A DNA stretch of 64,000 bases from Cryomorphaceae bacterium (GTDB taxonomy: Bacteria; Bacteroidota; Bacteroidia; Flavobacteriales_D; Crocinitomicaceae). The translations under genes and the position numbers were made by a program. Shown here piece by piece: positions 1 through 64,000 of the stretch (position 1 is the first letter of the stretch; every line of letters begins with the position of its first letter). The stretch is taken from the NCBI GenBank assembly GCA_027483605.1, contig JAIXUE010000037.1, positions 1 through 64,000 on the forward strand. Direction: 5' to 3'. Below the pieces are notes generated by a model that was given only the letters and a program-made list of their open reading frames with translations, made no database searches and was not told where the DNA came from.

Positions 1-1704
1 CAAAGTTTGTGTAGCAACAACTTTACCGCTAAGATCGTAAACTGATAGTAAACCGTTGGTTTCTTCTTTAAAAGTAATAGTTACAGATTCTGTTGCCGGA
101 TTCGGATAGATTGTGAAGTCTGCAGCTGTCAATTCTTCGATACCAACTAAAGAGGTATTCATACGAATTCCAAGTGCGTTTCCATTTGAATATGTGCCAC
201 CATCGTTTATTAAATGAATAACTGATGCATACCAAGGTTGTGCTACTGTTTGATCATCCAAAATACGGATTATATTGGCAGTGTTAATCTCGGTTAATAC
301 CGCTGCATAATATGCACCATCATTAAGTGTTATAGGTTGATCAAAATAAATTGTGGCTTTACCAGCTGCTATATCTGCAGCAGTGATTACATAGTAGTTG
401 CTTAATGCACCATATCCATTTACATCAATGGTTTCAGCATAGCTATCAGCAAACATCTCAGCTGTATCAATAATTGAAACTTGAATTTGAGTATTTTCTG
501 TTGTGCCTGTACCAAGCATTACGTCTATAGAGCTTACAGAATTTTGTCCACCTCGAAGGTGATACATATTGGCGAAAATAGTACCAACTGTTGTGTTAAA
601 AGAGTTTGAACCTAATGAGGTTGTAGTTTGTAATTCTGCTGGGTTGACACCAATTCCGTCAATTGAATATACATTAGATGTGATTTCAAAATTGCGTTTA
701 GCAACGTTATTGATAAATGTAGTAGCCGTGCTTAATTCTTCAGCTGAGGAAACGTTGTAAAGTCCTTGGTATAACCCTGTGGATAGTGATGGAGTTTCAC
801 TGTTTCCGAACAGGATTGTATCCCCTGATGCTAAGTTACCAACTGTGTAATTATAATTAAATGAATTAAAATCTACATTGGCAGCAACATTCGTAGCATT
901 AGCAGCACCAAAGTTGAAAATGTAACCTCCTACATCATAGCTATTATCAAGGTTATAGGTTGGGGTTCTGCCGTACTCAATTCCCTCATTGTTTGTCCCA
1001 ACAAAGAAAGGGCTGATTGAACGAATGTCATTTGCAGGTTGTTCAATCATCTTTAAATCGTCAACAAGCCAAGCATAATCCCAAGATCCGATATATCTTA
1101 AACGGATTTTTACGTTTGCTTGTCCGCCTGCTGCTGAACTAATATTTACTTGCCCTTGTTCTTGAAAAAGCGTACTAACCGGTTTGTCAGTGTTAACAGC
1201 AAATGGAGTCCAGACTGTTCCGCCATCATTACTTATTTCAAAAATAGTTTCTGTGGTTTGCCACATTCTAATTCGTTGGTTAAATTCTAAAACAACAAAA
1301 GGATAAGCAGAGCAATCAATAGTACCAGTGTAAGTAATCAATGCATCTTGATTTCCGCCATCTTGGCCAACAGCATCAGAATCAAACAAAGCGTAACCAT
1401 TTTCATTCGAAATTGTGTTAGATGCATCTACCCAAGCACCGGTACCATAACCTAACGAGGTGGAGGTGCTAGTAGAAATAACCCAATCTTGCGAGTCATT
1501 CGTATTATTTGAAATGGACCAATTTGCTGCGTTTGAGAAGTCGTTTGACCAAATTGTGATTTTAGCATTTTGTTCCTTTTTTTGTAAAGGAGCTTTTTCA
1601 AGGAAAGCATTATTTTCCTTTCTAATTTTTGGCCCATTTGTTTTTTGGGCAAAACTTAAGGTATACAATAAAGAAATACCTAGTAAAGTGTAAAGTTTTT
1701 TCAT
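1..1704 (-). CDS. T9SS-exported multi-domain surface protein (partial, C-terminus cut by window edge)
   Basis: The frame is open from an ATG at 1704 to base 1 (568 codons), with the end outside the window. A signal peptide (MKKLYTLLGISLLYTLSFAQ) is followed by a jelly-roll region of about 180 residues (NDFSNAANWSISNN... to ...WLVDDLKMIEQP) that resembles the cleaved-adhesin/MAM-like modules of Bacteroidota secreted proteins. The last visible residues (FTIYPNPATESVTITF, then LSVYDLSGKVV) are the start of a type A T9SS sorting domain, so the protein is probably exported by T9SS and anchored to or released from the surface. The cargo function is not recognisable. A CAAATATA sequence at 1729-1736 (TATATTTG on the coding strand) is a likely -7 box. 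Confidence 0.85.
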   Translation of the reverse strand, partial: MKKLYTLLGISLLYTLSFAQKTNGPKIRKENNAFLEKAPLQKKEQNAKITIWSNDFSNAANWSISNNTNDSQDWVISTSTSTSLGYGTGAWVDASNTISNENGYALFDSDAVGQDGGNQDALITYTGTIDCSAYPFVVLEFNQRIRMWQTTETIFEISNDGGTVWTPFAVNTDKPVSTLFQEQGQVNISSAAGGQANVKIRLRYIGSWDYAWLVDDLKMIEQPANDIRSISPFFVGTNNEGIEYGRTPTYNLDNSYDVGGYIFNFGAANATNVAANVDFNSFNYNYTVGNLASGDTILFGNSETPSLSTGLYQGLYNVSSAEELSTATTFINNVAKRNFEITSNVYSIDGIGVNPAELQTTTSLGSNSFNTTVGTIFANMYHLRGGQNSVSSIDVMLGTGTTENTQIQVSIIDTAEMFADSYAETIDVNGYGALSNYYVITAADIAAGKATIYFDQPITLNDGAYYAAVLTEINTANIIRILDDQTVAQPWYASVIHLINDGGTYSNGNALGIRMNTSLVGIEELTAADFTIYPNPATESVTITFKEETNGLLSVYDLSGKVVATQTL

Positions 1705-1760
1705 TGTTGATATTTTAGATAGTTAGCGCAAATATAGCGAAAATTCAAAAAATTGCTTGG

Positions 1761-2726
1761 TTAATAAGCCCGAGTAAATAAAAAATTCGCAAGTTCTCGT
1801 AATTCGTCCTTAGAGTTAGGTAATTCCATGTCCTCTAGGGATTTAAGTGCTTCATGATGATGAAATTCCATTTTGGCCTCACAGTAGGCACGAGCCCCTA
1901 GTTGAGTGTATAATTTTTGGGTCTGTTCGACCTTTGTTTTGTGGTCTTTGGTATTTTCGATTGCTTCAAGAACCTTCAATTCATTTGGAGCTGCTGCACT
2001 TTTGGCACTGATGGAAAGCAGGGTCTTTTTATTGGCCAATACATCGCCACCAATTTGCTTGCCCACTTGCGTACTTTCGCCGAAAAGGTCAAGGAGATCG
2101 TCTTGGATTTGAAACGCGAGTCCGAGTTGCTCTCCAAAAGTGTATAGACGCCTTGCGTCTGCGTCACTTACACCACCTACAATACCACCCATTTGCAAAG
2201 CGCAGCCTAATAAAACGGATGTTTTGAGGCGGATCATTTCAAGGTATTGTTTTTCGGTGACATCTGTCATGGTTTCAAAATCCATATCCATCTGCTGCCC
2301 CTCACAAACTTCAATTGCCGTTTGGTTGAAGACCTTAAAGAGTAACTGAAAGGTTGCTGCGTCATAATTTGCCAATTGATCATACGCTTTTACCAACAAT
2401 ACGTCGCCAGAAAGAATAGCGATATTGGCATTCCATTTTTCATGGACCGTAGACTGCCCGCGGCGCAGTGGTGCTGCGTCCATGATGTCATCGTGGATCA
2501 AGGAGAAATTATGAAAATATTCTACGGCAAGCGCTGCGGGTAATGCTTTTTCAAATGAGCTTCCCGCAAGTTTACAAGCCATTAAGCTGAGCATAGGGCG
2601 CATTCGTTTACCACCTAACTTTAGGAAATAGCGCAATGGATCATATAGGTTGGCTGGTGTTGGCGGGAAGTGATCTTGCTGCAGTGCTGTTTCTAGGTAG
2701 GCGCTATAGGTTGCTAAACTTTTCAT
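1761..2726 (-). CDS. Polyprenyl (geranylgeranyl/farnesyl-type) diphosphate synthase
   Basis: The 321-residue product condenses isopentenyl diphosphate onto allylic diphosphates in isoprenoid synthesis. The first aspartate-rich motif DDIMD is at residues 79-83, preceded by FSLIH and followed by PLRRG. The second, FQIQDDLLD, ends near residue 213. GGKRMRP near residue 38 is the diphosphate-binding segment. F74, five residues before the first motif, is a bulky residue of the kind that limits chain length, so a short product (C15-C20) is more likely than octaprenyl; this is inference. Length is normal. It follows the GLPGLI gene on the same strand with a 27-base gap and may be co-transcribed with it. 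Confidence 0.93.
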   Translation of the reverse strand: MKSLATYSAYLETALQQDHFPPTPANLYDPLRYFLKLGGKRMRPMLSLMACKLAGSSFEKALPAALAVEYFHNFSLIHDDIMDAAPLRRGQSTVHEKWNANIAILSGDVLLVKAYDQLANYDAATFQLLFKVFNQTAIEVCEGQQMDMDFETMTDVTEKQYLEMIRLKTSVLLGCALQMGGIVGGVSDADARRLYTFGEQLGLAFQIQDDLLDLFGESTQVGKQIGGDVLANKKTLLSISAKSAAAPNELKVLEAIENTKDHKTKVEQTQKLYTQLGARAYCEAKMEFHHHEALKSLEDMELPNSKDELRELANFLFTRAY

Positions 2727-2753
2727 GTGTGGATTGCTTTGTTCTTTTACAAA

Positions 2754-3482
2754 CTATAACCAACGAAAGATATCATCAAAAAGCCTTTTGCCCCAAGGTG
2801 TAGTGCCGTATTCTTTCTCAATTTTTTGACGCAATTCGGTGATGGTGAATACTTTGTTTTTACCTGGATTGAGCAATAATTCTTCTTGTTTAGGCGTAAG
2901 GGCTTCAATTTTTTTGGCAAAATAGACAATCCCGCCATCTTCGGTGGCAAGGCCAAGAATGGTGCCTGGTAAGCCGCAAAAACCTTCAGGCCCTACAGAA
3001 GGCGTGAGCATGGGTGTGTACCAAGCGTAGAGGCGCGTACTGTCATTCTTTTGATAAATTGCTTTTCTGCATTCATAACCACAAATCGTACGTTTGCTAT
3101 CGGTGATTTTCCAGGTCCGCTGTGGAAGGCTATCTTGCACATATACATTTTGTCCAAAAACAGCGAGCATCATGAGCTGCTTGTTGTTTTTGAGGTTTTG
3201 ATAATATGCATTTTTGGTGGTAAGCCAGGCCATTTCTTCGGGTTCATTGCTCGGGACAACCGCAAAATAAGCAGCAGTATCGTTAAATGAAAGCTGAAAA
3301 GACTCGATGCGAATTTTGTTTTCTTCGGTCACAAAACGCTTCATGCGCTGATCAGTAAAGCGTTTTTCAAGGTTGGTGCGGCGTTCAAAGGTGATTTTGC
3401 CAGCATGGATGTATTCTGTTTGCGCCCAGGCTTGTAGACTGAGCAACAAGGCACTAATGCCACATACGAAGATCTTCTTCAC
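2754..3482 (-). CDS. GLPGLI family exported protein
   Basis: This 242-residue protein has a signal peptide (about residues 1-20, ending AWA-Q). The family signature appears as GLPGTIL at residues 170-176, inside GPEGFCGLPGTILGL. Two nearby cysteines (C134, C138, in ICGYECRKA) could form a disulfide, a common arrangement in this family. The role of GLPGLI proteins is unknown; they are typical of Bacteroidota and commonly sit beside TonB-receptor-like barrels. That is the case here: the start overlaps the end of the upstream barrel gene by 29 bases, so the two are almost certainly translated from one mRNA. Confidence 0.9.
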   Translation of the reverse strand: MKKIFVCGISALLLSLQAWAQTEYIHAGKITFERRTNLEKRFTDQRMKRFVTEENKIRIESFQLSFNDTAAYFAVVPSNEPEEMAWLTTKNAYYQNLKNNKQLMMLAVFGQNVYVQDSLPQRTWKITDSKRTICGYECRKAIYQKNDSTRLYAWYTPMLTPSVGPEGFCGLPGTILGLATEDGGIVYFAKKIEALTPKQEELLLNPGKNKVFTITELRQKIEKEYGTTPWGKRLFDDIFRWL

Positions 3483-6198
3483 GGGTTTTGTTGTTGTTAA
3501 ATTTGTAAGTCAAGCGCAAGAGAAAGTAGCGCGTGATGATGCGCGTGAAGTTGTCGGTGATCATGTTGCCACTGACTGTACGCTGCAAATTGATGTTTTG
3601 ATTCAGCAAGTCGTTGATTGAAAATCCTAGGATGAGGTTTTCTGTTTTCAAGAAAGCTTTTTGAACTTCTAGGTCGACGATAAAGAGGTCGCGGTTGAAC
3701 GCATCGGCGCGCCCGCGGTTCAAGGTATAGTTGAGCTCCCATTTGAAACGGAAATGTGCAGGTAAGCGCCAATCGCCGGTCATGGAATAATTCTGGGTAG
3801 AGTAGGGCTGGTTGGCAAAAGTACTGAGCGTGGTCATTGGATTCACATAAGTATAATCTGCAGCAACGTTTAACTCTAAGCTATCCAAACTGATTTCTAT
3901 AGAAAAGGCCCCGTTTAATGTAGTGGTGCTAGTGGTATTGAGTTGGTTGTTGATGTAGTTATTGTTCCTGAAGTAAGAGGCATTCATACTCGGCTCAAAA
4001 GTGAGTTTGCGGTTCAGAATTGGATAGCCACCACCTGCATAAACAGTTGCAAACATGTTGCCATCGACATTAACCGTCTTTGAAATTGTTCTTCCGAATT
4101 GGTCAAATGTCGTACTGTTGCCAAAGTCGTTTTGCGTAAAGGTGGCGTTACCCCCCGACCAAATGTAGCGGCCGCTCATGGCTTGCCAAACGTTGGCATT
4201 GAAGTTGATTTGGTGCTGATAATTGGGCTGAAGATCAGGATTTCCTTCTTGGATGCGGTTAGGGTTGGTATTATCTCTAACCGGTTGTAAATCGTTGGCA
4301 CTTGGCGGCGCTGAATAAGTGCTGTAGCGGATGCTCATGCGCTTGGCCATACTCGGCTTGAACTGATAAGAGAAATTCGGCAAGAAATTGGAGATATTCT
4401 GATTGATCGCCACGCCATTGAATTGATTGATGTTGTCTATTTGTATGTTGCGAAAGCCTAAACCACCTGAAATGCGGTGGCTTTTGTAGAGGTAAGTAAG
4501 GGTGGTGGTACCGCGGTGTTGCAAACGCTCATTGATGAAATCATTGGTAAAGAGGCTGTCTATTTGATTGAATTGCCCAACTAGGTTGGGATTGTAGGTG
4601 TAGCGCGCTTGGTTAGATGCGCCTAATTCTAGAAAATATTCAGTGGTAAGTAAAAAGCTTTTGGAAAGCGGTTCTGTGTAAGAAAGCGTCACAAAGTTGG
4701 TGTTGCTTAAATTGTTGTTGGTCTTTCTTTGATTGGCGATAGTATCAAAAGCCAAAGCATTAGTGTTGGTCACTAGCCTACCTTCTGAGGAGTTGTTATT
4801 GTAACGAAGGATGTATTTCGCTTCTAATTCACGGTCTTTTTTAGCGAACTTTCTTCTTAAAATAGCTTCCGAATTACTGCTTACTCCTTTTGAGTCATAG
4901 GTGTTGTTCACGTTGGTGAGCAAATAAGAGGCAAAGCTGTTGTCTAGGAATTCATTGACAGACGTGTTGTTTTGGGTCCCGAGATCGAAGTGTACATTGG
5001 GCTTGAGTTCTAGCTTAGTTAGTGAATCAATATCGATTTGTAGATTCATATTGAAGCGGTGGGAGCTGCTGGTGGTTTGATTGGTGTCTGCGTCTTTGGT
5101 ATAATAAGAGCTGTCTGCCAAGAAGTACTGCGTTTGCGAGTTTGAGATGGCTTGAAGGCGGCTGTCATAATAAGCGTAATTGACACCGAGCTTTACTTTT
5201 TCAGAAAGGCGGTCGCTATAGTAAACACCCGTTTTGAGTGTTTGCGGAATGCCAGAGTTGTTGCCCCTGGAGTCGCGGTCCCAGAAATTGAGGCCACTCG
5301 CATCTCGTTCGTTATCGAGTCCAAATTTATTCATGTCTCCAAATCCAAAACTAGATTTTGGGGTGTTGGAGGCAAGCATAAAGACGGAGATCTTTTGGGT
5401 TTTATTGAATTTATTGAACAAGAGTTCAGATTCATAGAAGGCTTCGTCGGCAGCACCTTGATTGAAGTCAGAGGCAACTGCGGCTTTTCCAAAATAGCCG
5501 CGCTTGGCTTCGTCTTTGAGCTTGAGGTCTAAAACCTGTATTTTGTCGTCTTCACCGGCAGCGGCATCTTCGTTTTTCTTTTCATAAACTTGTACGGATT
5601 CTACGCCGTTGGCCGCAAGATTTTTGGTGGCAATGGTGGGGTCTGAGCCAAAAAACTCATCGCCGTCTACCAATACCTGACTAATTTCTTTACCCTGAGA
5701 AGTGATGCTGCCGTCGTCTTCGACTTTGATGCCCGGGAGTTTTTTGAGCAGGTCTTCTACCACGGCATTTTCAGCTACTTTAAAAGAGTCGGCCACAAAA
5801 ATAAGTGTATCGCCGCTGAAATACATTGCGTTTCGGTTGCGTGTCACCACCACTGCCTGAACGTCTTGTATTTTGGGGTACAGTCGGATGTCTGGGAGCT
5901 CGAAAGTAGATTTCTTAGCAGAGCCCATTAAGTAAATACTGCGAGGTGTCCAGTTACTGTGTTCGATCAGGAGTTGAAAAGAATCCAGTGGGAGGTTATT
6001 CAAGGCAAATTCACCATTGGCATTGCTGCGGGTGAAGCTCACCAAAACGGAGTCTCGGAGATGAATTGCCATAATGCTCGCTTGGTGGATTGGCGTAATG
6101 CCAGTGCTGTCTACTAAACGACCACTCACTTGCATGTTTTGACTGTAAGAAAGTGTGGAAAATAGAAATGAAAGACTAATAAAAAGTAATTTTTTCAT
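3454..6198 (-). CDS. TonB-dependent-receptor-like outer membrane beta-barrel protein
   Basis: The 914-residue protein starts with a signal peptide (to about residue 19, LSYSQ). A carboxypeptidase-regulatory-like beta-sandwich follows at about 22-110 (MQVSGRLVDSTG, ANGEFALNNLPLDSF). The plug-like domain at about 115-230 contains LLKKLPGIKVEDDGSI and VLVDGDEFFGSDP. The rest is a long region rich in Asn and aromatic residues with alternating hydrophobic strands, as in the Bacteroidota outer membrane beta-barrel family. It has the architecture of a SusC-like receptor but no SusD partner lies next to it; the partner is the GLPGLI gene downstream. The substrate is unknown. Confidence 0.9.
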   Translation of the reverse strand: MKKLLFISLSFLFSTLSYSQNMQVSGRLVDSTGITPIHQASIMAIHLRDSVLVSFTRSNANGEFALNNLPLDSFQLLIEHSNWTPRSIYLMGSAKKSTFELPDIRLYPKIQDVQAVVVTRNRNAMYFSGDTLIFVADSFKVAENAVVEDLLKKLPGIKVEDDGSITSQGKEISQVLVDGDEFFGSDPTIATKNLAANGVESVQVYEKKNEDAAAGEDDKIQVLDLKLKDEAKRGYFGKAAVASDFNQGAADEAFYESELLFNKFNKTQKISVFMLASNTPKSSFGFGDMNKFGLDNERDASGLNFWDRDSRGNNSGIPQTLKTGVYYSDRLSEKVKLGVNYAYYDSRLQAISNSQTQYFLADSSYYTKDADTNQTTSSSHRFNMNLQIDIDSLTKLELKPNVHFDLGTQNNTSVNEFLDNSFASYLLTNVNNTYDSKGVSSNSEAILRRKFAKKDRELEAKYILRYNNNSSEGRLVTNTNALAFDTIANQRKTNNNLSNTNFVTLSYTEPLSKSFLLTTEYFLELGASNQARYTYNPNLVGQFNQIDSLFTNDFINERLQHRGTTTLTYLYKSHRISGGLGFRNIQIDNINQFNGVAINQNISNFLPNFSYQFKPSMAKRMSIRYSTYSAPPSANDLQPVRDNTNPNRIQEGNPDLQPNYQHQINFNANVWQAMSGRYIWSGGNATFTQNDFGNSTTFDQFGRTISKTVNVDGNMFATVYAGGGYPILNRKLTFEPSMNASYFRNNNYINNQLNTTSTTTLNGAFSIEISLDSLELNVAADYTYVNPMTTLSTFANQPYSTQNYSMTGDWRLPAHFRFKWELNYTLNRGRADAFNRDLFIVDLEVQKAFLKTENLILGFSINDLLNQNINLQRTVSGNMITDNFTRIITRYFLLRLTYKFNNNKTREEDLRMWH

Positions 6199-6236
6199 GA
6201 AATAAGGGTCGGTACAATTATATAAGACGTTTGAAA

Positions 6237-7040
6237 TCAGTAAAATGTTGCGTTTGTGTTTTGAATTGCGGTCAGGACTTGGTATTGCAGGCCCGATGCT
6301 TCTTGTACATCTTGGAATTGAATAGAAAATGTTTGTTTTCTGAAGCTGTTTGGATTTTTTTCAAAGGCAAGAACAGAAGTGTCGTTGGGTGCGTAGGCGA
6401 GGTTGCTGGAGTATTCGTCATTGCCAAACTGCACAAACTTCTTGTTGAATGCTTCGTCGAAACCTTGAAAATAGAGTGTGAATGCGCCGTTTTGATTTTG
6501 CATTTGGGAGAGCATTTGCAAGGCGTTATCGATATCGCTGTTGGTTTTTTTATCCGATTTAATGGCCTTGAAAGGCACTTGCTTGCCGTTGATCACTTCT
6601 CTAGCGTAGCTGGCAATTGGGCTTTGATTGGCATTGTAAAAAACAAAAGTGCAGTGGTTTCGAAGGGTAGAGCTGCGCATGTTAGATTTGTTTACGAGCA
6701 CCATACTCAAGACCTCTTTGAGAAAGTAAAAAGTATATTGAACCTTATGCCCCAGGGGGTCAATCTTTTCGAGGCTAGCCTTTAAGATTTCTCCATTGGT
6801 ATCGAGCAGCGCTTCAGATTTGATGGTGTATGCACTTTTATGGGTAAAGAATAGCGATGGAAGTCGTTTGAGGTCTTGGCGTGCATCTACCTTTTCTTGG
6901 TAGTTCAGAAAAGCAGAGAGACCTTTAAATGTGGGCTCAAAAATTAATTTGGTCTCTTTTTTGGTGTCGACACCATTTGAGGTTTCTTTGCAAGAAAGAA
7001 ACAGGAGGGGAAGCAGAAGGAGCAATACTTTTTGAATCAC
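6237..7040 (-). CDS. Unknown lipoprotein
   Basis: The 267-residue product begins at a GTG (7040), the only plausible start before a perfect lipoprotein signal (MIQKVLLLLLPLLFLSC, lipid attachment at C17). After the cysteine comes a short linker (KETSNGVDTKK) and a mixed alpha/beta body with no domain I recognise. It is probably held in the inner leaflet of the outer membrane or at the periplasmic face. The next gene downstream (3454-6198) begins 38 bases past its stop, so the lipoprotein, barrel and GLPGLI genes may form one transcription unit. Upstream, ruvX is divergent, 46 bases away. Confidence 0.75.
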   Translation of the reverse strand: MIQKVLLLLLPLLFLSCKETSNGVDTKKETKLIFEPTFKGLSAFLNYQEKVDARQDLKRLPSLFFTHKSAYTIKSEALLDTNGEILKASLEKIDPLGHKVQYTFYFLKEVLSMVLVNKSNMRSSTLRNHCTFVFYNANQSPIASYAREVINGKQVPFKAIKSDKKTNSDIDNALQMLSQMQNQNGAFTLYFQGFDEAFNKKFVQFGNDEYSSNLAYAPNDTSVLAFEKNPNSFRKQTFSIQFQDVQEASGLQYQVLTAIQNTNATFY

Positions 7041-7074
7041 AACACGAATTTACAAATACTTCGGCGAAACTGTT

Positions 7075-7082
7075 TAATTTTG
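7075..7082 (+). promoter_or_regulatory. -7 promoter box of ruvX
   Basis: TAATTTTG fits the Bacteroidota TAnnTTTG -7 consensus exactly and ends four bases before the ruvX ATG. No TTG lies at the usual -33 spacing. If the box is used, transcription would begin at or next to the start codon. The GGAGG just after the box could instead be read as a Shine-Dalgarno sequence, but it overlaps the box and is too close to the ATG to be well placed. Confidence 0.5.
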
Positions 7083-7086
7083 GAGG

Positions 7087-7494
7087 ATGTCAGTGGTATT
7101 ATGTATTGATTTTGGTCTCAAGCGCTGTGGTTTGGCGCTCAGCGACCCTAATCGGATTATTGCAAGTCCTTTGCAGACCATCGATTCAAGCAAACTTGAA
7201 AACTGGCTTGAACAAGAAATCCCGAAGCGTAAAATTGTTGAAATCGTACTTGGCTATCCTACTCGTTTAGATGGTTCTGATGCGCATGTCACCGAAAACG
7301 TTCGTCTATTGAAATCTGTTCTTGAACAGAAATTTGTGAACATACCCATCGTTTTATTCGACGAACGGTTTTCATCTAAAATGGCGAGTAAAGCTATTTT
7401 TCAAATGGGTCACAAAAAGAAAAAGCACGACAAAAGCCTTGTGGATCAGGTGGCAGCTGCCATGATTTTACAAGAATACTTGAGTCAAAGCTAA
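7087..7494 (+). CDS. ruvX: RuvX/YqgF family Holliday junction resolvase
   Basis: This 135-residue RNase H-fold protein matches the YqgF/RuvX family in length and motifs. The N-terminal catalytic strand is LCIDFGLKRCGLAL (Asp8). GYPTRLDGSDAH and the FDERFSS segment carry the central acidic residue. The C-terminal DKSLVDQVAAAMILQEYL supplies the last acidic residues. In other bacteria the family acts in Holliday junction resolution and/or 16S rRNA 5' end maturation. It leads a plus-strand set ruvX-def-lipoprotein, with a 19-base gap to def. Confidence 0.93.
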   Translation: MSVVLCIDFGLKRCGLALSDPNRIIASPLQTIDSSKLENWLEQEIPKRKIVEIVLGYPTRLDGSDAHVTENVRLLKSVLEQKFVNIPIVLFDERFSSKMASKAIFQMGHKKKKHDKSLVDQVAAAMILQEYLSQS

Positions 7495-7509
7495 TCCTTG
7501 TTAAATTTG
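7480..7509 (+). promoter_or_regulatory. Promoter of def
   Basis: TTG at 7480-7482 and TAAATTTG at 7502-7509 are 19 bases apart, matching the Bacteroidota sigma factor consensus. The -7 box ends four bases before the def ATG, so the transcript would be leaderless or nearly so. The -33 element lies inside the end of ruvX, so def may have its own promoter besides any read-through. Confidence 0.6.
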
Positions 7510-7513
7510 CAAC

Positions 7514-8113
7514 ATGATTTTACCAATTGTCGCCTACGGAGATCCCGTCCTGAAAAAAGAAGCTGAAGAAATCGATCAAAACTATCCCGATTTACAAAAG
7601 CTCATTTCGGATATGTTTGAAACCATGTATCATGCCAAAGGTGTGGGTTTGGCAGCACCACAAATTGGCAAAAGTATTCGTTTGTTCATCGTAGATGGCA
7701 GTCCTTTTGCCGATGAAGAAGGCGATGAACCAGACCCTATGGCAGCAGGTATAGAAAATTTCAAAAAAGTATTCATCAATCCAATCATTGAAGAGGAAAG
7801 TGGTGCCAAATGGGCTTTTCAAGAAGGCTGCTTATCTATTCCTGGCATCCGTGAAAACGTCCAGCGCAAAGAAAAAGTACTTGTTACCTATTACGATGAA
7901 AACTGGGTTTTTCACGAAGAATCCTTTGATGGTTATGCCGCGCGCATCATTCAGCACGAATACGACCACATCGAAGGCGTTCTATTTACTGATCACCTCA
8001 GTCCACTTAAGAAAAAACTACTACTCAAACGCCTCGGAAACATTACGCAAGGCGCTATTCAAGTTGATTATAAAATGAGTTTTCCCGGCGCCAAGAAACC
8101 GCGCATGATTTAA
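7514..8113 (+). CDS. def: Peptide deformylase
   Basis: The 199-residue metalloenzyme removes the formyl group from the N-terminal methionine of new proteins. All three signature motifs are intact: GVGLAAPQ (43-50), EGCLS (104-108, metal ligand C106) and HEYDH (148-152, two His ligands and the catalytic Glu). An acidic insertion (ADEEGDEPDPMAAG, about 66-79) lies between motifs 1 and 2, which makes the protein somewhat longer than the E. coli enzyme; such an insertion is common in Bacteroidota deformylases. The start follows a TAAATTTG box by four bases. Confidence 0.97.
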   Translation: MILPIVAYGDPVLKKEAEEIDQNYPDLQKLISDMFETMYHAKGVGLAAPQIGKSIRLFIVDGSPFADEEGDEPDPMAAGIENFKKVFINPIIEEESGAKWAFQEGCLSIPGIRENVQRKEKVLVTYYDENWVFHEESFDGYAARIIQHEYDHIEGVLFTDHLSPLKKKLLLKRLGNITQGAIQVDYKMSFPGAKKPRMI

Positions 8114-8120
8114 ATACGAT

Positions 8121-8687
8121 ATGAAAAGACCAGCTATATTTACTTTCCTTTCTTTTTTATTCCTCGTTTCTTGTGGTCAATCTCCTGAGCACCAAACCAA
8201 AAAAGAAAAACTTCGCGAGGGCATCATTGCTTATGAAGACTCACTTGCCACTTTGCAAAAAGACCCTCAAAAAGCAGCTAAAATCACCAGCTTGGCTCAA
8301 ATCGAACTGATCAATCGCTTGTTGGCTTATAGTCGTGCTTTTCCTTCAGATACCTTTTCTGCAGATTGCCTGTTCAAAACACACATGATTTACGAGCACT
8401 TGCGAGCCCCAAAAGAGGCTAGGGCTTATGGCGATACCTTATTGCAGCGCTTTCCCAACTACAAAAATAAATTGCTTGTGATCGAGAGCCTCGGCAGTTC
8501 CTACGACATCAATGAGCCGCGTGATACCGCAATGGTGCGCAAATACTATCAGCTCCTTTTGAACGAACCGAAGATGCCTGCACAAAAAAAGAAGGACATC
8601 AAGGCGCGCTTGGCTAAACTTGATTTAACTTTCGAGCAGTACATTATGCAAGGAGATCCAGGACAGTTGGTTGGTCAAGGAAATTAA
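8121..8687 (+). CDS. TPR-like lipoprotein of unknown function
   Basis: This 188-residue protein begins with a lipoprotein signal (FLFLVSCGQS, lipid attachment at the Cys). The mature part is helical and looks like a few degenerate tetratricopeptide units (LINRLLAYSRAFPSDTFSA, EARAYGDTLLQRFP, MVRKYYQLLLNEP), which usually mediate protein contacts. It follows def by 7 bases and is probably co-transcribed with it. Its stop overlaps that of the convergent aroA: TTAA at 8684-8687 carries both stop codons. Confidence 0.8.
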   Translation: MKRPAIFTFLSFLFLVSCGQSPEHQTKKEKLREGIIAYEDSLATLQKDPQKAAKITSLAQIELINRLLAYSRAFPSDTFSADCLFKTHMIYEHLRAPKEARAYGDTLLQRFPNYKNKLLVIESLGSSYDINEPRDTAMVRKYYQLLLNEPKMPAQKKKDIKARLAKLDLTFEQYIMQGDPGQLVGQGN

Positions 8688-9886
8688 GCCTTTGTAAAGC
8701 GCAAAAAGTCTTGTAGAAAAGCGGGATAAGATTTTTGTAGTGCGCCGGTCTCTTCGGGTACACATACCGAATCTGAAAGCATATTTGAAATACATGCTGC
8801 CATGACTATCCGGTGGTCATTATGGGTATGAATTTTTCCACTTTTGATCTGGCCAGTTCCTTGAATCTCTATTTTATCTTGAGTAATTTGGTAAGCTACA
8901 CCCCAAATATCTAAGGCTCCGCACATTGCTTTTAAGCGGTCTGACTCCTTGTTTTGGAGACGGTGAAGGCCACTGAGCGTGCTCGTTCCCAGCGCAGCAC
9001 AAGCCAAAACGACCAAAACTGGAAATAAATCGGGTTGGTGGGTGCAATCAAAGTTAAAAGGATTTTTATACTGGCTTTCTGAGATCCAAAGTTCACTCTT
9101 TTTCCATTCGCTTTTTGCACCAAATTGCTTGAGTACGTCTAGCAGGTTTTGATCAGGCTGTAAGCTTTCCGGATTTAAACCCGAAACACGTATTTTACCT
9201 CGTATTGAAGCCCCAACTAGGTGTGCAGCCACACTGCTCCAGTCACCTTCCACTTTCGCCTGCGCGCATGAGAGCTCTTGGTTTCCTACAAAGGAGAAAA
9301 AATCGTTGTTGCGTTCATATTGAAAGCCAAATTCGCGCAATGCGGCAAGTGTCATCTCAAAATACGGTCTGCTGTTGAGGTTTTTGATGGTGATTTGCCA
9401 TTCTCCTGGAAATTTTGCTGCTAACAAGAAAAGCCCAGAAACATACTGCGAGCCTTCTGTTCCATCGACTTCAATTTTTGTATTGGTGATTGCGCCACTT
9501 ATTTGTAGGGGTAATTTACCCTGTTGATGTGCTACACTTAGCCCCAGCTGTTCAAGGAGATGAATGGTCGCGAAATGCGTTCTTTGGAGAAGGGTGCCGT
9601 GTCCTGTGAGTTGATAGCTTGACCTAAAACAGCGCGCTACAAATGCAAGTGTACGCAGCGCAAAACCGCTTTCACCCACGTCAATAATGGCGTCATGATG
9701 TATATCTTCTTTCTGACACAAAAAATCCAAGGCATTTTTCATGGCTTGGGTATCTCGGTCGTTTCCTAGCCGCTCGATCTGACAAGTTTGTGCTGTCAGC
9801 GCAGCCAAAACCAATAAACGTTGCCCATAGCTTTTGGAAGCAGGTGCAATGAGCTGACCACTATATTTGAGTGCTGTTGGTTTCAT
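8684..9886 (-). CDS. aroA: 3-phosphoshikimate 1-carboxyvinyltransferase (EPSP synthase)
   Basis: The enzyme joins phosphoenolpyruvate to shikimate 3-phosphate in the aromatic amino acid pathway. The chosen ATG at 9886 gives 400 residues starting MKPTALKYSGQL, followed by the substrate-binding IAPASKSYGQRLL. GESGFALRTLAF, LHRLQNKESDRLKAM and HNDHRIVMA are the expected EPSP synthase motifs. An in-frame start at 9982 would add 32 residues of non-homologous sequence lying wholly within the upstream gene, so I reject it. The start overlaps the end of the DAHP synthase/chorismate mutase gene by 26 bases, indicating translational coupling of two shikimate pathway steps. It is slightly short for the family. 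Confidence 0.93.
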   Translation of the reverse strand: MKPTALKYSGQLIAPASKSYGQRLLVLAALTAQTCQIERLGNDRDTQAMKNALDFLCQKEDIHHDAIIDVGESGFALRTLAFVARCFRSSYQLTGHGTLLQRTHFATIHLLEQLGLSVAHQQGKLPLQISGAITNTKIEVDGTEGSQYVSGLFLLAAKFPGEWQITIKNLNSRPYFEMTLAALREFGFQYERNNDFFSFVGNQELSCAQAKVEGDWSSVAAHLVGASIRGKIRVSGLNPESLQPDQNLLDVLKQFGAKSEWKKSELWISESQYKNPFNFDCTHQPDLFPVLVVLACAALGTSTLSGLHRLQNKESDRLKAMCGALDIWGVAYQITQDKIEIQGTGQIKSGKIHTHNDHRIVMAACISNMLSDSVCVPEETGALQKSYPAFLQDFLRFTKA

Positions 9887-10928
9887 TTGGTTTATCGCTT
9901 TGCAAGCTGAGTTGGATGCGAATAGATTCTTCGTGTAGCATTTTGATGAAAAGCTCTGCAAAATCAGGAGAGAGGTCTGCATTTAGGGCTTTTTCAATGG
10001 TAGATTTAAGGGTTTCTTCCCAACGCTGTACTTGAAGAATGGGGCTATTGTGATTGCGTTTCAATACGCCAATTTGCTTGGAAAGCTCCATGCGTTCTTG
10101 TAGTAGTTCAATGAGCCCGTCGTCGACAAGACTTAATTTATCGCGCAATTCGGAAAGCGCTGAAAGGAGCTGGTCGCTTTTGGAACGGGGTTCTAGTATG
10201 CCGAGCAGATCATGTAATGAAGCTGGGCTGATTTGTTGTTTGGCGTCGGTTAGTGCGCTTGTTGGCTCATTGTGGGTTTCGATCATGAGGCCGTCGTAGT
10301 GCAAATCGAGGGCTTGCTGGGCCAATGGCGCAATGAGTGCTGCCCGACCACCTATGTGAGATGGATCCATAATGAGTGGAATATCGGGTCTGGCCTGCTT
10401 GAAATCGATGGCAATTTGCCAGTGTGGATTGTTGCGGTACTTGGTTTTTTGGTAAACAGAAAAGCCGCGGTGAATGGCACCAATGACTTTTATTCGGTGG
10501 CGTTCCAATCTTTCAATGGCACCTAACCAAAGTTTGAGGTCGGGATTCACGGGGTTTTTTACCATGACGGGTATACCTGTGCCCTGTAGTGCCTCCGCAA
10601 TTTCTTGCACTGTAAACGGATTAACAGTAGAGCGCGCGCCGATCCAAACCATATCGAGTTGCTGCGCTGCAGCAGCTTTGACATGTTCGGCGGTAGCTAC
10701 TTCGGTGCAAATCGGAAAACCGAATTGTTTGCGTACTTCCACGAGCCAGGCCAAGCCCTTGTCGCCGATGCCTTCAAAAGCGCCGGGCTGGGTACGCGGT
10801 TTCCAAATGCCGGCCCTAAAATAAGAAAGCGGAAGACCTTGGAGGCCCTCCGCTGTTTTCAATATTTGTGTAAGCGATTCGGCAGAACAGGGCCCTGAGA
10901 TAAGGCTTGTAAAGAGATCCGAACGCAT
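9861..10928 (-). CDS. Bifunctional 3-deoxy-7-phosphoheptulonate synthase / chorismate mutase
   Basis: In this 355-residue fusion, residues 1-245 are a DAHP synthase of the KDPG-aldolase-like subfamily (ISGPCSAES near residue 10, FRAGIWKPRT, MDPSHIGGR, MIETHNEP). Residues about 260-345 are an AroQ-type chorismate mutase (LRDKLSLVDDGLIELLQERM, then KQIGVLKRNHNSPI). It therefore provides the first shikimate step and the branch step to prephenate. In fusions of this kind the mutase domain can also act as the allosteric sensor of prephenate; I infer that here. It lies 6 bases after rny and overlaps aroA. Confidence 0.93.
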   Translation of the reverse strand: MRSDLFTSLISGPCSAESLTQILKTAEGLQGLPLSYFRAGIWKPRTQPGAFEGIGDKGLAWLVEVRKQFGFPICTEVATAEHVKAAAAQQLDMVWIGARSTVNPFTVQEIAEALQGTGIPVMVKNPVNPDLKLWLGAIERLERHRIKVIGAIHRGFSVYQKTKYRNNPHWQIAIDFKQARPDIPLIMDPSHIGGRAALIAPLAQQALDLHYDGLMIETHNEPTSALTDAKQQISPASLHDLLGILEPRSKSDQLLSALSELRDKLSLVDDGLIELLQERMELSKQIGVLKRNHNSPILQVQRWEETLKSTIEKALNADLSPDFAELFIKMLHEESIRIQLSLQSDKPNETNSTQI

Positions 10929-10934
10929 TTTGTA

Positions 10935-12464
10935 TTATTTAGCGTAGTTGACAGCGCGTTTTTCGCGGATCACGGTAACCTTGACCTGCCCAGGGTAGGT
11001 CATTTCGGTCTGAATCCGCTGTGAAATGGTAAAAGAAAGTTCTTCAGCCCTTTGGTCTGATACCTTTTCAGCTTCTACCAAAACGCGTAACTCACGACCA
11101 GCTTGGATCGCATAGGCGCTTCCAACACCGTCATAAGATAGCGCGAGGTTTTCGAGTTCTTTAATTCGCTTGATATAGGCTTCTACGATCTCGCGGCGTG
11201 CACCAGGGCGCGCACCGGAGATGGCATCACAAACCTGGACAATAGGTGAGATCAGGGTAGTCATTTCGATTTCGTCGTGGTGAGCGCCGATTGCGTTCAA
11301 GACATCGCCTTTTTCGCCGAATTTTTCTGCGATTTTCATGCCCAAGATGGCGTGTGGCAATTCTGGTTCTTCATCTGGCACTTTACCGATGTCGTGGAGG
11401 AGACCAGCGCGTTTGGCTAGTTTGACGTTGAGGCCAAGCTCAGCAGCCATAATGGCACATAAATTGGCGACTTCGCGAGAGTGTTGGAGTAGGTTTTGAC
11501 CGTAAGAAGAGCGGAATTTCATGCGGCCAACCATGCGCATGAGTTCTGGATGCAGTCCGTGGATACCGAGGTCTATGCAAGTACGGCGACCAGTTTCAGC
11601 GATTTCTTCGTCGAGTTGTTTGCGTGTTTTGGCCACAACTTCTTCTATTCGGGCAGGGTGGATACGGCCATCTGAAACAAGTTGATGCAAGCTCAGGCGA
11701 GCGATTTCTCTGCGCACAGGATCAAAACAAGATAAAATGATTGCCTCTGGGGTGTCGTCAACGATGATTTCTACACCGGTAGCTGCTTCGAGCGCACGGA
11801 TGTTGCGACCTTCGCGCCCGATGATGCGCCCTTTGACTTCGTCGGATTCAATGTTAAAGACCGAAACTGCGTTCTCAACGGCTTGCTCTGTAGCGACGCG
11901 CTGAATACTTTGAATAACGATTTTGCGCGCTTCTTTGTTGGCATTTAGTTTCGCCTCTTCAGTAATTTCTTTGATCGTGGCCATTGCCGCAGTGCGCGCT
12001 TCGTCAGTAAGCGCTTGCATGAGGTTTTGCTTGGCATCTTCCGGAGAAAGTTGTGCAATTTTAGAAAGCTCAGCAATTTGTTTCTGATGAATTTTGTCGA
12101 GCTCTTGGTTGCGCACATCTAAGTGGGCAGCTTTGGTTTGGTAATCGGACTGAACTTTTTCGAGTTCTTTTTCTTTGCGGCCGATTTCTTCGAGTTTTTG
12201 GTTGAGTGTTTTTTCTTTGGTTCTGAAGCGATCTTCACCAGATTGCATGCGACGCTCGCGCTCTTTGATGGCTTCTTCGTGTTCTTCTTTTTGCTTTAAA
12301 AAACGCTCTTTTGCAGAGAGTGCACGCTCTTTTTGGATTGTTTCAGCCTTTGATTCGGCCTCTTTGATAATGCGTTCTGCATCCTTTTTAAGGATGCTTT
12401 TTTGGAGGATGAATCCGGCAACACCGCCGCCGAGTAATCCGATTAATAACCATACGATATCCAT
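10935..12464 (-). CDS. rny: Ribonuclease Y
   Basis: The 509-residue endoribonuclease starts mRNA decay at the inner face of the membrane. An N-terminal membrane anchor ([17 protein letters not shown], residues 4-20) is followed by a long charged coiled coil (about 28-165), a KH RNA-binding domain ([15 protein letters not shown] near 215) and an HD domain with LLHDIGK and the later IGAHHDE. Length and domain order are those of the family. It is on the minus strand directly upstream of the DAHP synthase/chorismate mutase gene (6-base gap) and 41 bases downstream of zapA. Confidence 0.97.
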
Positions 12465-12505
12465 TCTACTGACATTTGTAGTCGGGAGAGGGGGGCACTA
12501 GAAAG

Positions 12506-12796
12506 TTATTGAACGTTGCTCAAGTCTTGTCTGAGGGCCTCAAGTGCCGCTTCGATATCGGCATAATTGGGCGCTATAACAGTTGGTTTTGCTTCAGCCT
12601 TTGCTTTGGTAAGCAACTGTAGGGCTGTCATTGCCAATAAATCTTGGTTATCGTTCACTGCATAGTTTTTGCGGAGCAATTCAATGGCTTTGTTGATATC
12701 GGCAGCTGCAGCTGTGACGGCTTCTGCCTCAGCTTCTGGTACATTTAACGGATAACTGCGACCAGCGATATTGATTTTGAGAGCTACTTTACTCAT
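12506..12796 (-). CDS. zapA: Cell division protein ZapA
   Basis: The 96-residue protein shows the ZapA layout: a short beta-rich N-terminal domain (VALKINIAGRSYPLNVPEAE) and a helical coiled-coil tail (AAADINKAIELLRKNY...). ZapA bundles FtsZ filaments at the division site. The ATG directly abuts the stop of the upstream 104-residue coiled-coil protein (12797), so both are probably made from one message and may act together. Confidence 0.88.
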   Translation of the reverse strand: MSKVALKINIAGRSYPLNVPEAEAEAVTAAAADINKAIELLRKNYAVNDNQDLLAMTALQLLTKAKAEAKPTVIAPNYADIEAALEALRQDLSNVQ

Positions 12797-13111
12797 TTAG
12801 GCTTGCTTAAGCTTATCTATACAGAATTCAATTTCTTTCACAAGTGCGTCGATTTCCTCTGCGTTGCGACTTTTCGTTACAACAGGAACCTCTACGACTT
12901 TGTTTTGGGCCTCCGCCAATGATACATTGAGTTCTTCAATGGTAGCTTCTAGTTGCTTTACCTGAGCGTGTTCTGCTTGATAAAGCTCTTGGATACGGCG
13001 CAGTTCACCTTGAAGCACCTCGTGCTGAGCACGTTCGGTTTTCAGTTCAGCTGCAATTTGCAAGCTGCGGGAGCGGATATCTTCTATGAGCGTATTGAGG
13101 TTCTCAGTCAT
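12797..13111 (-). CDS. Small coiled-coil protein, possible division partner of ZapA
   Basis: This 104-residue protein is nearly all predicted coiled coil (LQIAAELKTERAQHEVLQGE, KQLEATIEELNVSLAEAQ), with a short break around VVEVPVVTKSRNAEE and a final helix (IDALVKEIEFCIDKLKQA). No domain is identifiable by eye. Position (stop touching the zapA start) and composition suggest a ZapB-like or FtsZ-ring accessory role, but that is inference from context alone. Confidence 0.75.
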   Translation of the reverse strand: MTENLNTLIEDIRSRSLQIAAELKTERAQHEVLQGELRRIQELYQAEHAQVKQLEATIEELNVSLAEAQNKVVEVPVVTKSRNAEEIDALVKEIEFCIDKLKQA

Positions 13112-13130
13112 GTTAAGCGTCGACTTTGTA

Positions 13131-13163
13131 CAAAGTTAACAAGCATTCGTTTACATCCTGCAA
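13131..13163 (-). promoter_or_regulatory. Promoter of the zapA operon
   Basis: On the coding (minus) strand TAACTTTG (CAAAGTTA at 13131-13138) is a perfect TAnnTTTG box. A TTG (CAA at 13161-13163) lies 22 bases upstream of it. The expected start site is about 15 bases before the ATG at 13111. The box is part of the 14-base perfect palindrome ACTTTGTACAAAGT (13123-13136). Confidence 0.55.
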
Positions 13164-13195
13164 AAATCAGAAAGGTTTTTCTTTTTTTTCTTCCG

Positions 13196-13203
13196 TAGAT
13201 TTG
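13196..13203 (+). promoter_or_regulatory. -7 promoter box of the M23 peptidase gene
   Basis: TAGATTTG matches TAnnTTTG and ends three bases before the ATG at 13207. No clear TTG is at -33. It supports 13207 as the true start: an upstream in-frame ATG at 13126 would place the box inside the coding region. Confidence 0.45.
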
Positions 13204-13206
13204 AAG

Positions 13207-14865
13207 ATGCTGAAGTTCTTCCTTTGTTATGTGCTATTTTTTACGCATTTCGCAGTAGCACAATTCTTAAATTGCGATACCATTTGGACACTCCCGATGG
13301 CCTCGCCTGTCGAGCTGAGCGCTGGTTTTGGAGATTTACGCCCCAATCATTTTCATATGGGTATCGATATCCGAACAGCAGGCAAGGAAAACCTGCCAAT
13401 TTATGCAATTGCAGATGGCTTTGTTTCTCGCGTCAAGGTTTCGTCCGTTGGTTACGGTTGGGTGCTTTACATCGACCACCCAAATGGTTATACATCAGTT
13501 TATGCACATTGCAATCGTTTCGCGGCGCGTATTCAAAAGTTTTATTTAGACACTTCCTCTGCCCTCCAAAACAATGAAATTGACCTGCTGCTCGCACCCG
13601 ATAAAATACGTATTCAAAAGGGAGAGCAAATTGCCTTTTCGGGAAATACCGGTGGGTCAAGCGGCCCACATCTACATTTTGAGTTGCGCGACACCAAAAC
13701 AGAACATGCACTCAATCCATTGCTTCACGGATTTAAGGTCAGTGATGTAGGGCAACCAGAGTTGAGTGGTTTACGCATTTACGCAATTGATTCGAATGGA
13801 TTTGAAGTGCCGACAAAATCAGTGGTGGTGGCGGTGCAACAAAAAAATATTCAAACACAACTGCCTCCAGGATTTCTAAGAGAAGGCGATCGAATTGGTA
13901 TAGCGCTTCATGTTGCGGATTATTTTTCACAAGCGGGCAGAAGTTTGGGTTTGTTTAGTGCAGAAGTTTGGACACAAAAAGAGGGTCATTTTGCTTTTGA
14001 ACTTGACGAGCTCGATTTTGAAGCAGCGCGTTACGTCAATGCGCATCATGATTTTGCATATGCTCAAATCTCTAAAAACAAATTCCAGAAATTGTTCAAG
14101 GCACCATATAATCCACTGACTATTTACCCCTATGAAGGCAGCGGTTTTTTTGAGATTGGCACAATGGATAGCACGCGCTTTTCGATCATGCTGCGCGATG
14201 TCAATGGCAATGAACGACAGTACGAACTTTCCGTAGCTTTTCCATATCAAAAAACTCCGGCAAAAATCGCTTACAATGCGCAAACGCATTGGCTACCGGC
14301 AGCCACCTACACTTTGGAGGTAGGGCTTTGGAAAGTACAAATAGATTCTTTTACCTTTTTTGAACCAGTGAAAAAGAACAGTGATTTAAGCGCGAAACGA
14401 ATTGCCTCTAGTCAAGTGCAAATTGCGCGTCCTATTCACTTGAGTTATGCCTTCAAAGATAGTGTCGCAGCGGCGCAATATGTCATCACCATGAACGGTT
14501 CTCCTTTGCCAACATTTTTTGATGGAACAACATTAACTGCAGATGCAAAAGCACTTGGTACTTTTGGTTTGCGCAAAGATGTACTCGCACCAACACTGCT
14601 CGATCAAGCCAACAATAAACTGGATAGCCTCAATAACGGTGCTTGGAGCTGGCAGCTCAAAGATGATTTTTCAGGAGTGGCGGCTTATAGCTGTTGGCAA
14701 AATGGAAAGTGGATTCCGGCGTACTACGATGCTAAAAACAAGCAGTTGAGGGCACAATTTCAGGTTCCTTTTATAGCGGGGACAGCGATAGAGGTGCGGG
14801 TTTGGGATGCCGCAGGTAATGAACGCGTTTATCAAAGGAGCACGCCATTGGCTCCTTTTAAATAA
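13207..14865 (+). CDS. M23 family metallopeptidase (exported)
   Basis: The start at 13207 gives 552 residues with a clean signal peptide (MLKFFLCYVLFFTHFAVAQ); the ATG at 13126 would put 27 polar residues in front of it. The LytM/M23 zinc site is complete: H50 and D54 (HFHMGID), H101 (SVYAHC) and the HLH at 155-157 (GPHLHFEL). The family cleaves peptidoglycan cross-links or related peptides in the periplasm. About 380 residues of beta-rich sequence follow, without a recognised domain, which makes this much longer than a bare M23 enzyme. The 3' end overlaps the convergent tsaB by 34 bases. Confidence 0.9.
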   Translation: MLKFFLCYVLFFTHFAVAQFLNCDTIWTLPMASPVELSAGFGDLRPNHFHMGIDIRTAGKENLPIYAIADGFVSRVKVSSVGYGWVLYIDHPNGYTSVYAHCNRFAARIQKFYLDTSSALQNNEIDLLLAPDKIRIQKGEQIAFSGNTGGSSGPHLHFELRDTKTEHALNPLLHGFKVSDVGQPELSGLRIYAIDSNGFEVPTKSVVVAVQQKNIQTQLPPGFLREGDRIGIALHVADYFSQAGRSLGLFSAEVWTQKEGHFAFELDELDFEAARYVNAHHDFAYAQISKNKFQKLFKAPYNPLTIYPYEGSGFFEIGTMDSTRFSIMLRDVNGNERQYELSVAFPYQKTPAKIAYNAQTHWLPAATYTLEVGLWKVQIDSFTFFEPVKKNSDLSAKRIASSQVQIARPIHLSYAFKDSVAAAQYVITMNGSPLPTFFDGTTLTADAKALGTFGLRKDVLAPTLLDQANNKLDSLNNGAWSWQLKDDFSGVAAYSCWQNGKWIPAYYDAKNKQLRAQFQVPFIAGTAIEVRVWDAAGNERVYQRSTPLAPFK

Positions 14866-15500
14866 ATAGGTGAACAATAGGCTAGATCTTCAAAAGCTTC
14901 TTTTTCAAAGGCTTGGAAAGCGATTTTAGCTTGAAATTTTGCAGAAAGCGCTTCGTCTATCCATAAGATAGGCTCAGCTAACCAAAATGCCTTCGCTTTT
15001 TCATTGGCATCACCAACTACCACGAGCGGTAGAAGCGTACTGATTTCGGTGTTTTCAAGGAGTGCACAATGCAGTTTTTTGCTACTTTTTCCGGTGGCAT
15101 CATATGTTTCCATGTATACTTCAGTTCTTCGGGCATCAATCAAAGCAACAACAGTTGGGTCGTTATTGAGGTGGGTTTCAGCTGCGATTTGAAACAAAAT
15201 TTGATGTGTGGGGAGGGCAATTAATGGCAGCGAAAGTGCAAAACAAAGCCCTTTTGCCGTAGAAAGTCCGATGCGCAAACCAGTGTAAGAACCAGGCCCT
15301 GCGCTGTAACTGATAGCTGAAAGGTCTTGAAGTTTGACATTGGCGTTGTCAAGTAATTCTTGGATCATAGTTGTGAGCTCTTCTCCGTGGATAAAACCCG
15401 CTCCGACTTTGTCTATGTAGCACAGGAGTTGACCATTTTGGGACAGCGCTACACTACAAATTTTGGTGCTTGTCTCGAGGTGGAGGATCAGGGCGCTCAT
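14832..15500 (-). CDS. tsaB: tRNA threonylcarbamoyladenosine biosynthesis protein TsaB
   Basis: TsaB is the partner of TsaD in making t6A37 on tRNAs that read ANN codons. The ATG at 15500 gives 222 residues starting MSALILHLETSTKICSVAL, the usual family N-terminus, followed by SAGPGSYTGLRIGLS. The start overlaps the stop of the upstream response regulator as ATGA; an alternative start three codons upstream is less likely. It is an ASKHA-fold pseudo-enzyme. The gene is convergent with the M23 peptidase gene and overlaps its end. Confidence 0.93.
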   Translation of the reverse strand: MSALILHLETSTKICSVALSQNGQLLCYIDKVGAGFIHGEELTTMIQELLDNANVKLQDLSAISYSAGPGSYTGLRIGLSTAKGLCFALSLPLIALPTHQILFQIAAETHLNNDPTVVALIDARRTEVYMETYDATGKSSKKLHCALLENTEISTLLPLVVVGDANEKAKAFWLAEPILWIDEALSAKFQAKIAFQAFEKEAFEDLAYCSPIYLKGANGVLL

Positions 15501-16186
15501 TCTTGACACTCGAACTTGAAACCGACGCCGTGTACATTATTGATTTGTATGGAGGTGTCTTCCTTGAGGTATTTGCGCAACTTGGTAATGAAAACATCAA
15601 GACTGCGACCGACGAAGTAGTCGTCTTGACCCCAAACAGAATTCAAAATGACATCTCGCGGAATGAGCTGGTTTTTGAATTTGTAGAGAGTACGCAAGAT
15701 CATGGCCTCTTTCTTAGTGAGGGTAAGCAACTGAGTTGGCGACTGTAGCGTGAAATTTTCGGTATCAAAAGTGTAGAGGCCAATTTTAAGCACCTTCACT
15801 TCGGGAGCATCTGGTTGTAATTTGACTCTTTTGAGTAGCGCCTTGACACGCAATTGCAATTCTTCTGCACTAAAGGGCTTGGTGAGGTAGTCATCGGCCC
15901 CGGCATTGAAGCCTTCGATTTTATCTTCTGTGCGGCTACGTGCAGACAAAAATAAGATGGGTATTTCGGTGTTTTGTTTGCGGATATCTTTGGCCAGCGT
16001 GAAACCGTCTTTGACCGGAAGCATGACATCAAAAATACAGAGGTGATAGGATTCTTCTTGAAAGCGACGCAAGGCTTCGGCACCGTTTTCACAGAGGGTT
16101 ACGGCATAGCCATCGGCTCTGAGCTGATCTGAAACAACGATACCAAGGCTGATATCGTCTTCTACCATGAGGATTTTGATTTTCAT
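15497..16186 (-). CDS. OmpR-family response regulator
   Basis: In this 229-residue protein the receiver domain (1-120) has acidic pocket E9/D10/D11, phosphoacceptor D53 (CIFDVMLPVKDG) and the conserved Lys in YLTKPFS. A winged-helix DNA-binding domain occupies about 130-228 (TLTKKEAMILRTLY, SLDVFITKLRKYL, NVHGVGFKFE). No histidine kinase lies beside it: tsaB follows with a 4-base overlap and a second regulator is divergent 182 bases away. The sequence resembles the RprY-like regulators of Bacteroidota, but I would not assign that name. Confidence 0.92.
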   Translation of the reverse strand: MKIKILMVEDDISLGIVVSDQLRADGYAVTLCENGAEALRRFQEESYHLCIFDVMLPVKDGFTLAKDIRKQNTEIPILFLSARSRTEDKIEGFNAGADDYLTKPFSAEELQLRVKALLKRVKLQPDAPEVKVLKIGLYTFDTENFTLQSPTQLLTLTKKEAMILRTLYKFKNQLIPRDVILNSVWGQDDYFVGRSLDVFITKLRKYLKEDTSIQINNVHGVGFKFECQE

Positions 16187-16206
16187 GAGCGTCTATAAAA
16201 GCCAAG

Positions 16207-16228
16207 AGCCTTGGTAAACCAAAGCTCC
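16207..16228. promoter_or_regulatory. Imperfect inverted repeat in the leader of the minus-strand regulator
   Basis: GAGCCTTGG and CCAAAGCTC face each other across a 4-base spacer with one mismatch. The repeat lies between the putative -7 box (CAAAGTTA at 16261-16268) and the ATG at 16186, so it falls in a leader of about 70 bases that is long for this window. It could be an RNA hairpin or an operator for either regulator. Confidence 0.35.
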
Positions 16229-16260
16229 TGACTATTAACCTAAACCTACTACTAGTCCTA

Positions 16261-16268
16261 CAAAGTTA
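16261..16268 (-). promoter_or_regulatory. -7 promoter box of the minus-strand response regulator
   Basis: CAAAGTTA is TAACTTTG on the coding strand and matches TAnnTTTG. It is 74 bases upstream of the ATG at 16186. No clear -33 TTG was seen. Confidence 0.4.
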
Positions 16269-16367
16269 AGCGCTTTTTTAATATTGAGTTACGTCGGTTT
16301 GTTAATTTTTTCATAAAATTTTTTTGTGGTCACTTTTTGCCAATTTTAGAATCCCTAACTTTACTCA

Positions 16368-17039
16368 ATGAATCCTGTTCACATTCTTATAGTAGACGAC
16401 GAAGAAGATATTCGCGTATTGCTCCAATACAACCTTCAAAAAGAAGGTTATCAGGTAGACGCAGTTGCAGACGGAATGGCCTGTATGGAATTTATTCAGA
16501 AACAAAAACCAACCCTTATTTTATTAGATGTCATGATGCCTGTGCTCGACGGCATTGAAGTTTGTGAACGCATCAAAGCGGACGCTCAATACCAAGACAT
16601 CCTCATTTGTTTTTTGACTGCTCGCAACGAAGACTATAGCCAAATTGCCGGGCTAGATGCAGGCGCCGATGACTACATCGCCAAACCCATCAAAACAAAA
16701 GTCTTGTTATCGCGTATTCAAGCTATGTTGCGCCGCAGTCAGCACAATAAACCCGTCGCAGAGCCTAAACCAAGTTTCCGTATCAATCGCGAAAAATACA
16801 TTTTAGAGAAAGACGGTCAAGAGCTTCAACTACCACGCAAAGAATTCGAATTGCTTGCCCTTTTGGTATCTCGACCCAACTTTGTATTCAAACGAGAGCA
16901 AATATTAGAGAAGGTATGGGGTACCGAAATCATTGTCGGCGACCGCACCATCGATGTCCACATCCGTAAAATCCGCGAAAAAATTGGCGAGCACTACATT
17001 TCTACCATTAAAGGTATCGGCTACAAGTTCAATGAATAA
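16368..17039 (+). CDS. OmpR/PhoB-family response regulator
   Basis: The 223-residue regulator has receiver residues D10/D11, phosphoacceptor D54 (LILLDVMMPVLDG) and Lys in YIAKPIK. The winged-helix effector follows (LQLPRKEFELLALLVSRP, RTIDVHIRKIREKIG, STIKGIGYKFNE). It is transcribed away from the other regulator and no sensor kinase is adjacent, so its partner must be elsewhere. A TAACTTTA sequence (16356-16363), one base off the -7 consensus, ends four bases before the ATG. Confidence 0.93.
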   Translation: MNPVHILIVDDEEDIRVLLQYNLQKEGYQVDAVADGMACMEFIQKQKPTLILLDVMMPVLDGIEVCERIKADAQYQDILICFLTARNEDYSQIAGLDAGADDYIAKPIKTKVLLSRIQAMLRRSQHNKPVAEPKPSFRINREKYILEKDGQELQLPRKEFELLALLVSRPNFVFKREQILEKVWGTEIIVGDRTIDVHIRKIREKIGEHYISTIKGIGYKFNE

Positions 17040-17084
17040 TTTTGGCCCGAAACTTGCTTAAGAGCCCGCAGTAAATCTTCAACT

Positions 17085-18701
17085 ATGAAAAAATCTATAC
17101 TTCTCTTCTTAGGCGGTTGCCTGCTCGTGAACCAACATTTTGCACAGGCACCTAGCGCGGCTTTTGCACCCATTAAAGAACACCTCGAACGCTGGGACGA
17201 CGTCCGTGGTGCCTGGTTAGCCCAAGCAATTCAGGCAATGGCTGCCAAACAAGCCATTCCTGATCGCACCTTTCCCGAAGATTTCACGCCCTACGAGATG
17301 CTTTCCATGATTCCCGTGAGCGAACGTCAAGATCTTCGCCAAATGTTACTTGAAAATCAACGAGTAGCAAGTTCAAGCAGCAGCCAAACCACAGACTACG
17401 ACGTTTTTGCAGCATTACTTGAGCACAGCTTTTGCAGCCGCACATTTGGTCGTTCTTACGGAGACCCGCACTTGAAATCCTATGACCGCGCCACCTATTC
17501 TTTTCAGACAGTTGGTGAATTTGTTTTGTCGAAAAACACCAACGGTTTGTTTGAGGTGCAAACACGTCAGCGTGCACAAGACGAGAACTTTTCCTTGAAT
17601 GCAGCTGTTGCCATGAATATCGCTGGCGACCGCCTTTGTTTTTATGCAGCAGACAAGCCCGATGACATCCAGCAAACACCTTTACGCCTCAATGGCCAAC
17701 CGATTCAGTTGCAAGGCCGAAGTTATTATTTGCCCCACGGCGGAGTCATTCGGCTCGACGGCCGCAATTATACCATTGCCTGGCCAACGGGTGAGACTAC
17801 CGTTATTGATGTAAGGTCTTCGGGTGCTCGCGGTTTTGTCAATGTTACGGTAGGGATCTTTGCTTGTGACCGCAATCAATATGAGGGCCTTTTGGGCAAT
17901 AACAACGGTTTTTCTGAAGACGACTTCAATAGCCGCACCAATATGCCGCGTCCGAATAATATTGCCGCACTTTCCATTGCATCTGCTTATGCTTTTGATA
18001 CGAGAGATGCCGCTCAAATCAATACTTTTGCAGAACAAGAGTTTCAAGCGTATCTGGCCAAAAACTTCGCCGAAGATTGGCGCGTTACTGATCTTACAAC
18101 GCTTTTTGACTACCGACCAGGCACCACAACAGCTTTTTTTACAGACAGAAGCTTTCCGAGAATACATATGAACATCTCACAAATGAACGCCCAAAGTCGA
18201 GAGCAAGCTCGCCAGCGTTGTGCGCAAATGGGTGTTCCTGCCGACGAAATGGGCGGTTGTATTTTTGACCAAGGTTTCCTCAATATTGCTCCTAACGTGC
18301 CTCCAACACCTAATGTGCCTAACCCAACGGGTACCGTTCTCAACAAAGTGGAACGTCCGGCACTCAATAACAATGCACATACTTTTGCCGAAGGTAAACA
18401 CCCCGCTAATCGTCCGCAAACCATTGATAAACCAGATGCCAATTCAGGGAAGCCTCAATCTCAAGATAAAGACAACTCCATTTCAAAACCTACTGAGCCT
18501 CGTGAGCCCGCTTCACCAAAACCTGCGCAATCTATCAATCCTAAACCATCTGTTCCATCTGTTTCAAAACCGAGTTCAAGCCCAACTACTCCTAAGCCAA
18601 GTAGTCCGGTAGCACCTCGGCCAAGCGCACCAACGCCCAAGCCAAGCGCGCCTTCAACACCCAAACCAAGCATACCTGCGGTCAGATCAGGTAAAGGATA
18701 A
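17085..18701 (+). CDS. Secreted von Willebrand factor type D domain protein with Pro/Ser-rich tail
   Basis: This 538-residue protein has a signal peptide (to about residue 20, LVNQHFAQ) and a helical N-terminal region to about 110. A VWD domain spans about 120-300: FGRSYGDPHLKSYDRATYSF, then YEGLLGNNNGFSEDDFNSRT. It continues with the segment that usually follows VWD (DWRVTDLTTLFDYRPG and TAFFTDRSFP). Residues about 485-531 form a low-complexity tail of six KPSxP/RPSxP-like units ending in VRSGKG. No T9SS sorting domain is evident. VWD domains mediate disulfide-linked assembly in animal mucins; the bacterial role is unknown. A strong terminator follows. Confidence 0.85.
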   Translation: MKKSILLFLGGCLLVNQHFAQAPSAAFAPIKEHLERWDDVRGAWLAQAIQAMAAKQAIPDRTFPEDFTPYEMLSMIPVSERQDLRQMLLENQRVASSSSSQTTDYDVFAALLEHSFCSRTFGRSYGDPHLKSYDRATYSFQTVGEFVLSKNTNGLFEVQTRQRAQDENFSLNAAVAMNIAGDRLCFYAADKPDDIQQTPLRLNGQPIQLQGRSYYLPHGGVIRLDGRNYTIAWPTGETTVIDVRSSGARGFVNVTVGIFACDRNQYEGLLGNNNGFSEDDFNSRTNMPRPNNIAALSIASAYAFDTRDAAQINTFAEQEFQAYLAKNFAEDWRVTDLTTLFDYRPGTTTAFFTDRSFPRIHMNISQMNAQSREQARQRCAQMGVPADEMGGCIFDQGFLNIAPNVPPTPNVPNPTGTVLNKVERPALNNNAHTFAEGKHPANRPQTIDKPDANSGKPQSQDKDNSISKPTEPREPASPKPAQSINPKPSVPSVSKPSSSPTTPKPSSPVAPRPSAPTPKPSAPSTPKPSIPAVRSGKG

Positions 18702-18722
18702 TCTAGTTACCATTGAAAATAA

Positions 18723-18749
18723 AAAAGGGCCCGCTGCGCGGGCCCTTTT
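18723..18749. terminator. Bidirectional Rho-independent terminator
   Basis: This is a perfect 12-bp stem (AAAAGGGCCCGC / GCGGGCCCTTTT) with a 3-base loop, TGC. The A and T runs on either side let it act on both strands. It lies between the convergent VWD gene and the SprB-like gene. Confidence 0.93.
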
Positions 18750-18779
18750 CGTTGGAGAGCGTTTCTAGTTTCTGAACGC

Positions 18780-20150
18780 TTATTGATGCATCTTGATGAA
18801 CGGAAGCATTTGTCCGTTGAGTTGAACAAAGTAGCTACCATTAGCTAGCTTGCTTACATTGATCTGTGTATTGAAAGCACCAGCTTGAAGCACTTGCCCA
18901 GCCTGGTTGAAAATAGCATAGTTGCTGTTCTCCAGACCTTTTACCGTAAGCACATCTTGAACTGGGTTAGGTGAAAGTGAAAGTGCAACAGGATTATTTG
19001 CAGCAATACCCGCAGTTGTGACGTCAAATTGGGTGATGATATTGTAGTAAATAGGCGTAGATTTGATTGGGCAGTAAACTTGAAGTACTAAATTATAAGT
19101 GCCTACAGCAAATGGTGCATAAAATACGCAGTTGATGTAAGTAAAGGCACCAGTTGTATCTGCTAAGTACCAAACTGTATACAAGCTGTCTTGGTTGGCA
19201 GGGTTATTCCCAAAAGTTGCAGAAACCATATATGCGGTATCGAGCATTGACATATCGATGTCGCAATTGTAGATCCAATTAGAAAGTAGCGTGCCTGTGA
19301 TGTTGCCACCAGTTGCCAGGGTTCCGATAACGTTTATGCTATCGATGTTGCCACTACTGTTGTAGCCTACGAATTGTGTAGTATTGAATGTACAACCAGT
19401 AATGAGGTCTGTTACAACCGCACTATAATATCCTTCGCACAAATTGTTGATGCCATAGGTATTAGATCCTTGACTCCATTGAACGAAAAACGTATTACAG
19501 GTCGGGCAGGAGATGTCGATAGCTCCATCACATGCACCTGGTGCGCTGCAATCAGTGACGGTCACTACAGGATAAAAACCAGGGCACGGGTTGCTTGTTG
19601 TGGTGTCGTAAAAAACGGTGCTTGCACCGTTCCAGTTGCAACCATTGGCATCTGTAACGGTTACAGAATAGGTTCCAACACACAGATTGGTAGCGTTTTG
19701 AGTGGTCATGCCGCCACCGATATTCCAAGCATAAGTGTATGGAGCAGTACCTCCATAGACACTCGCTGAAATGGATCCGTCACAAGCGCTTTGTGCACTT
19801 GTTGGCGTTGTAGAGAGCGTTACACCGAAGTTAGCACACGGATTTGGTGTGCTGCTTCCGATGGTGAATGGAGAGGTAAGAACCATTCCGCCGCCCATTG
19901 CATTGACTGAGTAGTTTCCGGGGCAAAGGTTGTAAATGGCATTGCCACCATTTTGAATCAGTGCACCGTTCATGTACCAACTGATTGCTGTGAAGTTCAT
20001 TGTGTTAGAGGAGTCAATCATGGCGTAGCCGTCGCAAGTTGTAGGGCTGCTGCAGTCAACAGTAATGACATTGACAACAAATTGCGCACGAACGTTGTTG
20101 AAGCTAAAGAAGCTAAGCGTGAGCAAAAGAATTGGTAAAAGTTGTTTCAT
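18780..20150 (-). CDS. T9SS-exported SprB-repeat-like surface protein
   Basis: The 456-residue protein has a signal peptide (to about residue 22, NNVRAQF). Several Cys-containing repeats of about 60-75 residues follow (SACDGSISASVYGGTAPYTY, LCVGTYSVTVTDANGC), of the kind in the gliding adhesin SprB. It ends in a type A T9SS sorting domain (LSLSPNPVQDVLTVKG to FIKMHQ). It is therefore probably a cell-surface or secreted protein. It is much smaller than SprB itself, so a role in gliding should not be assumed. GAAAGTTA at 20155-20162 (TAACTTTC on the coding strand) ends four bases before the ATG. Confidence 0.88.
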   Translation of the reverse strand: MKQLLPILLLTLSFFSFNNVRAQFVVNVITVDCSSPTTCDGYAMIDSSNTMNFTAISWYMNGALIQNGGNAIYNLCPGNYSVNAMGGGMVLTSPFTIGSSTPNPCANFGVTLSTTPTSAQSACDGSISASVYGGTAPYTYAWNIGGGMTTQNATNLCVGTYSVTVTDANGCNWNGASTVFYDTTTSNPCPGFYPVVTVTDCSAPGACDGAIDISCPTCNTFFVQWSQGSNTYGINNLCEGYYSAVVTDLITGCTFNTTQFVGYNSSGNIDSINVIGTLATGGNITGTLLSNWIYNCDIDMSMLDTAYMVSATFGNNPANQDSLYTVWYLADTTGAFTYINCVFYAPFAVGTYNLVLQVYCPIKSTPIYYNIITQFDVTTAGIAANNPVALSLSPNPVQDVLTVKGLENSNYAIFNQAGQVLQAGAFNTQINVSKLANGSYFVQLNGQMLPFIKMHQ

Positions 20151-20200
20151 GGTGGAAAGTTAAATTTTGGTAAAGACGTAAATTTCGTTAAAAAGTTGCT

Positions 20201-20231
20201 TTGCAGCCCCAAAAGGGAATGCTTATTTTTG
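20201..20231 (+). promoter_or_regulatory. Promoter of the PafA-like phosphatase operon
   Basis: TTG (20201-20203) and TATTTTTG (20224-20231) are 20 bases apart and match the Bacteroidota consensus. The -7 box ends four bases before the ATG at 20236, which implies a leaderless transcript. Confidence 0.6.
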
Positions 20232-20235
20232 GACT

Positions 20236-21885
20236 ATGAAAAAAGGAATCTTACAAATTGTGTTGGCATTCGTGTTTTTCGGGAATGTTTTTTCTCAAAA
20301 AATAGCGCTGCAACCTAAAATCATGGTGGGTGTCGTCATCGATCAAATGTGCTACGACTACCTCTACCGTTATCAGCATCTCTACACCACTGGTGGTTTC
20401 AATCGCCTCCTTACCAAAGGCACGAATTGCCGCAATGCGCAATACAATTATGTCCCTACCTACACCGCTCCAGGTCATGCGTCTATTTATACTGGCACAA
20501 CGCCATCAAATCATGGCATTGTTGGCAACGATTGGTATGTTCGAGATAGCAAAAAATCGGTCACTAGTGTTGCTGATGAGCGCTATCAAACAGTTGGTAG
20601 TGCAACTGGAGGGCAGGCCTCACCTATGAACCTACTCACATATACCATTACCGACCAGCTCAAATTGGCCTCGCCTCAATCCAAGGTAATTTCAATCTCT
20701 ATCAAAGACCGCAGCGCAATTTTACCGGGTGGTCATTTGTCAGATGGTAGTTATTGGTACGATTACACTACAGGAGATTTCGTCACCAGTACTTTTTACA
20801 AGGATAAATTACCTGAATGGGTAAGTCGATTCAATGCCAAATTTGATCCAGCAAAAGACCTCCGTTCATGGAAGCTTTTTTTACCTGAAAGCACCTATCA
20901 AATGAAAGACGAAAGTCCGTATGAAGTAGTGCTCACAGGAAAAACTTCAGCTACTTTTCCCTATGATTTCCCAGCCATGATTGCCGCTGGTGCTGCAGCG
21001 ACTTCCTTGTTTACCATTTCGCCACAAGCTAACGAAGTGCTTACAGATTTTGCCCTTGCGGCGCTTGAGCAAGAAAATTTGGGGCAGGATCAGTTCACAG
21101 ATTTTTTGTGCATTTCTTATTCCACTCCAGACATTGCCGGACATGCCTTTGGACCTTATTCTCGCGAGCTAGAAGACATGTATGCACGCCTCGATCGTGA
21201 ACTTCAACGCTTATTTGCAAGTCTCGAAACCCGCTATGGAAAAGAGGGTTTTGTACTGTTCTTGACCGCTGATCACGCTGTTGTGCCCGTACCAGAAATG
21301 TTGGTCAAGATGAAGCTTCCTGGTGGCTATTTCTTCATGCAAGACCGCTTGCAAGTGCTTCGCGATGACTTCATCATGAAATACAACGCCGATTTACTCG
21401 AACACGAAACCAATCAAAATATTTACCTGAACCTAGCTAAAATAGATTCTTTACGCCTCGATATCGATGAGGTTGCTGCTTTTGCTGCAGCTGAATTACG
21501 CAAATGGCCTGAAGTCAAGACCGCTCTGACAAGAGCACAACTGCAATCAGGTTCGGTCAGTACTGATTATTGGGGAGAACTCTTGCGCAATGGTTACGAC
21601 CCTAGTCGCAGCGGAGAAGTGATTTTTTTATTACAACCCGGTTATTTGGCCAAAGACCACGACGAGCCCAAAGCCCATCAAGGAACTTCACATGGTTCAG
21701 CGTTTAACTACGACACACACGTTCCTTTATTGTGGTATGGCAAAGGCATTCCTGCAGGTTTGGCACTCTACGAACCCATTCAAATCACTGATATTTCTGC
21801 AACGCTTGTTCATTTACTGAACCTCCAACGTCCTGGCTCCATGACTGGCCAACCGATTCAACCGCTCTTGCAACCTAAAAAATGA
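20236..21885 (+). CDS. PafA-like alkaline phosphatase (nucleotide pyrophosphatase/phosphodiesterase superfamily)
   Basis: This 549-residue exported enzyme has a signal peptide ending near residue 20 (FGNVFSQ). Active-site landmarks of the monomeric, phosphate-insensitive PafA type are visible: metal ligand D36 (VVIDQM), nucleophile T77 in TYTAPGHAS, N98 in GNDWY, the K and R of SIKDRSAILPGGH, and the late ligands in TADHAVVPVP and GTSHGS. It probably releases phosphate from phosphomonoesters in the periplasm or outside. The aminotransferase gene overlaps its stop by 4 bases. Confidence 0.92.
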   Translation: MKKGILQIVLAFVFFGNVFSQKIALQPKIMVGVVIDQMCYDYLYRYQHLYTTGGFNRLLTKGTNCRNAQYNYVPTYTAPGHASIYTGTTPSNHGIVGNDWYVRDSKKSVTSVADERYQTVGSATGGQASPMNLLTYTITDQLKLASPQSKVISISIKDRSAILPGGHLSDGSYWYDYTTGDFVTSTFYKDKLPEWVSRFNAKFDPAKDLRSWKLFLPESTYQMKDESPYEVVLTGKTSATFPYDFPAMIAAGAAATSLFTISPQANEVLTDFALAALEQENLGQDQFTDFLCISYSTPDIAGHAFGPYSRELEDMYARLDRELQRLFASLETRYGKEGFVLFLTADHAVVPVPEMLVKMKLPGGYFFMQDRLQVLRDDFIMKYNADLLEHETNQNIYLNLAKIDSLRLDIDEVAAFAAAELRKWPEVKTALTRAQLQSGSVSTDYWGELLRNGYDPSRSGEVIFLLQPGYLAKDHDEPKAHQGTSHGSAFNYDTHVPLLWYGKGIPAGLALYEPIQITDISATLVHLLNLQRPGSMTGQPIQPLLQPKK

Positions 21886-23069
21886 CCAAACAAAGCCAAT
21901 TTTTTCTGGACCATTTGGGTCAAACAAGTCCTTTTCCTTTTCTGATTGAGGTGGATCGGGCAGAAGGCGCCTACATCTACGATAAAAATGGCAAAGCCTA
22001 TTTAGACATGATTGCAGGTGTAGCAGTCAATAACATTGGACACCGACATCCAAAAGTGGTGGCGGCGTTGAGTGCGCAACTCGAGAAGCATTTGCACGTG
22101 ATGGTTTACGGTGAATTTATCCAAGATGCACAGCAGAATTTGGTGCGCCAATTACTCAGCGTTTTACCGGCTTCTTTAGATGGTGTTTATGTCGTGAATT
22201 CAGGGACGGAAGCTATAGAAGCTGCGCTCAAGCTGGCCAAACGCGCAACTGGCAGAACAGAACTCGTGGCATTCAAAGGCAGTTACCACGGCAGCACTCA
22301 CGGTGCCATGAGTGTTTCTGCTAACGAGGTCAAGAAAATTGCTTTTCGTCCGTTGTTACCAGACGTGCGGTTTTTGACACATAATGATTGCGCTGCGCTG
22401 GATCAAATTACGACCCGAACAGCCGGCGTGATCATCGAGACCATTCAGGGCGATGCCGGGGTGCGTCGGCCTTCGGCCGCCTTCATGCATGCGCTGCGTG
22501 CGCGGTGCACCGAAGTAGGCGCCTTGCTTATTTTTGATGAAATCCAATGCGGCATGGGTCGCGCAGGAAGCATGTTTGCTTTTCATCAATTTGATGTAGT
22601 GCCAGACTTACTCACCTTAGGCAAGGCACTCGGAGGCGGTATGCCAATTGGTGCACTTGTGGCTGCGCAGCAGCATTTGCAACTTTTTACGCATGCGCCA
22701 ATGCTTGGGCACATCACCACTTTTGGGGGGCACCCGATGGTGTGTGCTGCTGCTGCGGCAACTATTGAGGTGTTGCGCTCCGAAATCGATTGGGATGTGC
22801 TCGAACAACGCGCTGCCGCTTTTGCAGCCCACATTGCTGCGCATCCGGCCGTGTGTGCACACCGTCGAGTGGGCGCAATGTTTGCCTTCGATTTGACATC
22901 GGCAGCTGAAGTTGAAAAAGTAGTTAAATATTGCCTAGAAAACGGCATGCTCACATTTTGGTTTTTATCTCATCCTTACAGTTTTAGGCTGTCTCCACCC
23001 CTTAATTTAAGTCAAGAAGATTGGAATTTGGCAGCGAAAGTTATTATTTCAGCTTTGGATCGTCTATAA
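21882..23069 (+). CDS. Class III PLP-dependent aminotransferase
   Basis: The 395-residue enzyme has the fold of acetylornithine/4-aminobutyrate aminotransferases. NSGTEAIEAALKLA binds the cofactor phosphate, FDEIQCGMGR carries the Asp that pairs with the pyridine nitrogen, and K248 in LTLGKALGGG is the Schiff-base lysine. I cannot fix the substrate: no arg or gab genes are nearby. The start overlaps the phosphatase stop (ATGA), giving translational coupling of two apparently unrelated enzymes. Downstream metF has its own promoter box. Confidence 0.92.
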   Translation: MTKQSQFFLDHLGQTSPFPFLIEVDRAEGAYIYDKNGKAYLDMIAGVAVNNIGHRHPKVVAALSAQLEKHLHVMVYGEFIQDAQQNLVRQLLSVLPASLDGVYVVNSGTEAIEAALKLAKRATGRTELVAFKGSYHGSTHGAMSVSANEVKKIAFRPLLPDVRFLTHNDCAALDQITTRTAGVIIETIQGDAGVRRPSAAFMHALRARCTEVGALLIFDEIQCGMGRAGSMFAFHQFDVVPDLLTLGKALGGGMPIGALVAAQQHLQLFTHAPMLGHITTFGGHPMVCAAAAATIEVLRSEIDWDVLEQRAAAFAAHIAAHPAVCAHRRVGAMFAFDLTSAAEVEKVVKYCLENGMLTFWFLSHPYSFRLSPPLNLSQEDWNLAAKVIISALDRL

Positions 23070-23093
23070 AATGGAATATCATCTGCAATCACT

Positions 23094-23101
23094 TATCTTT
23101 G
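23094..23101 (+). promoter_or_regulatory. -7 promoter box of metF
   Basis: TATCTTTG matches TAnnTTTG and lies 16 bases before the ATG at 23118, in the 48-base gap after the aminotransferase gene. No obvious -33 TTG is present at good spacing, and no SAM riboswitch fits in the short leader. Confidence 0.5.
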
Positions 23102-23117
23102 TACGCTAATTGAAATT

Positions 23118-24068
23118 ATGAAGGTTACCGATCACTTGGCTGCGGCCAAAGACACGCTATTTTCGTTTGAAATCCTACCTCCGCTCAAGGGCAGAAGTAT
23201 TGCTTCTATTTATGCGGGCATCGATCCACTCATGGAATTCAAGCCAAAATTCATCAATGTAACCTACCACCGCGAAGAATTCATCTACATCGAACGCGAA
23301 CACGGCTTGCTCGAGAAAAAAGCGGTGCGCAAACGCCCGGGCACTGTCGGAATTTGTGCGGCTATCATGCACAAATACGATGTCGATGCCATTCCTCATC
23401 TCATTTGTGGGGGTTTCAGCAAAGAAGAAACTGAAAATGCACTCATCGACCTCCATTTTTTAGGCATAGACAACGTTTTGGCCTTGCGTGGAGATGCCGT
23501 CAAGTCAGAAGCAAATTTCAGAGCACATCCTGAAGGGCACGCTTTTGCCGTTGAACTCATTGAGCAAGTGCAGGGCATGAATAATGGTGCTTATTTTACG
23601 GAAGGCCAAGGTCAGGATCCGACTAATTTTTGTATTGGAGCAGCGGCATATCCCGAAAAACATTTCGAAGCCATGAACCTCGAGACAGATTTACACTATC
23701 TGAAAGCTAAGGTAGATGCAGGGGCAAGTTATCTGGTTACACAAATGTTTTTTGACAACCAGAGATACTTTGATTTTGTTGCTGCTTGTAGAGCTGCAGG
23801 GATAACTGTTCCCATTATTCCAGGGCTCAAGCCCATCAAGTCACTCGCTCACATTAGTTTTTTGCCCAAGTTTTTCCACATTGATTACCCGACCGATCTT
23901 TCTAAGGAACTGCTCAAATGTAAAAGCAACGCAGAGGTAGAACAACTCGGTATCGAATGGGGAATTGCCCAATCAAAAGAGCTCAAAGCAGCAGGTGTAC
24001 CTTGCATCCACTACTATACAATGTCAAATTCTACATCTGTTCGGCAAATTGCCACAGAAGTTTTTTAA
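23118..24068 (+). CDS. metF: 5,10-methylenetetrahydrofolate reductase
   Basis: The 316-residue flavoenzyme makes 5-methyl-THF for methionine synthesis. The start FSFEILPPLKG carries the catalytic Glu, and FLGIDNVLALRGD, GAAAYPEKH and TQMFFDNQRYFDF are standard MetF motifs around the TIM barrel. Length is a little over the E. coli protein. A small exported protein gene starts 8 bases downstream and is probably co-transcribed. Confidence 0.96.
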   Translation: MKVTDHLAAAKDTLFSFEILPPLKGRSIASIYAGIDPLMEFKPKFINVTYHREEFIYIEREHGLLEKKAVRKRPGTVGICAAIMHKYDVDAIPHLICGGFSKEETENALIDLHFLGIDNVLALRGDAVKSEANFRAHPEGHAFAVELIEQVQGMNNGAYFTEGQGQDPTNFCIGAAAYPEKHFEAMNLETDLHYLKAKVDAGASYLVTQMFFDNQRYFDFVAACRAAGITVPIIPGLKPIKSLAHISFLPKFFHIDYPTDLSKELLKCKSNAEVEQLGIEWGIAQSKELKAAGVPCIHYYTMSNSTSVRQIATEVF

Positions 24069-24076
24069 TTTAGCTC

Positions 24077-24610
24077 ATGAAGTTTTTGTTTTTGATTGGT
24101 CTTTCTTTGTGTATGCAGTTCTTCCATGCGCAAAGCATTAAACTGAATAATGCTGTTGTCATTACGCAATTCGATAAAGAAGAAGACCGCTACGCCATGC
24201 AAGCCCTGATGGCCGACATACTCAAAAGCTATCAAATTAAGGTACTGCCGGTTATGAACGTACTGAAGCAAGGTGAAGACCTTCAGCATTTGCTCCAAGA
24301 TTCTATTCAAAAAGTATTGTTGCAAAAAGGTTTTGATACCTATATTGTGGTGAATGTTCGTGGCTATGACCGCACTTTCAAACCCAGTGATGACACCCAA
24401 ACTTTGTCAGAATTACTTGAAACAACTAGTATTTATCAGATTTATCGCGACGAAGCTACTTCGGTGTCTTTTGAGTTCTCAATATATAGAGATGGCAAGC
24501 TGATTTCTAGACAGGTGTTGCGTTGTGGAAACGTATCGGACCGAGATTCTGTACTGAAAAGATTGCGCAAGCGCCTTCCTAAAAAAGTAATTCCTTCTTG
24601 GTTGGCTTGA
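24077..24610 (+). CDS. Unknown exported protein
   Basis: The 177-residue product has a signal peptide (MKFLFLIGLSLCMQFFHAQS). The remainder is alpha/beta (VVITQFDKEED, QALMADILKSYQIKVLPVMN, VLLQKGFDTYIVVNVRGYD, FEFSIYRDGKLISRQVLR) and looks like a small periplasmic fold, with regular alternation of helices and strands. I do not recognise a family. It starts 8 bases after metF; the convergent neighbour is another unknown exported protein 26 bases away, with no visible terminator between them. Confidence 0.75.
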   Translation: MKFLFLIGLSLCMQFFHAQSIKLNNAVVITQFDKEEDRYAMQALMADILKSYQIKVLPVMNVLKQGEDLQHLLQDSIQKVLLQKGFDTYIVVNVRGYDRTFKPSDDTQTLSELLETTSIYQIYRDEATSVSFEFSIYRDGKLISRQVLRCGNVSDRDSVLKRLRKRLPKKVIPSWLA

Positions 24611-24636
24611 TTACACTGATCGATAAATAGAGTGTA

Positions 24637-25530
24637 CTAGTTTTCCATTCGATATTGCTTTTCCATTTCACGGTCTTCAGGTGTGCTATATACACCACAC
24701 TTTGGAGGAGCTTCAATCAATTTGATGACTTTAAATTGTGCTTGAATTGGCCAATATGTTGAACTGAACCAGTGTACATTCGCATTGAATCCTTGCCACG
24801 GTGCAAGCGTTACGATCGGAATAGATGCCCCAGGGATCAGGATCCAGGCTTTATTCAAACGAATTCCGATACCAATTTGGTAATTGAACTGCAGTAGGCC
24901 GGCAGCCAAATTAGGCTGAAATACATGAGGTGCTTGGTAAGCCGTAAACTGATTTTGATAACCTAGTGTGTCTCGACGGATCTGAAAATCATAGTTCAGC
25001 CCCAAACTTTGGTCGAGGAAGTGCTTGCGCACCTTGACCACAACTTTTTTACCGAAGTAGATCAGGGAGTGGGCACGAATGCTCCCATACAGGTAACCGG
25101 TGCGCAGTTGTCCCTCTCCGGTGCTGGTGCTGTAGATTTCACCCAGCGCATTTTGGTTTTCGAGTAGGGTGGTCTCGAGCCCATTGATTTGGCGGTATCC
25201 GATACCCCAGTCAAAGTAGTCCATGATGCGGCTTTTACCGAGTGCTTTGATAGGCGTTCCTTTCCACTTAGGAAAATGCGCCAAACCAAATTCGGCATAA
25301 AACCCGAGTTTGGCTTCAGGAGTAATGGTGAAATCTCCGCGGTCTGCTTGGTTTTCGTAAATATCGCCTTTGAGCGGTTGATTCACAAAAGAATAGGTTG
25401 GTCCTAAAGAAAATTGGTAACCATGGTTTCGGACTTGAAGGTAGTCATTGCCTTTTTTCTGTGATTTTTCAAAGCCACCCTGAGACCAAGCCAAGGTAGA
25501 AACACAAAAGAAGAAAATCAGTATTCTCAT
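24637..25530 (-). CDS. Unknown exported protein, probably an outer membrane beta-barrel
   Basis: This 297-residue protein has a signal peptide (MRILIFFFCVSTLAWSQ). Repeated amphipathic strands rich in Gly, Tyr and Phe (YQFSLGPTYSFVNQ, KLGFYAEFGLAHF, LLQFNYQIGIGIRL) suggest a small barrel, but the last 60 residues are more polar and end in a charged tail. The start overlaps the stop of the kynurenine 3-monooxygenase gene by 4 bases, so the two are co-translated. I see no functional link beyond that. Confidence 0.75.
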   Translation of the reverse strand: MRILIFFFCVSTLAWSQGGFEKSQKKGNDYLQVRNHGYQFSLGPTYSFVNQPLKGDIYENQADRGDFTITPEAKLGFYAEFGLAHFPKWKGTPIKALGKSRIMDYFDWGIGYRQINGLETTLLENQNALGEIYSTSTGEGQLRTGYLYGSIRAHSLIYFGKKVVVKVRKHFLDQSLGLNYDFQIRRDTLGYQNQFTAYQAPHVFQPNLAAGLLQFNYQIGIGIRLNKAWILIPGASIPIVTLAPWQGFNANVHWFSSTYWPIQAQFKVIKLIEAPPKCGVYSTPEDREMEKQYRMEN

Positions 25531-26894
25531 GTTTGAAAGTTAAAGGTACTGCATTCATTGAGGATGGCCTGCATCACTTCAGGGCTATCCCAATTTGTTT
25601 CGATATCGGGTTGCGCCATAATTTGATCCATGATGCTGCGCTGTTTTTTACCTTGTTCGTAGGCCACAGAATAAGGAATATTGCTAAACGTAACTTGGCT
25701 GTACAATGGCAACCACTTATTTGGATACATTTTGCTGAATTTACCTTCGATTTTTTTGCGCAATAAGAAAGAGGGGTCTGCAACGAGGTCGCGCATTTCA
25801 ATATAATTATCTAAAGAAAGATCTTGGAGGGCGTCGCCATTGGGCTTGCGCAGCGGGCTGTATTCGGCCCAGATGGCATCCCAATCGTGGTTGTGCTTGA
25901 GCATGAGTTCATTGAGTACGCGGCAATCTTCGAAACCTGCGTTCATGCCTTGGCCATAAAACGGAACGGTAGCATGAGCGGCATCGCCCATGAGGCCAAC
26001 TTTTCCTGCCGCCCAAGGGTAGCATCGGATGATGGCGAGATTGGAGAGTGGGTGGTCATCCCATTTGTCGGCGATGTCTGGCATGAGGTCGTGGAAGTCG
26101 GGGAAGATAGTCCTGAAAAAGCGATCGACATCGGCCTTGGTATTGAGTTTGTCAAAGGCAAATTCGTGGTGCTCATGCGGCATGAATAGCGTCAGGGTAA
26201 ACGAACCATCTTCGTTTGCCAAGGCGATCATCATGAAGCGGCCGCGCGGCCAAATATGCAAAGCATTTTTGTCCATCGCATAAGCGCCATCAGGAAGGGC
26301 AGGTAATAAGATTTCACGGTAACCATCGGCAATATAATTTTGACTATACTGAAAACGGTTGAGCTTCTGCATTGAGTTGTAGCGCACTGCACTAAAAGCG
26401 CCGTCTGCCGCAAAAATGACATCGGCTTTGGCTTCAAAATTTTCACCGGTTTGGGTATTGCGTAAATAGGCAATAGCGTTTTGTAAATCAACTCTGAGGC
26501 ATTCTGTTTGGTAATGAATAGTGGCATTGCCGTGTGTTTCGGCGATATCCATCATGGTGGCATTGACCTTCCCGCGCGACACCGAGTAGATCGCTTGGCC
26601 ATCTTCACCGTATTGTTGGTAAGTGAGTTTGCCACTGATATCATGCATCATGCGGCCGTACATTGGAATGGCAATTTTGCGAATTTCGTCGCCAACACCC
26701 ACAGCATCCAGAGCGGTCCAACCCCTTACTGAAAGGGCTAGATTGATAGATTTACCAGCGCTGATTTCAGCTTTTCGGATATCGGAACGGCGTTCGTAGA
26801 TGGTGACGTTGTATCCTGCTTTGGATAAATAAACGGCCCATAATGAACCTACTAATCCTGCGCCGATAATGATGGCCTCTCGTTTTTGTGTCAT
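25527..26894 (-). CDS. kmo: Kynurenine 3-monooxygenase
   Basis: The 455-residue FAD enzyme hydroxylates kynurenine to 3-hydroxykynurenine on the route from tryptophan to quinolinate and NAD. The N-terminal FAD fold has IIGAGLVGSLWAVYLSKAG and YERRSDIRK. The family-typical segment GKSINLALSVRGWTAL follows, and the second FAD motif is GLMGDAAHATVPFYGQGMN. C-terminal motifs (ADPSFLLRKKIEGKF, PLYSQVTFS) also fit KMO. No other kynurenine pathway gene is in the window. Confidence 0.92.
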   Translation of the reverse strand: MTQKREAIIIGAGLVGSLWAVYLSKAGYNVTIYERRSDIRKAEISAGKSINLALSVRGWTALDAVGVGDEIRKIAIPMYGRMMHDISGKLTYQQYGEDGQAIYSVSRGKVNATMMDIAETHGNATIHYQTECLRVDLQNAIAYLRNTQTGENFEAKADVIFAADGAFSAVRYNSMQKLNRFQYSQNYIADGYREILLPALPDGAYAMDKNALHIWPRGRFMMIALANEDGSFTLTLFMPHEHHEFAFDKLNTKADVDRFFRTIFPDFHDLMPDIADKWDDHPLSNLAIIRCYPWAAGKVGLMGDAAHATVPFYGQGMNAGFEDCRVLNELMLKHNHDWDAIWAEYSPLRKPNGDALQDLSLDNYIEMRDLVADPSFLLRKKIEGKFSKMYPNKWLPLYSQVTFSNIPYSVAYEQGKKQRSIMDQIMAQPDIETNWDSPEVMQAILNECSTFNFQT

Positions 26895-26930
26895 GTTTTA
26901 TTGCTCTTTAATCCTTAGATGCTTTAACAA

Positions 26931-26938
26931 CAAAGGTA
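26931..26938 (-). promoter_or_regulatory. -7 promoter box of kmo
   Basis: CAAAGGTA (TACCTTTG on the coding strand) matches TAnnTTTG and lies 36 bases upstream of the kmo ATG, in the 69-base gap after queG. No good -33 TTG was seen. Confidence 0.4.
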
Positions 26939-26963
26939 AGCACTAAGGGTTTTCGAAAAACGT

Positions 26964-27896
26964 CTATAGTTCCTTTTTTAAAAACTGAATATTTCGTTGT
27001 AGTCCATTGAATTTTGTCCTTTTGATGGCGCTTTTGCCAAAAAGCATTCGGAAACTTTCTTCTGAAAGTGCCTCCCATTCTTTGCTCGACAAATTCAGGA
27101 ATTCCGGATGAGGTTCAAAAGCGGCTTCTTGCTGGATTTTTGAAAAACGATTCCACGGACAAACGTCTTGGCAGATATCGCAACCAAAAGCCCAGTTTTC
27201 CATCTTGCCTTTGAATTCACTCGGTAAATCGGCGTCTTTTAATTCGATGGTCAGGTAAGAGATGCATTTAGACGCATCGATGAGGTAGGGCGTGGCGAGT
27301 GCGTCGGTAGGGCAGGCGTCTGTGCAGCGCGTGCAAGTGCCGCAATAATCTTTAATTGGGCCGTCTGGGCTGATTTCTAAATCGACAAAAAGTTCTGCAA
27401 TAAAGAAAAAGCTGCCGTTTTTTGGATGAATGAGGTTCGTGTTTTTACCCATCCAGCCCAAGCCCGCTTTTTTGGCCCATACTTTATCCATCACAGGAGC
27501 GGAGTCTACAAATGCTCTTCCTTGGATCTCACCGATTTTTTCGCGCAAAATAGCTAAGAACTCCTTGAGTTTGTCTTTGATGACGTAATGGTAATCTTGA
27601 CCATAAGCATATTTGGCAATTTGCGGCGCTGTCGGATCTTGCTGGGTTTGTTCGGGGTAGTAGTTCAGCAACAAGGAGATGATCGTTTGGGTACCGGGCT
27701 CGAGCAAACGCGGGTCTAGGCGCTTGTCAAAATGATTGGCCATGTACGCCATTTTGCCATGGTAATTTTGCTTTAGCCAGTGCTCGAGCCGAGGTGCTTC
27801 TTCTTCGAGAAAGCCCGCTTTAGAAAAGCCTACATGGAAAAAACCAAGCGCTTTGGCGGTGTCGGTGATCAGTGTTTTGTACTGGTCGTGTTTCAT
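26964..27896 (-). CDS. queG: Epoxyqueuosine reductase
   Basis: QueG uses cobalamin and two iron-sulfur clusters for the last step of queuosine synthesis on tRNA. The ATG at 27896 gives 310 residues (MKHDQYKTLITDTAKALGF). A start at 27974 would add 26 residues from within ruvB and is rejected. YHYVIKDKLKEFL, GWMGKNTNLIHP, CGTCTRCTDACPTDAL (first cluster) and GCDICQDVCPWN (second cluster) are all intact. The start lies one base after the ruvB stop. Confidence 0.95.
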   Translation of the reverse strand: MKHDQYKTLITDTAKALGFFHVGFSKAGFLEEEAPRLEHWLKQNYHGKMAYMANHFDKRLDPRLLEPGTQTIISLLLNYYPEQTQQDPTAPQIAKYAYGQDYHYVIKDKLKEFLAILREKIGEIQGRAFVDSAPVMDKVWAKKAGLGWMGKNTNLIHPKNGSFFFIAELFVDLEISPDGPIKDYCGTCTRCTDACPTDALATPYLIDASKCISYLTIELKDADLPSEFKGKMENWAFGCDICQDVCPWNRFSKIQQEAAFEPHPEFLNLSSKEWEALSEESFRMLFGKSAIKRTKFNGLQRNIQFLKKEL

Positions 27897-27897
27897 G

Positions 27898-28920
27898 TCA
27901 GAACAAGCCGCCTTGTGCCCAACCGAGGTCTCTGCCGAGGTGTTTGTAGCTTTTTTCAGTGGCTTTTCGACCACGCGGGGTGCGCATGAGGAAGCCTTCT
28001 TGGATTAAAAATGGCTCATAGACTTCTTCTAGGGTACCGGCGTTTTCACCAATTGCTGTGGCAATTGTACTGAGCCCTACAGGGCCGCCGTTGAATTTGT
28101 CGATGAGTACTTTGAGGATGCGCAAGTCCATGTCGTCTAGCCCATTTGAATCTACGTTGAGTGCTTTGAGCGCAATTTCGGTGATGTCGTCGTCTATGCG
28201 GCCAGAGCCTTTGATTTGTGCAAAATCGCGCACGCGCCTGAGCAGTGCATTGGCAATACGGGGTGTTCCGCGGCTGCGGCTCGCAATTTTATAAGCGGCG
28301 CTTTCTTCGATGCCAATATGCAATAAAGAAGCAGAGCGCTCAACAATGGCCGTAAGTGTTTTGGAGTCGTAGTATTCTAGCCGCGCATTGATGCCAAAAC
28401 GGGCGCGCAGCGGAGAAGTGAGCAAACCAGAGCGGGTAGTAGCCCCAATGAGCGTAAACGGATTGAGGTTGATTTGAATACTGCGCGCGTTGGCTCCGGA
28501 ATCGAGCATGATGTCGATGACGTAGTCTTCCATGGCGGAATACAAATATTCTTCAATGACGGGGCTGAGGCGGTGGATTTCATCGATAAATAAAACATCT
28601 CCCTCGCCCAGGTTGGTGAGCAGGCCTGCGAGGTCGCCGGCTTTGTCCAGGACAGGCCCTGAAGTGACCTTAAAACCAACGCCGAGTTCGTTGGCAATGA
28701 TATTGGCCAGTGTGGTTTTACCGAGGCCTGGAGGGCCGTGTAGCAAAACGTGGTCGAGCGGTTCTTTTCGAAGCTGGGCAGCACGCACAAAAACTTCTAG
28801 ATTTTCTACCACGGCAGGCTGCCCTGCAAAATCTTGTAAAGATTTGGGGCGCAAGACCTTGTCAAGTTCTTGTTCGTTTTGGCCAGTTGTTTCTTCTCGG
28901 TAGTCGAATGAATCCTCCAT
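27898..28920 (-). CDS. ruvB: Holliday junction branch migration ATPase RuvB
   Basis: The 340-residue AAA+ motor has Walker [14 protein letters not shown], Walker B FIDEIHRL, sensor region GATTRSG and the C-terminal winged helix ending [15 protein letters not shown]. It drives branch migration with RuvA during recombinational repair. A CAAAAATA sequence (28927-28934; TATTTTTG on the coding strand) ends six bases before the ATG and is a probable -7 box, so ruvB-queG may be one short-leader operon. Confidence 0.97.
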
Positions 28921-28953
28921 GTCTTACAAAAATAACAATTTGTAGGTCGTGGC

Positions 28954-29631
28954 TTAGCGCCAAGTAGCAAGTAATTGCGCAAGGTCGGTAAATTCGAAAT
29001 CAGCTACAGCCAAACGCGGGTTCGGGAAGTGTGTTTTTTCGGGAATACAACAGACTTTCATTTTGGCAGCAAGGCCAGCAAGTACGCCATTGAACGAATC
29101 TTCAATGACCAAGCATTTTTGCACTGGGACGCCTAATTCTGTTGCTACTTTGATATAAACACCGGGGTGTGGTTTGCCATAGGTTTCAAATTCAGCTGAA
29201 TAGGTGAAGTCAAAGTAAGTACGGATTCCGAGGCTATTTAAAACAGTGTCAATGAGTCTTTGTGAGGAGGAGGTAGCTAAACCAATTTTTTTGTGTTGCG
29301 CTTGAAGGAAATCGAGCATCTCTAGAACGCCAAGCAGTGGTTGTGGGTTTTGTTCAATGAGCGAAATCAGTTTGTTGATGATTTGATCTTCTACAATTTG
29401 TAGGTTTTGGAGTCCCCAACTTTCGTGTGCGTTCCAAAAAGCAATGACTTCATCTATGCGCAGGCCAACGGTTTTTTGAAAATCTTGGTGCGTGAGCGTA
29501 GATCCGTATTGGCCAAAAACATATTCCATGGCAATTTTCCAGAGGGGCTCTGAATCGATGAGAACGCCATCCATGTCAAAAATGATGGCATCAAAATCAG
29601 CAAGATGTGGTTGTGGTTTATGGTTGCTCAT
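28954..29631 (-). CDS. HAD-superfamily sugar-phosphate phosphatase or phosphoglucomutase-like hydrolase
   Basis: The ATG at 29631 gives 225 residues starting MSNHKPQPHL. Motif I is FDMDGVLIDSEPLWK, with D at the nucleophile and the acid/base positions. Motif II is the Thr/Ser of GLATSSSQ, and motif III/IV is KCLVIEDSFNGVLA. A helical cap between motifs I and II places it in the beta-phosphoglucomutase/HxpB-like group acting on small phosphosugars. The exact substrate cannot be read from sequence. The start overlaps the end of the upstream CNNM/CBS gene by 14 bases. Confidence 0.88.
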   Translation of the reverse strand: MSNHKPQPHLADFDAIIFDMDGVLIDSEPLWKIAMEYVFGQYGSTLTHQDFQKTVGLRIDEVIAFWNAHESWGLQNLQIVEDQIINKLISLIEQNPQPLLGVLEMLDFLQAQHKKIGLATSSSQRLIDTVLNSLGIRTYFDFTYSAEFETYGKPHPGVYIKVATELGVPVQKCLVIEDSFNGVLAGLAAKMKVCCIPEKTHFPNPRLAVADFEFTDLAQLLATWR

Positions 29632-30874
29632 GATAGAAGCGGATGGTTTCAATTTTGCGCTCGCTCATTTTTTCTACGATGAGGCGGTAGTTACCAAATT
29701 GGACTTCATCACCTTCAGCCGGGAGTCTTTCTAGCTGACTGAGGATGAGCCCTGCTAAGGTATCGTAAGACTCAGATTCGCGCAAGTGAAAACCGTATTG
29801 TTCATTGAGGTAATCGATGTCGATGCGCGCAGAAAACAAGTACTCCGTAGCGGAGAGCTGTTGTTCGGTGAGGGCTTCTTTGTCGTGCTCATCTTGGATT
29901 TCACCAAAAATTTCTTCAATGACATCTTCTAAAGTAATGATGCCTGCCGTACCACCGTATTCGTCGGTTACTACCGCAAAATTACCCACTTGATTGGTGA
30001 ATTTTTCGAGGAGTTCTTTGCCGCTCATGACCGTTGGTACAAAAGAGATTGGTTTCAAAATCTGCTTAATTGAGCTCGGTTTCTTGAAAAGATCGAAAGA
30101 GTGAATATAGCCAATGATGTTGTCGATGTCGTCGCGGTAAATGATGAGCTTAGACAAGCCTTTTGAAGTCATGAGTGCCTTGGCATCCTCTATAGGGTCT
30201 TGGATATCGACAGCAATAATTTCCGGTCTAGGGATCATGCAATCTCGTGCTTTCACTTTAGAAAAGTCCAAGGCATTGCGCAGCAATAGCATGTCGTTAC
30301 CGAGTTCTTCTTCATCGCTCAGCTGAGCACTGAGTTCATCGACGTAGTTTTCAAGGTCTACTTTAGAGAACACGCGTTGTTGCTCTTTTTCAACTCCGAG
30401 CAGCTTTAAAAACCCAGTGCTGATCAGTACAATCATTTGGGTGGGTAAGTAGAGCAGAATGTACACTGCCAATAGTGCAAAAAGCCCGAGGTTCAGTGCT
30501 TTATTTGGATTGAGTTGTACAAGCGCCTTTGGGAGAAACTCGGCGGTAATGAGTACCAATAAGGTGGATAAAATGGTTTGTAAAATGAGCAAAATACCTT
30601 GATCTTCAAAACCAAAATGTACTAAGATTGGGCTGAGTTCAGCTCCGGCTGCAATGCCGTATGCAACGAGCGCTACGTTGTTCCCGAGTAGCAATAACGC
30701 AATCATGTTGCTCTCTTTGCGGTAAAAAAGCGCTAAGATTTTTCCTTGTAGGGTATTGTTCTTTTTGAGCACTTCTATGCGCAAACGATTGGCTGAAATA
30801 AAGGCCAACTCCATTGCCGAAAAGAATGCTGAACAAATCAGGGAGCAAATGATCAGCAGCACGTTGAAGTCCAT
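29618..30874 (-). CDS. CNNM-domain/CBS-pair membrane protein (HlyC/CorC family)
   Basis: In this 418-residue protein, residues 1-170 are a CNNM transmembrane domain with four membrane spans (ICSLICSAFFSAMELAFISA, TILSTLLVLITAEFLPKAL). Two CBS domains follow (MIPRPEIIAVDIQDP and AVVTDEYGGTAGIITLEDV), then a C-terminal CorC/HlyC domain from about 335. Members are linked to Mg2+/Co2+ transport, and GldE of gliding bacteria belongs to this family. Nothing here proves it is GldE. It is on the minus strand between purD and the HAD gene. Confidence 0.9.
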   Translation of the reverse strand: MDFNVLLIICSLICSAFFSAMELAFISANRLRIEVLKKNNTLQGKILALFYRKESNMIALLLLGNNVALVAYGIAAGAELSPILVHFGFEDQGILLILQTILSTLLVLITAEFLPKALVQLNPNKALNLGLFALLAVYILLYLPTQMIVLISTGFLKLLGVEKEQQRVFSKVDLENYVDELSAQLSDEEELGNDMLLLRNALDFSKVKARDCMIPRPEIIAVDIQDPIEDAKALMTSKGLSKLIIYRDDIDNIIGYIHSFDLFKKPSSIKQILKPISFVPTVMSGKELLEKFTNQVGNFAVVTDEYGGTAGIITLEDVIEEIFGEIQDEHDKEALTEQQLSATEYLFSARIDIDYLNEQYGFHLRESESYDTLAGLILSQLERLPAEGDEVQFGNYRLIVEKMSERKIETIRFYHEQP

Positions 30875-30879
30875 GAAGC

Positions 30880-32160
30880 TTATTTTTCGAGGACGTCCTT
30901 ACCGATATCTTTTCGGTAATAAGCGTCGTCAAAGGAAATTTTTGAAATGGATTCGTAGCTGCGCTCCAAAGCTGCTTCGATGTTTTTACCGTAAGAGGTG
31001 ACCGCCAAAACGCGACCGCCGTTAGAGACAACGGAAGGCCCGTCTGGAAGTGTGCCCGCATGAAAAACCAAACTATCTGTGATGCTATTGAGTCCGTAGA
31101 TGGTTTTGCCTTTTTGGTAGTCACCCGGGTAGCCGCCTGCAACCATCATGACGGTGGCGGCGCTTTTATCGTGGAATTGAATGTCGCGTTCAGATAAAGT
31201 ATGCGTGGCAACGCCTTCGAATAAGTCGAGGATGTCACTTTTGATGCGCGGCATCACGACTTCGGTTTCGGGATCACCCATGCGGCAGTTGTATTCAATG
31301 ACATACGGATCTCCTTTGACGCTGATCAGTCCGAAAAAGACAAAACCGTTGTAAGTGATTTTTTCGGCTTTGAGTCCTTTGATGGTAGGAATCACGACAC
31401 GGTTCAGTACTTTGTCCATGAAGGCGGCATCGGCAAACGGAACAGGAGAAATGGCACCCATACCACCAGTATTGAGGCCGGTATCACCTTCGCCAATTCT
31501 TTTGTAATCTTTTGCTTCAGGAAGTAGTTTAAAAGACTCGCCGTCGGTGATGGCAAAAACAGAAAGTTCGATGCCCGACAAGAATTGTTCGATGACTACT
31601 TTTTCACTCGCGGCACCAAATTTTGCGCCTACAAGCATTTCTTCGAGTTCGCGTTTGGCTTCGTCGAGGTCCTCGATGATCAAAACGCCTTTGCCAGCTG
31701 CCAAACCGTCGGCTTTCAAAACATAAGGGCCTTTCATGGCATCTAGAAAGCGCAAGCCTTCTGTGAGTGTTTGGGCATCAAAAGTGCCGTATTTGGCGGT
31801 GGGGATGCGGTGGCGCGACATAAAAGCTTTTGCAAAGTCTTTGCTGCCTTCTAATTGTGCGCCTTCTTTGCTTGGGCCAATCAGACCCACATTTTTGAGT
31901 TCTGGATCTTGCTTGAAAAAATCGTAAATCCCTAAAACAAGTGGTTCTTCGGGCCCAACAACAACCATGTCAATGGCGTGTTGCAGAACTGCTTCTTTGA
32001 TGGCCTCAAAATCGTTGAGCTTAAGGTCTAAGTTTTTGCCGTGTTTTTTGGTTCCGGCATTGCCGGGGGCAATAAAAAGTTCATCGAGAATAGAACTTTG
32101 GGAGATTTTCCAGGCGATGGCGTGTTCGCGACCGCCGGACCCGAGTAGGAGTACTCTCAT
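30880..32160 (-). CDS. purD: Phosphoribosylamine-glycine ligase
   Basis: This 426-residue ATP-grasp enzyme carries out the second step of purine synthesis. The N-terminal LLLGSGGREHAIAWKIS, the ATP-grasp GPYVLKADGLAAGKGV and NCRMGDPETEVVMPR are intact. The start overlaps the purQ stop by 4 bases (32157-32160), so purQ and purD are translationally coupled. The stop is 5 bases before the CNNM/CBS gene. Confidence 0.97.
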   Translation of the reverse strand: MRVLLLGSGGREHAIAWKISQSSILDELFIAPGNAGTKKHGKNLDLKLNDFEAIKEAVLQHAIDMVVVGPEEPLVLGIYDFFKQDPELKNVGLIGPSKEGAQLEGSKDFAKAFMSRHRIPTAKYGTFDAQTLTEGLRFLDAMKGPYVLKADGLAAGKGVLIIEDLDEAKRELEEMLVGAKFGAASEKVVIEQFLSGIELSVFAITDGESFKLLPEAKDYKRIGEGDTGLNTGGMGAISPVPFADAAFMDKVLNRVVIPTIKGLKAEKITYNGFVFFGLISVKGDPYVIEYNCRMGDPETEVVMPRIKSDILDLFEGVATHTLSERDIQFHDKSAATVMMVAGGYPGDYQKGKTIYGLNSITDSLVFHAGTLPDGPSVVSNGGRVLAVTSYGKNIEAALERSYESISKISFDDAYYRKDIGKDVLEK

Positions 32161-32846
32161 GAACAGTGCGCTAAAATAGATTCAAAAATACGAAGACCGT
32201 CTATGTTATTGAGGTGTTTGTCGGCTGCGCGTTCAGGGTGAGGCATCATGCCAAAAACGTTTTTGCCGCGGTTGGTGATGCCCGCGATGTGCTCCAAAGA
32301 ACCGTTAGGATTGCTATGGTTGTCTTCATTGGCCTCTGCAGTACAGTACGTGAATAAGATTTGGTCGTTGGCTTTTAAAGAGGCCATAGTAGCGTCATCT
32401 GCATAGAAACGACCTTCGCCATGCGCGATCGGAATTTGGTAAGCTTTGTTGTGGTCGAGGTCTTTGGTGGGAGCTGCTGACTTGCTGACTGGCTTAAGGT
32501 AAACGTTTTTGCAAATGAATTTTTGGGTATCGTTGTGTAGCAAAGCACCTTCCAAAAGGCCGGATTCAGTTAGTATTTGAAAACCATTACAAATACCCAT
32601 GACGTAACCACCATTGTTGGCATGTGCAATCACGGACTCCATAATTGGCGAAAACTTGGCAATAGCACCGGAACGCAGGTAGTCACCGTAAGAGAAGCCA
32701 CCTGGAATCACGATGAAATCTGCTCCTTGGAGATCGGTGTCTTTGTGCCAAAGCTCAATCACTTCTTGCCCCATTAAATCTTTGAGTACGTAGACCATGT
32801 CTTGGTCACAATTGGATCCTGGAAAGGTAACAACACCAAATTTCAT
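32157..32846 (-). CDS. purQ: Phosphoribosylformylglycinamidine synthase glutaminase subunit
   Basis: The 229-residue class I glutamine amidotransferase starts VVTFPGSNCDQDM. The nucleophile Cys is in GICNGFQILTESGLL and the His/Glu dyad in MMPHPERA. It feeds ammonia to PurL together with PurS. A separate PurQ (with purS at 62309) means this organism has the three-part enzyme rather than the single long PurL chain. purL itself is not in the window. Confidence 0.96.
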   Translation of the reverse strand: MKFGVVTFPGSNCDQDMVYVLKDLMGQEVIELWHKDTDLQGADFIVIPGGFSYGDYLRSGAIAKFSPIMESVIAHANNGGYVMGICNGFQILTESGLLEGALLHNDTQKFICKNVYLKPVSKSAAPTKDLDHNKAYQIPIAHGEGRFYADDATMASLKANDQILFTYCTAEANEDNHSNPNGSLEHIAGITNRGKNVFGMMPHPERAADKHLNNIDGLRIFESILAHCS

Positions 32847-32866
32847 TTTCGTTTTTTAAGTTGGTT

Positions 32867-32874
32867 CAAAGTTA
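32867..32874 (-). promoter_or_regulatory. -7 promoter box of purQ-purD
   Basis: CAAAGTTA (TAACTTTG on the coding strand) matches TAnnTTTG and lies 20 bases before the purQ ATG. A TTG-like CAA at 32890-32892 is only 15 bases further, shorter than usual. Confidence 0.4.
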
Positions 32875-32888
32875 GTAAAAGTCTAGGC

Positions 32889-33863
32889 TCAAATTGTAAA
32901 AAGCAGAAATTTTAGCAAGGAGAAGCCAAAGAGAATATAGAAAAACAAATGCGAGCTAATGCCTAGGCTACTACTCAAAAGGGCATATGAAAAATAAAAG
33001 GAAAAAGGCAATGAAATCAAGCTTAACAAGCCAATTTGACCAGTGAAAAGAAAAAGAACAGTGCCAATGATCAAGATGAAGAAGGTAAAGAGCGTCAATA
33101 TTTGAGTTTGCTTCTTGAGTTTCAACGAAGCTTTGAGCAGGCGCGCACGCAAGCCGAGCAAACTGAAGATAAGAATCAGTCCAAGTAAGCCTAAAATGGT
33201 GAAGTCTTGCCATGTTGGCCAATAAAACGGAATCTTTTGAAAGAGGTTTAATTGGTTGAATTGTCCGCTCAATTCAAAATAACTGACGAGCCCTAACTGA
33301 GGTAAAAGAAAGCCAATGCACAACAGTAGGAGTTCCCGCATGTAAAAACCACGCAACACAATAAACATCAACATGAGTGCAGGTAGAAGTAGTATAAACG
33401 TGGGTTCAAAAAACACGCTGAGGCCAAATGCAAAACTGGCATTGAAAGCCGGTTTTTTCGCGTTCTGCTGGGGCTTGATGCTAAAAAAGAGCCCAAAGCC
33501 AATAATGCAGCAAAATTGAGCAACGAAAAGCCAGCTAGGCTCCCCCCATAAGTGAAAAAAGCTGGCAAAAATCAGGTAGTTTAAACTGACGATGAATGTA
33601 TTTTTTTCTAGAAATTCTCGGCTATTGAAGACCCAGTTGAGTGCTACGGCATTCAGCAAGAGCATAAAGAAATGAGCCAATAGGTGAGCGGTAGGCACTT
33701 TGGCTAGGTAAGGAATGAGTTGTTGAAATTGTGTAGCCTGACCAAATGGGGCTGAAAAGCCCAAAAAATACCCAATAGGATAGAGTGCTAATATCACAGG
33801 TAGCAAAAGCAACACCCCCACACGGTTGTCTAAAAATAATCTGAGCACTTTCAAAATTAGCAC
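32889..33863 (-). CDS. Polytopic membrane protein, possibly DUF6427 family
   Basis: The 324-residue product begins at a GTG (33863), reading GTG-CTA-ATT-TTG. It is very hydrophobic, with about nine or ten predicted membrane spans (VGVLLLLPVILALYPIGYF, LAHFFMLLLNAVALNWVF, FTFFILIIGTVLFLF). Composition and size fit the Bacteroidota DUF6427 proteins of unknown function, but I cannot confirm the family by eye. The gene stands between purQ (42 bases downstream) and the divergent DksA-like gene. Confidence 0.75.
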   Translation of the reverse strand: MLILKVLRLFLDNRVGVLLLLPVILALYPIGYFLGFSAPFGQATQFQQLIPYLAKVPTAHLLAHFFMLLLNAVALNWVFNSREFLEKNTFIVSLNYLIFASFFHLWGEPSWLFVAQFCCIIGFGLFFSIKPQQNAKKPAFNASFAFGLSVFFEPTFILLLPALMLMFIVLRGFYMRELLLLCIGFLLPQLGLVSYFELSGQFNQLNLFQKIPFYWPTWQDFTILGLLGLILIFSLLGLRARLLKASLKLKKQTQILTLFTFFILIIGTVLFLFTGQIGLLSLISLPFSFYFSYALLSSSLGISSHLFFYILFGFSLLKFLLFTI

Positions 33864-33952
33864 TAAACCGCAAGGATTGCCGCGAGTTGTGAATAAGTCA
33901 CTGCGATTGTTTAAAAAGAAGATAAGTTCTTGTTAAATCGGTGCGCATTAGC

Positions 33953-33982
33953 TTGTCTAAAACCTAAAAAACAATATATTTG
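33953..33982 (+). promoter_or_regulatory. Promoter of the DksA-like gene and lspA
   Basis: TTG (33953-33955) and TATATTTG (33975-33982) are exactly 19 bases apart, a textbook Bacteroidota promoter. The -7 box is 28 bases upstream of the ATG at 34011. The rest of the 147-base divergent gap (33864-34010) shows no other feature. Confidence 0.75.
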
Positions 33983-34010
33983 CTTTCCTAATTTTTGAAA
34001 ACTGACCGCC

Positions 34011-34391
34011 ATGGAAAAGCCTAAAAATCGTTACTCAGATGCAGATTTAGAAGAGTTCAAAACACTCATCCAAAATAAACTCAAAGAAGCGCACATTGAT
34101 TTCGACTTACTGAAAGGCTCCCTTTCACATACCGATGACCACGGCACCGATGACACCGGCCGCACCTTCAACATGATGGAAGACGGTTCCGAAACGCTTT
34201 CAAGAGAAGAAGTTGCCCAATTAGCTGCCCGCCAAGAGAAGTTTATTCAGAGCCTCAATGCCGCACTAATGCGCATTGAAAATAAAACTTACGGTGTGTG
34301 TCGTGTTACCGGACTTCTGATTCCAAAAGAGCGCCTGCGTTTGGTTCCGCATGCTACCATGAGTATCGATGCCAAAAATGCTCAAAAATAA
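34011..34391 (+). CDS. TraR/DksA-family regulator with a degenerate zinc finger
   Basis: The 126-residue protein has the DksA-like order: an N-terminal coiled coil (SDADLEEFKTLIQNKLKEAH), an acidic linker with DDHGTDDTGR, and the C-terminal YGVCRVTGLLIPKERLRLVP. Classical DksA/TraR proteins have four zinc cysteines here. Only the first is left (GVC), with Thr and Gly next to it and MSIDAKN instead of a Cys pair, so zinc is probably not bound. It is likely an RNA polymerase secondary-channel regulator. lspA follows 3 bases later. Confidence 0.88.
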   Translation: MEKPKNRYSDADLEEFKTLIQNKLKEAHIDFDLLKGSLSHTDDHGTDDTGRTFNMMEDGSETLSREEVAQLAARQEKFIQSLNAALMRIENKTYGVCRVTGLLIPKERLRLVPHATMSIDAKNAQK

Positions 34392-34394
34392 CGC

Positions 34395-35063
34395 GTGAAA
34401 AAACCACTGCTTTTTAGCGCTGTTCTCGTTGGCATTTTATTGCTACTCGATCAATGGATCAAATTAACGATCAAAACCCAATTTGCTCCGGGCGAATTCC
34501 AACCCCTCATTGGCAATTGGTTGGCTTTACATTATACCGAAAATCCTGGTATGGCGTTTGGCCAAACTTTTGGTGCTAGTATGTGGGCAAAGCTCTCCTT
34601 GAGTTTATTTAGAATCGTTGCAATTGGGCTCATCATTCGTTACCTCTTCAAGCAGATCAAAGCAGGAACCTCCCGTGAGTTTCTCATCGTGGTCTCTTTG
34701 GTTTTAGCCGGAGCAACCGGTAACTTATTAGATTCTATGTTCTACGACCTCTTTTTTAGCGTCGATCCTTGCATTCCATTTAACCAGTTGGCGGGAAGTG
34801 GCCACAAAGCCATTTGCCATGCAGGGCACTTCAATTATGCAGTAGAACTCAGGCACCAAGGCTTCTTGTTTGGCAATGTAGTCGATATGTTTCAGTTCAA
34901 TGTGCGTTGGCCAGCTGGCATGCCACTCGTAGGAGGTTCAGATGTGTTTCCAGCCATCTGGAACTTAGCTGATTTTTGTATTTCGGTAGGCTTATTTTGG
35001 GCAATTATTCGTCAGAAAAAATTCTTCCCTAAAGAACAAAAGAACGAAGTAGAAGCCCAATAA
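34395..35063 (+). CDS. lspA: Lipoprotein signal peptidase
   Basis: The 222-residue aspartic peptidase cleaves prolipoproteins in the inner membrane. It starts at a GTG 3 bases after the DksA-like stop. LLLDQWIKLTIK and HYTENPGMAFG are the N-terminal motifs. The catalytic aspartates are in ATGNLLDSMFYD and GNVVDMFQFNVRWP. A loop of about 40 residues between the last two spans (SVDPCIPFNQLAGSGHKAI) makes it longer than the E. coli enzyme, as in other Bacteroidota. Its stop directly touches the convergent DUF5686 stop. Confidence 0.95.
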   Translation: MKKPLLFSAVLVGILLLLDQWIKLTIKTQFAPGEFQPLIGNWLALHYTENPGMAFGQTFGASMWAKLSLSLFRIVAIGLIIRYLFKQIKAGTSREFLIVVSLVLAGATGNLLDSMFYDLFFSVDPCIPFNQLAGSGHKAICHAGHFNYAVELRHQGFLFGNVVDMFQFNVRWPAGMPLVGGSDVFPAIWNLADFCISVGLFWAIIRQKKFFPKEQKNEVEAQ

Positions 35064-37526
35064 CTAGAAATTCCACTTCATACTGCGGTCGTCTAGCATC
35101 GCAAAAGAAACTTTCCAAGCAGTTGTCGGTGCAATCTTGTTTCCGTCTGAAACAACGCCGTAGATACCAATTCTCATTCTTCTTCGGCCCGCCTTGAAAT
35201 TGCGCTCTAAACCCGCCAAGAGTTCGTAATGCTGCCAGTTGTACTCTTTGATGTACATGGCACCACCGCCTACAACCAAGCCCACTCGAGTTTTCTTAAA
35301 GTATGGAATCTTGTTGAGGATGGCTCCGTTGTCATGGTGTACATAATGCGCTTGCATCACATAATCGATGGTGCGCAGCATGGTATCAAAACCTTGGAAT
35401 GAATAAAGTGGGTTAGCAAACCAAATTGGATCGCTTCGACGCTGAAATTTGTAGTCGGGTTCATATACCGCACGTGCGCTCAAGAATTTACCGACCGATG
35501 CCCGATATGCTGAAGTTCCCAAGGTGCCAATCTTGAAGTTTTGCATGATCTCTACTTGCAAATAAGCATGGTCTATGGCGCTATTGAAAATTTTGGGTAA
35601 ACCGCGCTCGTAATGCACCGAGAAAGTTGGATAGGCAGAACCCAACACTACTTTGCGATAAGGTTCGCGCATATAGCGCTGTTTGGGCGTATACGAAGCG
35701 CCAAAATTTAAGATAAAGGCATCATAGGGGTCAAAAGCAAGTGGATCATTGTTGGGCAGCGCTTGGTCAATTCCATCCAAAAACTCAAAACCTTCCAAGC
35801 TTCTTCTCTTGGTGAATTGAGAGTTGGCGTAGGCATAAAAGCCATTGAAAAGCTCATATTCAAGGTTGATGTTCAGTTTGGTGGACTCAAAAAAGTTGTC
35901 TCGTTTGTAAATCTGGGTAATGGCATCAAAGCCTCTTATGACATCAAAGTCATGAGTGAGCGCAACCCGAAGAAAACCAAAATGAAAAGGATCAAAACGG
36001 TATTTCCACCAGGTATCGCCTTTCCAGTCGCCGTTCAAAAAGCCATAGGAGATACGGGTGTAGGAGTCAAGGGTGCGTTCGTCTTTCCATTTCTTGAAAT
36101 AGTCAAAACTCGGTGCCACCCGAGGCCCACCGATATTGATCGGTTGTGCAGTAGACGCCAAGGAACCAATAGTCCACTGTTGTTTGAGCTCGCGGTTGCG
36201 GTGATCAACGCCATACCAAAGTACTTTGAGCACAGTTACTTTATTGAAAATGGCATCAATGCTGTCTAGGTATTCTTTGCGATTGAGGTATTCGGTTATG
36301 GAATCTTTTGCACGGATAAACTTGATTTCTTCATCGGTGAGTGCAATTGCACGTTTTTGTACCCAATATGCGCTATCGCGCTCGTAAGCTTCTTGGCTCG
36401 TAACGGCAACCTCTGAGTTAAAGTACTTTTTTGCAAAGGCTGGCTGAAAGTTATAGTTGCTATACAATGCTTCAGTTTTACATTGGCTCACTTCATTTTT
36501 GTACTTGACCCCATAAGTGAGGGTTTGCTTTTGCAGCACACAAAGGCTGTCACCTTGAATTTGATAAGCCTGCTCTATGCGGAAATAATCGTAGATCAAT
36601 AAATTCCCTTTATTCATAGTGAGGTCTAGCTTTTGCACGAGCCATAGCGAATCAATCACCCAAATGTACCCCTCCAACGTAGATGTAGCCGTATTGCGCG
36701 GACTGATCTTGATTTTGGAAATCATGTAACCGTTTTCTTCGTATTTCTCCTCAAGTTTGTATTTGTAGGCCACAATACCAGGGGCTGAGATAGGAGAGGA
36801 AACTGGCGTCTGATGGAGGTCATCAAGGTGCAATAAGTTTTCAAAAAAGTTGAAATTAGACTTGACCGTTGTGGTGTAATAAAGTTGAGAGACATCGCCA
36901 AACGCTTTGTATGCATTGCGGATTTCCTTCACCTGATTAGGCGGTGCATATGAGCGGTGTAGCTCTACTTCTGCAAGTTGCAATTTATTGAGCCATTCGG
37001 GTATTTTGGCTTCGTTTTCTAAGGGGTCTTGATTATTGCGGGTATTTTCATTTTCTTTTTTTGGCTTGGCTGTGTTTTCGCGTTGCTCGGTCGCTTTGAT
37101 ATACACATCTACCTCGTGCGGATAAGACCACTGATTGAGCTGCTCTCGGTGCGCCACTACTTTCATGATTTTGTCGCGGCCGACATTAGATTTTTTGGCC
37201 GAAATACGCACTTCTTGTACTTCCGAGAGCTTCATTGGAAACAACTGGATATCTCGTTTGGTGTCGGCGTCGCGCATGCCGATAAATACTTCTTTGTCTT
37301 GGTAACCATCGGCGCTAAAAACAAGGTAGTATTCACCGACATTCAAGAACATTTCGTAATAGCCTTGCGCATCTGCAACGGTGCGCATATCGGAAGCATT
37401 CTTGACAAATATTTCTGCTCCGGCCAAAGGCAAGTTGCTTTCATTGGTCACAAAACCACTGAGCATGCGCTGGCTAAAGCTCGTGCTCAAAAGAAAAACA
37501 AAAATCAATAGGTTGAGTGCTCTCAC
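35064..37526 (-). CDS. DUF5686 and carboxypeptidase-regulatory-like domain outer membrane protein
   Basis: I place the start at the GTG at 37526 (820 residues), because a signal peptide follows at once (ALNLLIFVFLLSTSFSQ). Extending to 37682 would add 52 polar residues that overlap the upstream gene. Residues about 20-105 are a carboxypeptidase-regulatory-like sandwich (LSGFVTNESNLPLAGAEIFV, VADAQGYYEMFL). The rest matches the long DUF5686 region, with a beta-barrel-like C-terminus ending in aromatic strands (VSFAMLDDRSMKWNF). Function is unknown; the fold suggests an outer membrane protein. Confidence 0.87.
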   Translation of the reverse strand: MRALNLLIFVFLLSTSFSQRMLSGFVTNESNLPLAGAEIFVKNASDMRTVADAQGYYEMFLNVGEYYLVFSADGYQDKEVFIGMRDADTKRDIQLFPMKLSEVQEVRISAKKSNVGRDKIMKVVAHREQLNQWSYPHEVDVYIKATEQRENTAKPKKENENTRNNQDPLENEAKIPEWLNKLQLAEVELHRSYAPPNQVKEIRNAYKAFGDVSQLYYTTTVKSNFNFFENLLHLDDLHQTPVSSPISAPGIVAYKYKLEEKYEENGYMISKIKISPRNTATSTLEGYIWVIDSLWLVQKLDLTMNKGNLLIYDYFRIEQAYQIQGDSLCVLQKQTLTYGVKYKNEVSQCKTEALYSNYNFQPAFAKKYFNSEVAVTSQEAYERDSAYWVQKRAIALTDEEIKFIRAKDSITEYLNRKEYLDSIDAIFNKVTVLKVLWYGVDHRNRELKQQWTIGSLASTAQPINIGGPRVAPSFDYFKKWKDERTLDSYTRISYGFLNGDWKGDTWWKYRFDPFHFGFLRVALTHDFDVIRGFDAITQIYKRDNFFESTKLNINLEYELFNGFYAYANSQFTKRRSLEGFEFLDGIDQALPNNDPLAFDPYDAFILNFGASYTPKQRYMREPYRKVVLGSAYPTFSVHYERGLPKIFNSAIDHAYLQVEIMQNFKIGTLGTSAYRASVGKFLSARAVYEPDYKFQRRSDPIWFANPLYSFQGFDTMLRTIDYVMQAHYVHHDNGAILNKIPYFKKTRVGLVVGGGAMYIKEYNWQHYELLAGLERNFKAGRRRMRIGIYGVVSDGNKIAPTTAWKVSFAMLDDRSMKWNF

Positions 37527-37555
37527 TTGACTAAGACTGATGAATGTCGAAAAAG

Positions 37556-37801
37556 TTATTTGTTTTCTGCTTCCTTTTGCTGTGCCATTTCGTTCAGATG
37601 GCGATACATGCGCTTCATCATCCATCTTTTGGTCAGGTACATCAGCAGGGCCATAACGGGTACGACATAATATGGGAGCCAAGTTTGCGCCCCTTCGGTG
37701 ATGATTTTGAACGTGATCACCAAAAAGCTACCGCCAGCAATGAGAAGCCAGAAATAACCTGAAAATTGGTTGTAACGACTAATGAAATCTTTTTGTGCCA
37801 T
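37556..37801 (-). CDS. Small membrane protein with two spans
   Basis: The ATG at 37801 gives 81 residues, two bases before the lptC stop codon region ends. Two membrane spans (FWLLIAGGSFLVITFKII and YYVVPVMALLMYLT) are followed by a basic, charged tail (KRWMMKRMYRHLNEM). Longer in-frame starts back to 37990 would lie inside lptC and read as polar, non-membrane sequence. The family is unknown. It sits in the coaX-barrel-lptC-DUF5686 operon, so an envelope role is plausible. Confidence 0.8.
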   Translation of the reverse strand: MAQKDFISRYNQFSGYFWLLIAGGSFLVITFKIITEGAQTWLPYYVVPVMALLMYLTKRWMMKRMYRHLNEMAQQKEAENK

Positions 37802-37802
37802 C

Positions 37803-38363
37803 TTATTGTATTGTTTGGTTTTTTTCAATTTGCCATGAGCCAACGGGCTGTAGCAACACATAGCTGCTGAAGTCTTGTTTGGTTCGGATGCCTTGGCCAA
37901 AAAGTTTACCTTTTGGAGAACGTACAATGACGGCAGATTCTGTATAAATACTACTGTCTTTTTGATTCCAAAAAAGCGATTCGGTTTCAAGGGTTTGTTG
38001 CTTTTTATGGTTGTGTAGGCGCACGGAATCCTTAACCATTAGTGCACCATTATTGTAGTTGATTTCACCGTATAGCGCACTCAGTGTCGAAACGATATCT
38101 CCGCGATCATTGAAAAAATAGACTTTGAGGCTGTCTTTGATTTTGGTAATTTGTTCCTGACCTCGGTAGGTTTCAGCGAGTGCTGCATGAATTTCAACTT
38201 TGGCATATCCGTCTTCGGCGTAGGTAAGCACCAAATTTTTAGTGCTTTCTGTTGGGGCATCAGCTTGGTAACTGATGCGCTGCACAAGCGCAACGTCGTT
38301 TTCGCAACTGCTCAGCAGGAGAAACAGGCTAACAGTGAAAAAGAAAAGCGATGGAGTGTGCAT
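37803..38363 (-). CDS. lptC: LPS export ABC transporter periplasmic protein LptC
   Basis: The ATG at 38363 gives 186 residues with a lipoprotein-like N-terminus (SLFFFTVSLFLLLSSCEND; C20). A beta-jellyroll of repeated strands follows (KVYFFNDRGDIVSTLSALYG, INYNNGALMVKDSVRLHN, LFWNQKDSSIYTESAVIV, LFGQGIRTKQDFS), the LptC/OstA fold that passes lipopolysaccharide across the periplasm. E. coli LptC has a membrane helix rather than a lipid anchor; a lipidated form is usual in Bacteroidota. The start overlaps the upstream barrel stop by one base (TAATG). Confidence 0.87.
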   Translation of the reverse strand: MHTPSLFFFTVSLFLLLSSCENDVALVQRISYQADAPTESTKNLVLTYAEDGYAKVEIHAALAETYRGQEQITKIKDSLKVYFFNDRGDIVSTLSALYGEINYNNGALMVKDSVRLHNHKKQQTLETESLFWNQKDSSIYTESAVIVRSPKGKLFGQGIRTKQDFSSYVLLQPVGSWQIEKNQTIQ

Positions 38364-39700
38364 TAGTCGAGCTGTCGCTTGCGGAACCACTTTTCAAAGT
38401 TAGAAGGTGCCATGATCAGGCTCACACGTGCACCGATAAATTGTTCTTTCCAAATACCCGTAGCAATGGTACGTTGCCCAAAAGTAAGACCAACATTGAG
38501 CGAAGACAAAGATACCTGCGCCAATAATGGCAAGCCAAAACCGACGCTTAACCCTTGTTCTTGGTATTGCAAACCGCCGTTGGTATAGGGTAAAGTTTGC
38601 TGGTAGTAGCCAATACGGTAACTGATTTTTTCAAATCCTTTGAGCGTGGCGATGTTTTCTAGTACTTTAAATTCGGGTTGGAACTGCAGGCCAAAACTCA
38701 TGCGCATGTAATCGTTTTGATCAAAACCGGTCAGTAAGTTTTGTTCTTGGTTCAATGAACCAAAAAGGCTGTAGCTGGCAAAAAGTTGCAATTGTGGATG
38801 AAGTTCACGCGTTTGGCGCTTGTATTTAGGTAGGTTCCATGCATAGCGCAAGCCAAATTGGGAACTTTGTGCAAGTTGTGCTGAAAACGACTGACTACTA
38901 TTGAGTATGGTATCGTAACTCCCCGGTGCACCGATGGTGGCAGAGCTGTAAAGTTCACGTTGATAAGTACCACCAAGTGTAAGCTTTGGTTGGTAAACAG
39001 CACTCAGACTTATAGCGTGGTTTTTACCGAGTTGTTGCATGAAGTAAGTACCAATTTCAGTATGAAAAGAACGCATGACCAATGAGTTGCGTTCGATTCC
39101 GCCAGCAGCGCTTGAACCCGTTAGCAATTCAGAACTGCGCTCATTGACTAGCGTTCCGAATAAATAGGAGGCATTAGCGCCAATAGCAAGTTTGGTATTG
39201 GCTTTTTCAAGTAAGCCTACGGAGTAGCCTAAATAAAGATCTTGGATGGCGCCTTTTCCGCTGTAGTTGTAACGAATAGAGTCTAGGCCAGTAAATTGTG
39301 TTTCTTGGATTTGATATCCACGTGCACTAAATGGTCGCAGTCCAAACGAAAGCCCCATTTGCTTTCTGATTTTGAAACCTAAAGTAAATTGCTCTACCAT
39401 TGGCGTGGCTGCAAATTGCTGCGTACTTGAATTGCTGTACCAAGATTGTCGAGAATGGATGCTAACGGTGTAAAGGGTAGCACCTTTGCTCAGGCGGTTA
39501 TAGGTGGCGGGGTTGTAATGATTGACAACTGTTGAATCAAAAAAATTGATGGCATTTTTGCCAAGTGCATCAAAAATTCCATGTCCTTTTGAACTCATTT
39601 CACCAAGCCCGTAAAAGCTTGCCGGCTCGGCCGTTATGGATTGCGCCAAAAACAAATTGCAAAAAGTTGCTGTAAACAAGAGAGTGAATAGTTTATTCAT
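38363..39700 (-). CDS. Predicted outer membrane beta-barrel protein
   Basis: The ATG at 39700 gives 445 residues with a signal peptide (MNKLFTLLFTATFCNLFLAQS). The mature N-terminus (SFYGLGEMSSKGHGIFDALG) and the alternating amphipathic strands through to the C-terminus (LNVGLTFGQRTIATGIW, FIGARVSLIMAPSNFEKWF) suggest a FadL/PorV-type barrel, but I cannot name the family. It lies between coaX and lptC, overlapping both, which suggests a link to envelope biogenesis. Confidence 0.82.
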   Translation of the reverse strand: MNKLFTLLFTATFCNLFLAQSITAEPASFYGLGEMSSKGHGIFDALGKNAINFFDSTVVNHYNPATYNRLSKGATLYTVSIHSRQSWYSNSSTQQFAATPMVEQFTLGFKIRKQMGLSFGLRPFSARGYQIQETQFTGLDSIRYNYSGKGAIQDLYLGYSVGLLEKANTKLAIGANASYLFGTLVNERSSELLTGSSAAGGIERNSLVMRSFHTEIGTYFMQQLGKNHAISLSAVYQPKLTLGGTYQRELYSSATIGAPGSYDTILNSSQSFSAQLAQSSQFGLRYAWNLPKYKRQTRELHPQLQLFASYSLFGSLNQEQNLLTGFDQNDYMRMSFGLQFQPEFKVLENIATLKGFEKISYRIGYYQQTLPYTNGGLQYQEQGLSVGFGLPLLAQVSLSSLNVGLTFGQRTIATGIWKEQFIGARVSLIMAPSNFEKWFRKRQLD

Positions 39701-40412
39701 TGGCGTGGTAAAGGGCAAGTATGCCTTCTAAAGTTAAATTTTCGTGTACAAAGATGCCATTTTTTTGGCCCATATCAAAATGCTGCGTGTCGCCACCAGT
39801 AAGAAATACAACCAACTCCGGATAAGCCGCTCGATAAGCCGCAAGCAGGCCTTCAATCTCTTTTTGCCAACCCAAATACGTTCCAATTTCAAGACTCTCT
39901 TGGCTATTTTTACCAATGAGTTGTTGGGTAGGTTTACCCTTTACTTCAGGTAATTTCGCTGTAAAATGTGCCAGGGCTTTAGCGCGCATTTGTAATCCTG
40001 GGCTAATTGAACCACCCAAGTAAGTGTTGTTGGCGTCGAGAAAATCGAATTTGACACAAGTACCGAGGTCAATGGCCAAACGAGGTTTTCCGGCGTGCAT
40101 ACCGCTTAGCGCTGCCGCATTGCACAACCGATCCATCCCAAGTGTATTTGGGCTTTGGTAAGCCATCTCAAAGGGTAGGTCTATCAAAGGTTTGATTTCA
40201 AAAGTTAGTTTAAAATGAGCAGCGAGCGATTTTCTCAAAGACTCATCAATGACAGACGAAAAAGCAATCGGTATGTTACGGTGTAGTTTAGAAAATGGAA
40301 AGTCTTGTAGAGAAAAGCGTTCAACCCATTGAAATACACCTTTTTGAATGAGTGCCAGTTTCAGCTGGGTATTGCCAGCATCCAATAAATAAACTTCGTT
40401 TTGCGCACTCAT
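39693..40412 (-). CDS. coaX: Type III pantothenate kinase
   Basis: The 239-residue ASKHA-fold kinase carries out the first step of coenzyme A synthesis. YLLDAGNTQLKLAL has the catalytic Asp, and MDRLCNAAALSGM, AIDLGTCVKFDFLDANNTYLG and GGSISPGLQMR are type III motifs. I choose the ATG at 40412; the codon two positions upstream is a TTG. A CAAAATTA sequence at 40416-40423 (TAATTTTG on the coding strand) ends three bases before this ATG, which suggests a leaderless message. The stop overlaps the next barrel gene by 8 bases. Confidence 0.94.
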   Translation of the reverse strand: MSAQNEVYLLDAGNTQLKLALIQKGVFQWVERFSLQDFPFSKLHRNIPIAFSSVIDESLRKSLAAHFKLTFEIKPLIDLPFEMAYQSPNTLGMDRLCNAAALSGMHAGKPRLAIDLGTCVKFDFLDANNTYLGGSISPGLQMRAKALAHFTAKLPEVKGKPTQQLIGKNSQESLEIGTYLGWQKEIEGLLAAYRAAYPELVVFLTGGDTQHFDMGQKNGIFVHENLTLEGILALYHANE

Positions 40413-40455
40413 GTTCAAAATTAAGGAGCTTTTTTGAACTTTTTTGGTTTTTAGC

Positions 40456-40487
40456 TTGTGTAAAACAGCAAAAAAGTGTTAAATTTG
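40456..40487 (+). promoter_or_regulatory. Promoter of tRNA-Phe
   Basis: TTG (40456-40458) and TAAATTTG (40480-40487) are 21 bases apart. The -7 box ends 15 bases before the first tRNA base, leaving a short 5' leader for RNase P to remove. Because the tRNA cannot depend on upstream minus-strand genes, this is one of the best supported promoters in the window. Confidence 0.75.
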
Positions 40488-40502
40488 CATCCACCAACGG
40501 CT

Positions 40503-40575
40503 GGTACCTTAGCTCAGTTGGTAGAGCAAAGGACTGAAAATCCTTGTGTCCCTGGTTCGATTCCTGGAGGTACCA
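40503..40575 (+). tRNA. tRNA-Phe (GAA)
   Basis: A complete cloverleaf of 73 bases is present. The acceptor stem is GGTACCT/AGGTACC with discriminator A. The D arm contains AGCTCAGTTGGTAGAGC, the anticodon loop CTGAAAA gives anticodon GAA, and the T arm is CCTGG-TTCGATT-CCTGG. CCA is not encoded (the next bases are CTC). A terminator follows within 4 bases. Confidence 0.97.
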
Positions 40576-40578
40576 CTC

Positions 40579-40611
40579 AAAAAACCCTGAAGTTCTCTTC
40601 GGGGTTTTTTT
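40579..40611. terminator. Rho-independent terminator between tRNA-Phe and the PKD adhesin gene
   Basis: A stem of 14 bp (AAAAAACCCTGAAG / CTTCGGGGTTTTTT, with one G-T pair) closes a TTCT loop and is followed by T residues. A and T runs on both sides allow it to serve the tRNA (plus) and the adhesin gene that ends at 40623 (minus). Confidence 0.9.
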
Positions 40612-40622
40612 GTTTTTGGCAA

Positions 40623-43600
40623 TTACTCCCCATTCACCAAATGAATAAAGCCATGCTTGTCTATGGGTGTGCCACCGAGCATCTCGCCGCGCAGGCGATA
40701 GAAGAAGACGCCGTCGGTGTGGAGTTGGCCATTGAAGTCATAACCGTCCCAAACAGCAATACCTGTCTGGTCTTTAAGTTCAAAAACCAAGTTGCCCCAT
40801 CTGTTCAGGATTTGAATATCATAGCTCTTAAAAGATGGATAAGGTAGGGTGACAAGATCATTAATGCCGTCGCCATTGGGAGTAAATACGTTGGGCACCC
40901 AGATGTCGGGGTCTGAGACATATATGGTGATTAGGGCGGTGTCTATACAACCAAGGTTGTCGGTAATGACAAGCTGAATCTGTTGAGGACCACCTTGCGA
41001 GAAAGCAATGCTCTGTGGCGTACTCTGAAAAAATAAATTGCTACTATCTGGGAAAATCCAAGTCCAGGTAGCCAGCGGGTTCAGGCTTGTGCTGGCATCA
41101 GTTAAGTTTACAACCTGATTGATATTTGCATAAACGGGTGTGGCGCTTATCTGGGCATCGAGACCGCTCACACTAGCGGTTAGCGGATCGAGTAGATACA
41201 AAATTTGGCAACCCGCAGTATCGTAGACTGTCACGCTCGGGTTGTAAGTGCCGGTGTTGGGGTAAAAATAAGGGAAAGTCAAGCTATCTGCTACCCAGAC
41301 ACCATTTCCAAGATTCCAACTCACTGAGTCAATATCTGCAGGGTTCAAGATCGTGAAAAGGGCACCTTGTGCACAAACGGTATTGTCTTGGATCCAGGTT
41401 GGGGTACCGAGCGGCCCGCCAATGGATACATAATTATTGATTGTGGTGTCGTCAGCGCAGCCGTATTCGTCGGTAACTGTAAGGACCAGGTTAAATGAAC
41501 CGCTGGTTACGAGCGTGTTGTCAGGGTTCTGAAGAATGGAGTTGTTGCCGTTGCCAAAAGCCCAATTCCAATTGGTTATTGCACCCATACTGGTAGAGGC
41601 ATCGGTGAAGTCGCAAAAAAGAGGTGGGCAACTGTACTGCCCATTTGCGTTAACGGCTGCGCCAGAAAAAGTGTAGGTTGGTTCGGCTTGAGGACTCGAA
41701 ATATAAATCGTTTGCGTGGTCGTATCAGTACAACCATTCACATCAGTAACGATCAAAGTAATTGGAAAAGTCGAAAACAAACCATTGCCAGTTGCAGGCT
41801 GATTCAATAACAATAAACTGTCAAAACTTGCTATACTTGATCCAATCAACCATTGATAAGCTAGGGGATCTTGTCCTGTACTCAATGTAGCAATGGTGCT
41901 GCTATCCAGGTTGCAAATAATGGTATCTGATGCAATGAGTGCCGTTGGTTTGGTGAGCGTAATCTGAACTGACACGGGGTTAGAAACACAGCCATTGATA
42001 TCCGTTGCGGTGAGTGTTGCCGTGTAAACGCCATTGCCAACAAAAGTATGGTTAATGGCTTGATTGACATTTGTGGTGGTGACACTTGTATTGTTGTCAG
42101 AGAAAGTCGTGTTAAAAGAGGCGAGTGGGAGCCCATTGGTAATGCTGTAACTTGTATTGGAAAAAGCAACAGGAAATGGTGAGCAGCCGGCGTATGACGG
42201 CGCCAAAAGCCCTGCAACAGGTTTGTTGGCTACGAAAATAGTTTGGCTAGAAGTGGAAGAGCAGCCCACTGAATTGAAAACCAAAAGATTGATGTTATAG
42301 GTGCCACTCGCAGGGTAGACATAATTGACATTGGGTCCGTTATTGATTTGCTGCCCGTTGCCAAATGTATAAATCCAGGTATTGACCGGATGCGCAGACC
42401 ATGTGGTGCTCTGATTGAACAAACCAATGCCATCTCCTTTACAAATGGTGTCGTCGGGTAGAAGAAATGCAGATTGCAACTGAGATATGGTAATGGCCAG
42501 CGTAATGCTATCAGAGCAACCCGTGGTATAGTTATGCACTACTTGTTCAATTTGATAAGTTCCATAATTCGCAAACGCATGGCTGGTGTTGCCGCCGTTG
42601 GGCAAATCGAGCTGCGCATTATTGAAATTGGTATTGGGAGTGTTGTCGTTCCATTCATAGTGCAGCGCTACGCTGTCTTCGAGTTCGCCTTCAATGGCGT
42701 TATTCTGAAATTGAAAAGTTACAGGCAAACTTGTTGGGTTGCAAACCAAATACGTATTGGGATTGAATTGTGCAATTGGGGCTAGCACATACAAGACAGA
42801 ATCTTTTTCGAGTGAATCGATGCAGCCTCGGAAATTGACGTAAAGTGTGACATTAACCCAACCAGTGTCTTGTGAAAACTGAAAAGTAGGGTCGTCTTGT
42901 GTGCTGATGCCTTGAGAGAAATCCCATAGATAGGAGATCTCAGTGCTATCGTAGGGAACTGAGATATAAAATTCAGATTCGAATTCAACGTCGGTATTCG
43001 CACAAGTGATGTTCGGATCCCAACTGAAATCTACAGAATCGATAGACCCAACGGTAACGTAGGGCGTTTTGATAATGGTGTCTGTACAACCCGAAGCGGT
43101 TGTGATGATGAGCGATACATTGTAAAGCCCTACACCATATGTTTGTGGTGGCGGAACTTGCCCACTGAAGGTTTGGCCATTACCAAAGTTCCATTGCCAA
43201 GAGACAATTGGGTTGCTTGGTGTGTAAGACGTATCGATGAATTGTACTGTAAACGGTGCACAGCCGCCTGTATCTAACGCATAGAAACCTGCTTCAACAG
43301 GGGTGATTTCGATGTAATCTTGCAGTGTTTTGGTGCCCGTACAGCCCGCACTCGACGTAAAAGTTAGGCTGACATCGTACAAACCACTGAGTTGATAAAT
43401 ATGAGGCGGAGGGTTTGGACCAGTGAAGGTTTGCCCGTCTCCAAAATTCCAGACATAGGTACCGTTGAGGTTGGTTGTATTGAAAAACTGAATGCTCCCT
43501 GGTGCACAGTTGGCCGTGGGGTTCGCATAAAAGTTTGGAATAATGTTGGCTTGCACCACAATTTGTTGGGTAGTACTCCCCGAGCAACCTGAGTTGGTAT

Positions 43601-44363
43601 TTTGCGCAGTGAGGCTGACGTTATAGGTACCAGGTGAGTTGTAGGTGACAGTCGGATTTTCGGCATTGCTCTGTCCGGCGCTGCCAAAATTCCAACTCCA
43701 AGCATTTGCGCCGGCAGTAGAATTGTCTTGAAAAGAAATGGGTTGGCCCACACAGCCCACAGCGGGCGCGGTAATGCCCGCCTGAAAATTCGATACAACG
43801 ATGGGTTGTGTGAGTGAATTGACGCAGCCGGTATTGTTGTTGGTAACCGTTAAGACAACCTGAAAAGTTCCTTGACTATTGTAGGTAATACTCGGTGGCG
43901 TATACTGATTGGACGTTTGTGAATTGCCGAAGTTCCAAGCCTGTGAAAAATTAGCGCCTTGCGAAGAAGTATTCGTAAAACTCAAAGTGAGTGGGACTGT
44001 ACAACCCAAGCCGTTAGCATTAAAATTGACATTCGGCAGCGGATTAACCGTAATATAGGCCGGCTTTATTTCTGCATCTGCAACGCCATTGGCATTGGTG
44101 GTTACGAGCGTAATGGTAAAGGTCCCAGCTGTGCTGAATGCATGGGTAGCATTGTTGGTTGTAGCGGAGTTTCCGTCGCCGAAATCCCATTGGTAGGAAC
44201 TTAGGGCCGGGCCGCCATTGGCACTAGAGGTATTGGTGAAATTGACATTTTGCCCTACGCAAACTGTAAGCGGACTTGCCGTAAAATTGGCAACCGGACT
44301 TTGTGCATATAAACAGGAAGCCAAACAGCTGATGCTGACTAGCAAGATGCGTAGATAGGTCAT
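40623..44363 (-). CDS. Giant PKD-repeat adhesin with a type B (gliding-motility-associated) T9SS sorting domain
   Basis: The 1246-residue protein has a signal peptide (to about residue 20, SCLYAQ). About 13 tandem PKD-like repeats of roughly 80-95 residues follow, seen from recurring YQWDFGDGN, WSWNFGSAG, YVWNFGDGQ, WNWAFGNGN and similar cores. The end is a type B sorting domain (WVPNVFTPNGDGINDLV, then ILNRWGNLVFE, WDGYDFNGQLHTDGVFFYRL). Most repeats carry Cys pairs (GCSGSTTQQ, GCTGTKTLQ). Proteins of this kind are exported by T9SS and serve as adhesins or filaments. The gldFG operon lies just upstream on the same strand. Confidence 0.92.
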   Translation of the reverse strand: MTYLRILLVSISCLASCLYAQSPVANFTASPLTVCVGQNVNFTNTSSANGGPALSSYQWDFGDGNSATTNNATHAFSTAGTFTITLVTTNANGVADAEIKPAYITVNPLPNVNFNANGLGCTVPLTLSFTNTSSQGANFSQAWNFGNSQTSNQYTPPSITYNSQGTFQVVLTVTNNNTGCVNSLTQPIVVSNFQAGITAPAVGCVGQPISFQDNSTAGANAWSWNFGSAGQSNAENPTVTYNSPGTYNVSLTAQNTNSGCSGSTTQQIVVQANIIPNFYANPTANCAPGSIQFFNTTNLNGTYVWNFGDGQTFTGPNPPPHIYQLSGLYDVSLTFTSSAGCTGTKTLQDYIEITPVEAGFYALDTGGCAPFTVQFIDTSYTPSNPIVSWQWNFGNGQTFSGQVPPPQTYGVGLYNVSLIITTASGCTDTIIKTPYVTVGSIDSVDFSWDPNITCANTDVEFESEFYISVPYDSTEISYLWDFSQGISTQDDPTFQFSQDTGWVNVTLYVNFRGCIDSLEKDSVLYVLAPIAQFNPNTYLVCNPTSLPVTFQFQNNAIEGELEDSVALHYEWNDNTPNTNFNNAQLDLPNGGNTSHAFANYGTYQIEQVVHNYTTGCSDSITLAITISQLQSAFLLPDDTICKGDGIGLFNQSTTWSAHPVNTWIYTFGNGQQINNGPNVNYVYPASGTYNINLLVFNSVGCSSTSSQTIFVANKPVAGLLAPSYAGCSPFPVAFSNTSYSITNGLPLASFNTTFSDNNTSVTTTNVNQAINHTFVGNGVYTATLTATDINGCVSNPVSVQITLTKPTALIASDTIICNLDSSTIATLSTGQDPLAYQWLIGSSIASFDSLLLLNQPATGNGLFSTFPITLIVTDVNGCTDTTTQTIYISSPQAEPTYTFSGAAVNANGQYSCPPLFCDFTDASTSMGAITNWNWAFGNGNNSILQNPDNTLVTSGSFNLVLTVTDEYGCADDTTINNYVSIGGPLGTPTWIQDNTVCAQGALFTILNPADIDSVSWNLGNGVWVADSLTFPYFYPNTGTYNPSVTVYDTAGCQILYLLDPLTASVSGLDAQISATPVYANINQVVNLTDASTSLNPLATWTWIFPDSSNLFFQSTPQSIAFSQGGPQQIQLVITDNLGCIDTALITIYVSDPDIWVPNVFTPNGDGINDLVTLPYPSFKSYDIQILNRWGNLVFELKDQTGIAVWDGYDFNGQLHTDGVFFYRLRGEMLGGTPIDKHGFIHLVNGE

Positions 44364-44371
44364 GGTGACTC

Positions 44372-44394
44372 TTTAACGTTTAACAAACGTTAAA
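44372..44394. promoter_or_regulatory. Perfect 10-bp inverted repeat upstream of the PKD adhesin
   Basis: TTTAACGTTT and AAACGTTAAA are perfect complements across a 3-base spacer (AAC). It lies in the 39-base gap between the DUF4340 stop (44403) and the adhesin ATG (44363). Lacking GC pairs beyond ACGT and a T-tract on the minus strand, it is a weak terminator; a protein-binding site is as likely. Confidence 0.45.
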
Positions 44395-44402
44395 AGTTGC
44401 TT

Positions 44403-45452
44403 TTAGGGGTTGACGCTGCGCAAATTTTCCGGGAATTTGGCTTCCATTGCCGGAAAATATACGTGTCCTAGGATGAGTGGGTTGAATACAAAATATTGGC
44501 AGCGTACCAATTCGCCATCTGGGAGCTGACACCAAAAGCTGTTCATGTCCATATTGACCAATTCGCCAAACTCATTGCGCTGCTCTTCTTTGCTTTTTAT
44601 GCGGAACATTTTCAAGGCAATTTTTTCGTGTTTGGTCTTCACCTCTAGATAACAAAAAGCTTTACTGCGCTTGACGCTATCCACTTGTTTGTCTGATAAC
44701 GTGAAGTTTTTTTGTTCAAAGTGAATTTTTTGAAACCCTTGTAAATAACGAAAAACATTCGTGGTATCTAGGCTCGAGAGCGGTTTGCCATTTTGGGTTA
44801 GACTAAAGCGCCTGCCTTTGTTCTGGAGCTCAAAATTGCGATAAGATTCTCCGTGGAATTTGGTTTTAACACTCAAAATGTCTTCCATTTGTAAAGCCAT
44901 GATTTCAGTACAGGCCCATTGGCGCGGATCGGCAAAAAAGCGCGGATCAATTAAGCCGTTCATGCCAGCGAGCTTCATCATGACCGGGCTTGCACTTTTT
45001 CCGCCATCTGCGGTTTCGAGTAGCATTATTTGCCCGTAGTGGTCTGGGGTAGCAGGCCCGAGGTACCAGGTTTTGGTCCATTCGCCATCCTGAAAAATCT
45101 CTACTTTAATGTGAGACGTAGACATCAGTTCGGTAAAGCGTTTTTCAGATTTTTGCGGTAAATAACCTTTGAACTCAATTTTGTTTAGTGCCTCTAAAAT
45201 AAGTGAAACGTTGGTTTGAGAGACGCAGCTTCCTTTGAGGTCGGTCCAAGATTTTTTGTTTTTGACGAGTGTAAATTGCTGCCCAAATGCGTCGGTGATG
45301 ACAATTTTAGAAACAGTAGTAGTGTCTTCAATTTTAAAGTTGAAGGCGCGCGCATCAGAAGCACCCTGCCCATCTTGAAGGTTTAAGGCAAACCAAGTAA
45401 GGCCACCTAATAAGACAATAAAAAGAACGAGTACAAGACCTTTTTTCTTCAT
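44403..45452 (-). CDS. DUF4340 domain protein of the GldFG operon
   Basis: This 349-residue protein has one N-terminal membrane span (VLVLFIVLLGGLTWFALNL) and a periplasmic body. The motifs fit DUF4340: VSKIVITDAFGQQFTLVKN, LILEALNKIEFKGYLPQ, WYLGPATPDHYGQIMLL. DUF4340 proteins often accompany ABC-2/GldG-like exporters. It starts 11 bases after the gldG stop, so it is very probably an auxiliary part of that transporter. It is not among the classical Gld proteins of Flavobacterium johnsoniae as I know them. Confidence 0.85.
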   Translation of the reverse strand: MKKKGLVLVLFIVLLGGLTWFALNLQDGQGASDARAFNFKIEDTTTVSKIVITDAFGQQFTLVKNKKSWTDLKGSCVSQTNVSLILEALNKIEFKGYLPQKSEKRFTELMSTSHIKVEIFQDGEWTKTWYLGPATPDHYGQIMLLETADGGKSASPVMMKLAGMNGLIDPRFFADPRQWACTEIMALQMEDILSVKTKFHGESYRNFELQNKGRRFSLTQNGKPLSSLDTTNVFRYLQGFQKIHFEQKNFTLSDKQVDSVKRSKAFCYLEVKTKHEKIALKMFRIKSKEEQRNEFGELVNMDMNSFWCQLPDGELVRCQYFVFNPLILGHVYFPAMEAKFPENLRSVNP

Positions 45453-45463
45453 GTAATTTTAAT

Positions 45464-47251
45464 TTAACGAGTGTAGCGTCTTTTGCGGATCCAGTTCATG
45501 ATGAAGGCGAGCGCCAAAATGAGCAGCAAAGGCAGCATCATGTTCATGCTTTTGTAAAAGAGCGATGACGACTTGATTTTCTCTTTGTCGATTTCTTTGA
45601 TATCAATTTGGCGGCTGCGGATATCTAAAACGGAGTTGTCTCCCATCATGTAATCGACCATGTTTTGGAAGAGTTCTTGGTTGCCAAAAATGATAGGGAT
45701 GCGTCTTTGTGCTAATTCGGCATCTACTTTTAGTTCGTTAATGGCAATTGGTCGATACAAGTAGCTATTGATTTTTTGCGGATCGAGAATGGAGTCGTAG
45801 CTATTGCGAATGAAAGAGCCGTTGCCGACCACCAAGATTTTGGTTTCTTTTTGACTTTGTTCGAGGTAGTTGGCGTCTTTGCTATTGGCGAATTCAGCAA
45901 CGATACGGTTTTTGAAGTGTGACTGATAAAATCCTTCTGACAAGCCCGCCACACATAGTTTGTTGATGGGGTCTTCTGGGTTGTCTACCAATTTAGGGTT
46001 CTTACCATAATTGAGTGGCAAAGCTAGATTGATCAAAGGTTGCAGTCCGCTGGGAATGGCGTTACTGGAACTCGTGAGGATAGGTGTGAGCTGCGCTTTT
46101 GGGAGTTGTACAAATTCAATTTCGTTGGCGTATTTCAAAGATATTGGATCGACGTTGCGCGTGATTGGATGCAAACTCGGGGTGGCGAGCATGTGATAAA
46201 ACCACGGTAAAAAAGCGGTCTCGGCAAACGGCACAATTTTAGGCGCGCAATTGGCGTCTAGTACATAATTTTCTTTGATTTTGATACCGTAGTCGAAGAG
46301 CAAGCGGTCGAGCAAGAGGTTTTTGCGCGTGGTGTGGGTCATGCCGGTGGCATTGAGGGTGTCTTCGTCGAGCGCAAGGGTGTTCATGAAGCAAAGAAGT
46401 TTACCTCCGCGCATGACAAATTGATCAATGAGGTACAAGTCTTTTTGTGAAAAAGGTGTTTGTGGATCGGCAATGATGAGCCCGTCTACATCTTTGAGTG
46501 CAGCAATGCTGTCGTTGAGCGCCACATCTTTGATTTGATAGTAAGGCGAAATGAGTGCACGTGCCCGCATGGTTTGTGCAGGGTTGAGCTCGCCGTGTCC
46601 TTGTAAAAAGGCGATGGTTGGCTTGCTGGTTTGGGTAAGCCGGCGCATCGCAGAGAGCAAATTATATTCGAGGTTGTTGAGCGCATTTTCAATCATTTCG
46701 CTCATTTGTTCTAATGCGTAGGGGCGGCCGGGCTGGGTGCCTGGTAAAAATTGTACGACGCCTTCTTTGGTGATGCCATTCACGCTGTATGAAAGCAAAG
46801 CTCCAGGAAACAACAACATTTGGCTTTGGGTGCCGTCTTTGAGATAGAGGATTTCAAGTGGTAAAATACCTTTGCCGCGGTCGTAGAGTTGGGCACGGAG
46901 TGCATTGATTTCATCTTCCGTACCAACATTGGGATCAGTGAATAAGAATTCGATGCGGGTGCCGGCTATGCGTTTGAAGTCTTTGAGTTTGTCTTTGAGT
47001 GCGTTCTGAAAGTTCTTAAGTTCAGAAGGCATATTGCCATCTAAGTAAATTTGGATGCTGATGCGGTTTTCAAAATTCTCTTTGTTCGAGAGGTATGTGA
47101 CGGTACTATTGGCCAACGAATAGCGCTGGTCTTTGGTCATGTCTAGCTTGAAATAAAGCATGGAGCCAATAAAGTTCAGCAAGACCAACACGGCTGCAAG
47201 TAAGCCGAGAACCGTCCAGTTGTAAAGTCCTTTGGTGAAGTTGAGTTTCAT
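45464..47251 (-). CDS. gldG: Gliding motility-associated ABC transporter component GldG
   Basis: The 595-residue protein has an N-terminal membrane span (VLGLLAAVLVLLNFIGSMLY), a long periplasmic region typical of the GldG/ABC-type uncharacterised transport domain (ISIQIYLDGNMPSELKNFQN, KPTIAFLQGHGELNP, DGLIIADPQTPFSQKDLYLI) and a C-terminal span (MNMMLPLLLILALAFIMNWI) with a basic end. With GldF and the ATPase GldA it forms a transporter needed for gliding in Flavobacterium. gldA is not in the window. It starts 3 bases after gldF. Confidence 0.93.
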   Translation of the reverse strand: MKLNFTKGLYNWTVLGLLAAVLVLLNFIGSMLYFKLDMTKDQRYSLANSTVTYLSNKENFENRISIQIYLDGNMPSELKNFQNALKDKLKDFKRIAGTRIEFLFTDPNVGTEDEINALRAQLYDRGKGILPLEILYLKDGTQSQMLLFPGALLSYSVNGITKEGVVQFLPGTQPGRPYALEQMSEMIENALNNLEYNLLSAMRRLTQTSKPTIAFLQGHGELNPAQTMRARALISPYYQIKDVALNDSIAALKDVDGLIIADPQTPFSQKDLYLIDQFVMRGGKLLCFMNTLALDEDTLNATGMTHTTRKNLLLDRLLFDYGIKIKENYVLDANCAPKIVPFAETAFLPWFYHMLATPSLHPITRNVDPISLKYANEIEFVQLPKAQLTPILTSSSNAIPSGLQPLINLALPLNYGKNPKLVDNPEDPINKLCVAGLSEGFYQSHFKNRIVAEFANSKDANYLEQSQKETKILVVGNGSFIRNSYDSILDPQKINSYLYRPIAINELKVDAELAQRRIPIIFGNQELFQNMVDYMMGDNSVLDIRSRQIDIKEIDKEKIKSSSLFYKSMNMMLPLLLILALAFIMNWIRKRRYTR

Positions 47252-47254
47252 GCG

Positions 47255-47986
47255 TTATTTTTTGAGCGATTTAAGAACGGTGAGCGACGCAACTAAAAAG
47301 AGGGCGTTCAGACTCATGAAATACAATAGGTCGCTGGTGTCGATCACGCCTTTTTTAATGGCCTCGTAATGAAAGGCAATACCAATATACTTGATCAGGT
47401 AGTCTAAACCACCGATTTGACTGAAGTTACCCAATAACTCAAATCCGTCATAAAAAACCCAACACAAGAACATGGCAAGTATAAACGCAACAATTTGGCT
47501 GTGGGTGAGTGCAGAGGCAAACATTCCGATTGCTACAAAAGCAGCGCCAAGCAGCAAAAGACCAACATATGAGGTAAAGGTGGCGCCGAGATCGATGTTG
47601 CCGGCTGGTTTACCCAGAAAATACATACTAACCAAATAAACGAGTGTTGGCAGGATAGCGACAAAAACCAAGGCCACACCGGCAAGGTATTTGGCAAAAA
47701 TCAGTTGGAAGTCAGAGATAGGGCGGGTGAGGAGCAGTTCGATGGTTCCCGTGCGGCGTTCTTCTGCAATAGAACGCATGGTAATGGCGGGAATTAGGAT
47801 CAAAAAGATCACTGGCGACATATTGAAAAACGGGATGAGGTCTGCAGTAGAGCCTTCTAAGAGATTGGTGTTGTAGGAGAGGATCCAGTGAAAGAGTCCG
47901 GAGGCAATTAGGTAGATGAGGATAAAAACATATCCGATGATAGAACTCAGGAAGCTCGAAATTTCTTTTAAGAATAAGGCGCGCAT
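47255..47986 (-). CDS. gldF: Gliding motility-associated ABC transporter permease GldF
   Basis: The 243-residue ABC-2 type permease has about six membrane spans (IIGYVFILIYLIASGLFHWI, MSPVIFLILIPAITMRSI, GVALVFVAILPTLVYLVSMY). The cytoplasmic loop SIAEERRTGTIELLLTRPIS is a hallmark of this permease family. It heads gldF-gldG-DUF4340. A CAAAATTA at 48004-48011 (TAATTTTG on the coding strand), 17 bases upstream, is a likely -7 box. Confidence 0.93.
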   Translation of the reverse strand: MRALFLKEISSFLSSIIGYVFILIYLIASGLFHWILSYNTNLLEGSTADLIPFFNMSPVIFLILIPAITMRSIAEERRTGTIELLLTRPISDFQLIFAKYLAGVALVFVAILPTLVYLVSMYFLGKPAGNIDLGATFTSYVGLLLLGAAFVAIGMFASALTHSQIVAFILAMFLCWVFYDGFELLGNFSQIGGLDYLIKYIGIAFHYEAIKKGVIDTSDLLYFMSLNALFLVASLTVLKSLKK

Positions 47987-48003
47987 AGTAAAAGTTGAGT
48001 TGT

Positions 48004-48011
48004 CAAAATTA
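48004..48011 (-). promoter_or_regulatory. -7 promoter box of the gldF operon
   Basis: CAAAATTA (TAATTTTG on the coding strand) fits TAnnTTTG. It lies between the cold-shock gene terminator (48029-48058) and the gldF ATG, as expected for an independent promoter. Confidence 0.5.
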
Positions 48012-48028
48012 ACAAATATCTATAAACG

Positions 48029-48058
48029 AAAATTCCCGCCTTGTGGGGCGGGAATTTT
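48029..48058 (-). terminator. Rho-independent terminator of the cold-shock gene
   Basis: AAAATTCCCGCC and GGCGGGAATTTT form a perfect 12-bp stem with a 6-base loop. It lies 18 bases downstream of the cold-shock gene stop (minus strand) and upstream of gldF. Confidence 0.9.
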
Positions 48059-48076
48059 AGATACACTCAATCTTTA

Positions 48077-48268
48077 TTATGCTTGTTTCACATTCACAGC
48101 ATTCAAGCCTTTGCGGCCTTCTTGCAATTCGAATTCAACTTCGTCATTTTCTTTGATTTTGTCTACCAAACCGGTAACATGAACAAAATATTCTTTGTTC
48201 GTGTCTTCTTCAACAATAAATCCAAAACCCTTGGTTTCGTTGAAAAATTTTACATGTCCTTTACTCAT
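48077..48268 (-). CDS. Cold-shock domain protein
   Basis: The 63-residue single CSD binds RNA or single-stranded DNA. The RNP1-like motif KGFGFI is intact (VKFFNETKGFGFIVEED), and the RNP2-like position reads YFVHV rather than the usual VFVHF, a mild variant. Length is normal for Bacteroidota. It is monocistronic: its own terminator follows, and a near-consensus -7 box (TACCTTTA; TAAAGGTA at 48289-48296) lies 20 bases upstream. Confidence 0.94.
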   Translation of the reverse strand: MSKGHVKFFNETKGFGFIVEEDTNKEYFVHVTGLVDKIKENDEVEFELQEGRKGLNAVNVKQA

Positions 48269-48326
48269 TCTAATAATATTAATTTCGGTAAAGGTAAGGA
48301 CCTATTTGAGTTTTCCACCATTTTTC

Positions 48327-48626
48327 TCAAATAAATGCACTAAAATGTTGATTTAAGCTCCAAGCCTCAGGTTTTTGATCAAACCAGGGCTTGATTTGAG
48401 GCCAGATAGCAGCAAAAAGTGCAGAGTTTCGGTAGTTGTTTAAAGCGTCTTCGGAATCCCAAATAGAATAAGTAAAAATGAGACAAGAATCTGTTTGGTC
48501 CTGCAAGAGTTGCATGCCTTTGCAGCCCGGAAACTGTGCAACTTGCCATTTGACGGTCTCAAAATGGGCTAAAAATTGGTCGAGGTATGCGGCGTCGAAA
48601 TGTAATTTTACAACTCTTGTGAGCAT
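48327..48626 (-). CDS. Antibiotic biosynthesis monooxygenase (ABM) domain protein
   Basis: This 99-residue ferredoxin-like alpha/beta protein fits the ABM/quinol monooxygenase fold (MLTRVVKLHFDAAYLDQFLA, FPGCKGMQLLQDQTDSCLIF, SIWDSEDALNNYRNSALFAA). Such proteins act on small aromatics or haem, or are of unknown role; the function here is open. Its first base is shared with the last base of the upstream SAM hydrolase gene (48626), so they are translated together. Confidence 0.83.
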   Translation of the reverse strand: MLTRVVKLHFDAAYLDQFLAHFETVKWQVAQFPGCKGMQLLQDQTDSCLIFTYSIWDSEDALNNYRNSALFAAIWPQIKPWFDQKPEAWSLNQHFSAFI

Positions 48627-49477
48627 CAGAACAAAGATTGAATATTTTCTTTGGAGCCTTGTGGCGTGAATTCTATATGTACAGGGTCGCCGATACGCAT
48701 GCCAAAAAGTTTACTTGCTCCGCCAAAACCTTCATTTGCACCTCTATTGATCGCTATTTCTAGGCGGCCAGCGCTGTTGAAGATCGCGACGCGTTCTCCC
48801 TGAGATACGGCATTGTAAGTGGCTGAAATTTCATCGATGAAATACTCTTTTTTCTGGTATTTGATGATAAATGGGATGCCTGTACCAAAGCGCTCAAAAT
48901 CTGTTTGGGTGATGTTTGTGATGAGGTTGCCAAAGCTGTCGATATGAACTACTACACCTCGAATAAGGAGTGGATCAATGATCGGTTTTTGGTCAAAGGC
49001 CCTGCGGTAGGTTCTTGAAGCCGTTGCAAAGCTAGATAACACCTCTTTGTTGACAATGCGCTGTGCGAGGGCAATAAAGCAGTTTTTGGTGGTGAAGCGC
49101 CAGGCCTCGGGTTGGTCTTTGATGGCAGTGTAGTGGTAAAATTCGTCGGGGAAGTCTTCACCGAGAAAACTGCCAAAGAAACCGTTGTCGTTGCAAATAA
49201 AATACTGGCCTTTGTATTTGAGTATACCGGGGTAACGCTCTTTTTGCGCTTCAAATAAAGGTTCGCTGTCTACACCGATGAGGTGTATGGTGCCCTCGGC
49301 AAACTCTTCAAAACAACAGCGCAATTGAAAAGCTGCTTCGCTGATATTGAACGGCGTAATCCCGTGACTGATATCGACGACGTGTGCAGTAGGGAACGCT
49401 TGTAAAAGCCTTCCTTTAATAGCTGCGACATAGTAGTCGTGATAGCCGTTGTCTGTAGTAAGCGTAATGATTTGCAT
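48626..49477 (-). CDS. SAM hydroxide adenosyltransferase (SAM hydrolase, DUF62 family)
   Basis: The 283-residue enzyme of the fluorinase/chlorinase-like family uses water to split S-adenosylmethionine into adenosine and methionine. N-terminal ITLTTDNGYHDYYVAAIKG carries the conserved Asp. HVVDISHGITPFNI, the FICNDNGFFG segment and HIDSFGNLITNI are family motifs. The halogenase-specific loop is not evident, so hydrolysis rather than halogenation is likely. A TTG-N22-TACTTTTG promoter lies upstream (49520-49552). Confidence 0.9.
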   Translation of the reverse strand: MQIITLTTDNGYHDYYVAAIKGRLLQAFPTAHVVDISHGITPFNISEAAFQLRCCFEEFAEGTIHLIGVDSEPLFEAQKERYPGILKYKGQYFICNDNGFFGSFLGEDFPDEFYHYTAIKDQPEAWRFTTKNCFIALAQRIVNKEVLSSFATASRTYRRAFDQKPIIDPLLIRGVVVHIDSFGNLITNITQTDFERFGTGIPFIIKYQKKEYFIDEISATYNAVSQGERVAIFNSAGRLEIAINRGANEGFGGASKLFGMRIGDPVHIEFTPQGSKENIQSLF

Positions 49478-49519
49478 GGCAGAGAAGGCGACTTTGTGCT
49501 CAGAAATTCATAATTTTAC

Positions 49520-49552
49520 CAAAAGTAATCGAAATCGTTAGAAACCCTTCAA
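49520..49552 (-). promoter_or_regulatory. Promoter of the SAM hydrolase/ABM operon
   Basis: On the coding strand TTG (CAA at 49550-49552) and TACTTTTG (CAAAAGTA at 49520-49527) are 22 bases apart. The box is 42 bases before the ATG at 49477, in the divergent gap with phoH. Confidence 0.5.
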
Positions 49553-49568
49553 AAAACACCCAAATAAA

Positions 49569-50582
49569 TTGAGTTCAGGTCAACGTCAGATCAGCATTGA
49601 GGGCCTTAATCCGGCCGAAATCTACGGAATCAACAATGCAAACCTCAAACACATCAAGAGTTTCTTTCCAAAGCTCCAAGTCATCGCACGCGGTAACGCA
49701 CTCAGTTTGGCTGGAGACGACGAAGTCATGGATGAATTCGAACGCAAATTTGCACTCCTTGTCCAGCACTATCAAACCTTCAATGCGCTCACTGAAAACA
49801 ACATAGACAACCTCATGCTGCAAGACGGCGCCAAATTGCTTTCTCAAGACGACGGCTCCGAAACCCTTGTCCATGGCAATGGGGGCGTTAAAATCAAAGC
49901 GCGCACGGTCAATCAAAAGAAACTAGTTCAGGCGGTTTTAGAATCCGATATGGTCTTTGCCGTTGGCCCAGCCGGAACAGGTAAAACTTATACTGCAGTC
50001 GCCATGGCGGTGAGGGCGCTTAAAGCCAAAGAAGTCAAGCGCATTATCTTGACACGCCCGGCAGTGGAAGCCGGCGAAAACCTCGGTTTCTTACCCGGCG
50101 ACCTCAAAGAAAAACTAGATCCTTACCTCATGCCCCTTTACGACGCCCTGCGCGACATGATCCCAGCTGAAAAACTAGCCGACATGATCGAATTTGGCGT
50201 CATCGAAATTGCACCGCTCGCCTTCATGCGTGGCCGCACCCTAGATAAAGCATTTGTGATCCTAGACGAAGCCCAAAATACCACCCAAATGCAAATGAAA
50301 ATGTTCTTGACCCGCATGGGTATGACCGCAAAATTTGTCATTACCGGTGACATGTCTCAGGTAGACTTACCCTCGCGCCAGCGCTCGGGCTTGTCTTATG
50401 CACTCGACGTGCTCCACGACATCAACGACATCAAAATTGTCCGCTTGGGGCAGTCTGACGTCATTCGCCACCGTTTGGTCAAGCAAATCATTGAGGCTTT
50501 CGATGTAGCCGAACACCAAGAAAAGTTAGACAAGCAGGCCAAAATTGAGGCCCAAGAAAAAAATAAACAACAGAAATCTTAA
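49569..50582 (+). CDS. PhoH family ATPase
   Basis: This 337-residue protein starts at a TTG (49569). The sequence from there ([19 protein letters not shown]) matches how this family begins in Bacteroidota, and no in-frame ATG precedes it. The PhoH ATPase has Walker [16 protein letters not shown], Walker [12 protein letters not shown], and [17 protein letters not shown] plus [12 protein letters not shown] near the end. The family is linked to RNA metabolism, in some cases with RNase functions. It leads phoH-purC-panB-ABC importer on the plus strand. Confidence 0.93.
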
Positions 50583-50595
50583 ATACAAACATTTT

Positions 50596-51540
50596 ATGCA
50601 AGCCCTTACCAGTAATTCATTTCATTTTCAAGGTCAAACCAAAGTATACAATGGCAAGGTCAGAGATGTCTATACGCTAGAGAACGATTTACTTGTAATG
50701 GTTGCCTCAGACAGAATTTCTGCCTTTGACCACATTCTTCCAAAAGGAATTCCCTATAAAGGACAGGTGCTCAATCAAGTTGCTACTATGTTTTTGGAAG
50801 CGACTAAAGATATCGTCCCAAACTGGTTGCTTGCAACCCCAGACCCTGCAGTTGCCATTGGTGTGGCCTGTGAACCCATTCGCATTGAAATGGTGATCCG
50901 AGGTTACTTAGCTGGCCACGCAGCACGAGAATACAAAGCCGGAAAGCGCATGCTTTGCGGAGTTGCGCTTCCAGAAGGCCTCAAAGAAAACGACCGACTA
51001 CCTGCGCCAATAATTACCCCAGCCACCAAAGCAGACGAAGGTCACGACGAAGATATTTCTAAAGAGGATATTCTTGCGCGTCAACTGGTTACTCCCGAAA
51101 TCTATGCACAAATGGAGCAATATACCCATGCCTTGTTTCAAAGAGGAACCGAAATGGCCGCTGAACGCGGGCTCATTTTGGTCGATACAAAATACGAATT
51201 TGGCTTGCACAATGGTGTGGTCACACTCATCGATGAAATCCATACCCCAGATTCTTCGCGCTATTTTTACGTCGATGGCTATGAAGCACGCCAGGCCAAT
51301 GGCGAAGCGCAAAAGCAACTTTCCAAGGAGTTTGTACGGCAATGGCTCATTGAAAACGGCTTTCAAGGCCTAGATGGCCAACAAATGCCCTTTATGCCAG
51401 ACGATTTCGTTCAAGTCATTTCTGAGCGCTACATCGAACTTTACGAGCGCATCACTGGCCTTCGCTTTGAAAAGGCAGACACCCAGAACATTGTTGCCCG
51501 CATTGAAAACAACGTCAATGCTTACCTACAAAATCGTTAA
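50596..51540 (+). CDS. purC: SAICAR synthetase
   Basis: The 314-residue enzyme joins aspartate to CAIR in purine synthesis. The ATG at 50596 is chosen because an earlier start at 50545 lies inside pho[54 protein letters not shown] and [10 protein letters not shown] are the conserved motifs. It is of the longer (about 300-residue) type rather than the 240-residue E. coli type. The gene starts 13 bases after phoH. Confidence 0.95.
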
Positions 51541-51543
51541 TTC

Positions 51544-52362
51544 ATGTCCGTACACGCCTCTTCACCTAAAAAAATCACCACCCATACGCTTCAAGAAATG
51601 AAGCAAAATGGACAAAAAATCTCGATGCTCACCGCTTACGACTACTCGATGGCGCGCATTGTCGACGAAGCCGGCATAGATGTCATCCTTGTCGGCGATT
51701 CAGCTTCAAATGTCATGGCTGGTCACGAAACTACACTGCCGATTACCCTAGATCAAATGATTTACCATGCGTCAAGTGTGGTGCGTGCTGTTCAGCGTTC
51801 ATTGGTTGTTGTCGATATGCCATTTGGCTCTTACCAAGGCAACTCCAAAGAGGCATTGTCTAGCGCCATCAAAATCATGAAAGAGTCTGGTGGGCATGCC
51901 GTCAAAATGGAAGGAGGTCAAGAAATCTTAGAATCGATTCGCCGCATCCTCACCGCAGGAATACCCGTCATGGGGCACCTCGGCTTGACGCCGCAGTCTA
52001 TTTATAAGTTTGGAACTTATGTAGTGCGCGCCAAAGAAGAGGAAGAAGCTGCGCGGCTCATTGCAGATGCCAAAGCACTAGAAGAGGTGGGTTGTTTTGC
52101 CATCGTACTCGAAAAAATCCCTGCCGATCTTGCAGCACGTGTGGCGCAAATGGTGCAAATACCGGTTATCGGAATTGGTGCAGGCGCCGGAGTAGACGGC
52201 CAAGTCTTGGTGATCCACGATATGCTCGGCATCAACAATGAGTTCAATCCGCGTTTCTTGCGCAAATACAATAACTTGCATGCACATATGCTGCAGGCCT
52301 TCCAAGATTACAAAGCAGATGTCCAATCCGGCGACTTTCCAAATGTTTCGGAGTCTTATTAA
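51544..52362 (+). CDS. panB: 3-methyl-2-oxobutanoate hydroxymethyltransferase
   Basis: The 272-residue TIM-barrel enzyme is the first committed step to pantothenate. [40 protein letters not shown] (metal-binding Asp), MPFGSYQ, VKMEGG and [20 protein letters not shown] are standard PanB motifs. It starts 3 bases after purC. The next gene, an ABC binding protein, starts within its last 20 bases. With coaX at 39693, the window holds two separated steps of coenzyme A synthesis. Confidence 0.96.
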
Positions 52363-53398
52363 TTTTTTTGGTCTCGTCTTTTTCTTTTTTCTAGTCGGCT
52401 GTTCAGACCAAAAAACAAACGCGCTTTCAAAAAAGGAAAATTTATGCCAGCACAGCCAGTATCTGCGCATTTATAATCACAAAAAAGGATTCAAGGTCGA
52501 AATCCTCGATCCAGATCAGCAACGCAAGCTGCAGGTATTTGAAATCCAGAAGCCCTATGCGCGCATAGCGGTACTGAGTGCTACCCACGTGGGCATGCTT
52601 TCAGCGCTCGGTCAGCAAGAAAAAATCTGTGCCATATCTAATGCTAAATACCTTCTAGACCCTCGGGTTAAACAACTGCTTCAACTCAAACGCATAGCAG
52701 ATTTACAAACAGAATTGGGTTTTTCAGCAGAAAAATTGCTCCAAAGGAAAGCCCAAGTAGTGGTTTATAGTGGTTTTGGCAATGAGAGTCAACAACTCAA
52801 AAGACTTCCTGCTCATATGCTCAAAATTGCCAATTTTGAATGGCGCGAAAAAACGCCATTAGCCAGGGCAGAATGGCTACTCTTATTTGGCGCTTTATGT
52901 GGTCAGTTTGCAGAAGCCCAACAGTTATTTGAAGAGATACAAGCCAATTACATCCGCATCCAAAAGGAAGTCCAAGCAAACAACCATTCCAACCAACTTC
53001 CGGTGCTGCTCAGTGGTAACCTCTACGGCGATCAATGGATTGCACCAGCTGGGCAAAGTTTTGAGGCCCACCTTTACAAAGACGCAGGTTTGGCCTATTT
53101 ATTCAATAATGAAGAGGGTACAGGGAGTGTTTTCAAGAGTTTGGCTGAAATCCTCAGAAAAGGTCCAGCTGTGGGTATTTGGCTCAACCCGGGTTTACCG
53201 AGCAGAAAAGCAATTTTAAAGCAGTATCCTAAAGCAGAGTTTTTTCCATTTTTCAAAAAACCAATTTACTGCTATACGTCCAATACCAATAAATATTGGG
53301 AACAAGCTGCCGTCCACCCCGATTGGCTGCTCTCCGATTTGAGTCAAATCGCATCGGGTCAGACAAAAAAGTTGCATTTTTATGCTTTATTGAAATGA
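52343..53398 (+). CDS. BtuF/FepB-like substrate-binding lipoprotein of an ABC importer
   Basis: The ATG at 52343 gives 351 residues with a lipoprotein signal ([21 protein letters not shown]20). The body has the two-lobe type III binding-protein form: [60 protein letters not shown]. Such proteins capture vitamin B12, haem or iron-siderophores; the ligand cannot be told from sequence. A start at 52238 would lie within panB and is rejected. The stop overlaps the permease start (ATGA). Confidence 0.88.
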
Positions 53399-54342
53399 AG
53401 CAACGCAACATATTACTTCTTTTTCTTGTCGGAATGCTACTCCTTTTGTTGAGTTGGATGCATCTCTTTGTGCTCCAACAAGAACAAGGAACCTACAGCA
53501 GCTTGATTTTTTGGGAATTTCAAGTGCCCCGCTTGCTAAGCGCCCTCCTTGCTGGCGGAGGTCTTTCCTTGAGTGGCCTATTGATGCAAAACCTTTTTCA
53601 GAATCCGATGGCGGGTCCTTATGTCCTCGGGATCAATTCCGGTGCAAGTCTTTTCATATCCCTACTCATTTTGGGTGCCGCACCTTCGTTTTTAAACGAA
53701 CTCAGTTACGTAAGTGCCGCCATGACCGGCGCTTTTTTGGCAGCTAGCTTTATGTTTGTGGTCTCCAAACGAGTGCAAAACACCCAATCACTGCTGGTGA
53801 TTGGGCTGATGTTTGCAAGCTTTACAGGTGCTATTGAAGCGGTTTTGCAGTCGTTTGCGGCCCCAGAGCAAGTCAAACAGTTATTCATCTGGAACATGGG
53901 TTCGCTCCAACAAATGAGCGCGGCTCAAGCACCCTGGTTAGGGACCATCACCGTTTTTGGCATGGCAACAACCTTATTTTTAGTGAAAGGACTGAATGCC
54001 ATGGTGCTCGGTGATGCACACGCACTTCAACTTGGCATCAAAGTCAAGCAACTCAAAATTGTTATTTTATTTGTGACCGCGCTACTCGCCGGAAGCATTA
54101 CCGCCTATTGTGGCCCAATCGCCTTTGTGGGCTTGGCCATCCCAAATTTAGCGCGCGCGTTGCTCAAAACACAAGATCACCTCTTGCTCATTTTGTTTTC
54201 TGTTGTGGCCGGAAGTTTTTTTCTGGTTGCTATTGATGTGCTCATTTTGTTACTAGACCCTTGGATGACCATTCCTGTAAATGTCTTAACAGCCGTTATT
54301 GGCGCGCCTTATGTTGCTTACCTCATGTTACGTCAAAGATGA
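53395..54342 (+). CDS. FecCD/BtuC-family ABC importer permease
   Basis: The ATG at 53395 gives 315 residues with about nine or ten membrane spans. FWEFQVPRLLSALLAGGGLS, SGLLMQNLFQNPMAGPYVLG and GPIAFVGLAIPNLARALLK are the hallmarks of this permease family. It is slightly shorter than the E. coli BtuC and FecD proteins. Start and stop both overlap neighbours as ATGA (53395 and 54339), so the three importer genes are tightly coupled. Confidence 0.93.
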   Translation: MKQRNILLLFLVGMLLLLLSWMHLFVLQQEQGTYSSLIFWEFQVPRLLSALLAGGGLSLSGLLMQNLFQNPMAGPYVLGINSGASLFISLLILGAAPSFLNELSYVSAAMTGAFLAASFMFVVSKRVQNTQSLLVIGLMFASFTGAIEAVLQSFAAPEQVKQLFIWNMGSLQQMSAAQAPWLGTITVFGMATTLFLVKGLNAMVLGDAHALQLGIKVKQLKIVILFVTALLAGSITAYCGPIAFVGLAIPNLARALLKTQDHLLLILFSVVAGSFFLVAIDVLILLLDPWMTIPVNVLTAVIGAPYVAYLMLRQR

Positions 54343-55040
54343 TCACTATTCAACAGGCACAAGTCGGGTATCACACTACGCTCATTGACATCGCGCAATT
54401 AGCGCTCCCTGCAGGTCAAATTTACGCGCTCATTGGCCGAAACGGATCAGGAAAATCTACGCTGCTGCAAACGCTGATTGGGCAATTGCCCTTGCGTGCA
54501 GGCAGCATTTCTGTTGGTGCGTTTACACTCGAAGAGCTGCAAAAAAATGCCGCGCTGCGTGCAAAACAAGTTTCTTTTGTTGCGAGCATGTTTACAGGGG
54601 TAGAGGCCTTGACGCTTCGTGCTTATGTTTCCCTTGGTCGTGTACCACACTTGGGCGCTTTTGGCCGCTTGCAAGCAACAGATTTACAATTTGTGGACAA
54701 AGTACTCCAAGTGCTTAACTTATGTGACCTAGCCCAAAAGGATACGCGCAAGTTAAGTGATGGCGAACGACAACTCGCAAGCTTGGCGCGTGCAATTGTT
54801 CAGGATACGCCATTAATGGTTCTAGATGAACCTGCTTCTTTTTTGGATTATTTCAATCGGGAATTGTTGCTAGATCAACTCCAACATTGGGTGCAACAAA
54901 AGCCTGAGCGCAGTGCTGTCTTTTCGAGTCACGACATCGATTTGTGCTTGCAAAAAGGCATTCCGATATTGGTTTTGCACCAACAAAAACTGACGTTGTT
55001 GGCCAAGCCAACCAAACAGGAGGTAATGGCCTTGCTTTAG
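54339..55040 (+). CDS. ABC importer ATPase (BtuD/FecE-like)
   Basis: The ATG at 54339 gives 233 residues. Walker A is ALIGRNGSGKSTLLQ, the signature is KLSDGERQLASLARAI, Walker B is LMVLDEPASFLD and the switch His is in VFSSHDID. It powers uptake through the adjacent permease. A start at 54261 would lie in the permease gene and is rejected. The stop overlaps that of the convergent frr gene (TTAG at 55037-55040). Confidence 0.94.
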   Translation: MITIQQAQVGYHTTLIDIAQLALPAGQIYALIGRNGSGKSTLLQTLIGQLPLRAGSISVGAFTLEELQKNAALRAKQVSFVASMFTGVEALTLRAYVSLGRVPHLGAFGRLQATDLQFVDKVLQVLNLCDLAQKDTRKLSDGERQLASLARAIVQDTPLMVLDEPASFLDYFNRELLLDQLQHWVQQKPERSAVFSSHDIDLCLQKGIPILVLHQQKLTLLAKPTKQEVMALL

Positions 55041-55600
55041 ACCGTCATGATGTCTTTTTCCTTGAGCTCTACAAGCTCATCTACTTTTTTGATGTAGCTA
55101 TTGGTGATTTTTTGAATTTCTTCTTCACCTACTTTAACCATGTCTTCAGATAAACCTTCGTTTTTAAGGTCTTTAATCATGTCTAGCGCGTCTTTACGGT
55201 TGTTGCGGACACCAATTTTGGCGTTCTCAGCTTCGGTTTTGGCGCGCTTCACTAGATCGCGACGACGTTCTTCAGTGAGAGGCGGAACAGTAATGATGAG
55301 TTGCTCTCCGTTGTTTTGTGGGTTGAGGCCAAGATTGGCATTGATAATTCCCTTAGCGATATCGTTGAGCAAAGGTTTTTCCCAAGGTTGTACAATAATG
55401 GTACGGGCATCTGTGGTATTGACGTTAGCCACCTGATGTAAAGGCGTCATGGAGCCATAATACTCAATCATTACACTATTGAGCATCGCAGGACTGGCCT
55501 TTCCTGCACGGATTTTAACCAGTTCGTTTTCGAGGTGATTCAAGGATTTTTGGTTGGCTTCCTTGAATTCGTCGTAGATCATTGTAAGTTCTTCTGTCAT
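55037..55600 (-). CDS. frr: Ribosome recycling factor
   Basis: The 187-residue protein splits post-termination ribosomes with EF-G. The family segments [40 protein letters not shown] and [19 protein letters not shown] are conserved. The chosen start (55600) overlaps the pyrH stop as ATGA; an internal Met six residues later is possible. pyrH-frr is a classic gene pair. Confidence 0.97.
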
Positions 55601-56307
55601 GATGCGCTAACTAAAGTTCCGACAGGCGCTCCTTCCATTAACTTGCGTAAATTGCCGGGAGTGTCCATGTCAAATACGATGATGGGTAAATTGTTTTCTT
55701 TGCAGAGGGTAAATGCGGTCATATCCATGACGTTAAGGCCTCTGGCATATACTTCGTCAAATGAGATTTGGTCAAATTTAGTGGCGCTGTTATCTTTGAA
55801 TGGATCTGCGGTATATATACCATCTACGCGTGTACCTTTAAGGATCACTTCTGCATTGATTTCGATCGCGCGCAAAGACGCAGCAGAATCTGTGGTGAAG
55901 AAAGGATTGCCTGTTCCGGCTCCAAAAATGACAACTCTGCCTTTTTCAAGGTGCCGCATGGCGCGTCTGCGTACAAATGGTTCTGCAATTTCTTTCATTT
56001 CGATGGCAGATTGCAAACGGGTAATGACGCCAACTGATTCAAGTGCAGATTGTAGAGCCATAGAGTTGATCATGGTGGCGAGCATTCCCATGTAATCACC
56101 GTGGGTGCGGTCCATTCCGCCTTGTTCAGCTTGCACTCCTCTGAAAATATTTCCTCCTCCAATGACAATTGCGATTTCGACACCAGCTTCATTCAGTTCT
56201 TTGATTTGCTGTGCATAAGCACTAATGCGTGCGTTGTCAATACCAAATTGTTTGTCTCCCATCAGAGACTCACCCGAGAGTTTGAGAAGAATTCGTTTGT
56301 ATTTCAT
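55597..56307 (-). CDS. pyrH: UMP kinase
   Basis: The 236-residue hexameric kinase converts UMP to [58 protein letters not shown] and [20 protein letters not shown] are hallmarks. Its -7 box TATATTTG ends eight bases upstream of the ATG, after a TTG 19 bases before it (56316-56345). It is followed by frr with a 4-base overlap. Confidence 0.97.
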
Positions 56308-56315
56308 ATGCAGGA

Positions 56316-56345
56316 CAAATATAGTAGGAATCGTGTTTATATCAA
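56316..56345 (-). promoter_or_regulatory. Promoter of pyrH-frr
   Basis: On the coding strand TTG (CAA at 56343-56345) and TATATTTG (CAAATATA at 56316-56323) are exactly 19 bases apart. It sits just downstream of the tsf terminator hairpin, so pyrH-frr is transcribed separately from rpsB-tsf. Confidence 0.75.
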
Positions 56346-56354
56346 TTTAGGGGT

Positions 56355-56389
56355 AAAAAAAAAGCTACCGATTTCGATAGCTTTTTTTT
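56355..56389 (-). terminator. Rho-independent terminator of rpsB-tsf
   Basis: A and T runs plus GCTA/TAGC and CG/CG pairs form a hairpin with one mismatch and an ATTT loop, followed by a long T-tract on the minus strand. It lies 14 bases past the tsf stop. Confidence 0.85.
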
Positions 56390-56403
56390 CAAATGTGTCT
56401 TTA

Positions 56404-57234
56404 TTAGCTTAAAGAGAAGCGTTTAAATTCTGAAACAGTAAGACCTTTTGCGGTGCTGTTCAAGAATTGCTCTACAGTGAGTTTGTTGTCGCGTACAAAT
56501 GCTTGGCTCAACAAGGTGTTTTCTTGGAAGAATTTGTTCAAGCGACCCAATGCGATTTTCTCAGCCATGTCAGCTGGTTTACCTTCTTGGATAGCTAATT
56601 CTTTACCAATTTCGATTTCGCGCTCGATGGTGCGCTCATCTACACCATGCTTGTCTACGGCGATAGGAGCCATAGCTGCTACTTGCATCGCCACTTGACG
56701 ACCGGCTTCAGCTACTTCTTCTCCTGCAACCGTTAAGCCAACAAGTGTAGCTAATTGGTTACCTGGGTGGTTGTAGGCAACTACGTTTTCGCCGCGAACA
56801 ACTGCAAAGGCAGATAAATCTAATTTTTCGCCGATTACACCAACTTGTTCAGTGATTTTTTCTTCAACTGAAAGTCTGTCGTCGTAAGCAAGCGCTTTTA
56901 AGTCTTCTGCTGTTTCAGGCAATTTGTTGAGTGCGATGTCTACTAAAGATTGAACGAAAGCAACGTAACCATCGTTTTTAGCAACGAAGTCAGTTTCACA
57001 GTTAAGTGCTAGGATCACACCAGCTTTACCATCGGCAGTAGCTTGTGCCATGATCAGGCCTTCTTTAGCCTCATTACCACCGCGCTTGGCTGCGATTTTT
57101 TGACCTTTCTTACGAAGAATATCGATGGCTGTTTCGAAATCGCCATTGGCTTCTACCAAGGCATTTTTGCAATCCATCATTCCTGCGCCTGTCTGTTGGC
57201 GCAATTTGTTTACATCTGCAGCTGTGATAGCCAT
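56404..57234 (-). CDS. tsf: Translation elongation factor Ts
   Basis: The 276-residue nucleotide exchange factor for EF-Tu has N-terminal VNKLRQQTGAGMMDCKNALVEANGD (key TGAGMMDCK), then ILALNCETDFVAKND (core TDFVAKN) and VARGE-like PVVRGENVVAYNHPG. Length and order are normal. It is downstream of rpsB (23-base gap), the universal rpsB-tsf pair, and is followed by a terminator. Confidence 0.97.
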   Translation of the reverse strand: MAITAADVNKLRQQTGAGMMDCKNALVEANGDFETAIDILRKKGQKIAAKRGGNEAKEGLIMAQATADGKAGVILALNCETDFVAKNDGYVAFVQSLVDIALNKLPETAEDLKALAYDDRLSVEEKITEQVGVIGEKLDLSAFAVVRGENVVAYNHPGNQLATLVGLTVAGEEVAEAGRQVAMQVAAMAPIAVDKHGVDERTIEREIEIGKELAIQEGKPADMAEKIALGRLNKFFQENTLLSQAFVRDNKLTVEQFLNSTAKGLTVSEFKRFSLS

Positions 57235-57257
57235 TTTATGAGAGTTTTATTGGTGAA

Positions 57258-58040
57258 TTATTCTGCACTTTCTGTAGCTTCAGCAGTAGCATCTGCTGGT
57301 GCTTCAGCTGTTGCTTCAGCTGTTGCTTCGTCTTTGTCGGTAGCTTTCAAGTTTTTACGATCTTCTAAACCTTCTTTGATCGCACCGCAAATTGCGTCGA
57401 GAATCAAGGTGATTGATTTAGTTGCGTCGTCGTTGGCAGGGATAGGGAAGTCTACCAATTTAGGATTAGAGTTGGTATCTACCATTGCAAACGTAGGAAT
57501 GTTCAAACGACGTGCTTCTGCGAGCGCGATGTGTTCTTTAAGAATGTCGACGATGAAAATTGCAGCTGGCTGACGGGTCATGTCGGCGATAGAACCAAAG
57601 TTTTTCTCGAGTTTCTCGCGTTGACGGCTTTTGAATAGTTTTTCGCGTTTGTTGAGGGTGTCCCAGGTACCGTCAGATTTCATTTTGTCGATGAGCGACA
57701 TTTTGCGAATAGACTTACGAGTGGTTTGGAAGTTGGTCAACATACCACCTGACCAACGCTCCGTTACAAACGGCATGTTGACAGCAGCTACGCGCTCAGC
57801 AACGATTTCTTTGGCTTGTTTTTTCGTCGCGACGAAAAGTACTTTTTTACCTGATTTCGCAATTTGCTTCATTGCAGCACATGCGTGGTCAAGGTGAACG
57901 AGTGTTTTATTGAGGTCAATGATGTGAATTCCTTTCTTCTCTTCGAAGATGTAAGGAGCCATTGCCGGGTTCCACTTGCGCTTGAGGTGACCAAAATGTA
58001 CACCTGCGTCGAGTAGGGTTTCAAAAGTTAATTTAGACAT
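57258..58040 (-). CDS. rpsB: 30S ribosomal protein S2
   Basis: This 260-residue protein has hallmarks LLDAGVHFGHLKRKWNPAM, GIHIIDLNKTL, VTERWSGGMLTNFQT, and VDTNSNPKLVDFPIPANDDA. The C-terminal 30 residues are an Ala/Glu/Thr-rich acidic tail (DEATAEATAEAPADATAEA), a low-complexity extension beyond the conserved S2 fold. The 99 bases upstream (58041-58139) hold a small CCAAGCATTGG hairpin but no clear promoter box; co-transcription with rplM-rpsI is possible. Confidence 0.97.
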   Translation of the reverse strand: MSKLTFETLLDAGVHFGHLKRKWNPAMAPYIFEEKKGIHIIDLNKTLVHLDHACAAMKQIAKSGKKVLFVATKKQAKEIVAERVAAVNMPFVTERWSGGMLTNFQTTRKSIRKMSLIDKMKSDGTWDTLNKREKLFKSRQREKLEKNFGSIADMTRQPAAIFIVDILKEHIALAEARRLNIPTFAMVDTNSNPKLVDFPIPANDDATKSITLILDAICGAIKEGLEDRKNLKATDKDEATAEATAEAPADATAEATESAE

Positions 58041-58139
58041 ATTGTGTTTTTGTTTACGTTCCTAATTAAAAAAGCAACATTGAAGGGGCCTAAGGGCAAG
58101 TGCTCCAATGCTTGGATGCTAAACAGTCCAGATAGCGGA

Positions 58140-58526
58140 TTAACGCTTGGAGAACTGGAATTTCTTTCTTGCTTTTGGTTGACCTGGTTTTTTACGCTCA
58201 ACCATACGTGGGTCGCGTGTCATGAGGCCTTCTACTTTGAGCATTGGTTTGTAGTCTGCAGATACTTCAACGAGCGCACGTGAAATACCCAAACGCACTG
58301 CTTCTGCCTGACCATTGATACCTCCACCAACAACGTTTACTTTGATATCGTACTGACCTGCTGTTCCGGTAAGTGCAAATGGCTGGTGAACTTTGGCTTG
58401 AAGAAAGTCAATTGGAAAAAATTCGTTCATCTCGCGCTTATTGATCGAGATTTTACCGTTTCCTTTGGTTAAATAAACGCGGGCAACCGCTGTTTTTCTT
58501 CTTCCTAATGCATTAATGACTTCCAT
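58140..58526 (-). CDS. rpsI: 30S ribosomal protein S9
   Basis: The 128-residue protein starts VINALGRRKTAVARVYL. GGGINGQAEAVRLGISRAL and the C-terminal RDPRMVERKKPGQPKARKKF with the tip FSKR, which contacts the P-site tRNA, are as expected. It starts 5 bases after rplM. Confidence 0.97.
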   Translation of the reverse strand: MEVINALGRRKTAVARVYLTKGNGKISINKREMNEFFPIDFLQAKVHQPFALTGTAGQYDIKVNVVGGGINGQAEAVRLGISRALVEVSADYKPMLKVEGLMTRDPRMVERKKPGQPKARKKFQFSKR

Positions 58527-58531
58527 ACGAT

Positions 58532-58987
58532 TTATTTGAGGGTATCAAGATTCAATAATTCAGGTTGCTGTGCCTCGTGGCTGTGTGCAGCACCTTTGTA
58601 TACTTTGAGGTTGGTGTAAAGTTTGCGACCAAGTGTATTTTTTGGAAGCATACCTTTGATTGCCTTTTCGATGAGGCGCTCAGGATGGTTTTTGAGCATG
58701 TTCTCGGCAGAGGTAAAACGCTGACCACCTGGATAACCAGAGAAGCGAACGTACTCTTTATTTTGGAGTTTCGTTCCTGAAAAGGCGATTTTCTCCGCGT
58801 TGATCACGATCACATTGTCACCACAGTCCGCATGCGGTGTGTAACAGGTTTTATATTTTCCACGGATGACTTTGGCAACTTTACTCGCCAAACGTCCGAC
58901 TGTTTGACCTTCAGCATCCACAACATACCATTTCTTATCGGCAGTTTCGGTATTACCAGCTAACGTTCTGTAACTTAATGTGTTCAC
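58532..58987 (-). CDS. rplM: 50S ribosomal protein L13
   Basis: The 151-residue protein starts at a GTG (58987), reading MNTLSYRTL with no ATG available upstream. [45 protein letters not shown] and [20 protein letters not shown] are standard L13 motifs. It heads rplM-rpsI behind a strong promoter with a leader of about 45 bases. Confidence 0.97.
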
Positions 58988-59018
58988 GGTTCTTTCTGTT
59001 AAATAAAAAACTTAATTT

Positions 59019-59032
59019 CCCTAAATTTAGGG
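59019..59032. promoter_or_regulatory. Perfect palindrome at the predicted rplM start site
   Basis: CCCTAAATTTAGGG is a perfect 14-base palindrome placed at the expected transcription start and early leader of rplM. It could be an operator or an RNA hairpin for autoregulation of ribosomal protein synthesis; the sequence alone cannot decide. Confidence 0.4.
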
Positions 59033-59035
59033 GTG

Positions 59036-59065
59036 CAAAGATACAACTATTGTGTTTATTTACAA
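59036..59065 (-). promoter_or_regulatory. Promoter of rplM-rpsI
   Basis: On the coding strand TTG (CAA at 59063-59065) and TATCTTTG (CAAAGATA at 59036-59043) are 19 bases apart, a perfect match to the Bacteroidota consensus in a position where a strong promoter is expected. Confidence 0.8.
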
Positions 59066-59089
59066 ACGAAAAGCAGAAAAAATCTAAGA

Positions 59090-59863
59090 TTATTTTGCTT
59101 TGAAGGCTGAAATAGCTGCTCGGGTAAACTCACTAAGCACCAAGCGACCACTAATTGCAGCGCGATCCAGTAGTAATTGATCCCAATTTTCTGTGCCTTC
59201 CCAGAAGATTTGCTTGAGTTCTTGCATGGCCTCTGGGTTTGAATTTGCGAGTTTGGTACTGAGTGTTTGAATAGCGGCATCTAAGCTTGCTTCGTCCTCG
59301 TATATTTCTGTGTAGAGTCCTTTTTCTTTGGCCCATTGTGCACTGCGCCATTCTGTGGCGTTGATAGCGAGTTCGCTCATGGCAGAAAGCCCAATTTTAC
59401 GCTCTACTGCTGGTCCAACCACAAAAGGACCAATACCAACGGCTAGTTCTGAAAGTTTGACGTCAGCTTTGGTTGTTGCAAAACAGTAGTCTGTGGCCGA
59501 GGCCAAGCCTACGCCGCCGCCAACTGCTTTTCCTTGAACGCGTCCGATGATGAGCTTCGGCGCTTTGCGACAGGCGTTGATGACCTTTGCAAAGCCGGAG
59601 AAAAAGGCCAGGCCAGTCTCGAGATCTTGAATACTAATCAGTTCATCAAAACTTGCGCCAGCGCAAAATGCTTTACTTCCTTGAGACTGGAGTACCAATA
59701 CTTTGGTGCGTTCGTCGGCGGCTACTTCTGTGATGGTATCGGCAAGTGATTGGAGGATATGGCCGGGGAGCGCATTGCTCATAGGGTGTCCGAAAGTGAT
59801 AAGCCCAATGCCATTTGCGGTAATTTCGGTTAGTACAAAACCGTTTTCGTGTGTGTTGTCCAT
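59090..59863 (-). CDS. Enoyl-CoA hydratase/isomerase family protein
   Basis: The 257-residue crotonase-fold enzyme has the oxyanion-hole segments SKAFCAGASFDELISI and GKAVGGGVGLASATDYCFA. Exact chemistry (hydratase, isomerase or methylglutaconyl-CoA-type) depends on the two acidic catalytic positions, which I cannot assign safely; A128-type replacements cannot be excluded. It starts 2 bases after the stop of the coiled-coil gene upstream. Confidence 0.9.
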   Translation of the reverse strand: MDNTHENGFVLTEITANGIGLITFGHPMSNALPGHILQSLADTITEVAADERTKVLVLQSQGSKAFCAGASFDELISIQDLETGLAFFSGFAKVINACRKAPKLIIGRVQGKAVGGGVGLASATDYCFATTKADVKLSELAVGIGPFVVGPAVERKIGLSAMSELAINATEWRSAQWAKEKGLYTEIYEDEASLDAAIQTLSTKLANSNPEAMQELKQIFWEGTENWDQLLLDRAAISGRLVLSEFTRAAISAFKAK

Positions 59864-59865
59864 AT

Positions 59866-60822
59866 TTATTTAAGCGTGAAACTGTCTGTGCCAATGAGGA
59901 GACCTTCGCAGTAAATGCGCACTTTGTAGGTTCCTTTTGCGGCTTCTTCTCCTTTGAGTTCGTAGTAGATAGTGAGGTCGAGTGCTTGATTTTGGTAGTC
60001 GACTTCTTTGCGCTGAGAATAAGCAGTATTGCCGTTTTCAGTTTCGGTTACAAAATTGCTGCTCGCTTGCAGTACCTGACCGTCGGGTCCGGTAATTTGG
60101 AGGTACACATTTTTACGACCTGCACTAGATAAGACGTTTTCGGATAGCGTAAAACTACTGCGGAACTGCACGGCGTTTTTAGCTCTGTCGGTAACTTCCA
60201 TAGAATTGTTTAGGCGTTGTTTGAGTGCCTCTGATTGAATATTGTAGGCTTGAAGCTTGCTGCCTTTTTTGACTTGTTGTTGAGATTCTTCGGCTTGCTT
60301 GCGGTAGGTGTCGCGCTCGTTGGTGGTGGTAGATAACCTGACATTGGTTTCTTCGAGGCGGCTGCCTAAGTCGATATTGAGCGTGTTGAGTGAGTCGATG
60401 GTGCGGGCATAGCTGCGCATGATCCCACGAAGCGTTTCGTTTTCCTTTCTGGCTTTGACGAGGTCGCGGGCCGTCATTTTTGAACGCTCTAGTTTTTGGA
60501 GTAGTTGTGTGATTTGTGCTTTTTGGGCATTGAGGCTGTCTGCTTTGGTGGCATCTTTTTCGATAAGTTTGTTGTAATTGCGCAGCATCTGTTGAAGGTC
60601 TTGTTTCAGGTCTTTTTTCATGCTGCCTGTATAGCCAGAAAGCGCGGCTTCCATGTCGGCCATGTCGGCCAGAAGCGCGGTGTTCTTGTTATTGCAGGTA
60701 TTTAGTGCTGCACGTTGTCTAGACCAAGCAAGGGTGAGGCCTGCAAGTCCAGCTAAGAGAATGAAAATGAACACGAAATAAAAGCCATTCGATTTTTGAG
60801 GTGCTTGAGGTTGAGTTTCCAT
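59866..60822 (-). CDS. Membrane-anchored coiled-coil protein of unknown function
   Basis: The ATG at 60822 gives 318 residues. One membrane span (FYFVFIFILLAGLAGLTLAW, about 17-36) is followed by a long coiled coil to about residue 210 (LKQDLQQMLRNYNKLIEKDA, DLGSRLEETNVRLSTTTNER). A beta-sandwich-like C-terminal domain follows (VYLQITGPDGQVLQASSNFV to LLIGTDSFTLK). The layout suggests an envelope scaffold or sensor. A TATTTTTG box (CAAAAATA at 60841-60848) lies 18 bases upstream. Confidence 0.8.
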   Translation of the reverse strand: METQPQAPQKSNGFYFVFIFILLAGLAGLTLAWSRQRAALNTCNNKNTALLADMADMEAALSGYTGSMKKDLKQDLQQMLRNYNKLIEKDATKADSLNAQKAQITQLLQKLERSKMTARDLVKARKENETLRGIMRSYARTIDSLNTLNIDLGSRLEETNVRLSTTTNERDTYRKQAEESQQQVKKGSKLQAYNIQSEALKQRLNNSMEVTDRAKNAVQFRSSFTLSENVLSSAGRKNVYLQITGPDGQVLQASSNFVTETENGNTAYSQRKEVDYQNQALDLTIYYELKGEEAAKGTYKVRIYCEGLLIGTDSFTLK

Positions 60823-60882
60823 TTGATTGCGTTTGATAATCAAAAATACAAAAGAAATTCTAGGTTTCTATGGTTTTTGGAT

Positions 60883-62304
60883 CTAGTGCTGAAATTGCCA
60901 GCACACTTCTTTGGTAAAACGCAAAATGCTGTCTGTCCCGACTGCACTAAAACGCGCATCGCTACTTGCGGGGTACGGACCACCGTGGTGCATGGCGTGG
61001 TCTATGCTTACGCCGGTGGGCACGCCATTGACAATGATGCGTCCGGCTTTGAGATGTAGCATTTGTTGTATTGCAAGCGCAATTTTCGGGGGGCTTGCGC
61101 AAAATACACTGCAGGTGAGTTGCCCGCCCAATAAGTCAAAAAGGTCAGCGAGTTGTTTAGTCTTTGAAAAGAAACTCAACACCGCGAACGGCCCAAAAAC
61201 TTCTTCCAATAGGGTTGCTTCTTGAAGCAGCTGTGCAAAATCGGGTTGAACGAGTGCCCAGCGTCCGAGTAAGCCACTCGCTTGCTGTGTGGTTTGGTGT
61301 TGAACAATTCCTTTTACTTGAAAAACTTGTCTTTTGCGCGCTTCAAACTTTTGATAAATATCAGGATGCAGCATCGGTACTGCCGTTTGTTGTCCAAGCG
61401 CACTTAAAAGGGCTTTTTTAAAGTGCTCAAAATGGCTTTCGTGAACAAGTATAAGTCCTGGCTTTGTGCAAAATTGGCCGGCATCGGTACAGATAGAACT
61501 GGCCAATTGTTGAGCGGCAACGGCTACTGAAGCTTCCGGATAATCTTCGAGCAACAGCACAGGGTTGAGGCTACCCATTTCTGCAAAAACAGGAATAGGA
61601 GCTGGCCGTTGCGCTGCTAAATCCATGAGTGCGCGCCCTCCTTTGATGCTTCCTGTAAATCCGATTGCTTGTATGCGAGGGTGCTGTGCGAATGTACTTG
61701 CCCAATAATGGGTATTGTCAATTACATGGCTAAAAATAGCGCTCGGAAGCGCAAGTGTGGCAAGTGCGCGCTCCACACAATTGGCAACGGCCTTACTCGT
61801 GCCCACATGCATAGGGTGTGCTTTCAAGACCACACAGCAACCCGCCGCTAGCGCTGCAACAGCATCGCCGCCCATAGTAGAATAGGCTAAAGGAAAGTTG
61901 GATGAGCCCAAAACGAGAACAGGGCCAATGGGCAAGCGTTTTTTGAGCAGGGTTTTGGCATCTTGAGTGAGCTCAGATTGTTTTTCCCACGGCATCTTTT
62001 GGATGTGCTCGGCAAAAAGCAAGATGGTTTGGGTGAGTCTTTTGAATTCGGCTTCAAAGCGCGCTGCACTCAAGCCGCTCTCTTTGATGTAAAGCGCTTG
62101 GATCAGGGTTTGATCTGCAATTAGGTTGTTGCTGATCAAAAAAAGCAGTTCAGCTCTTTGGGCCGGAGACATGCTGCCAAATTGAGCTTGCGCAGGCATG
62201 ATGCGCGCTTCCCAATCTTTTAGAAAAGAAGGCGGAGTGGGGAAATACAGTTGGGTATCCCAGGTGTTTAGGGCAGCTTGGAAGGTCCTGAAACCTTTGG
62301 ACAT
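60883..62304 (-). CDS. Aldehyde dehydrogenase (NADP+), ketoglutarate-semialdehyde dehydrogenase-like
   Basis: The ATG at 62304 gives 473 residues; an upstream TTG at 62328 would overlap purS. The cofactor and active-site segments are LGSSNFPLAYSTMGGDAVAA, GFTGSIKGGRAL, the Glu of FAEMGSLNP and the catalytic Cys in DAGQFCTKPGLIL. The N-terminal region (PAQAQFGSMSPAQRAELL) fits the NADP-dependent alpha-ketoglutarate semialdehyde dehydrogenase group. The natural aldehyde is uncertain. It follows purS by 4 bases with no metabolic link apparent. Confidence 0.9.
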   Translation of the reverse strand: MSKGFRTFQAALNTWDTQLYFPTPPSFLKDWEARIMPAQAQFGSMSPAQRAELLFLISNNLIADQTLIQALYIKESGLSAARFEAEFKRLTQTILLFAEHIQKMPWEKQSELTQDAKTLLKKRLPIGPVLVLGSSNFPLAYSTMGGDAVAALAAGCCVVLKAHPMHVGTSKAVANCVERALATLALPSAIFSHVIDNTHYWASTFAQHPRIQAIGFTGSIKGGRALMDLAAQRPAPIPVFAEMGSLNPVLLLEDYPEASVAVAAQQLASSICTDAGQFCTKPGLILVHESHFEHFKKALLSALGQQTAVPMLHPDIYQKFEARKRQVFQVKGIVQHQTTQQASGLLGRWALVQPDFAQLLQEATLLEEVFGPFAVLSFFSKTKQLADLFDLLGGQLTCSVFCASPPKIALAIQQMLHLKAGRIIVNGVPTGVSIDHAMHHGGPYPASSDARFSAVGTDSILRFTKEVCWQFQH

Positions 62305-62308
62305 GCTG

Positions 62309-62560
62309 TTAGGCTTCTGTAAGCTCAAAATGATAGCTTTCCATAATTTGGTTGGCTAACATTTTTTTACAGGCGGTATCCACTTTTTGTTCGGCTTCGG
62401 CCATGTTGGCTGCTTCGACAAAAAGACGGATGTGCTTACCGATGCGGACGCCATCGATTTCGGCGAGGCCGATGTTTTTCATGGAATTGGTTACGGCTTT
62501 ACCTTGTGGGTCAAGAAGCGCGTCTAGTGGCATGACGTCGATTTCAGCTTTGAATTTCAT
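62309..62560 (-). CDS. purS: Phosphoribosylformylglycinamidine synthase subunit PurS
   Basis: The ATG at 62560 gives 83 residues: MKFKAEIDVMPLDALLDPQG, then AVTNSMKNIGLAEIDGVRIG and IRLFVEA. This is the typical PurS fold that links PurQ and small PurL. A start at 62584 is possible but lies further inside pssA. It overlaps the pssA end by 17 bases. Together with purQ it shows that the organism uses the three-subunit enzyme. Confidence 0.92.
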   Translation of the reverse strand: MKFKAEIDVMPLDALLDPQGKAVTNSMKNIGLAEIDGVRIGKHIRLFVEAANMAEAEQKVDTACKKMLANQIMESYHFELTEA

Positions 62561-63395
62561 GTTTTTTGAATTGAAAATGTTCAATGATGGATAAAATCAG
62601 GTACAAAATTACAATTATTGGAATGGCCCAAACCAAAAAAAGTGGAATACTTATTAACGAAATCAGCAGTAAAGTGTAGCGGTATTGGTTGTTTTTCCAA
62701 GTAAAAGTCTTGAACTTGAGCGCCAATAACGGTAATTCGATCACCATCAGCACTGAGAAAAGCACCGCAATAATACTTAAGGTGTAGCAATCAAACAGGC
62801 TTTGAATAAACCTTGATTGATGACTCCAGTTGGGCAATTCATACCAAAAATAAAGTGGAAAAAACGCAAAGAAAATGGTGGCGGTTGGCGTAGGCACACC
62901 GATGAATTTATCTGACTGACGCTCATCTAAATTGAATTTAGCAAGGCGAAACATTGCGAAAAAGGGAATGATGAGCGCAACGAATGGCAAAAATTGAATA
63001 GAGGCATTGTAGGTGTTGTTGCGACCGTAGAAAAAAGCCGCTTTCCAGTCGATGAGTTGCGCCACCACGTATTCTTGCGCTACCCCGCCATAGGTTTGAA
63101 CACCATCTGCATTTTTGAAGAGACCGCTGGGGTCTATGCCTATAATGATCATGACAAACATGAAGATACCTGGTGCTACGCCAAAGCTCACGAGATCTGC
63201 TAAGGAATCGAGTTGCTTGCCAAGTGCACCATTGGATTGAGTAAGACGCGCTACAAAGCCATCTAGAAAGTCGAGTACAGCGGCAACAGCCAACGCATAA
63301 ACAGCCCAATCGAGTCGGCCACTCAAACTAAAAATGATAGAGCAGATTCCACCGAGCAGGTTAAAGGAGGTGATGAGATTAGCCAGACCAAACAT
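62544..63395 (-). CDS. pssA: CDP-diacylglycerol-serine O-phosphatidyltransferase
   Basis: The ATG at 63395 gives 283 residues starting MFGLANLITSFNLLGGICSI. The CDP-alcohol phosphotransferase motif is VLDFLDGFVARLTQSNGALG with the trailing LDSLADLVSFGVAP, carrying all the conserved Asp residues (DG..AR...G...D...D). Several membrane spans follow. It makes phosphatidylserine, precursor of phosphatidylethanolamine. The in-frame start at 63470 would cross the divergent promoter region and is rejected. A near-consensus box (TACTTTTA; 63410-63417) lies 14 bases upstream. Confidence 0.93.
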   Translation of the reverse strand: MFGLANLITSFNLLGGICSIIFSLSGRLDWAVYALAVAAVLDFLDGFVARLTQSNGALGKQLDSLADLVSFGVAPGIFMFVMIIIGIDPSGLFKNADGVQTYGGVAQEYVVAQLIDWKAAFFYGRNNTYNASIQFLPFVALIIPFFAMFRLAKFNLDERQSDKFIGVPTPTATIFFAFFPLYFWYELPNWSHQSRFIQSLFDCYTLSIIAVLFSVLMVIELPLLALKFKTFTWKNNQYRYTLLLISLISIPLFLVWAIPIIVILYLILSIIEHFQFKKHEIQS

Positions 63396-63460
63396 GTGTG
63401 TGTTTTTTGTAAAAGTACCTATTAAACACAATTTTTTGTGCAATTTTGAGTTTTTGTACC

Positions 63461-64000
63461 ATGTTTTCAATCAAAAGCACTTTATTTCTTGCATTGTGCG
63501 GCCTTTCTGAGGTCTTCGCCCAAGATTTCAACCCGAAATACGCCAATGAATTTCTCAACATGGGCGTAGGTGCTGCAGCGCTGGGCATGGGTTCTGCAGT
63601 TGTAGCAGACATCGATGGCTTGCATGCAGGCGTTTGGAACCCGGCGGGTTTGCTGCATCAAGCGCAAGCAACAGAAATCGGCCTGATGCACGCTTCTTAT
63701 TTTGGTGGTTTGGCTGCTTTTGATCATTTGGGTGTTTCTAAAAAACTCAATGACCGAACCGTATTGGCAGTAAATGTCATCAGATTGGGTGTAGATAACA
63801 TATACAATACTACCCAATTGATAGACAACCAAGGAAATATCGACTACAGTCAGCTCCAGACTTTCAATAGTGCTGATTACGCATTAATTGGCTCCATTGG
63901 CAAGCCCACACGAATAGCGCATTTGAGTATGGGATTTAGCGCAAAAGTCATTTACCGTCACATCGGCGATTTTGCCAAAGCCTACGGTTTTGGTTTTGAT
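63461..64000 (+). CDS. PorV/PorQ family outer membrane protein (partial, 3' end beyond window)
   Basis: The frame is open for 180 codons from the ATG at 63461 to the window edge. A signal peptide (MFSIKSTLFLALCGLSEVFA) precedes YANEFLNMGVGAAALGMGSA and GLHAGVWNPAGLLH, the N-terminal pattern of PorV/PorQ family barrels in the FadL superfamily. PorV itself shuttles T9SS substrates to the attachment complex. Whether this is PorV, PorQ or another member cannot be decided from the part seen. Confidence 0.85.
   Translation, partial: MFSIKSTLFLALCGLSEVFAQDFNPKYANEFLNMGVGAAALGMGSAVVADIDGLHAGVWNPAGLLHQAQATEIGLMHASYFGGLAAFDHLGVSKKLNDRTVLAVNVIRLGVDNIYNTTQLIDNQGNIDYSQLQTFNSADYALIGSIGKPTRIAHLSMGFSAKVIYRHIGDFAKAYGFGFD

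Follow-up and report, generated by a model that had tools for sequence, protein, structure and literature searches.

A GLPGLI family protein and a TonB-dependent-receptor-type barrel as a candidate envelope unit of Bacteroidota, with a lineage-specific lipoprotein in Crocinitomicaceae

Introduction

For outer-membrane receptors of the TonB-dependent type, the partners that are discussed are mostly surface ones, for example SusD. In the SusC-SusD and BtuB-BtuG systems, a lipoprotein gene lies directly beside the barrel gene. Other described systems are related by domain content. The Oar-type transporters, as characterized in the relevant passages of PMC6434023, join an N-terminal CarboxypepD_reg extension to a barrel. 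In Flavobacterium johnsoniae, Fjoh_0545 of the phoBR operon is a PF14905 barrel with a CarboxypepD-type domain; the part of PMC8115612 that deals with this operon lists it beside a hypothetical lipoprotein, Fjoh_0546, and reports its induction by phosphate depletion.

The proteins of the GLPGLI family (TIGR01200/PF09697) are mainly an annotation class or entries of expression tables in the literature passages that mention them. These passages attribute no role to the GLPGLI genes and do not pair them with a barrel, and no description of such a pairing was found in the literature searched, which took in a minority of the subscription papers. By sequence profile, the family is related to the N-terminal bowl-like (NBL) domains of PNGase F-II and of the B. 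massiliensis PNGase (PDB 4R4Z and 7ZGN), a domain whose role is given as unknown in the sections of PMC9522356 and PMC12381499 that treat it.

This report addresses a locus in which a GLPGLI gene, a barrel gene and a lipoprotein gene follow one another. The window analysed is a stretch of 64,000 nucleotides (contig JAIXUE010000037.1, assembly GCA_027483605.1) from a Cryomorphaceae bacterium assigned to the Crocinitomicaceae.

Organization of the locus and identity of the barrel

The three genes are carried by the minus strand in the order lipoprotein (6237–7040, 267 aa), barrel (3454–6198, 914 aa) and GLPGLI family protein (2754–3482, 242 aa, GTG start), with spacings of 38 nt and −29 nt. A first-pass annotation, made from the sequence of the window, had placed the lipoprotein gene 38 nt upstream of the barrel gene on the same strand and had reported an overlap of 29 bases between the barrel and GLPGLI genes; both observations are borne out, the overlap (29 nt) covering positions 3454–3482.

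The barrel matches PF14905 (OMP_b-brl_3) with 93.5 bits for a gathering cut-off of 27, over residues 449–794 (positions 3817–4854); in alignment A5, each of the 30 barrels is matched by this model at E≤0.01. The carboxypeptidase-regulatory domain previously noted in the barrel is confirmed: residues 23–87 (5938–6132) match PF13620 with 34.2 bits, above the cut-off of 32.3. The designation 'SusC-like', by contrast, is unsupported as a family name because no NCBIfam model, among which we take the SusC/RagA models to be included, matches the barrel at E≤1. The profile built from the 30 barrels does reach the solved SusC homologue 5t3r (E 9.7e-9), at positions 2–164, and its matches to SusC homologues are restricted to the N-terminal positions, none extending beyond 164. 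The Plug model does not match the window barrel in the Pfam scan; among the 30 relatives, Plug (PF07715) matches two (best 8.4e-4) and the TonB_dep_Rec barrel model four, at E≤0.01. A VVVT segment, read by eye, precedes the plug-like region and is a candidate TonB-box-like segment. A profile search finds three TonB_C matches in the genome. On these sequence grounds, the protein is best called a putative remote TonB-dependent-receptor-type barrel with an N-terminal CarboxypepD_reg domain.

Like the SusC-SusD and BtuB-BtuG pairs, the window barrel has a lipoprotein gene as its direct neighbour. However, it is not a SusC by model and its lipoprotein has no SusD match. Five genes of the locus were scanned and none of them matches a SusD model, in agreement with the earlier statement that a SusD-like partner is lacking, and the 29 aligned lipoprotein relatives give scattered Pfam matches (best E 7.4e-4), none of them to SusD. 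The barrel shares its N-terminal extension with the Oar-type transporters but differs from them in matching PF14905 and not PF00593. Its likeness to Fjoh_0545 is one of domains and neighbouring gene.

The C-terminal tail of the barrel (residues 900–914, positions 3457–3501) is conserved in the alignment of relatives: it is similar across the genus rows shown and also in L053 and L063, where the GLPGLI gene does not overlap the barrel gene. One genus relative (G017) has its barrel broken into three frames, the genes on either side having full-length frames.

The GLPGLI protein

The GLPGLI protein is a near full-length member of its family: it matches TIGR01200 with 116.8 bits (cut-off 50) over positions 2–227 of 229, matches PF09697 with 29.2 bits (cut-off 25) and carries the family signature at residues 164–176 (positions 2955–2993). 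It is the single TIGR01200 match of its genome at E≤0.001. In an alignment of 82 GLPGLI proteins, G164, P165, L171, P172 and G173 are each retained in at least 80. The position of C138 (3069–3071) is nearly invariant, with a cysteine in 76 of these 82 proteins, an alanine in 5 and a valine in 1; it is invariant across the 35 rows of alignment A4. In some members (L049, L063, L067 and L073), this conserved cysteine is the sole cysteine of the GLPGLI protein. The N-terminus looks, by eye, like a signal sequence and is devoid of a lipobox, which suggests the periplasm; the protein is thus inferred to be periplasmic.

The GLPGLI profile matches the NBL domain structures 4r4z (E 2.1e-8, positions 93–208) and 7zgn (E 0.0039). 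In addition, 32 of the 35 relatives of the GLPGLI protein match PF22252 at E≤0.01, the window protein itself scoring 24.1 bits, under the cut-off of 27.6. The catalytic domain of the PNGases is absent from the window protein and, in the profile alignment, 4r4z has a valine where the GLPGLI proteins carry the conserved cysteine. A structure model of the GLPGLI protein, computed from five sequences 92–94% identical to that of the window, reached a pLDDT of 30.

The locus in close relatives

The search took in 60 relatives, from which 40 barrel regions were fetched: 30 come from the genus, which has 36 relatives in the set, and ten from other families of the order. The six genus relatives left out have barrel pieces only (G001, G006, G014 and G031) or no match (G010 and G030, which are 74% and 68% complete). 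The counts for the genus concern the 28 of 30 loci that have a full-length barrel, since the contig of L065 ends inside the barrel and the barrel of L075, the locus of G017, is broken. In all 28, a lipoprotein-sized gene lies directly upstream of the barrel gene on the same strand and the GLPGLI gene lies directly downstream. In 27 of these loci, the GLPGLI and barrel genes overlap, the overlap being 23, 29 or 38 nt; in the remaining one, 19 nt separate them.

Other families of the order display different arrangements. The barrel is followed by GLPGLI, without this lipoprotein, in G049 and G038, which belong to another family; GLPGLI precedes the barrel in G046, G058, G052 and G042; and four barrel regions (L070, L071, L072 and L074) have no GLPGLI neighbour detectable by BLAST with the window protein.

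Within the genus, the flanking genes are largely housekeeping ones (RuvX, Def, polyprenyl synthetase, RmlA), and they differ between genera. Eighteen genus regions include the polyprenyl synthetase gene. In 14 of these, a gene of 287–306 aa, read by eye as RmlA-like in two of them, separates it from the GLPGLI gene; this additional gene is absent in the window (2727–2753) and in L036, L040, L043 and L044. In part of the genus (L048, L055 and L057), the trio is accompanied by an upstream RND-type permease gene of about 1155 aa, and L048 and L055 also have a downstream MMPL/RND-like gene (881 and 913 aa), the permease names being given by eye in these two loci.

Pairing of GLPGLI proteins and barrels across the class

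The class-wide survey covered 99 genomes, with thresholds of 1e-15 for GLPGLI and 1e-60 for a strong barrel. GLPGLI matches were found in 31 genomes (64 matches, up to eleven in one genome) and strong barrel matches in 53. Of the 64 GLPGLI matches, 27 have a strong same-strand barrel at a distance of no more than 600 nt. They come from 24 of the 31 genomes, counting the own genome and one genus relative, whereas chance would produce about 0.02 such adjacencies in genomes of 3.5 Mb. When a looser profile is used for the barrel, GLPGLI adjoins a same-strand barrel in 31 of the 37 regions fetched from outside the family, in 26 of 29 genomes; these regions were hand-picked to cover all 29 non-family genomes and hold part of the 62 matches found there. 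The figure of 31 comprises 29 regions established by gene calls and two (L137 and L143) by match coordinates, the GLPGLI frame having been dropped there, and the adjacency in L132 depends on a gap of 502 nt. The earlier remark that GLPGLI proteins are common beside TonB-receptor-like barrels in Bacteroidota thus holds for most of these regions, the barrels being recognized by profile.

Among the 29 regions with gene calls, the barrel is downstream of GLPGLI in 17 and upstream in 12. Both orders being present, the pair is therefore not one frozen operon. The regions devoid of a neighbouring barrel are three from G079, which hold four of the eleven GLPGLI matches of that genome, together with L133 and L152; that of L151 has a broken copy. 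Conversely, 25 of the 53 strong-barrel genomes have no GLPGLI match at 1e-15, and such barrels can therefore exist without a GLPGLI partner. With barrels that lack GLPGLI so common, the dependence would seem to be largely one-sided.

A Pfam scan of ten weaker barrels detects a CarboxypepD-type domain in seven (E≤0.001, with some scores under its cut-off), one of which also matches PF14905; the other three have no Pfam match at all. By profile, the distant barrels thus belong to the group, but most of them score too low for Pfam's barrel model.

Some genomes carry several GLPGLI genes at one place. In G090 (L120, 3767–13338), seven GLPGLI frames, one of them broken by a stop, follow a single CarboxypepD_reg barrel. 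Four GLPGLI genes occupy much of the 5.8-kb contig of L133. G223 (L113, 4937–8407) has a tandem barrel-GLPGLI-barrel-GLPGLI arrangement.

Matched evolution of the two partners

The distances between GLPGLI proteins and those between their adjacent barrels are strongly correlated (Mantel r 0.905 for 66 pairs, one of which, L113, has proteins in common with two others), a value reached by none of 2000 permutations. The class-level subset of 29 pairs gives r 0.81, again reached in 0 of 2000 permutations. Species relatedness contributes to this correlation, as the Mantel test leaves kinship in. Genomes that carry two pairs remove this effect. In four of them, the matched partners give higher values than the swapped ones: 0.38 and 0.73 versus −0.23 and −0.64 in G098, 0.52 and 0.72 versus −0.08 and −0.22 in G142, 0.38 and 0.54 versus 0.20 and 0.10 in G122, and 0.66 and 0.24 versus 0.59 and 0.03 in G152. 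The difference is marginal in G254, and G223 is a tie at two decimals. In G090, the swapped partners fit better than the matched ones, which counts against cognate pairing.

A clade comprising 38 of the 40 rows with the barrel before GLPGLI, and one shared-duplicate row, is found in the separate trees of the two proteins (SH-aLRT 99 and 98), and the two other pairs of this order, L120 and L125, are outside it in both. The coding sequences overlap in 35 of the 40 barrel-then-GLPGLI pairs versus 4 of the 26 GLPGLI-then-barrel pairs, gene starts being taken from the longest reading frames, a choice that favours overlaps in either order.

Within the genus, rate covariation gives no extra signal: it is 0.59 for barrel and GLPGLI, versus 0.70 for barrel and RuvX and 0.69 for barrel and polyprenyl synthetase, and the three proteins of the trio covary no better with one another than with their housekeeping neighbours. 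This result, like the largely housekeeping and changing flanks, would be expected if the neighbourhood were a by-product of a common expression domain, the proteins having no joint action. For the barrel and the GLPGLI protein, such an explanation is nevertheless very improbable: the same partner families occur in two gene orders, paralogues are matched in four genomes and the association recurs in 26 of 29 non-family genomes, a combination that is hard to obtain without joint function. These arguments do not extend to the lipoprotein. Recurring matched partner families across a large bacterial group suggest, from sequence comparison, that GLPGLI proteins and barrels work together.

Sequence, speed and spread of the lipoprotein

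The lipoprotein has a lipobox, LFLSC, with the cysteine at position 17 (by eye), and neither Pfam nor NCBIfam has a model that matches it at E≤1. All 29 aligned lipoproteins have a cysteine in the corresponding alignment position or close to it. Aspartate or glutamate occurs at +2 to +4 after this cysteine in 21 of the 29, versus 5 of 20 rows of another lipoprotein that served as control (Fisher p 0.0015), or 5 of 16 (Fisher p 0.012) without four rows in which the cysteine had been wrongly taken. The minimal surface-export (LES) motif, given as K-(D/E)2 in the passage of PMC5080379 that defines it, is complete, by eye, in 4 of the 29.

In an AlphaFold2 model computed from five sequences, residues 41–182 (positions 6495–6920) form a predicted beta-meander domain whose blocks mostly have pLDDT values of 70–84, with one at 50; residues 1–36 and 183–267 are under 50. 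The C-terminal third looks OB-like by eye. No fold was assigned to the lipoprotein: the best VIA-align score (Z 8.0, with OspA) is closely followed by VDAC and unrelated chains, and Foldseek with the model gives no match at E≤0.001.

The lipoprotein is the fastest-evolving member of the trio. Over 29 trios, including that of the window, the lipoproteins share on average 27.6% identity in pairwise comparison, the barrels 59.1% and the GLPGLI proteins 64.6%. In the 18 genomes with comparable neighbours, the lipoprotein (33.3%) also outpaces RuvX (60.9%) and a second lipoprotein encoded nearby (51.6%). In the same comparison, the barrel (64.7%) and GLPGLI (72.2%) evolve more slowly than RuvX and polyprenyl synthetase (58.5%), but not more slowly than Def (79.6%). 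Surface exposure would agree with the speed of the lipoprotein and with the mild acidity of the residues that follow its cysteine, but the complete LES motif is limited to the 4 of 29 cases mentioned.

That the barrel is more conserved than polyprenyl synthetase and RuvX agrees no less with a core function than with a variable nutrient receptor. Among the 150 genomes of the family, the barrel profile matches at least 136 (E≤1e-50) and the GLPGLI profile at least 139 (E≤0.001). This breadth and slow evolution raise the alternative that barrel and GLPGLI serve export or outer-membrane building rather than uptake, with GLPGLI as a carrier in the periplasm from which the barrel receives a protein or lipid. 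There are precedents on both counts: Oar, a CarboxypepD_reg TonB-dependent transporter, is required for protease secretion in Myxococcus according to the portion of PMC6434023 concerned, and Bacteroidota have BAM complexes with extra membrane and lipoprotein subunits, as described in parts of PMC12611786 and PMC12578637. However, the F. johnsoniae BAM consists of BamA, D, G (of the FadL family), H, M and P in the sections of PMC12611786 that list it, none of these subunits being described there as a GLPGLI protein or as such a barrel, the literature search for GLPGLI did not retrieve these BAM papers, and no cargo gene is seen kept beside the pair in the neighbourhoods listed, a minority of whose genes were identified. 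A role in export or assembly is therefore regarded as unlikely; the more specific identification with a BAM subunit is not preferred, in view of the same description of the complex.

The lipoprotein profile matches 131 of the 150 family genomes (E≤0.001). BLAST with the window lipoprotein finds nothing in G012, G024, G026, G029 and G036, where homology rests on position and alignment. As profile A3 contains these five, its matches in them are circular; matches in genomes that are not in A3, for example G243, G293 and G309, are not.

With presence limits of 60 bits for the lipoprotein and 284 bits for the barrel, 123 genomes have both proteins, 19 have neither and the discordant ones are four and four, giving an agreement of 142 of 150. 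Such an agreement would be expected of one obligatory three-protein machine, the lipoprotein gene merely lying elsewhere in some genera. Moreover, the four barrel-only genomes are incomplete, two at 59% and two at 76–79%. Nevertheless, G208, G228, G249 and G244 have the lipoprotein without a strong barrel, and 17 of the 19 genomes with neither protein fall in six genera (g121, g125, g128, g136, g138 and g139) and therefore represent few independent events.

The position of the lipoprotein gene varies between genera. It adjoins the barrel gene in 19 of 19 genomes of g1, 18 of 18 of g134, 5 of 5 of g124, 15 of 19 of g133 and 4 of 12 of g126. In seven other genera (g21, g118, g122, g123, g127, g130 and g131), no genome has it beside the barrel, though the lipoprotein is present in most. 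Some genomes of g21, g122, g123 and g127 have both genes on one contig, at least 100 kb apart; the cases from g118, g130 and g131 all have the two genes on separate contigs, some of the genes being near a contig start. In the examples fetched, the surroundings of the unlinked lipoprotein vary and are unrelated between genera, which also argues against the obligatory machine. In L086, L089, L091, L092 and L093 (g120, g122, g123 and g129), the unlinked lipoprotein is beside or near large proteins of the shared clusters c4 and c9.

When 149 genomes from across the class were scanned, the lipoprotein was retrieved in three, all of its own family; four partial matches outside the family (2e-4 to 9e-4) were treated as noise. 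Barrel-GLPGLI pairs thus exist outside the family, where the lipoprotein is represented by these marginal matches only. An obligatory trio is accordingly judged rather improbable. By its distribution in sequence searches, the lipoprotein is characteristic of the family, and a part of the family has it linked to the barrel.

A shared promoter was considered and discarded: sigma-70-like elements number 9, versus 8.6 in shuffled sequences, and terminator-like ones 6, versus 5.8. Promoter-like elements of the Bacteroidota type occur at scattered positions before both the lipoprotein gene and the barrel gene, and that before the barrel start counts against assuming co-transcription with the lipoprotein gene.

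A proposed two-protein core with a cognate GLPGLI subunit

The first-pass annotation had proposed that lipoprotein, barrel and GLPGLI protein form one set that handles an imported or exported ligand. The barrel-GLPGLI part of this proposal stands well beyond the genus, by adjacency as well as by correlated distances. The inclusion of the lipoprotein holds in the genus, in g124, g133 and g134 and in part of g126, and fails in the seven genera where the genes are never adjacent; likewise, the synteny that is constant in the genus is absent from the pairs outside close relatives. We consider it somewhat more probable than the contrary, at roughly 55%, that the core is a two-protein envelope unit made of a TonB-type barrel and a cognate periplasmic GLPGLI protein, to which a lineage-specific lipoprotein is added.

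In such a unit, the barrel would combine its CarboxypepD_reg domain, a plug-like segment and the PF14905 barrel, and would probably depend on TonB. Overlapping translation may ensure that barrel and GLPGLI are made in step. The GLPGLI protein would then bind the periplasmic face of its own barrel, towards which the CarboxypepD_reg domain and the C-terminal tail presumably face, and, once bound, would receive or present the ligand of the barrel. The lipoprotein would be located at the outer membrane, perhaps at the surface, where it may help in ligand capture or shield the barrel. A GLPGLI protein made in step and bound on the periplasmic side is the simplest model for a cognate pair that is independent of gene order. 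As for the ligand, the phosphate-regulated Fjoh_0545 may provide a lead, by analogy, and a lead only.

A more general proposal can be put forward tentatively, with a little under even confidence: GLPGLI proteins would be dedicated periplasmic subunits of one class of TonB-type barrels, each recognizing its own barrel alone, that have undergone expansion into tandem sets serving one barrel in some lineages, and in Crocinitomicaceae-like bacteria the fast-evolving lipoprotein would have been recruited third. The tie of GLPGLI proteins to one type of barrel and their matched evolution turn this into a testable statement, namely that each GLPGLI protein binds the barrel encoded next to it. If this is true, receptors that are discussed mostly with their surface partners would also have a subunit in the periplasm, the GLPGLI protein.
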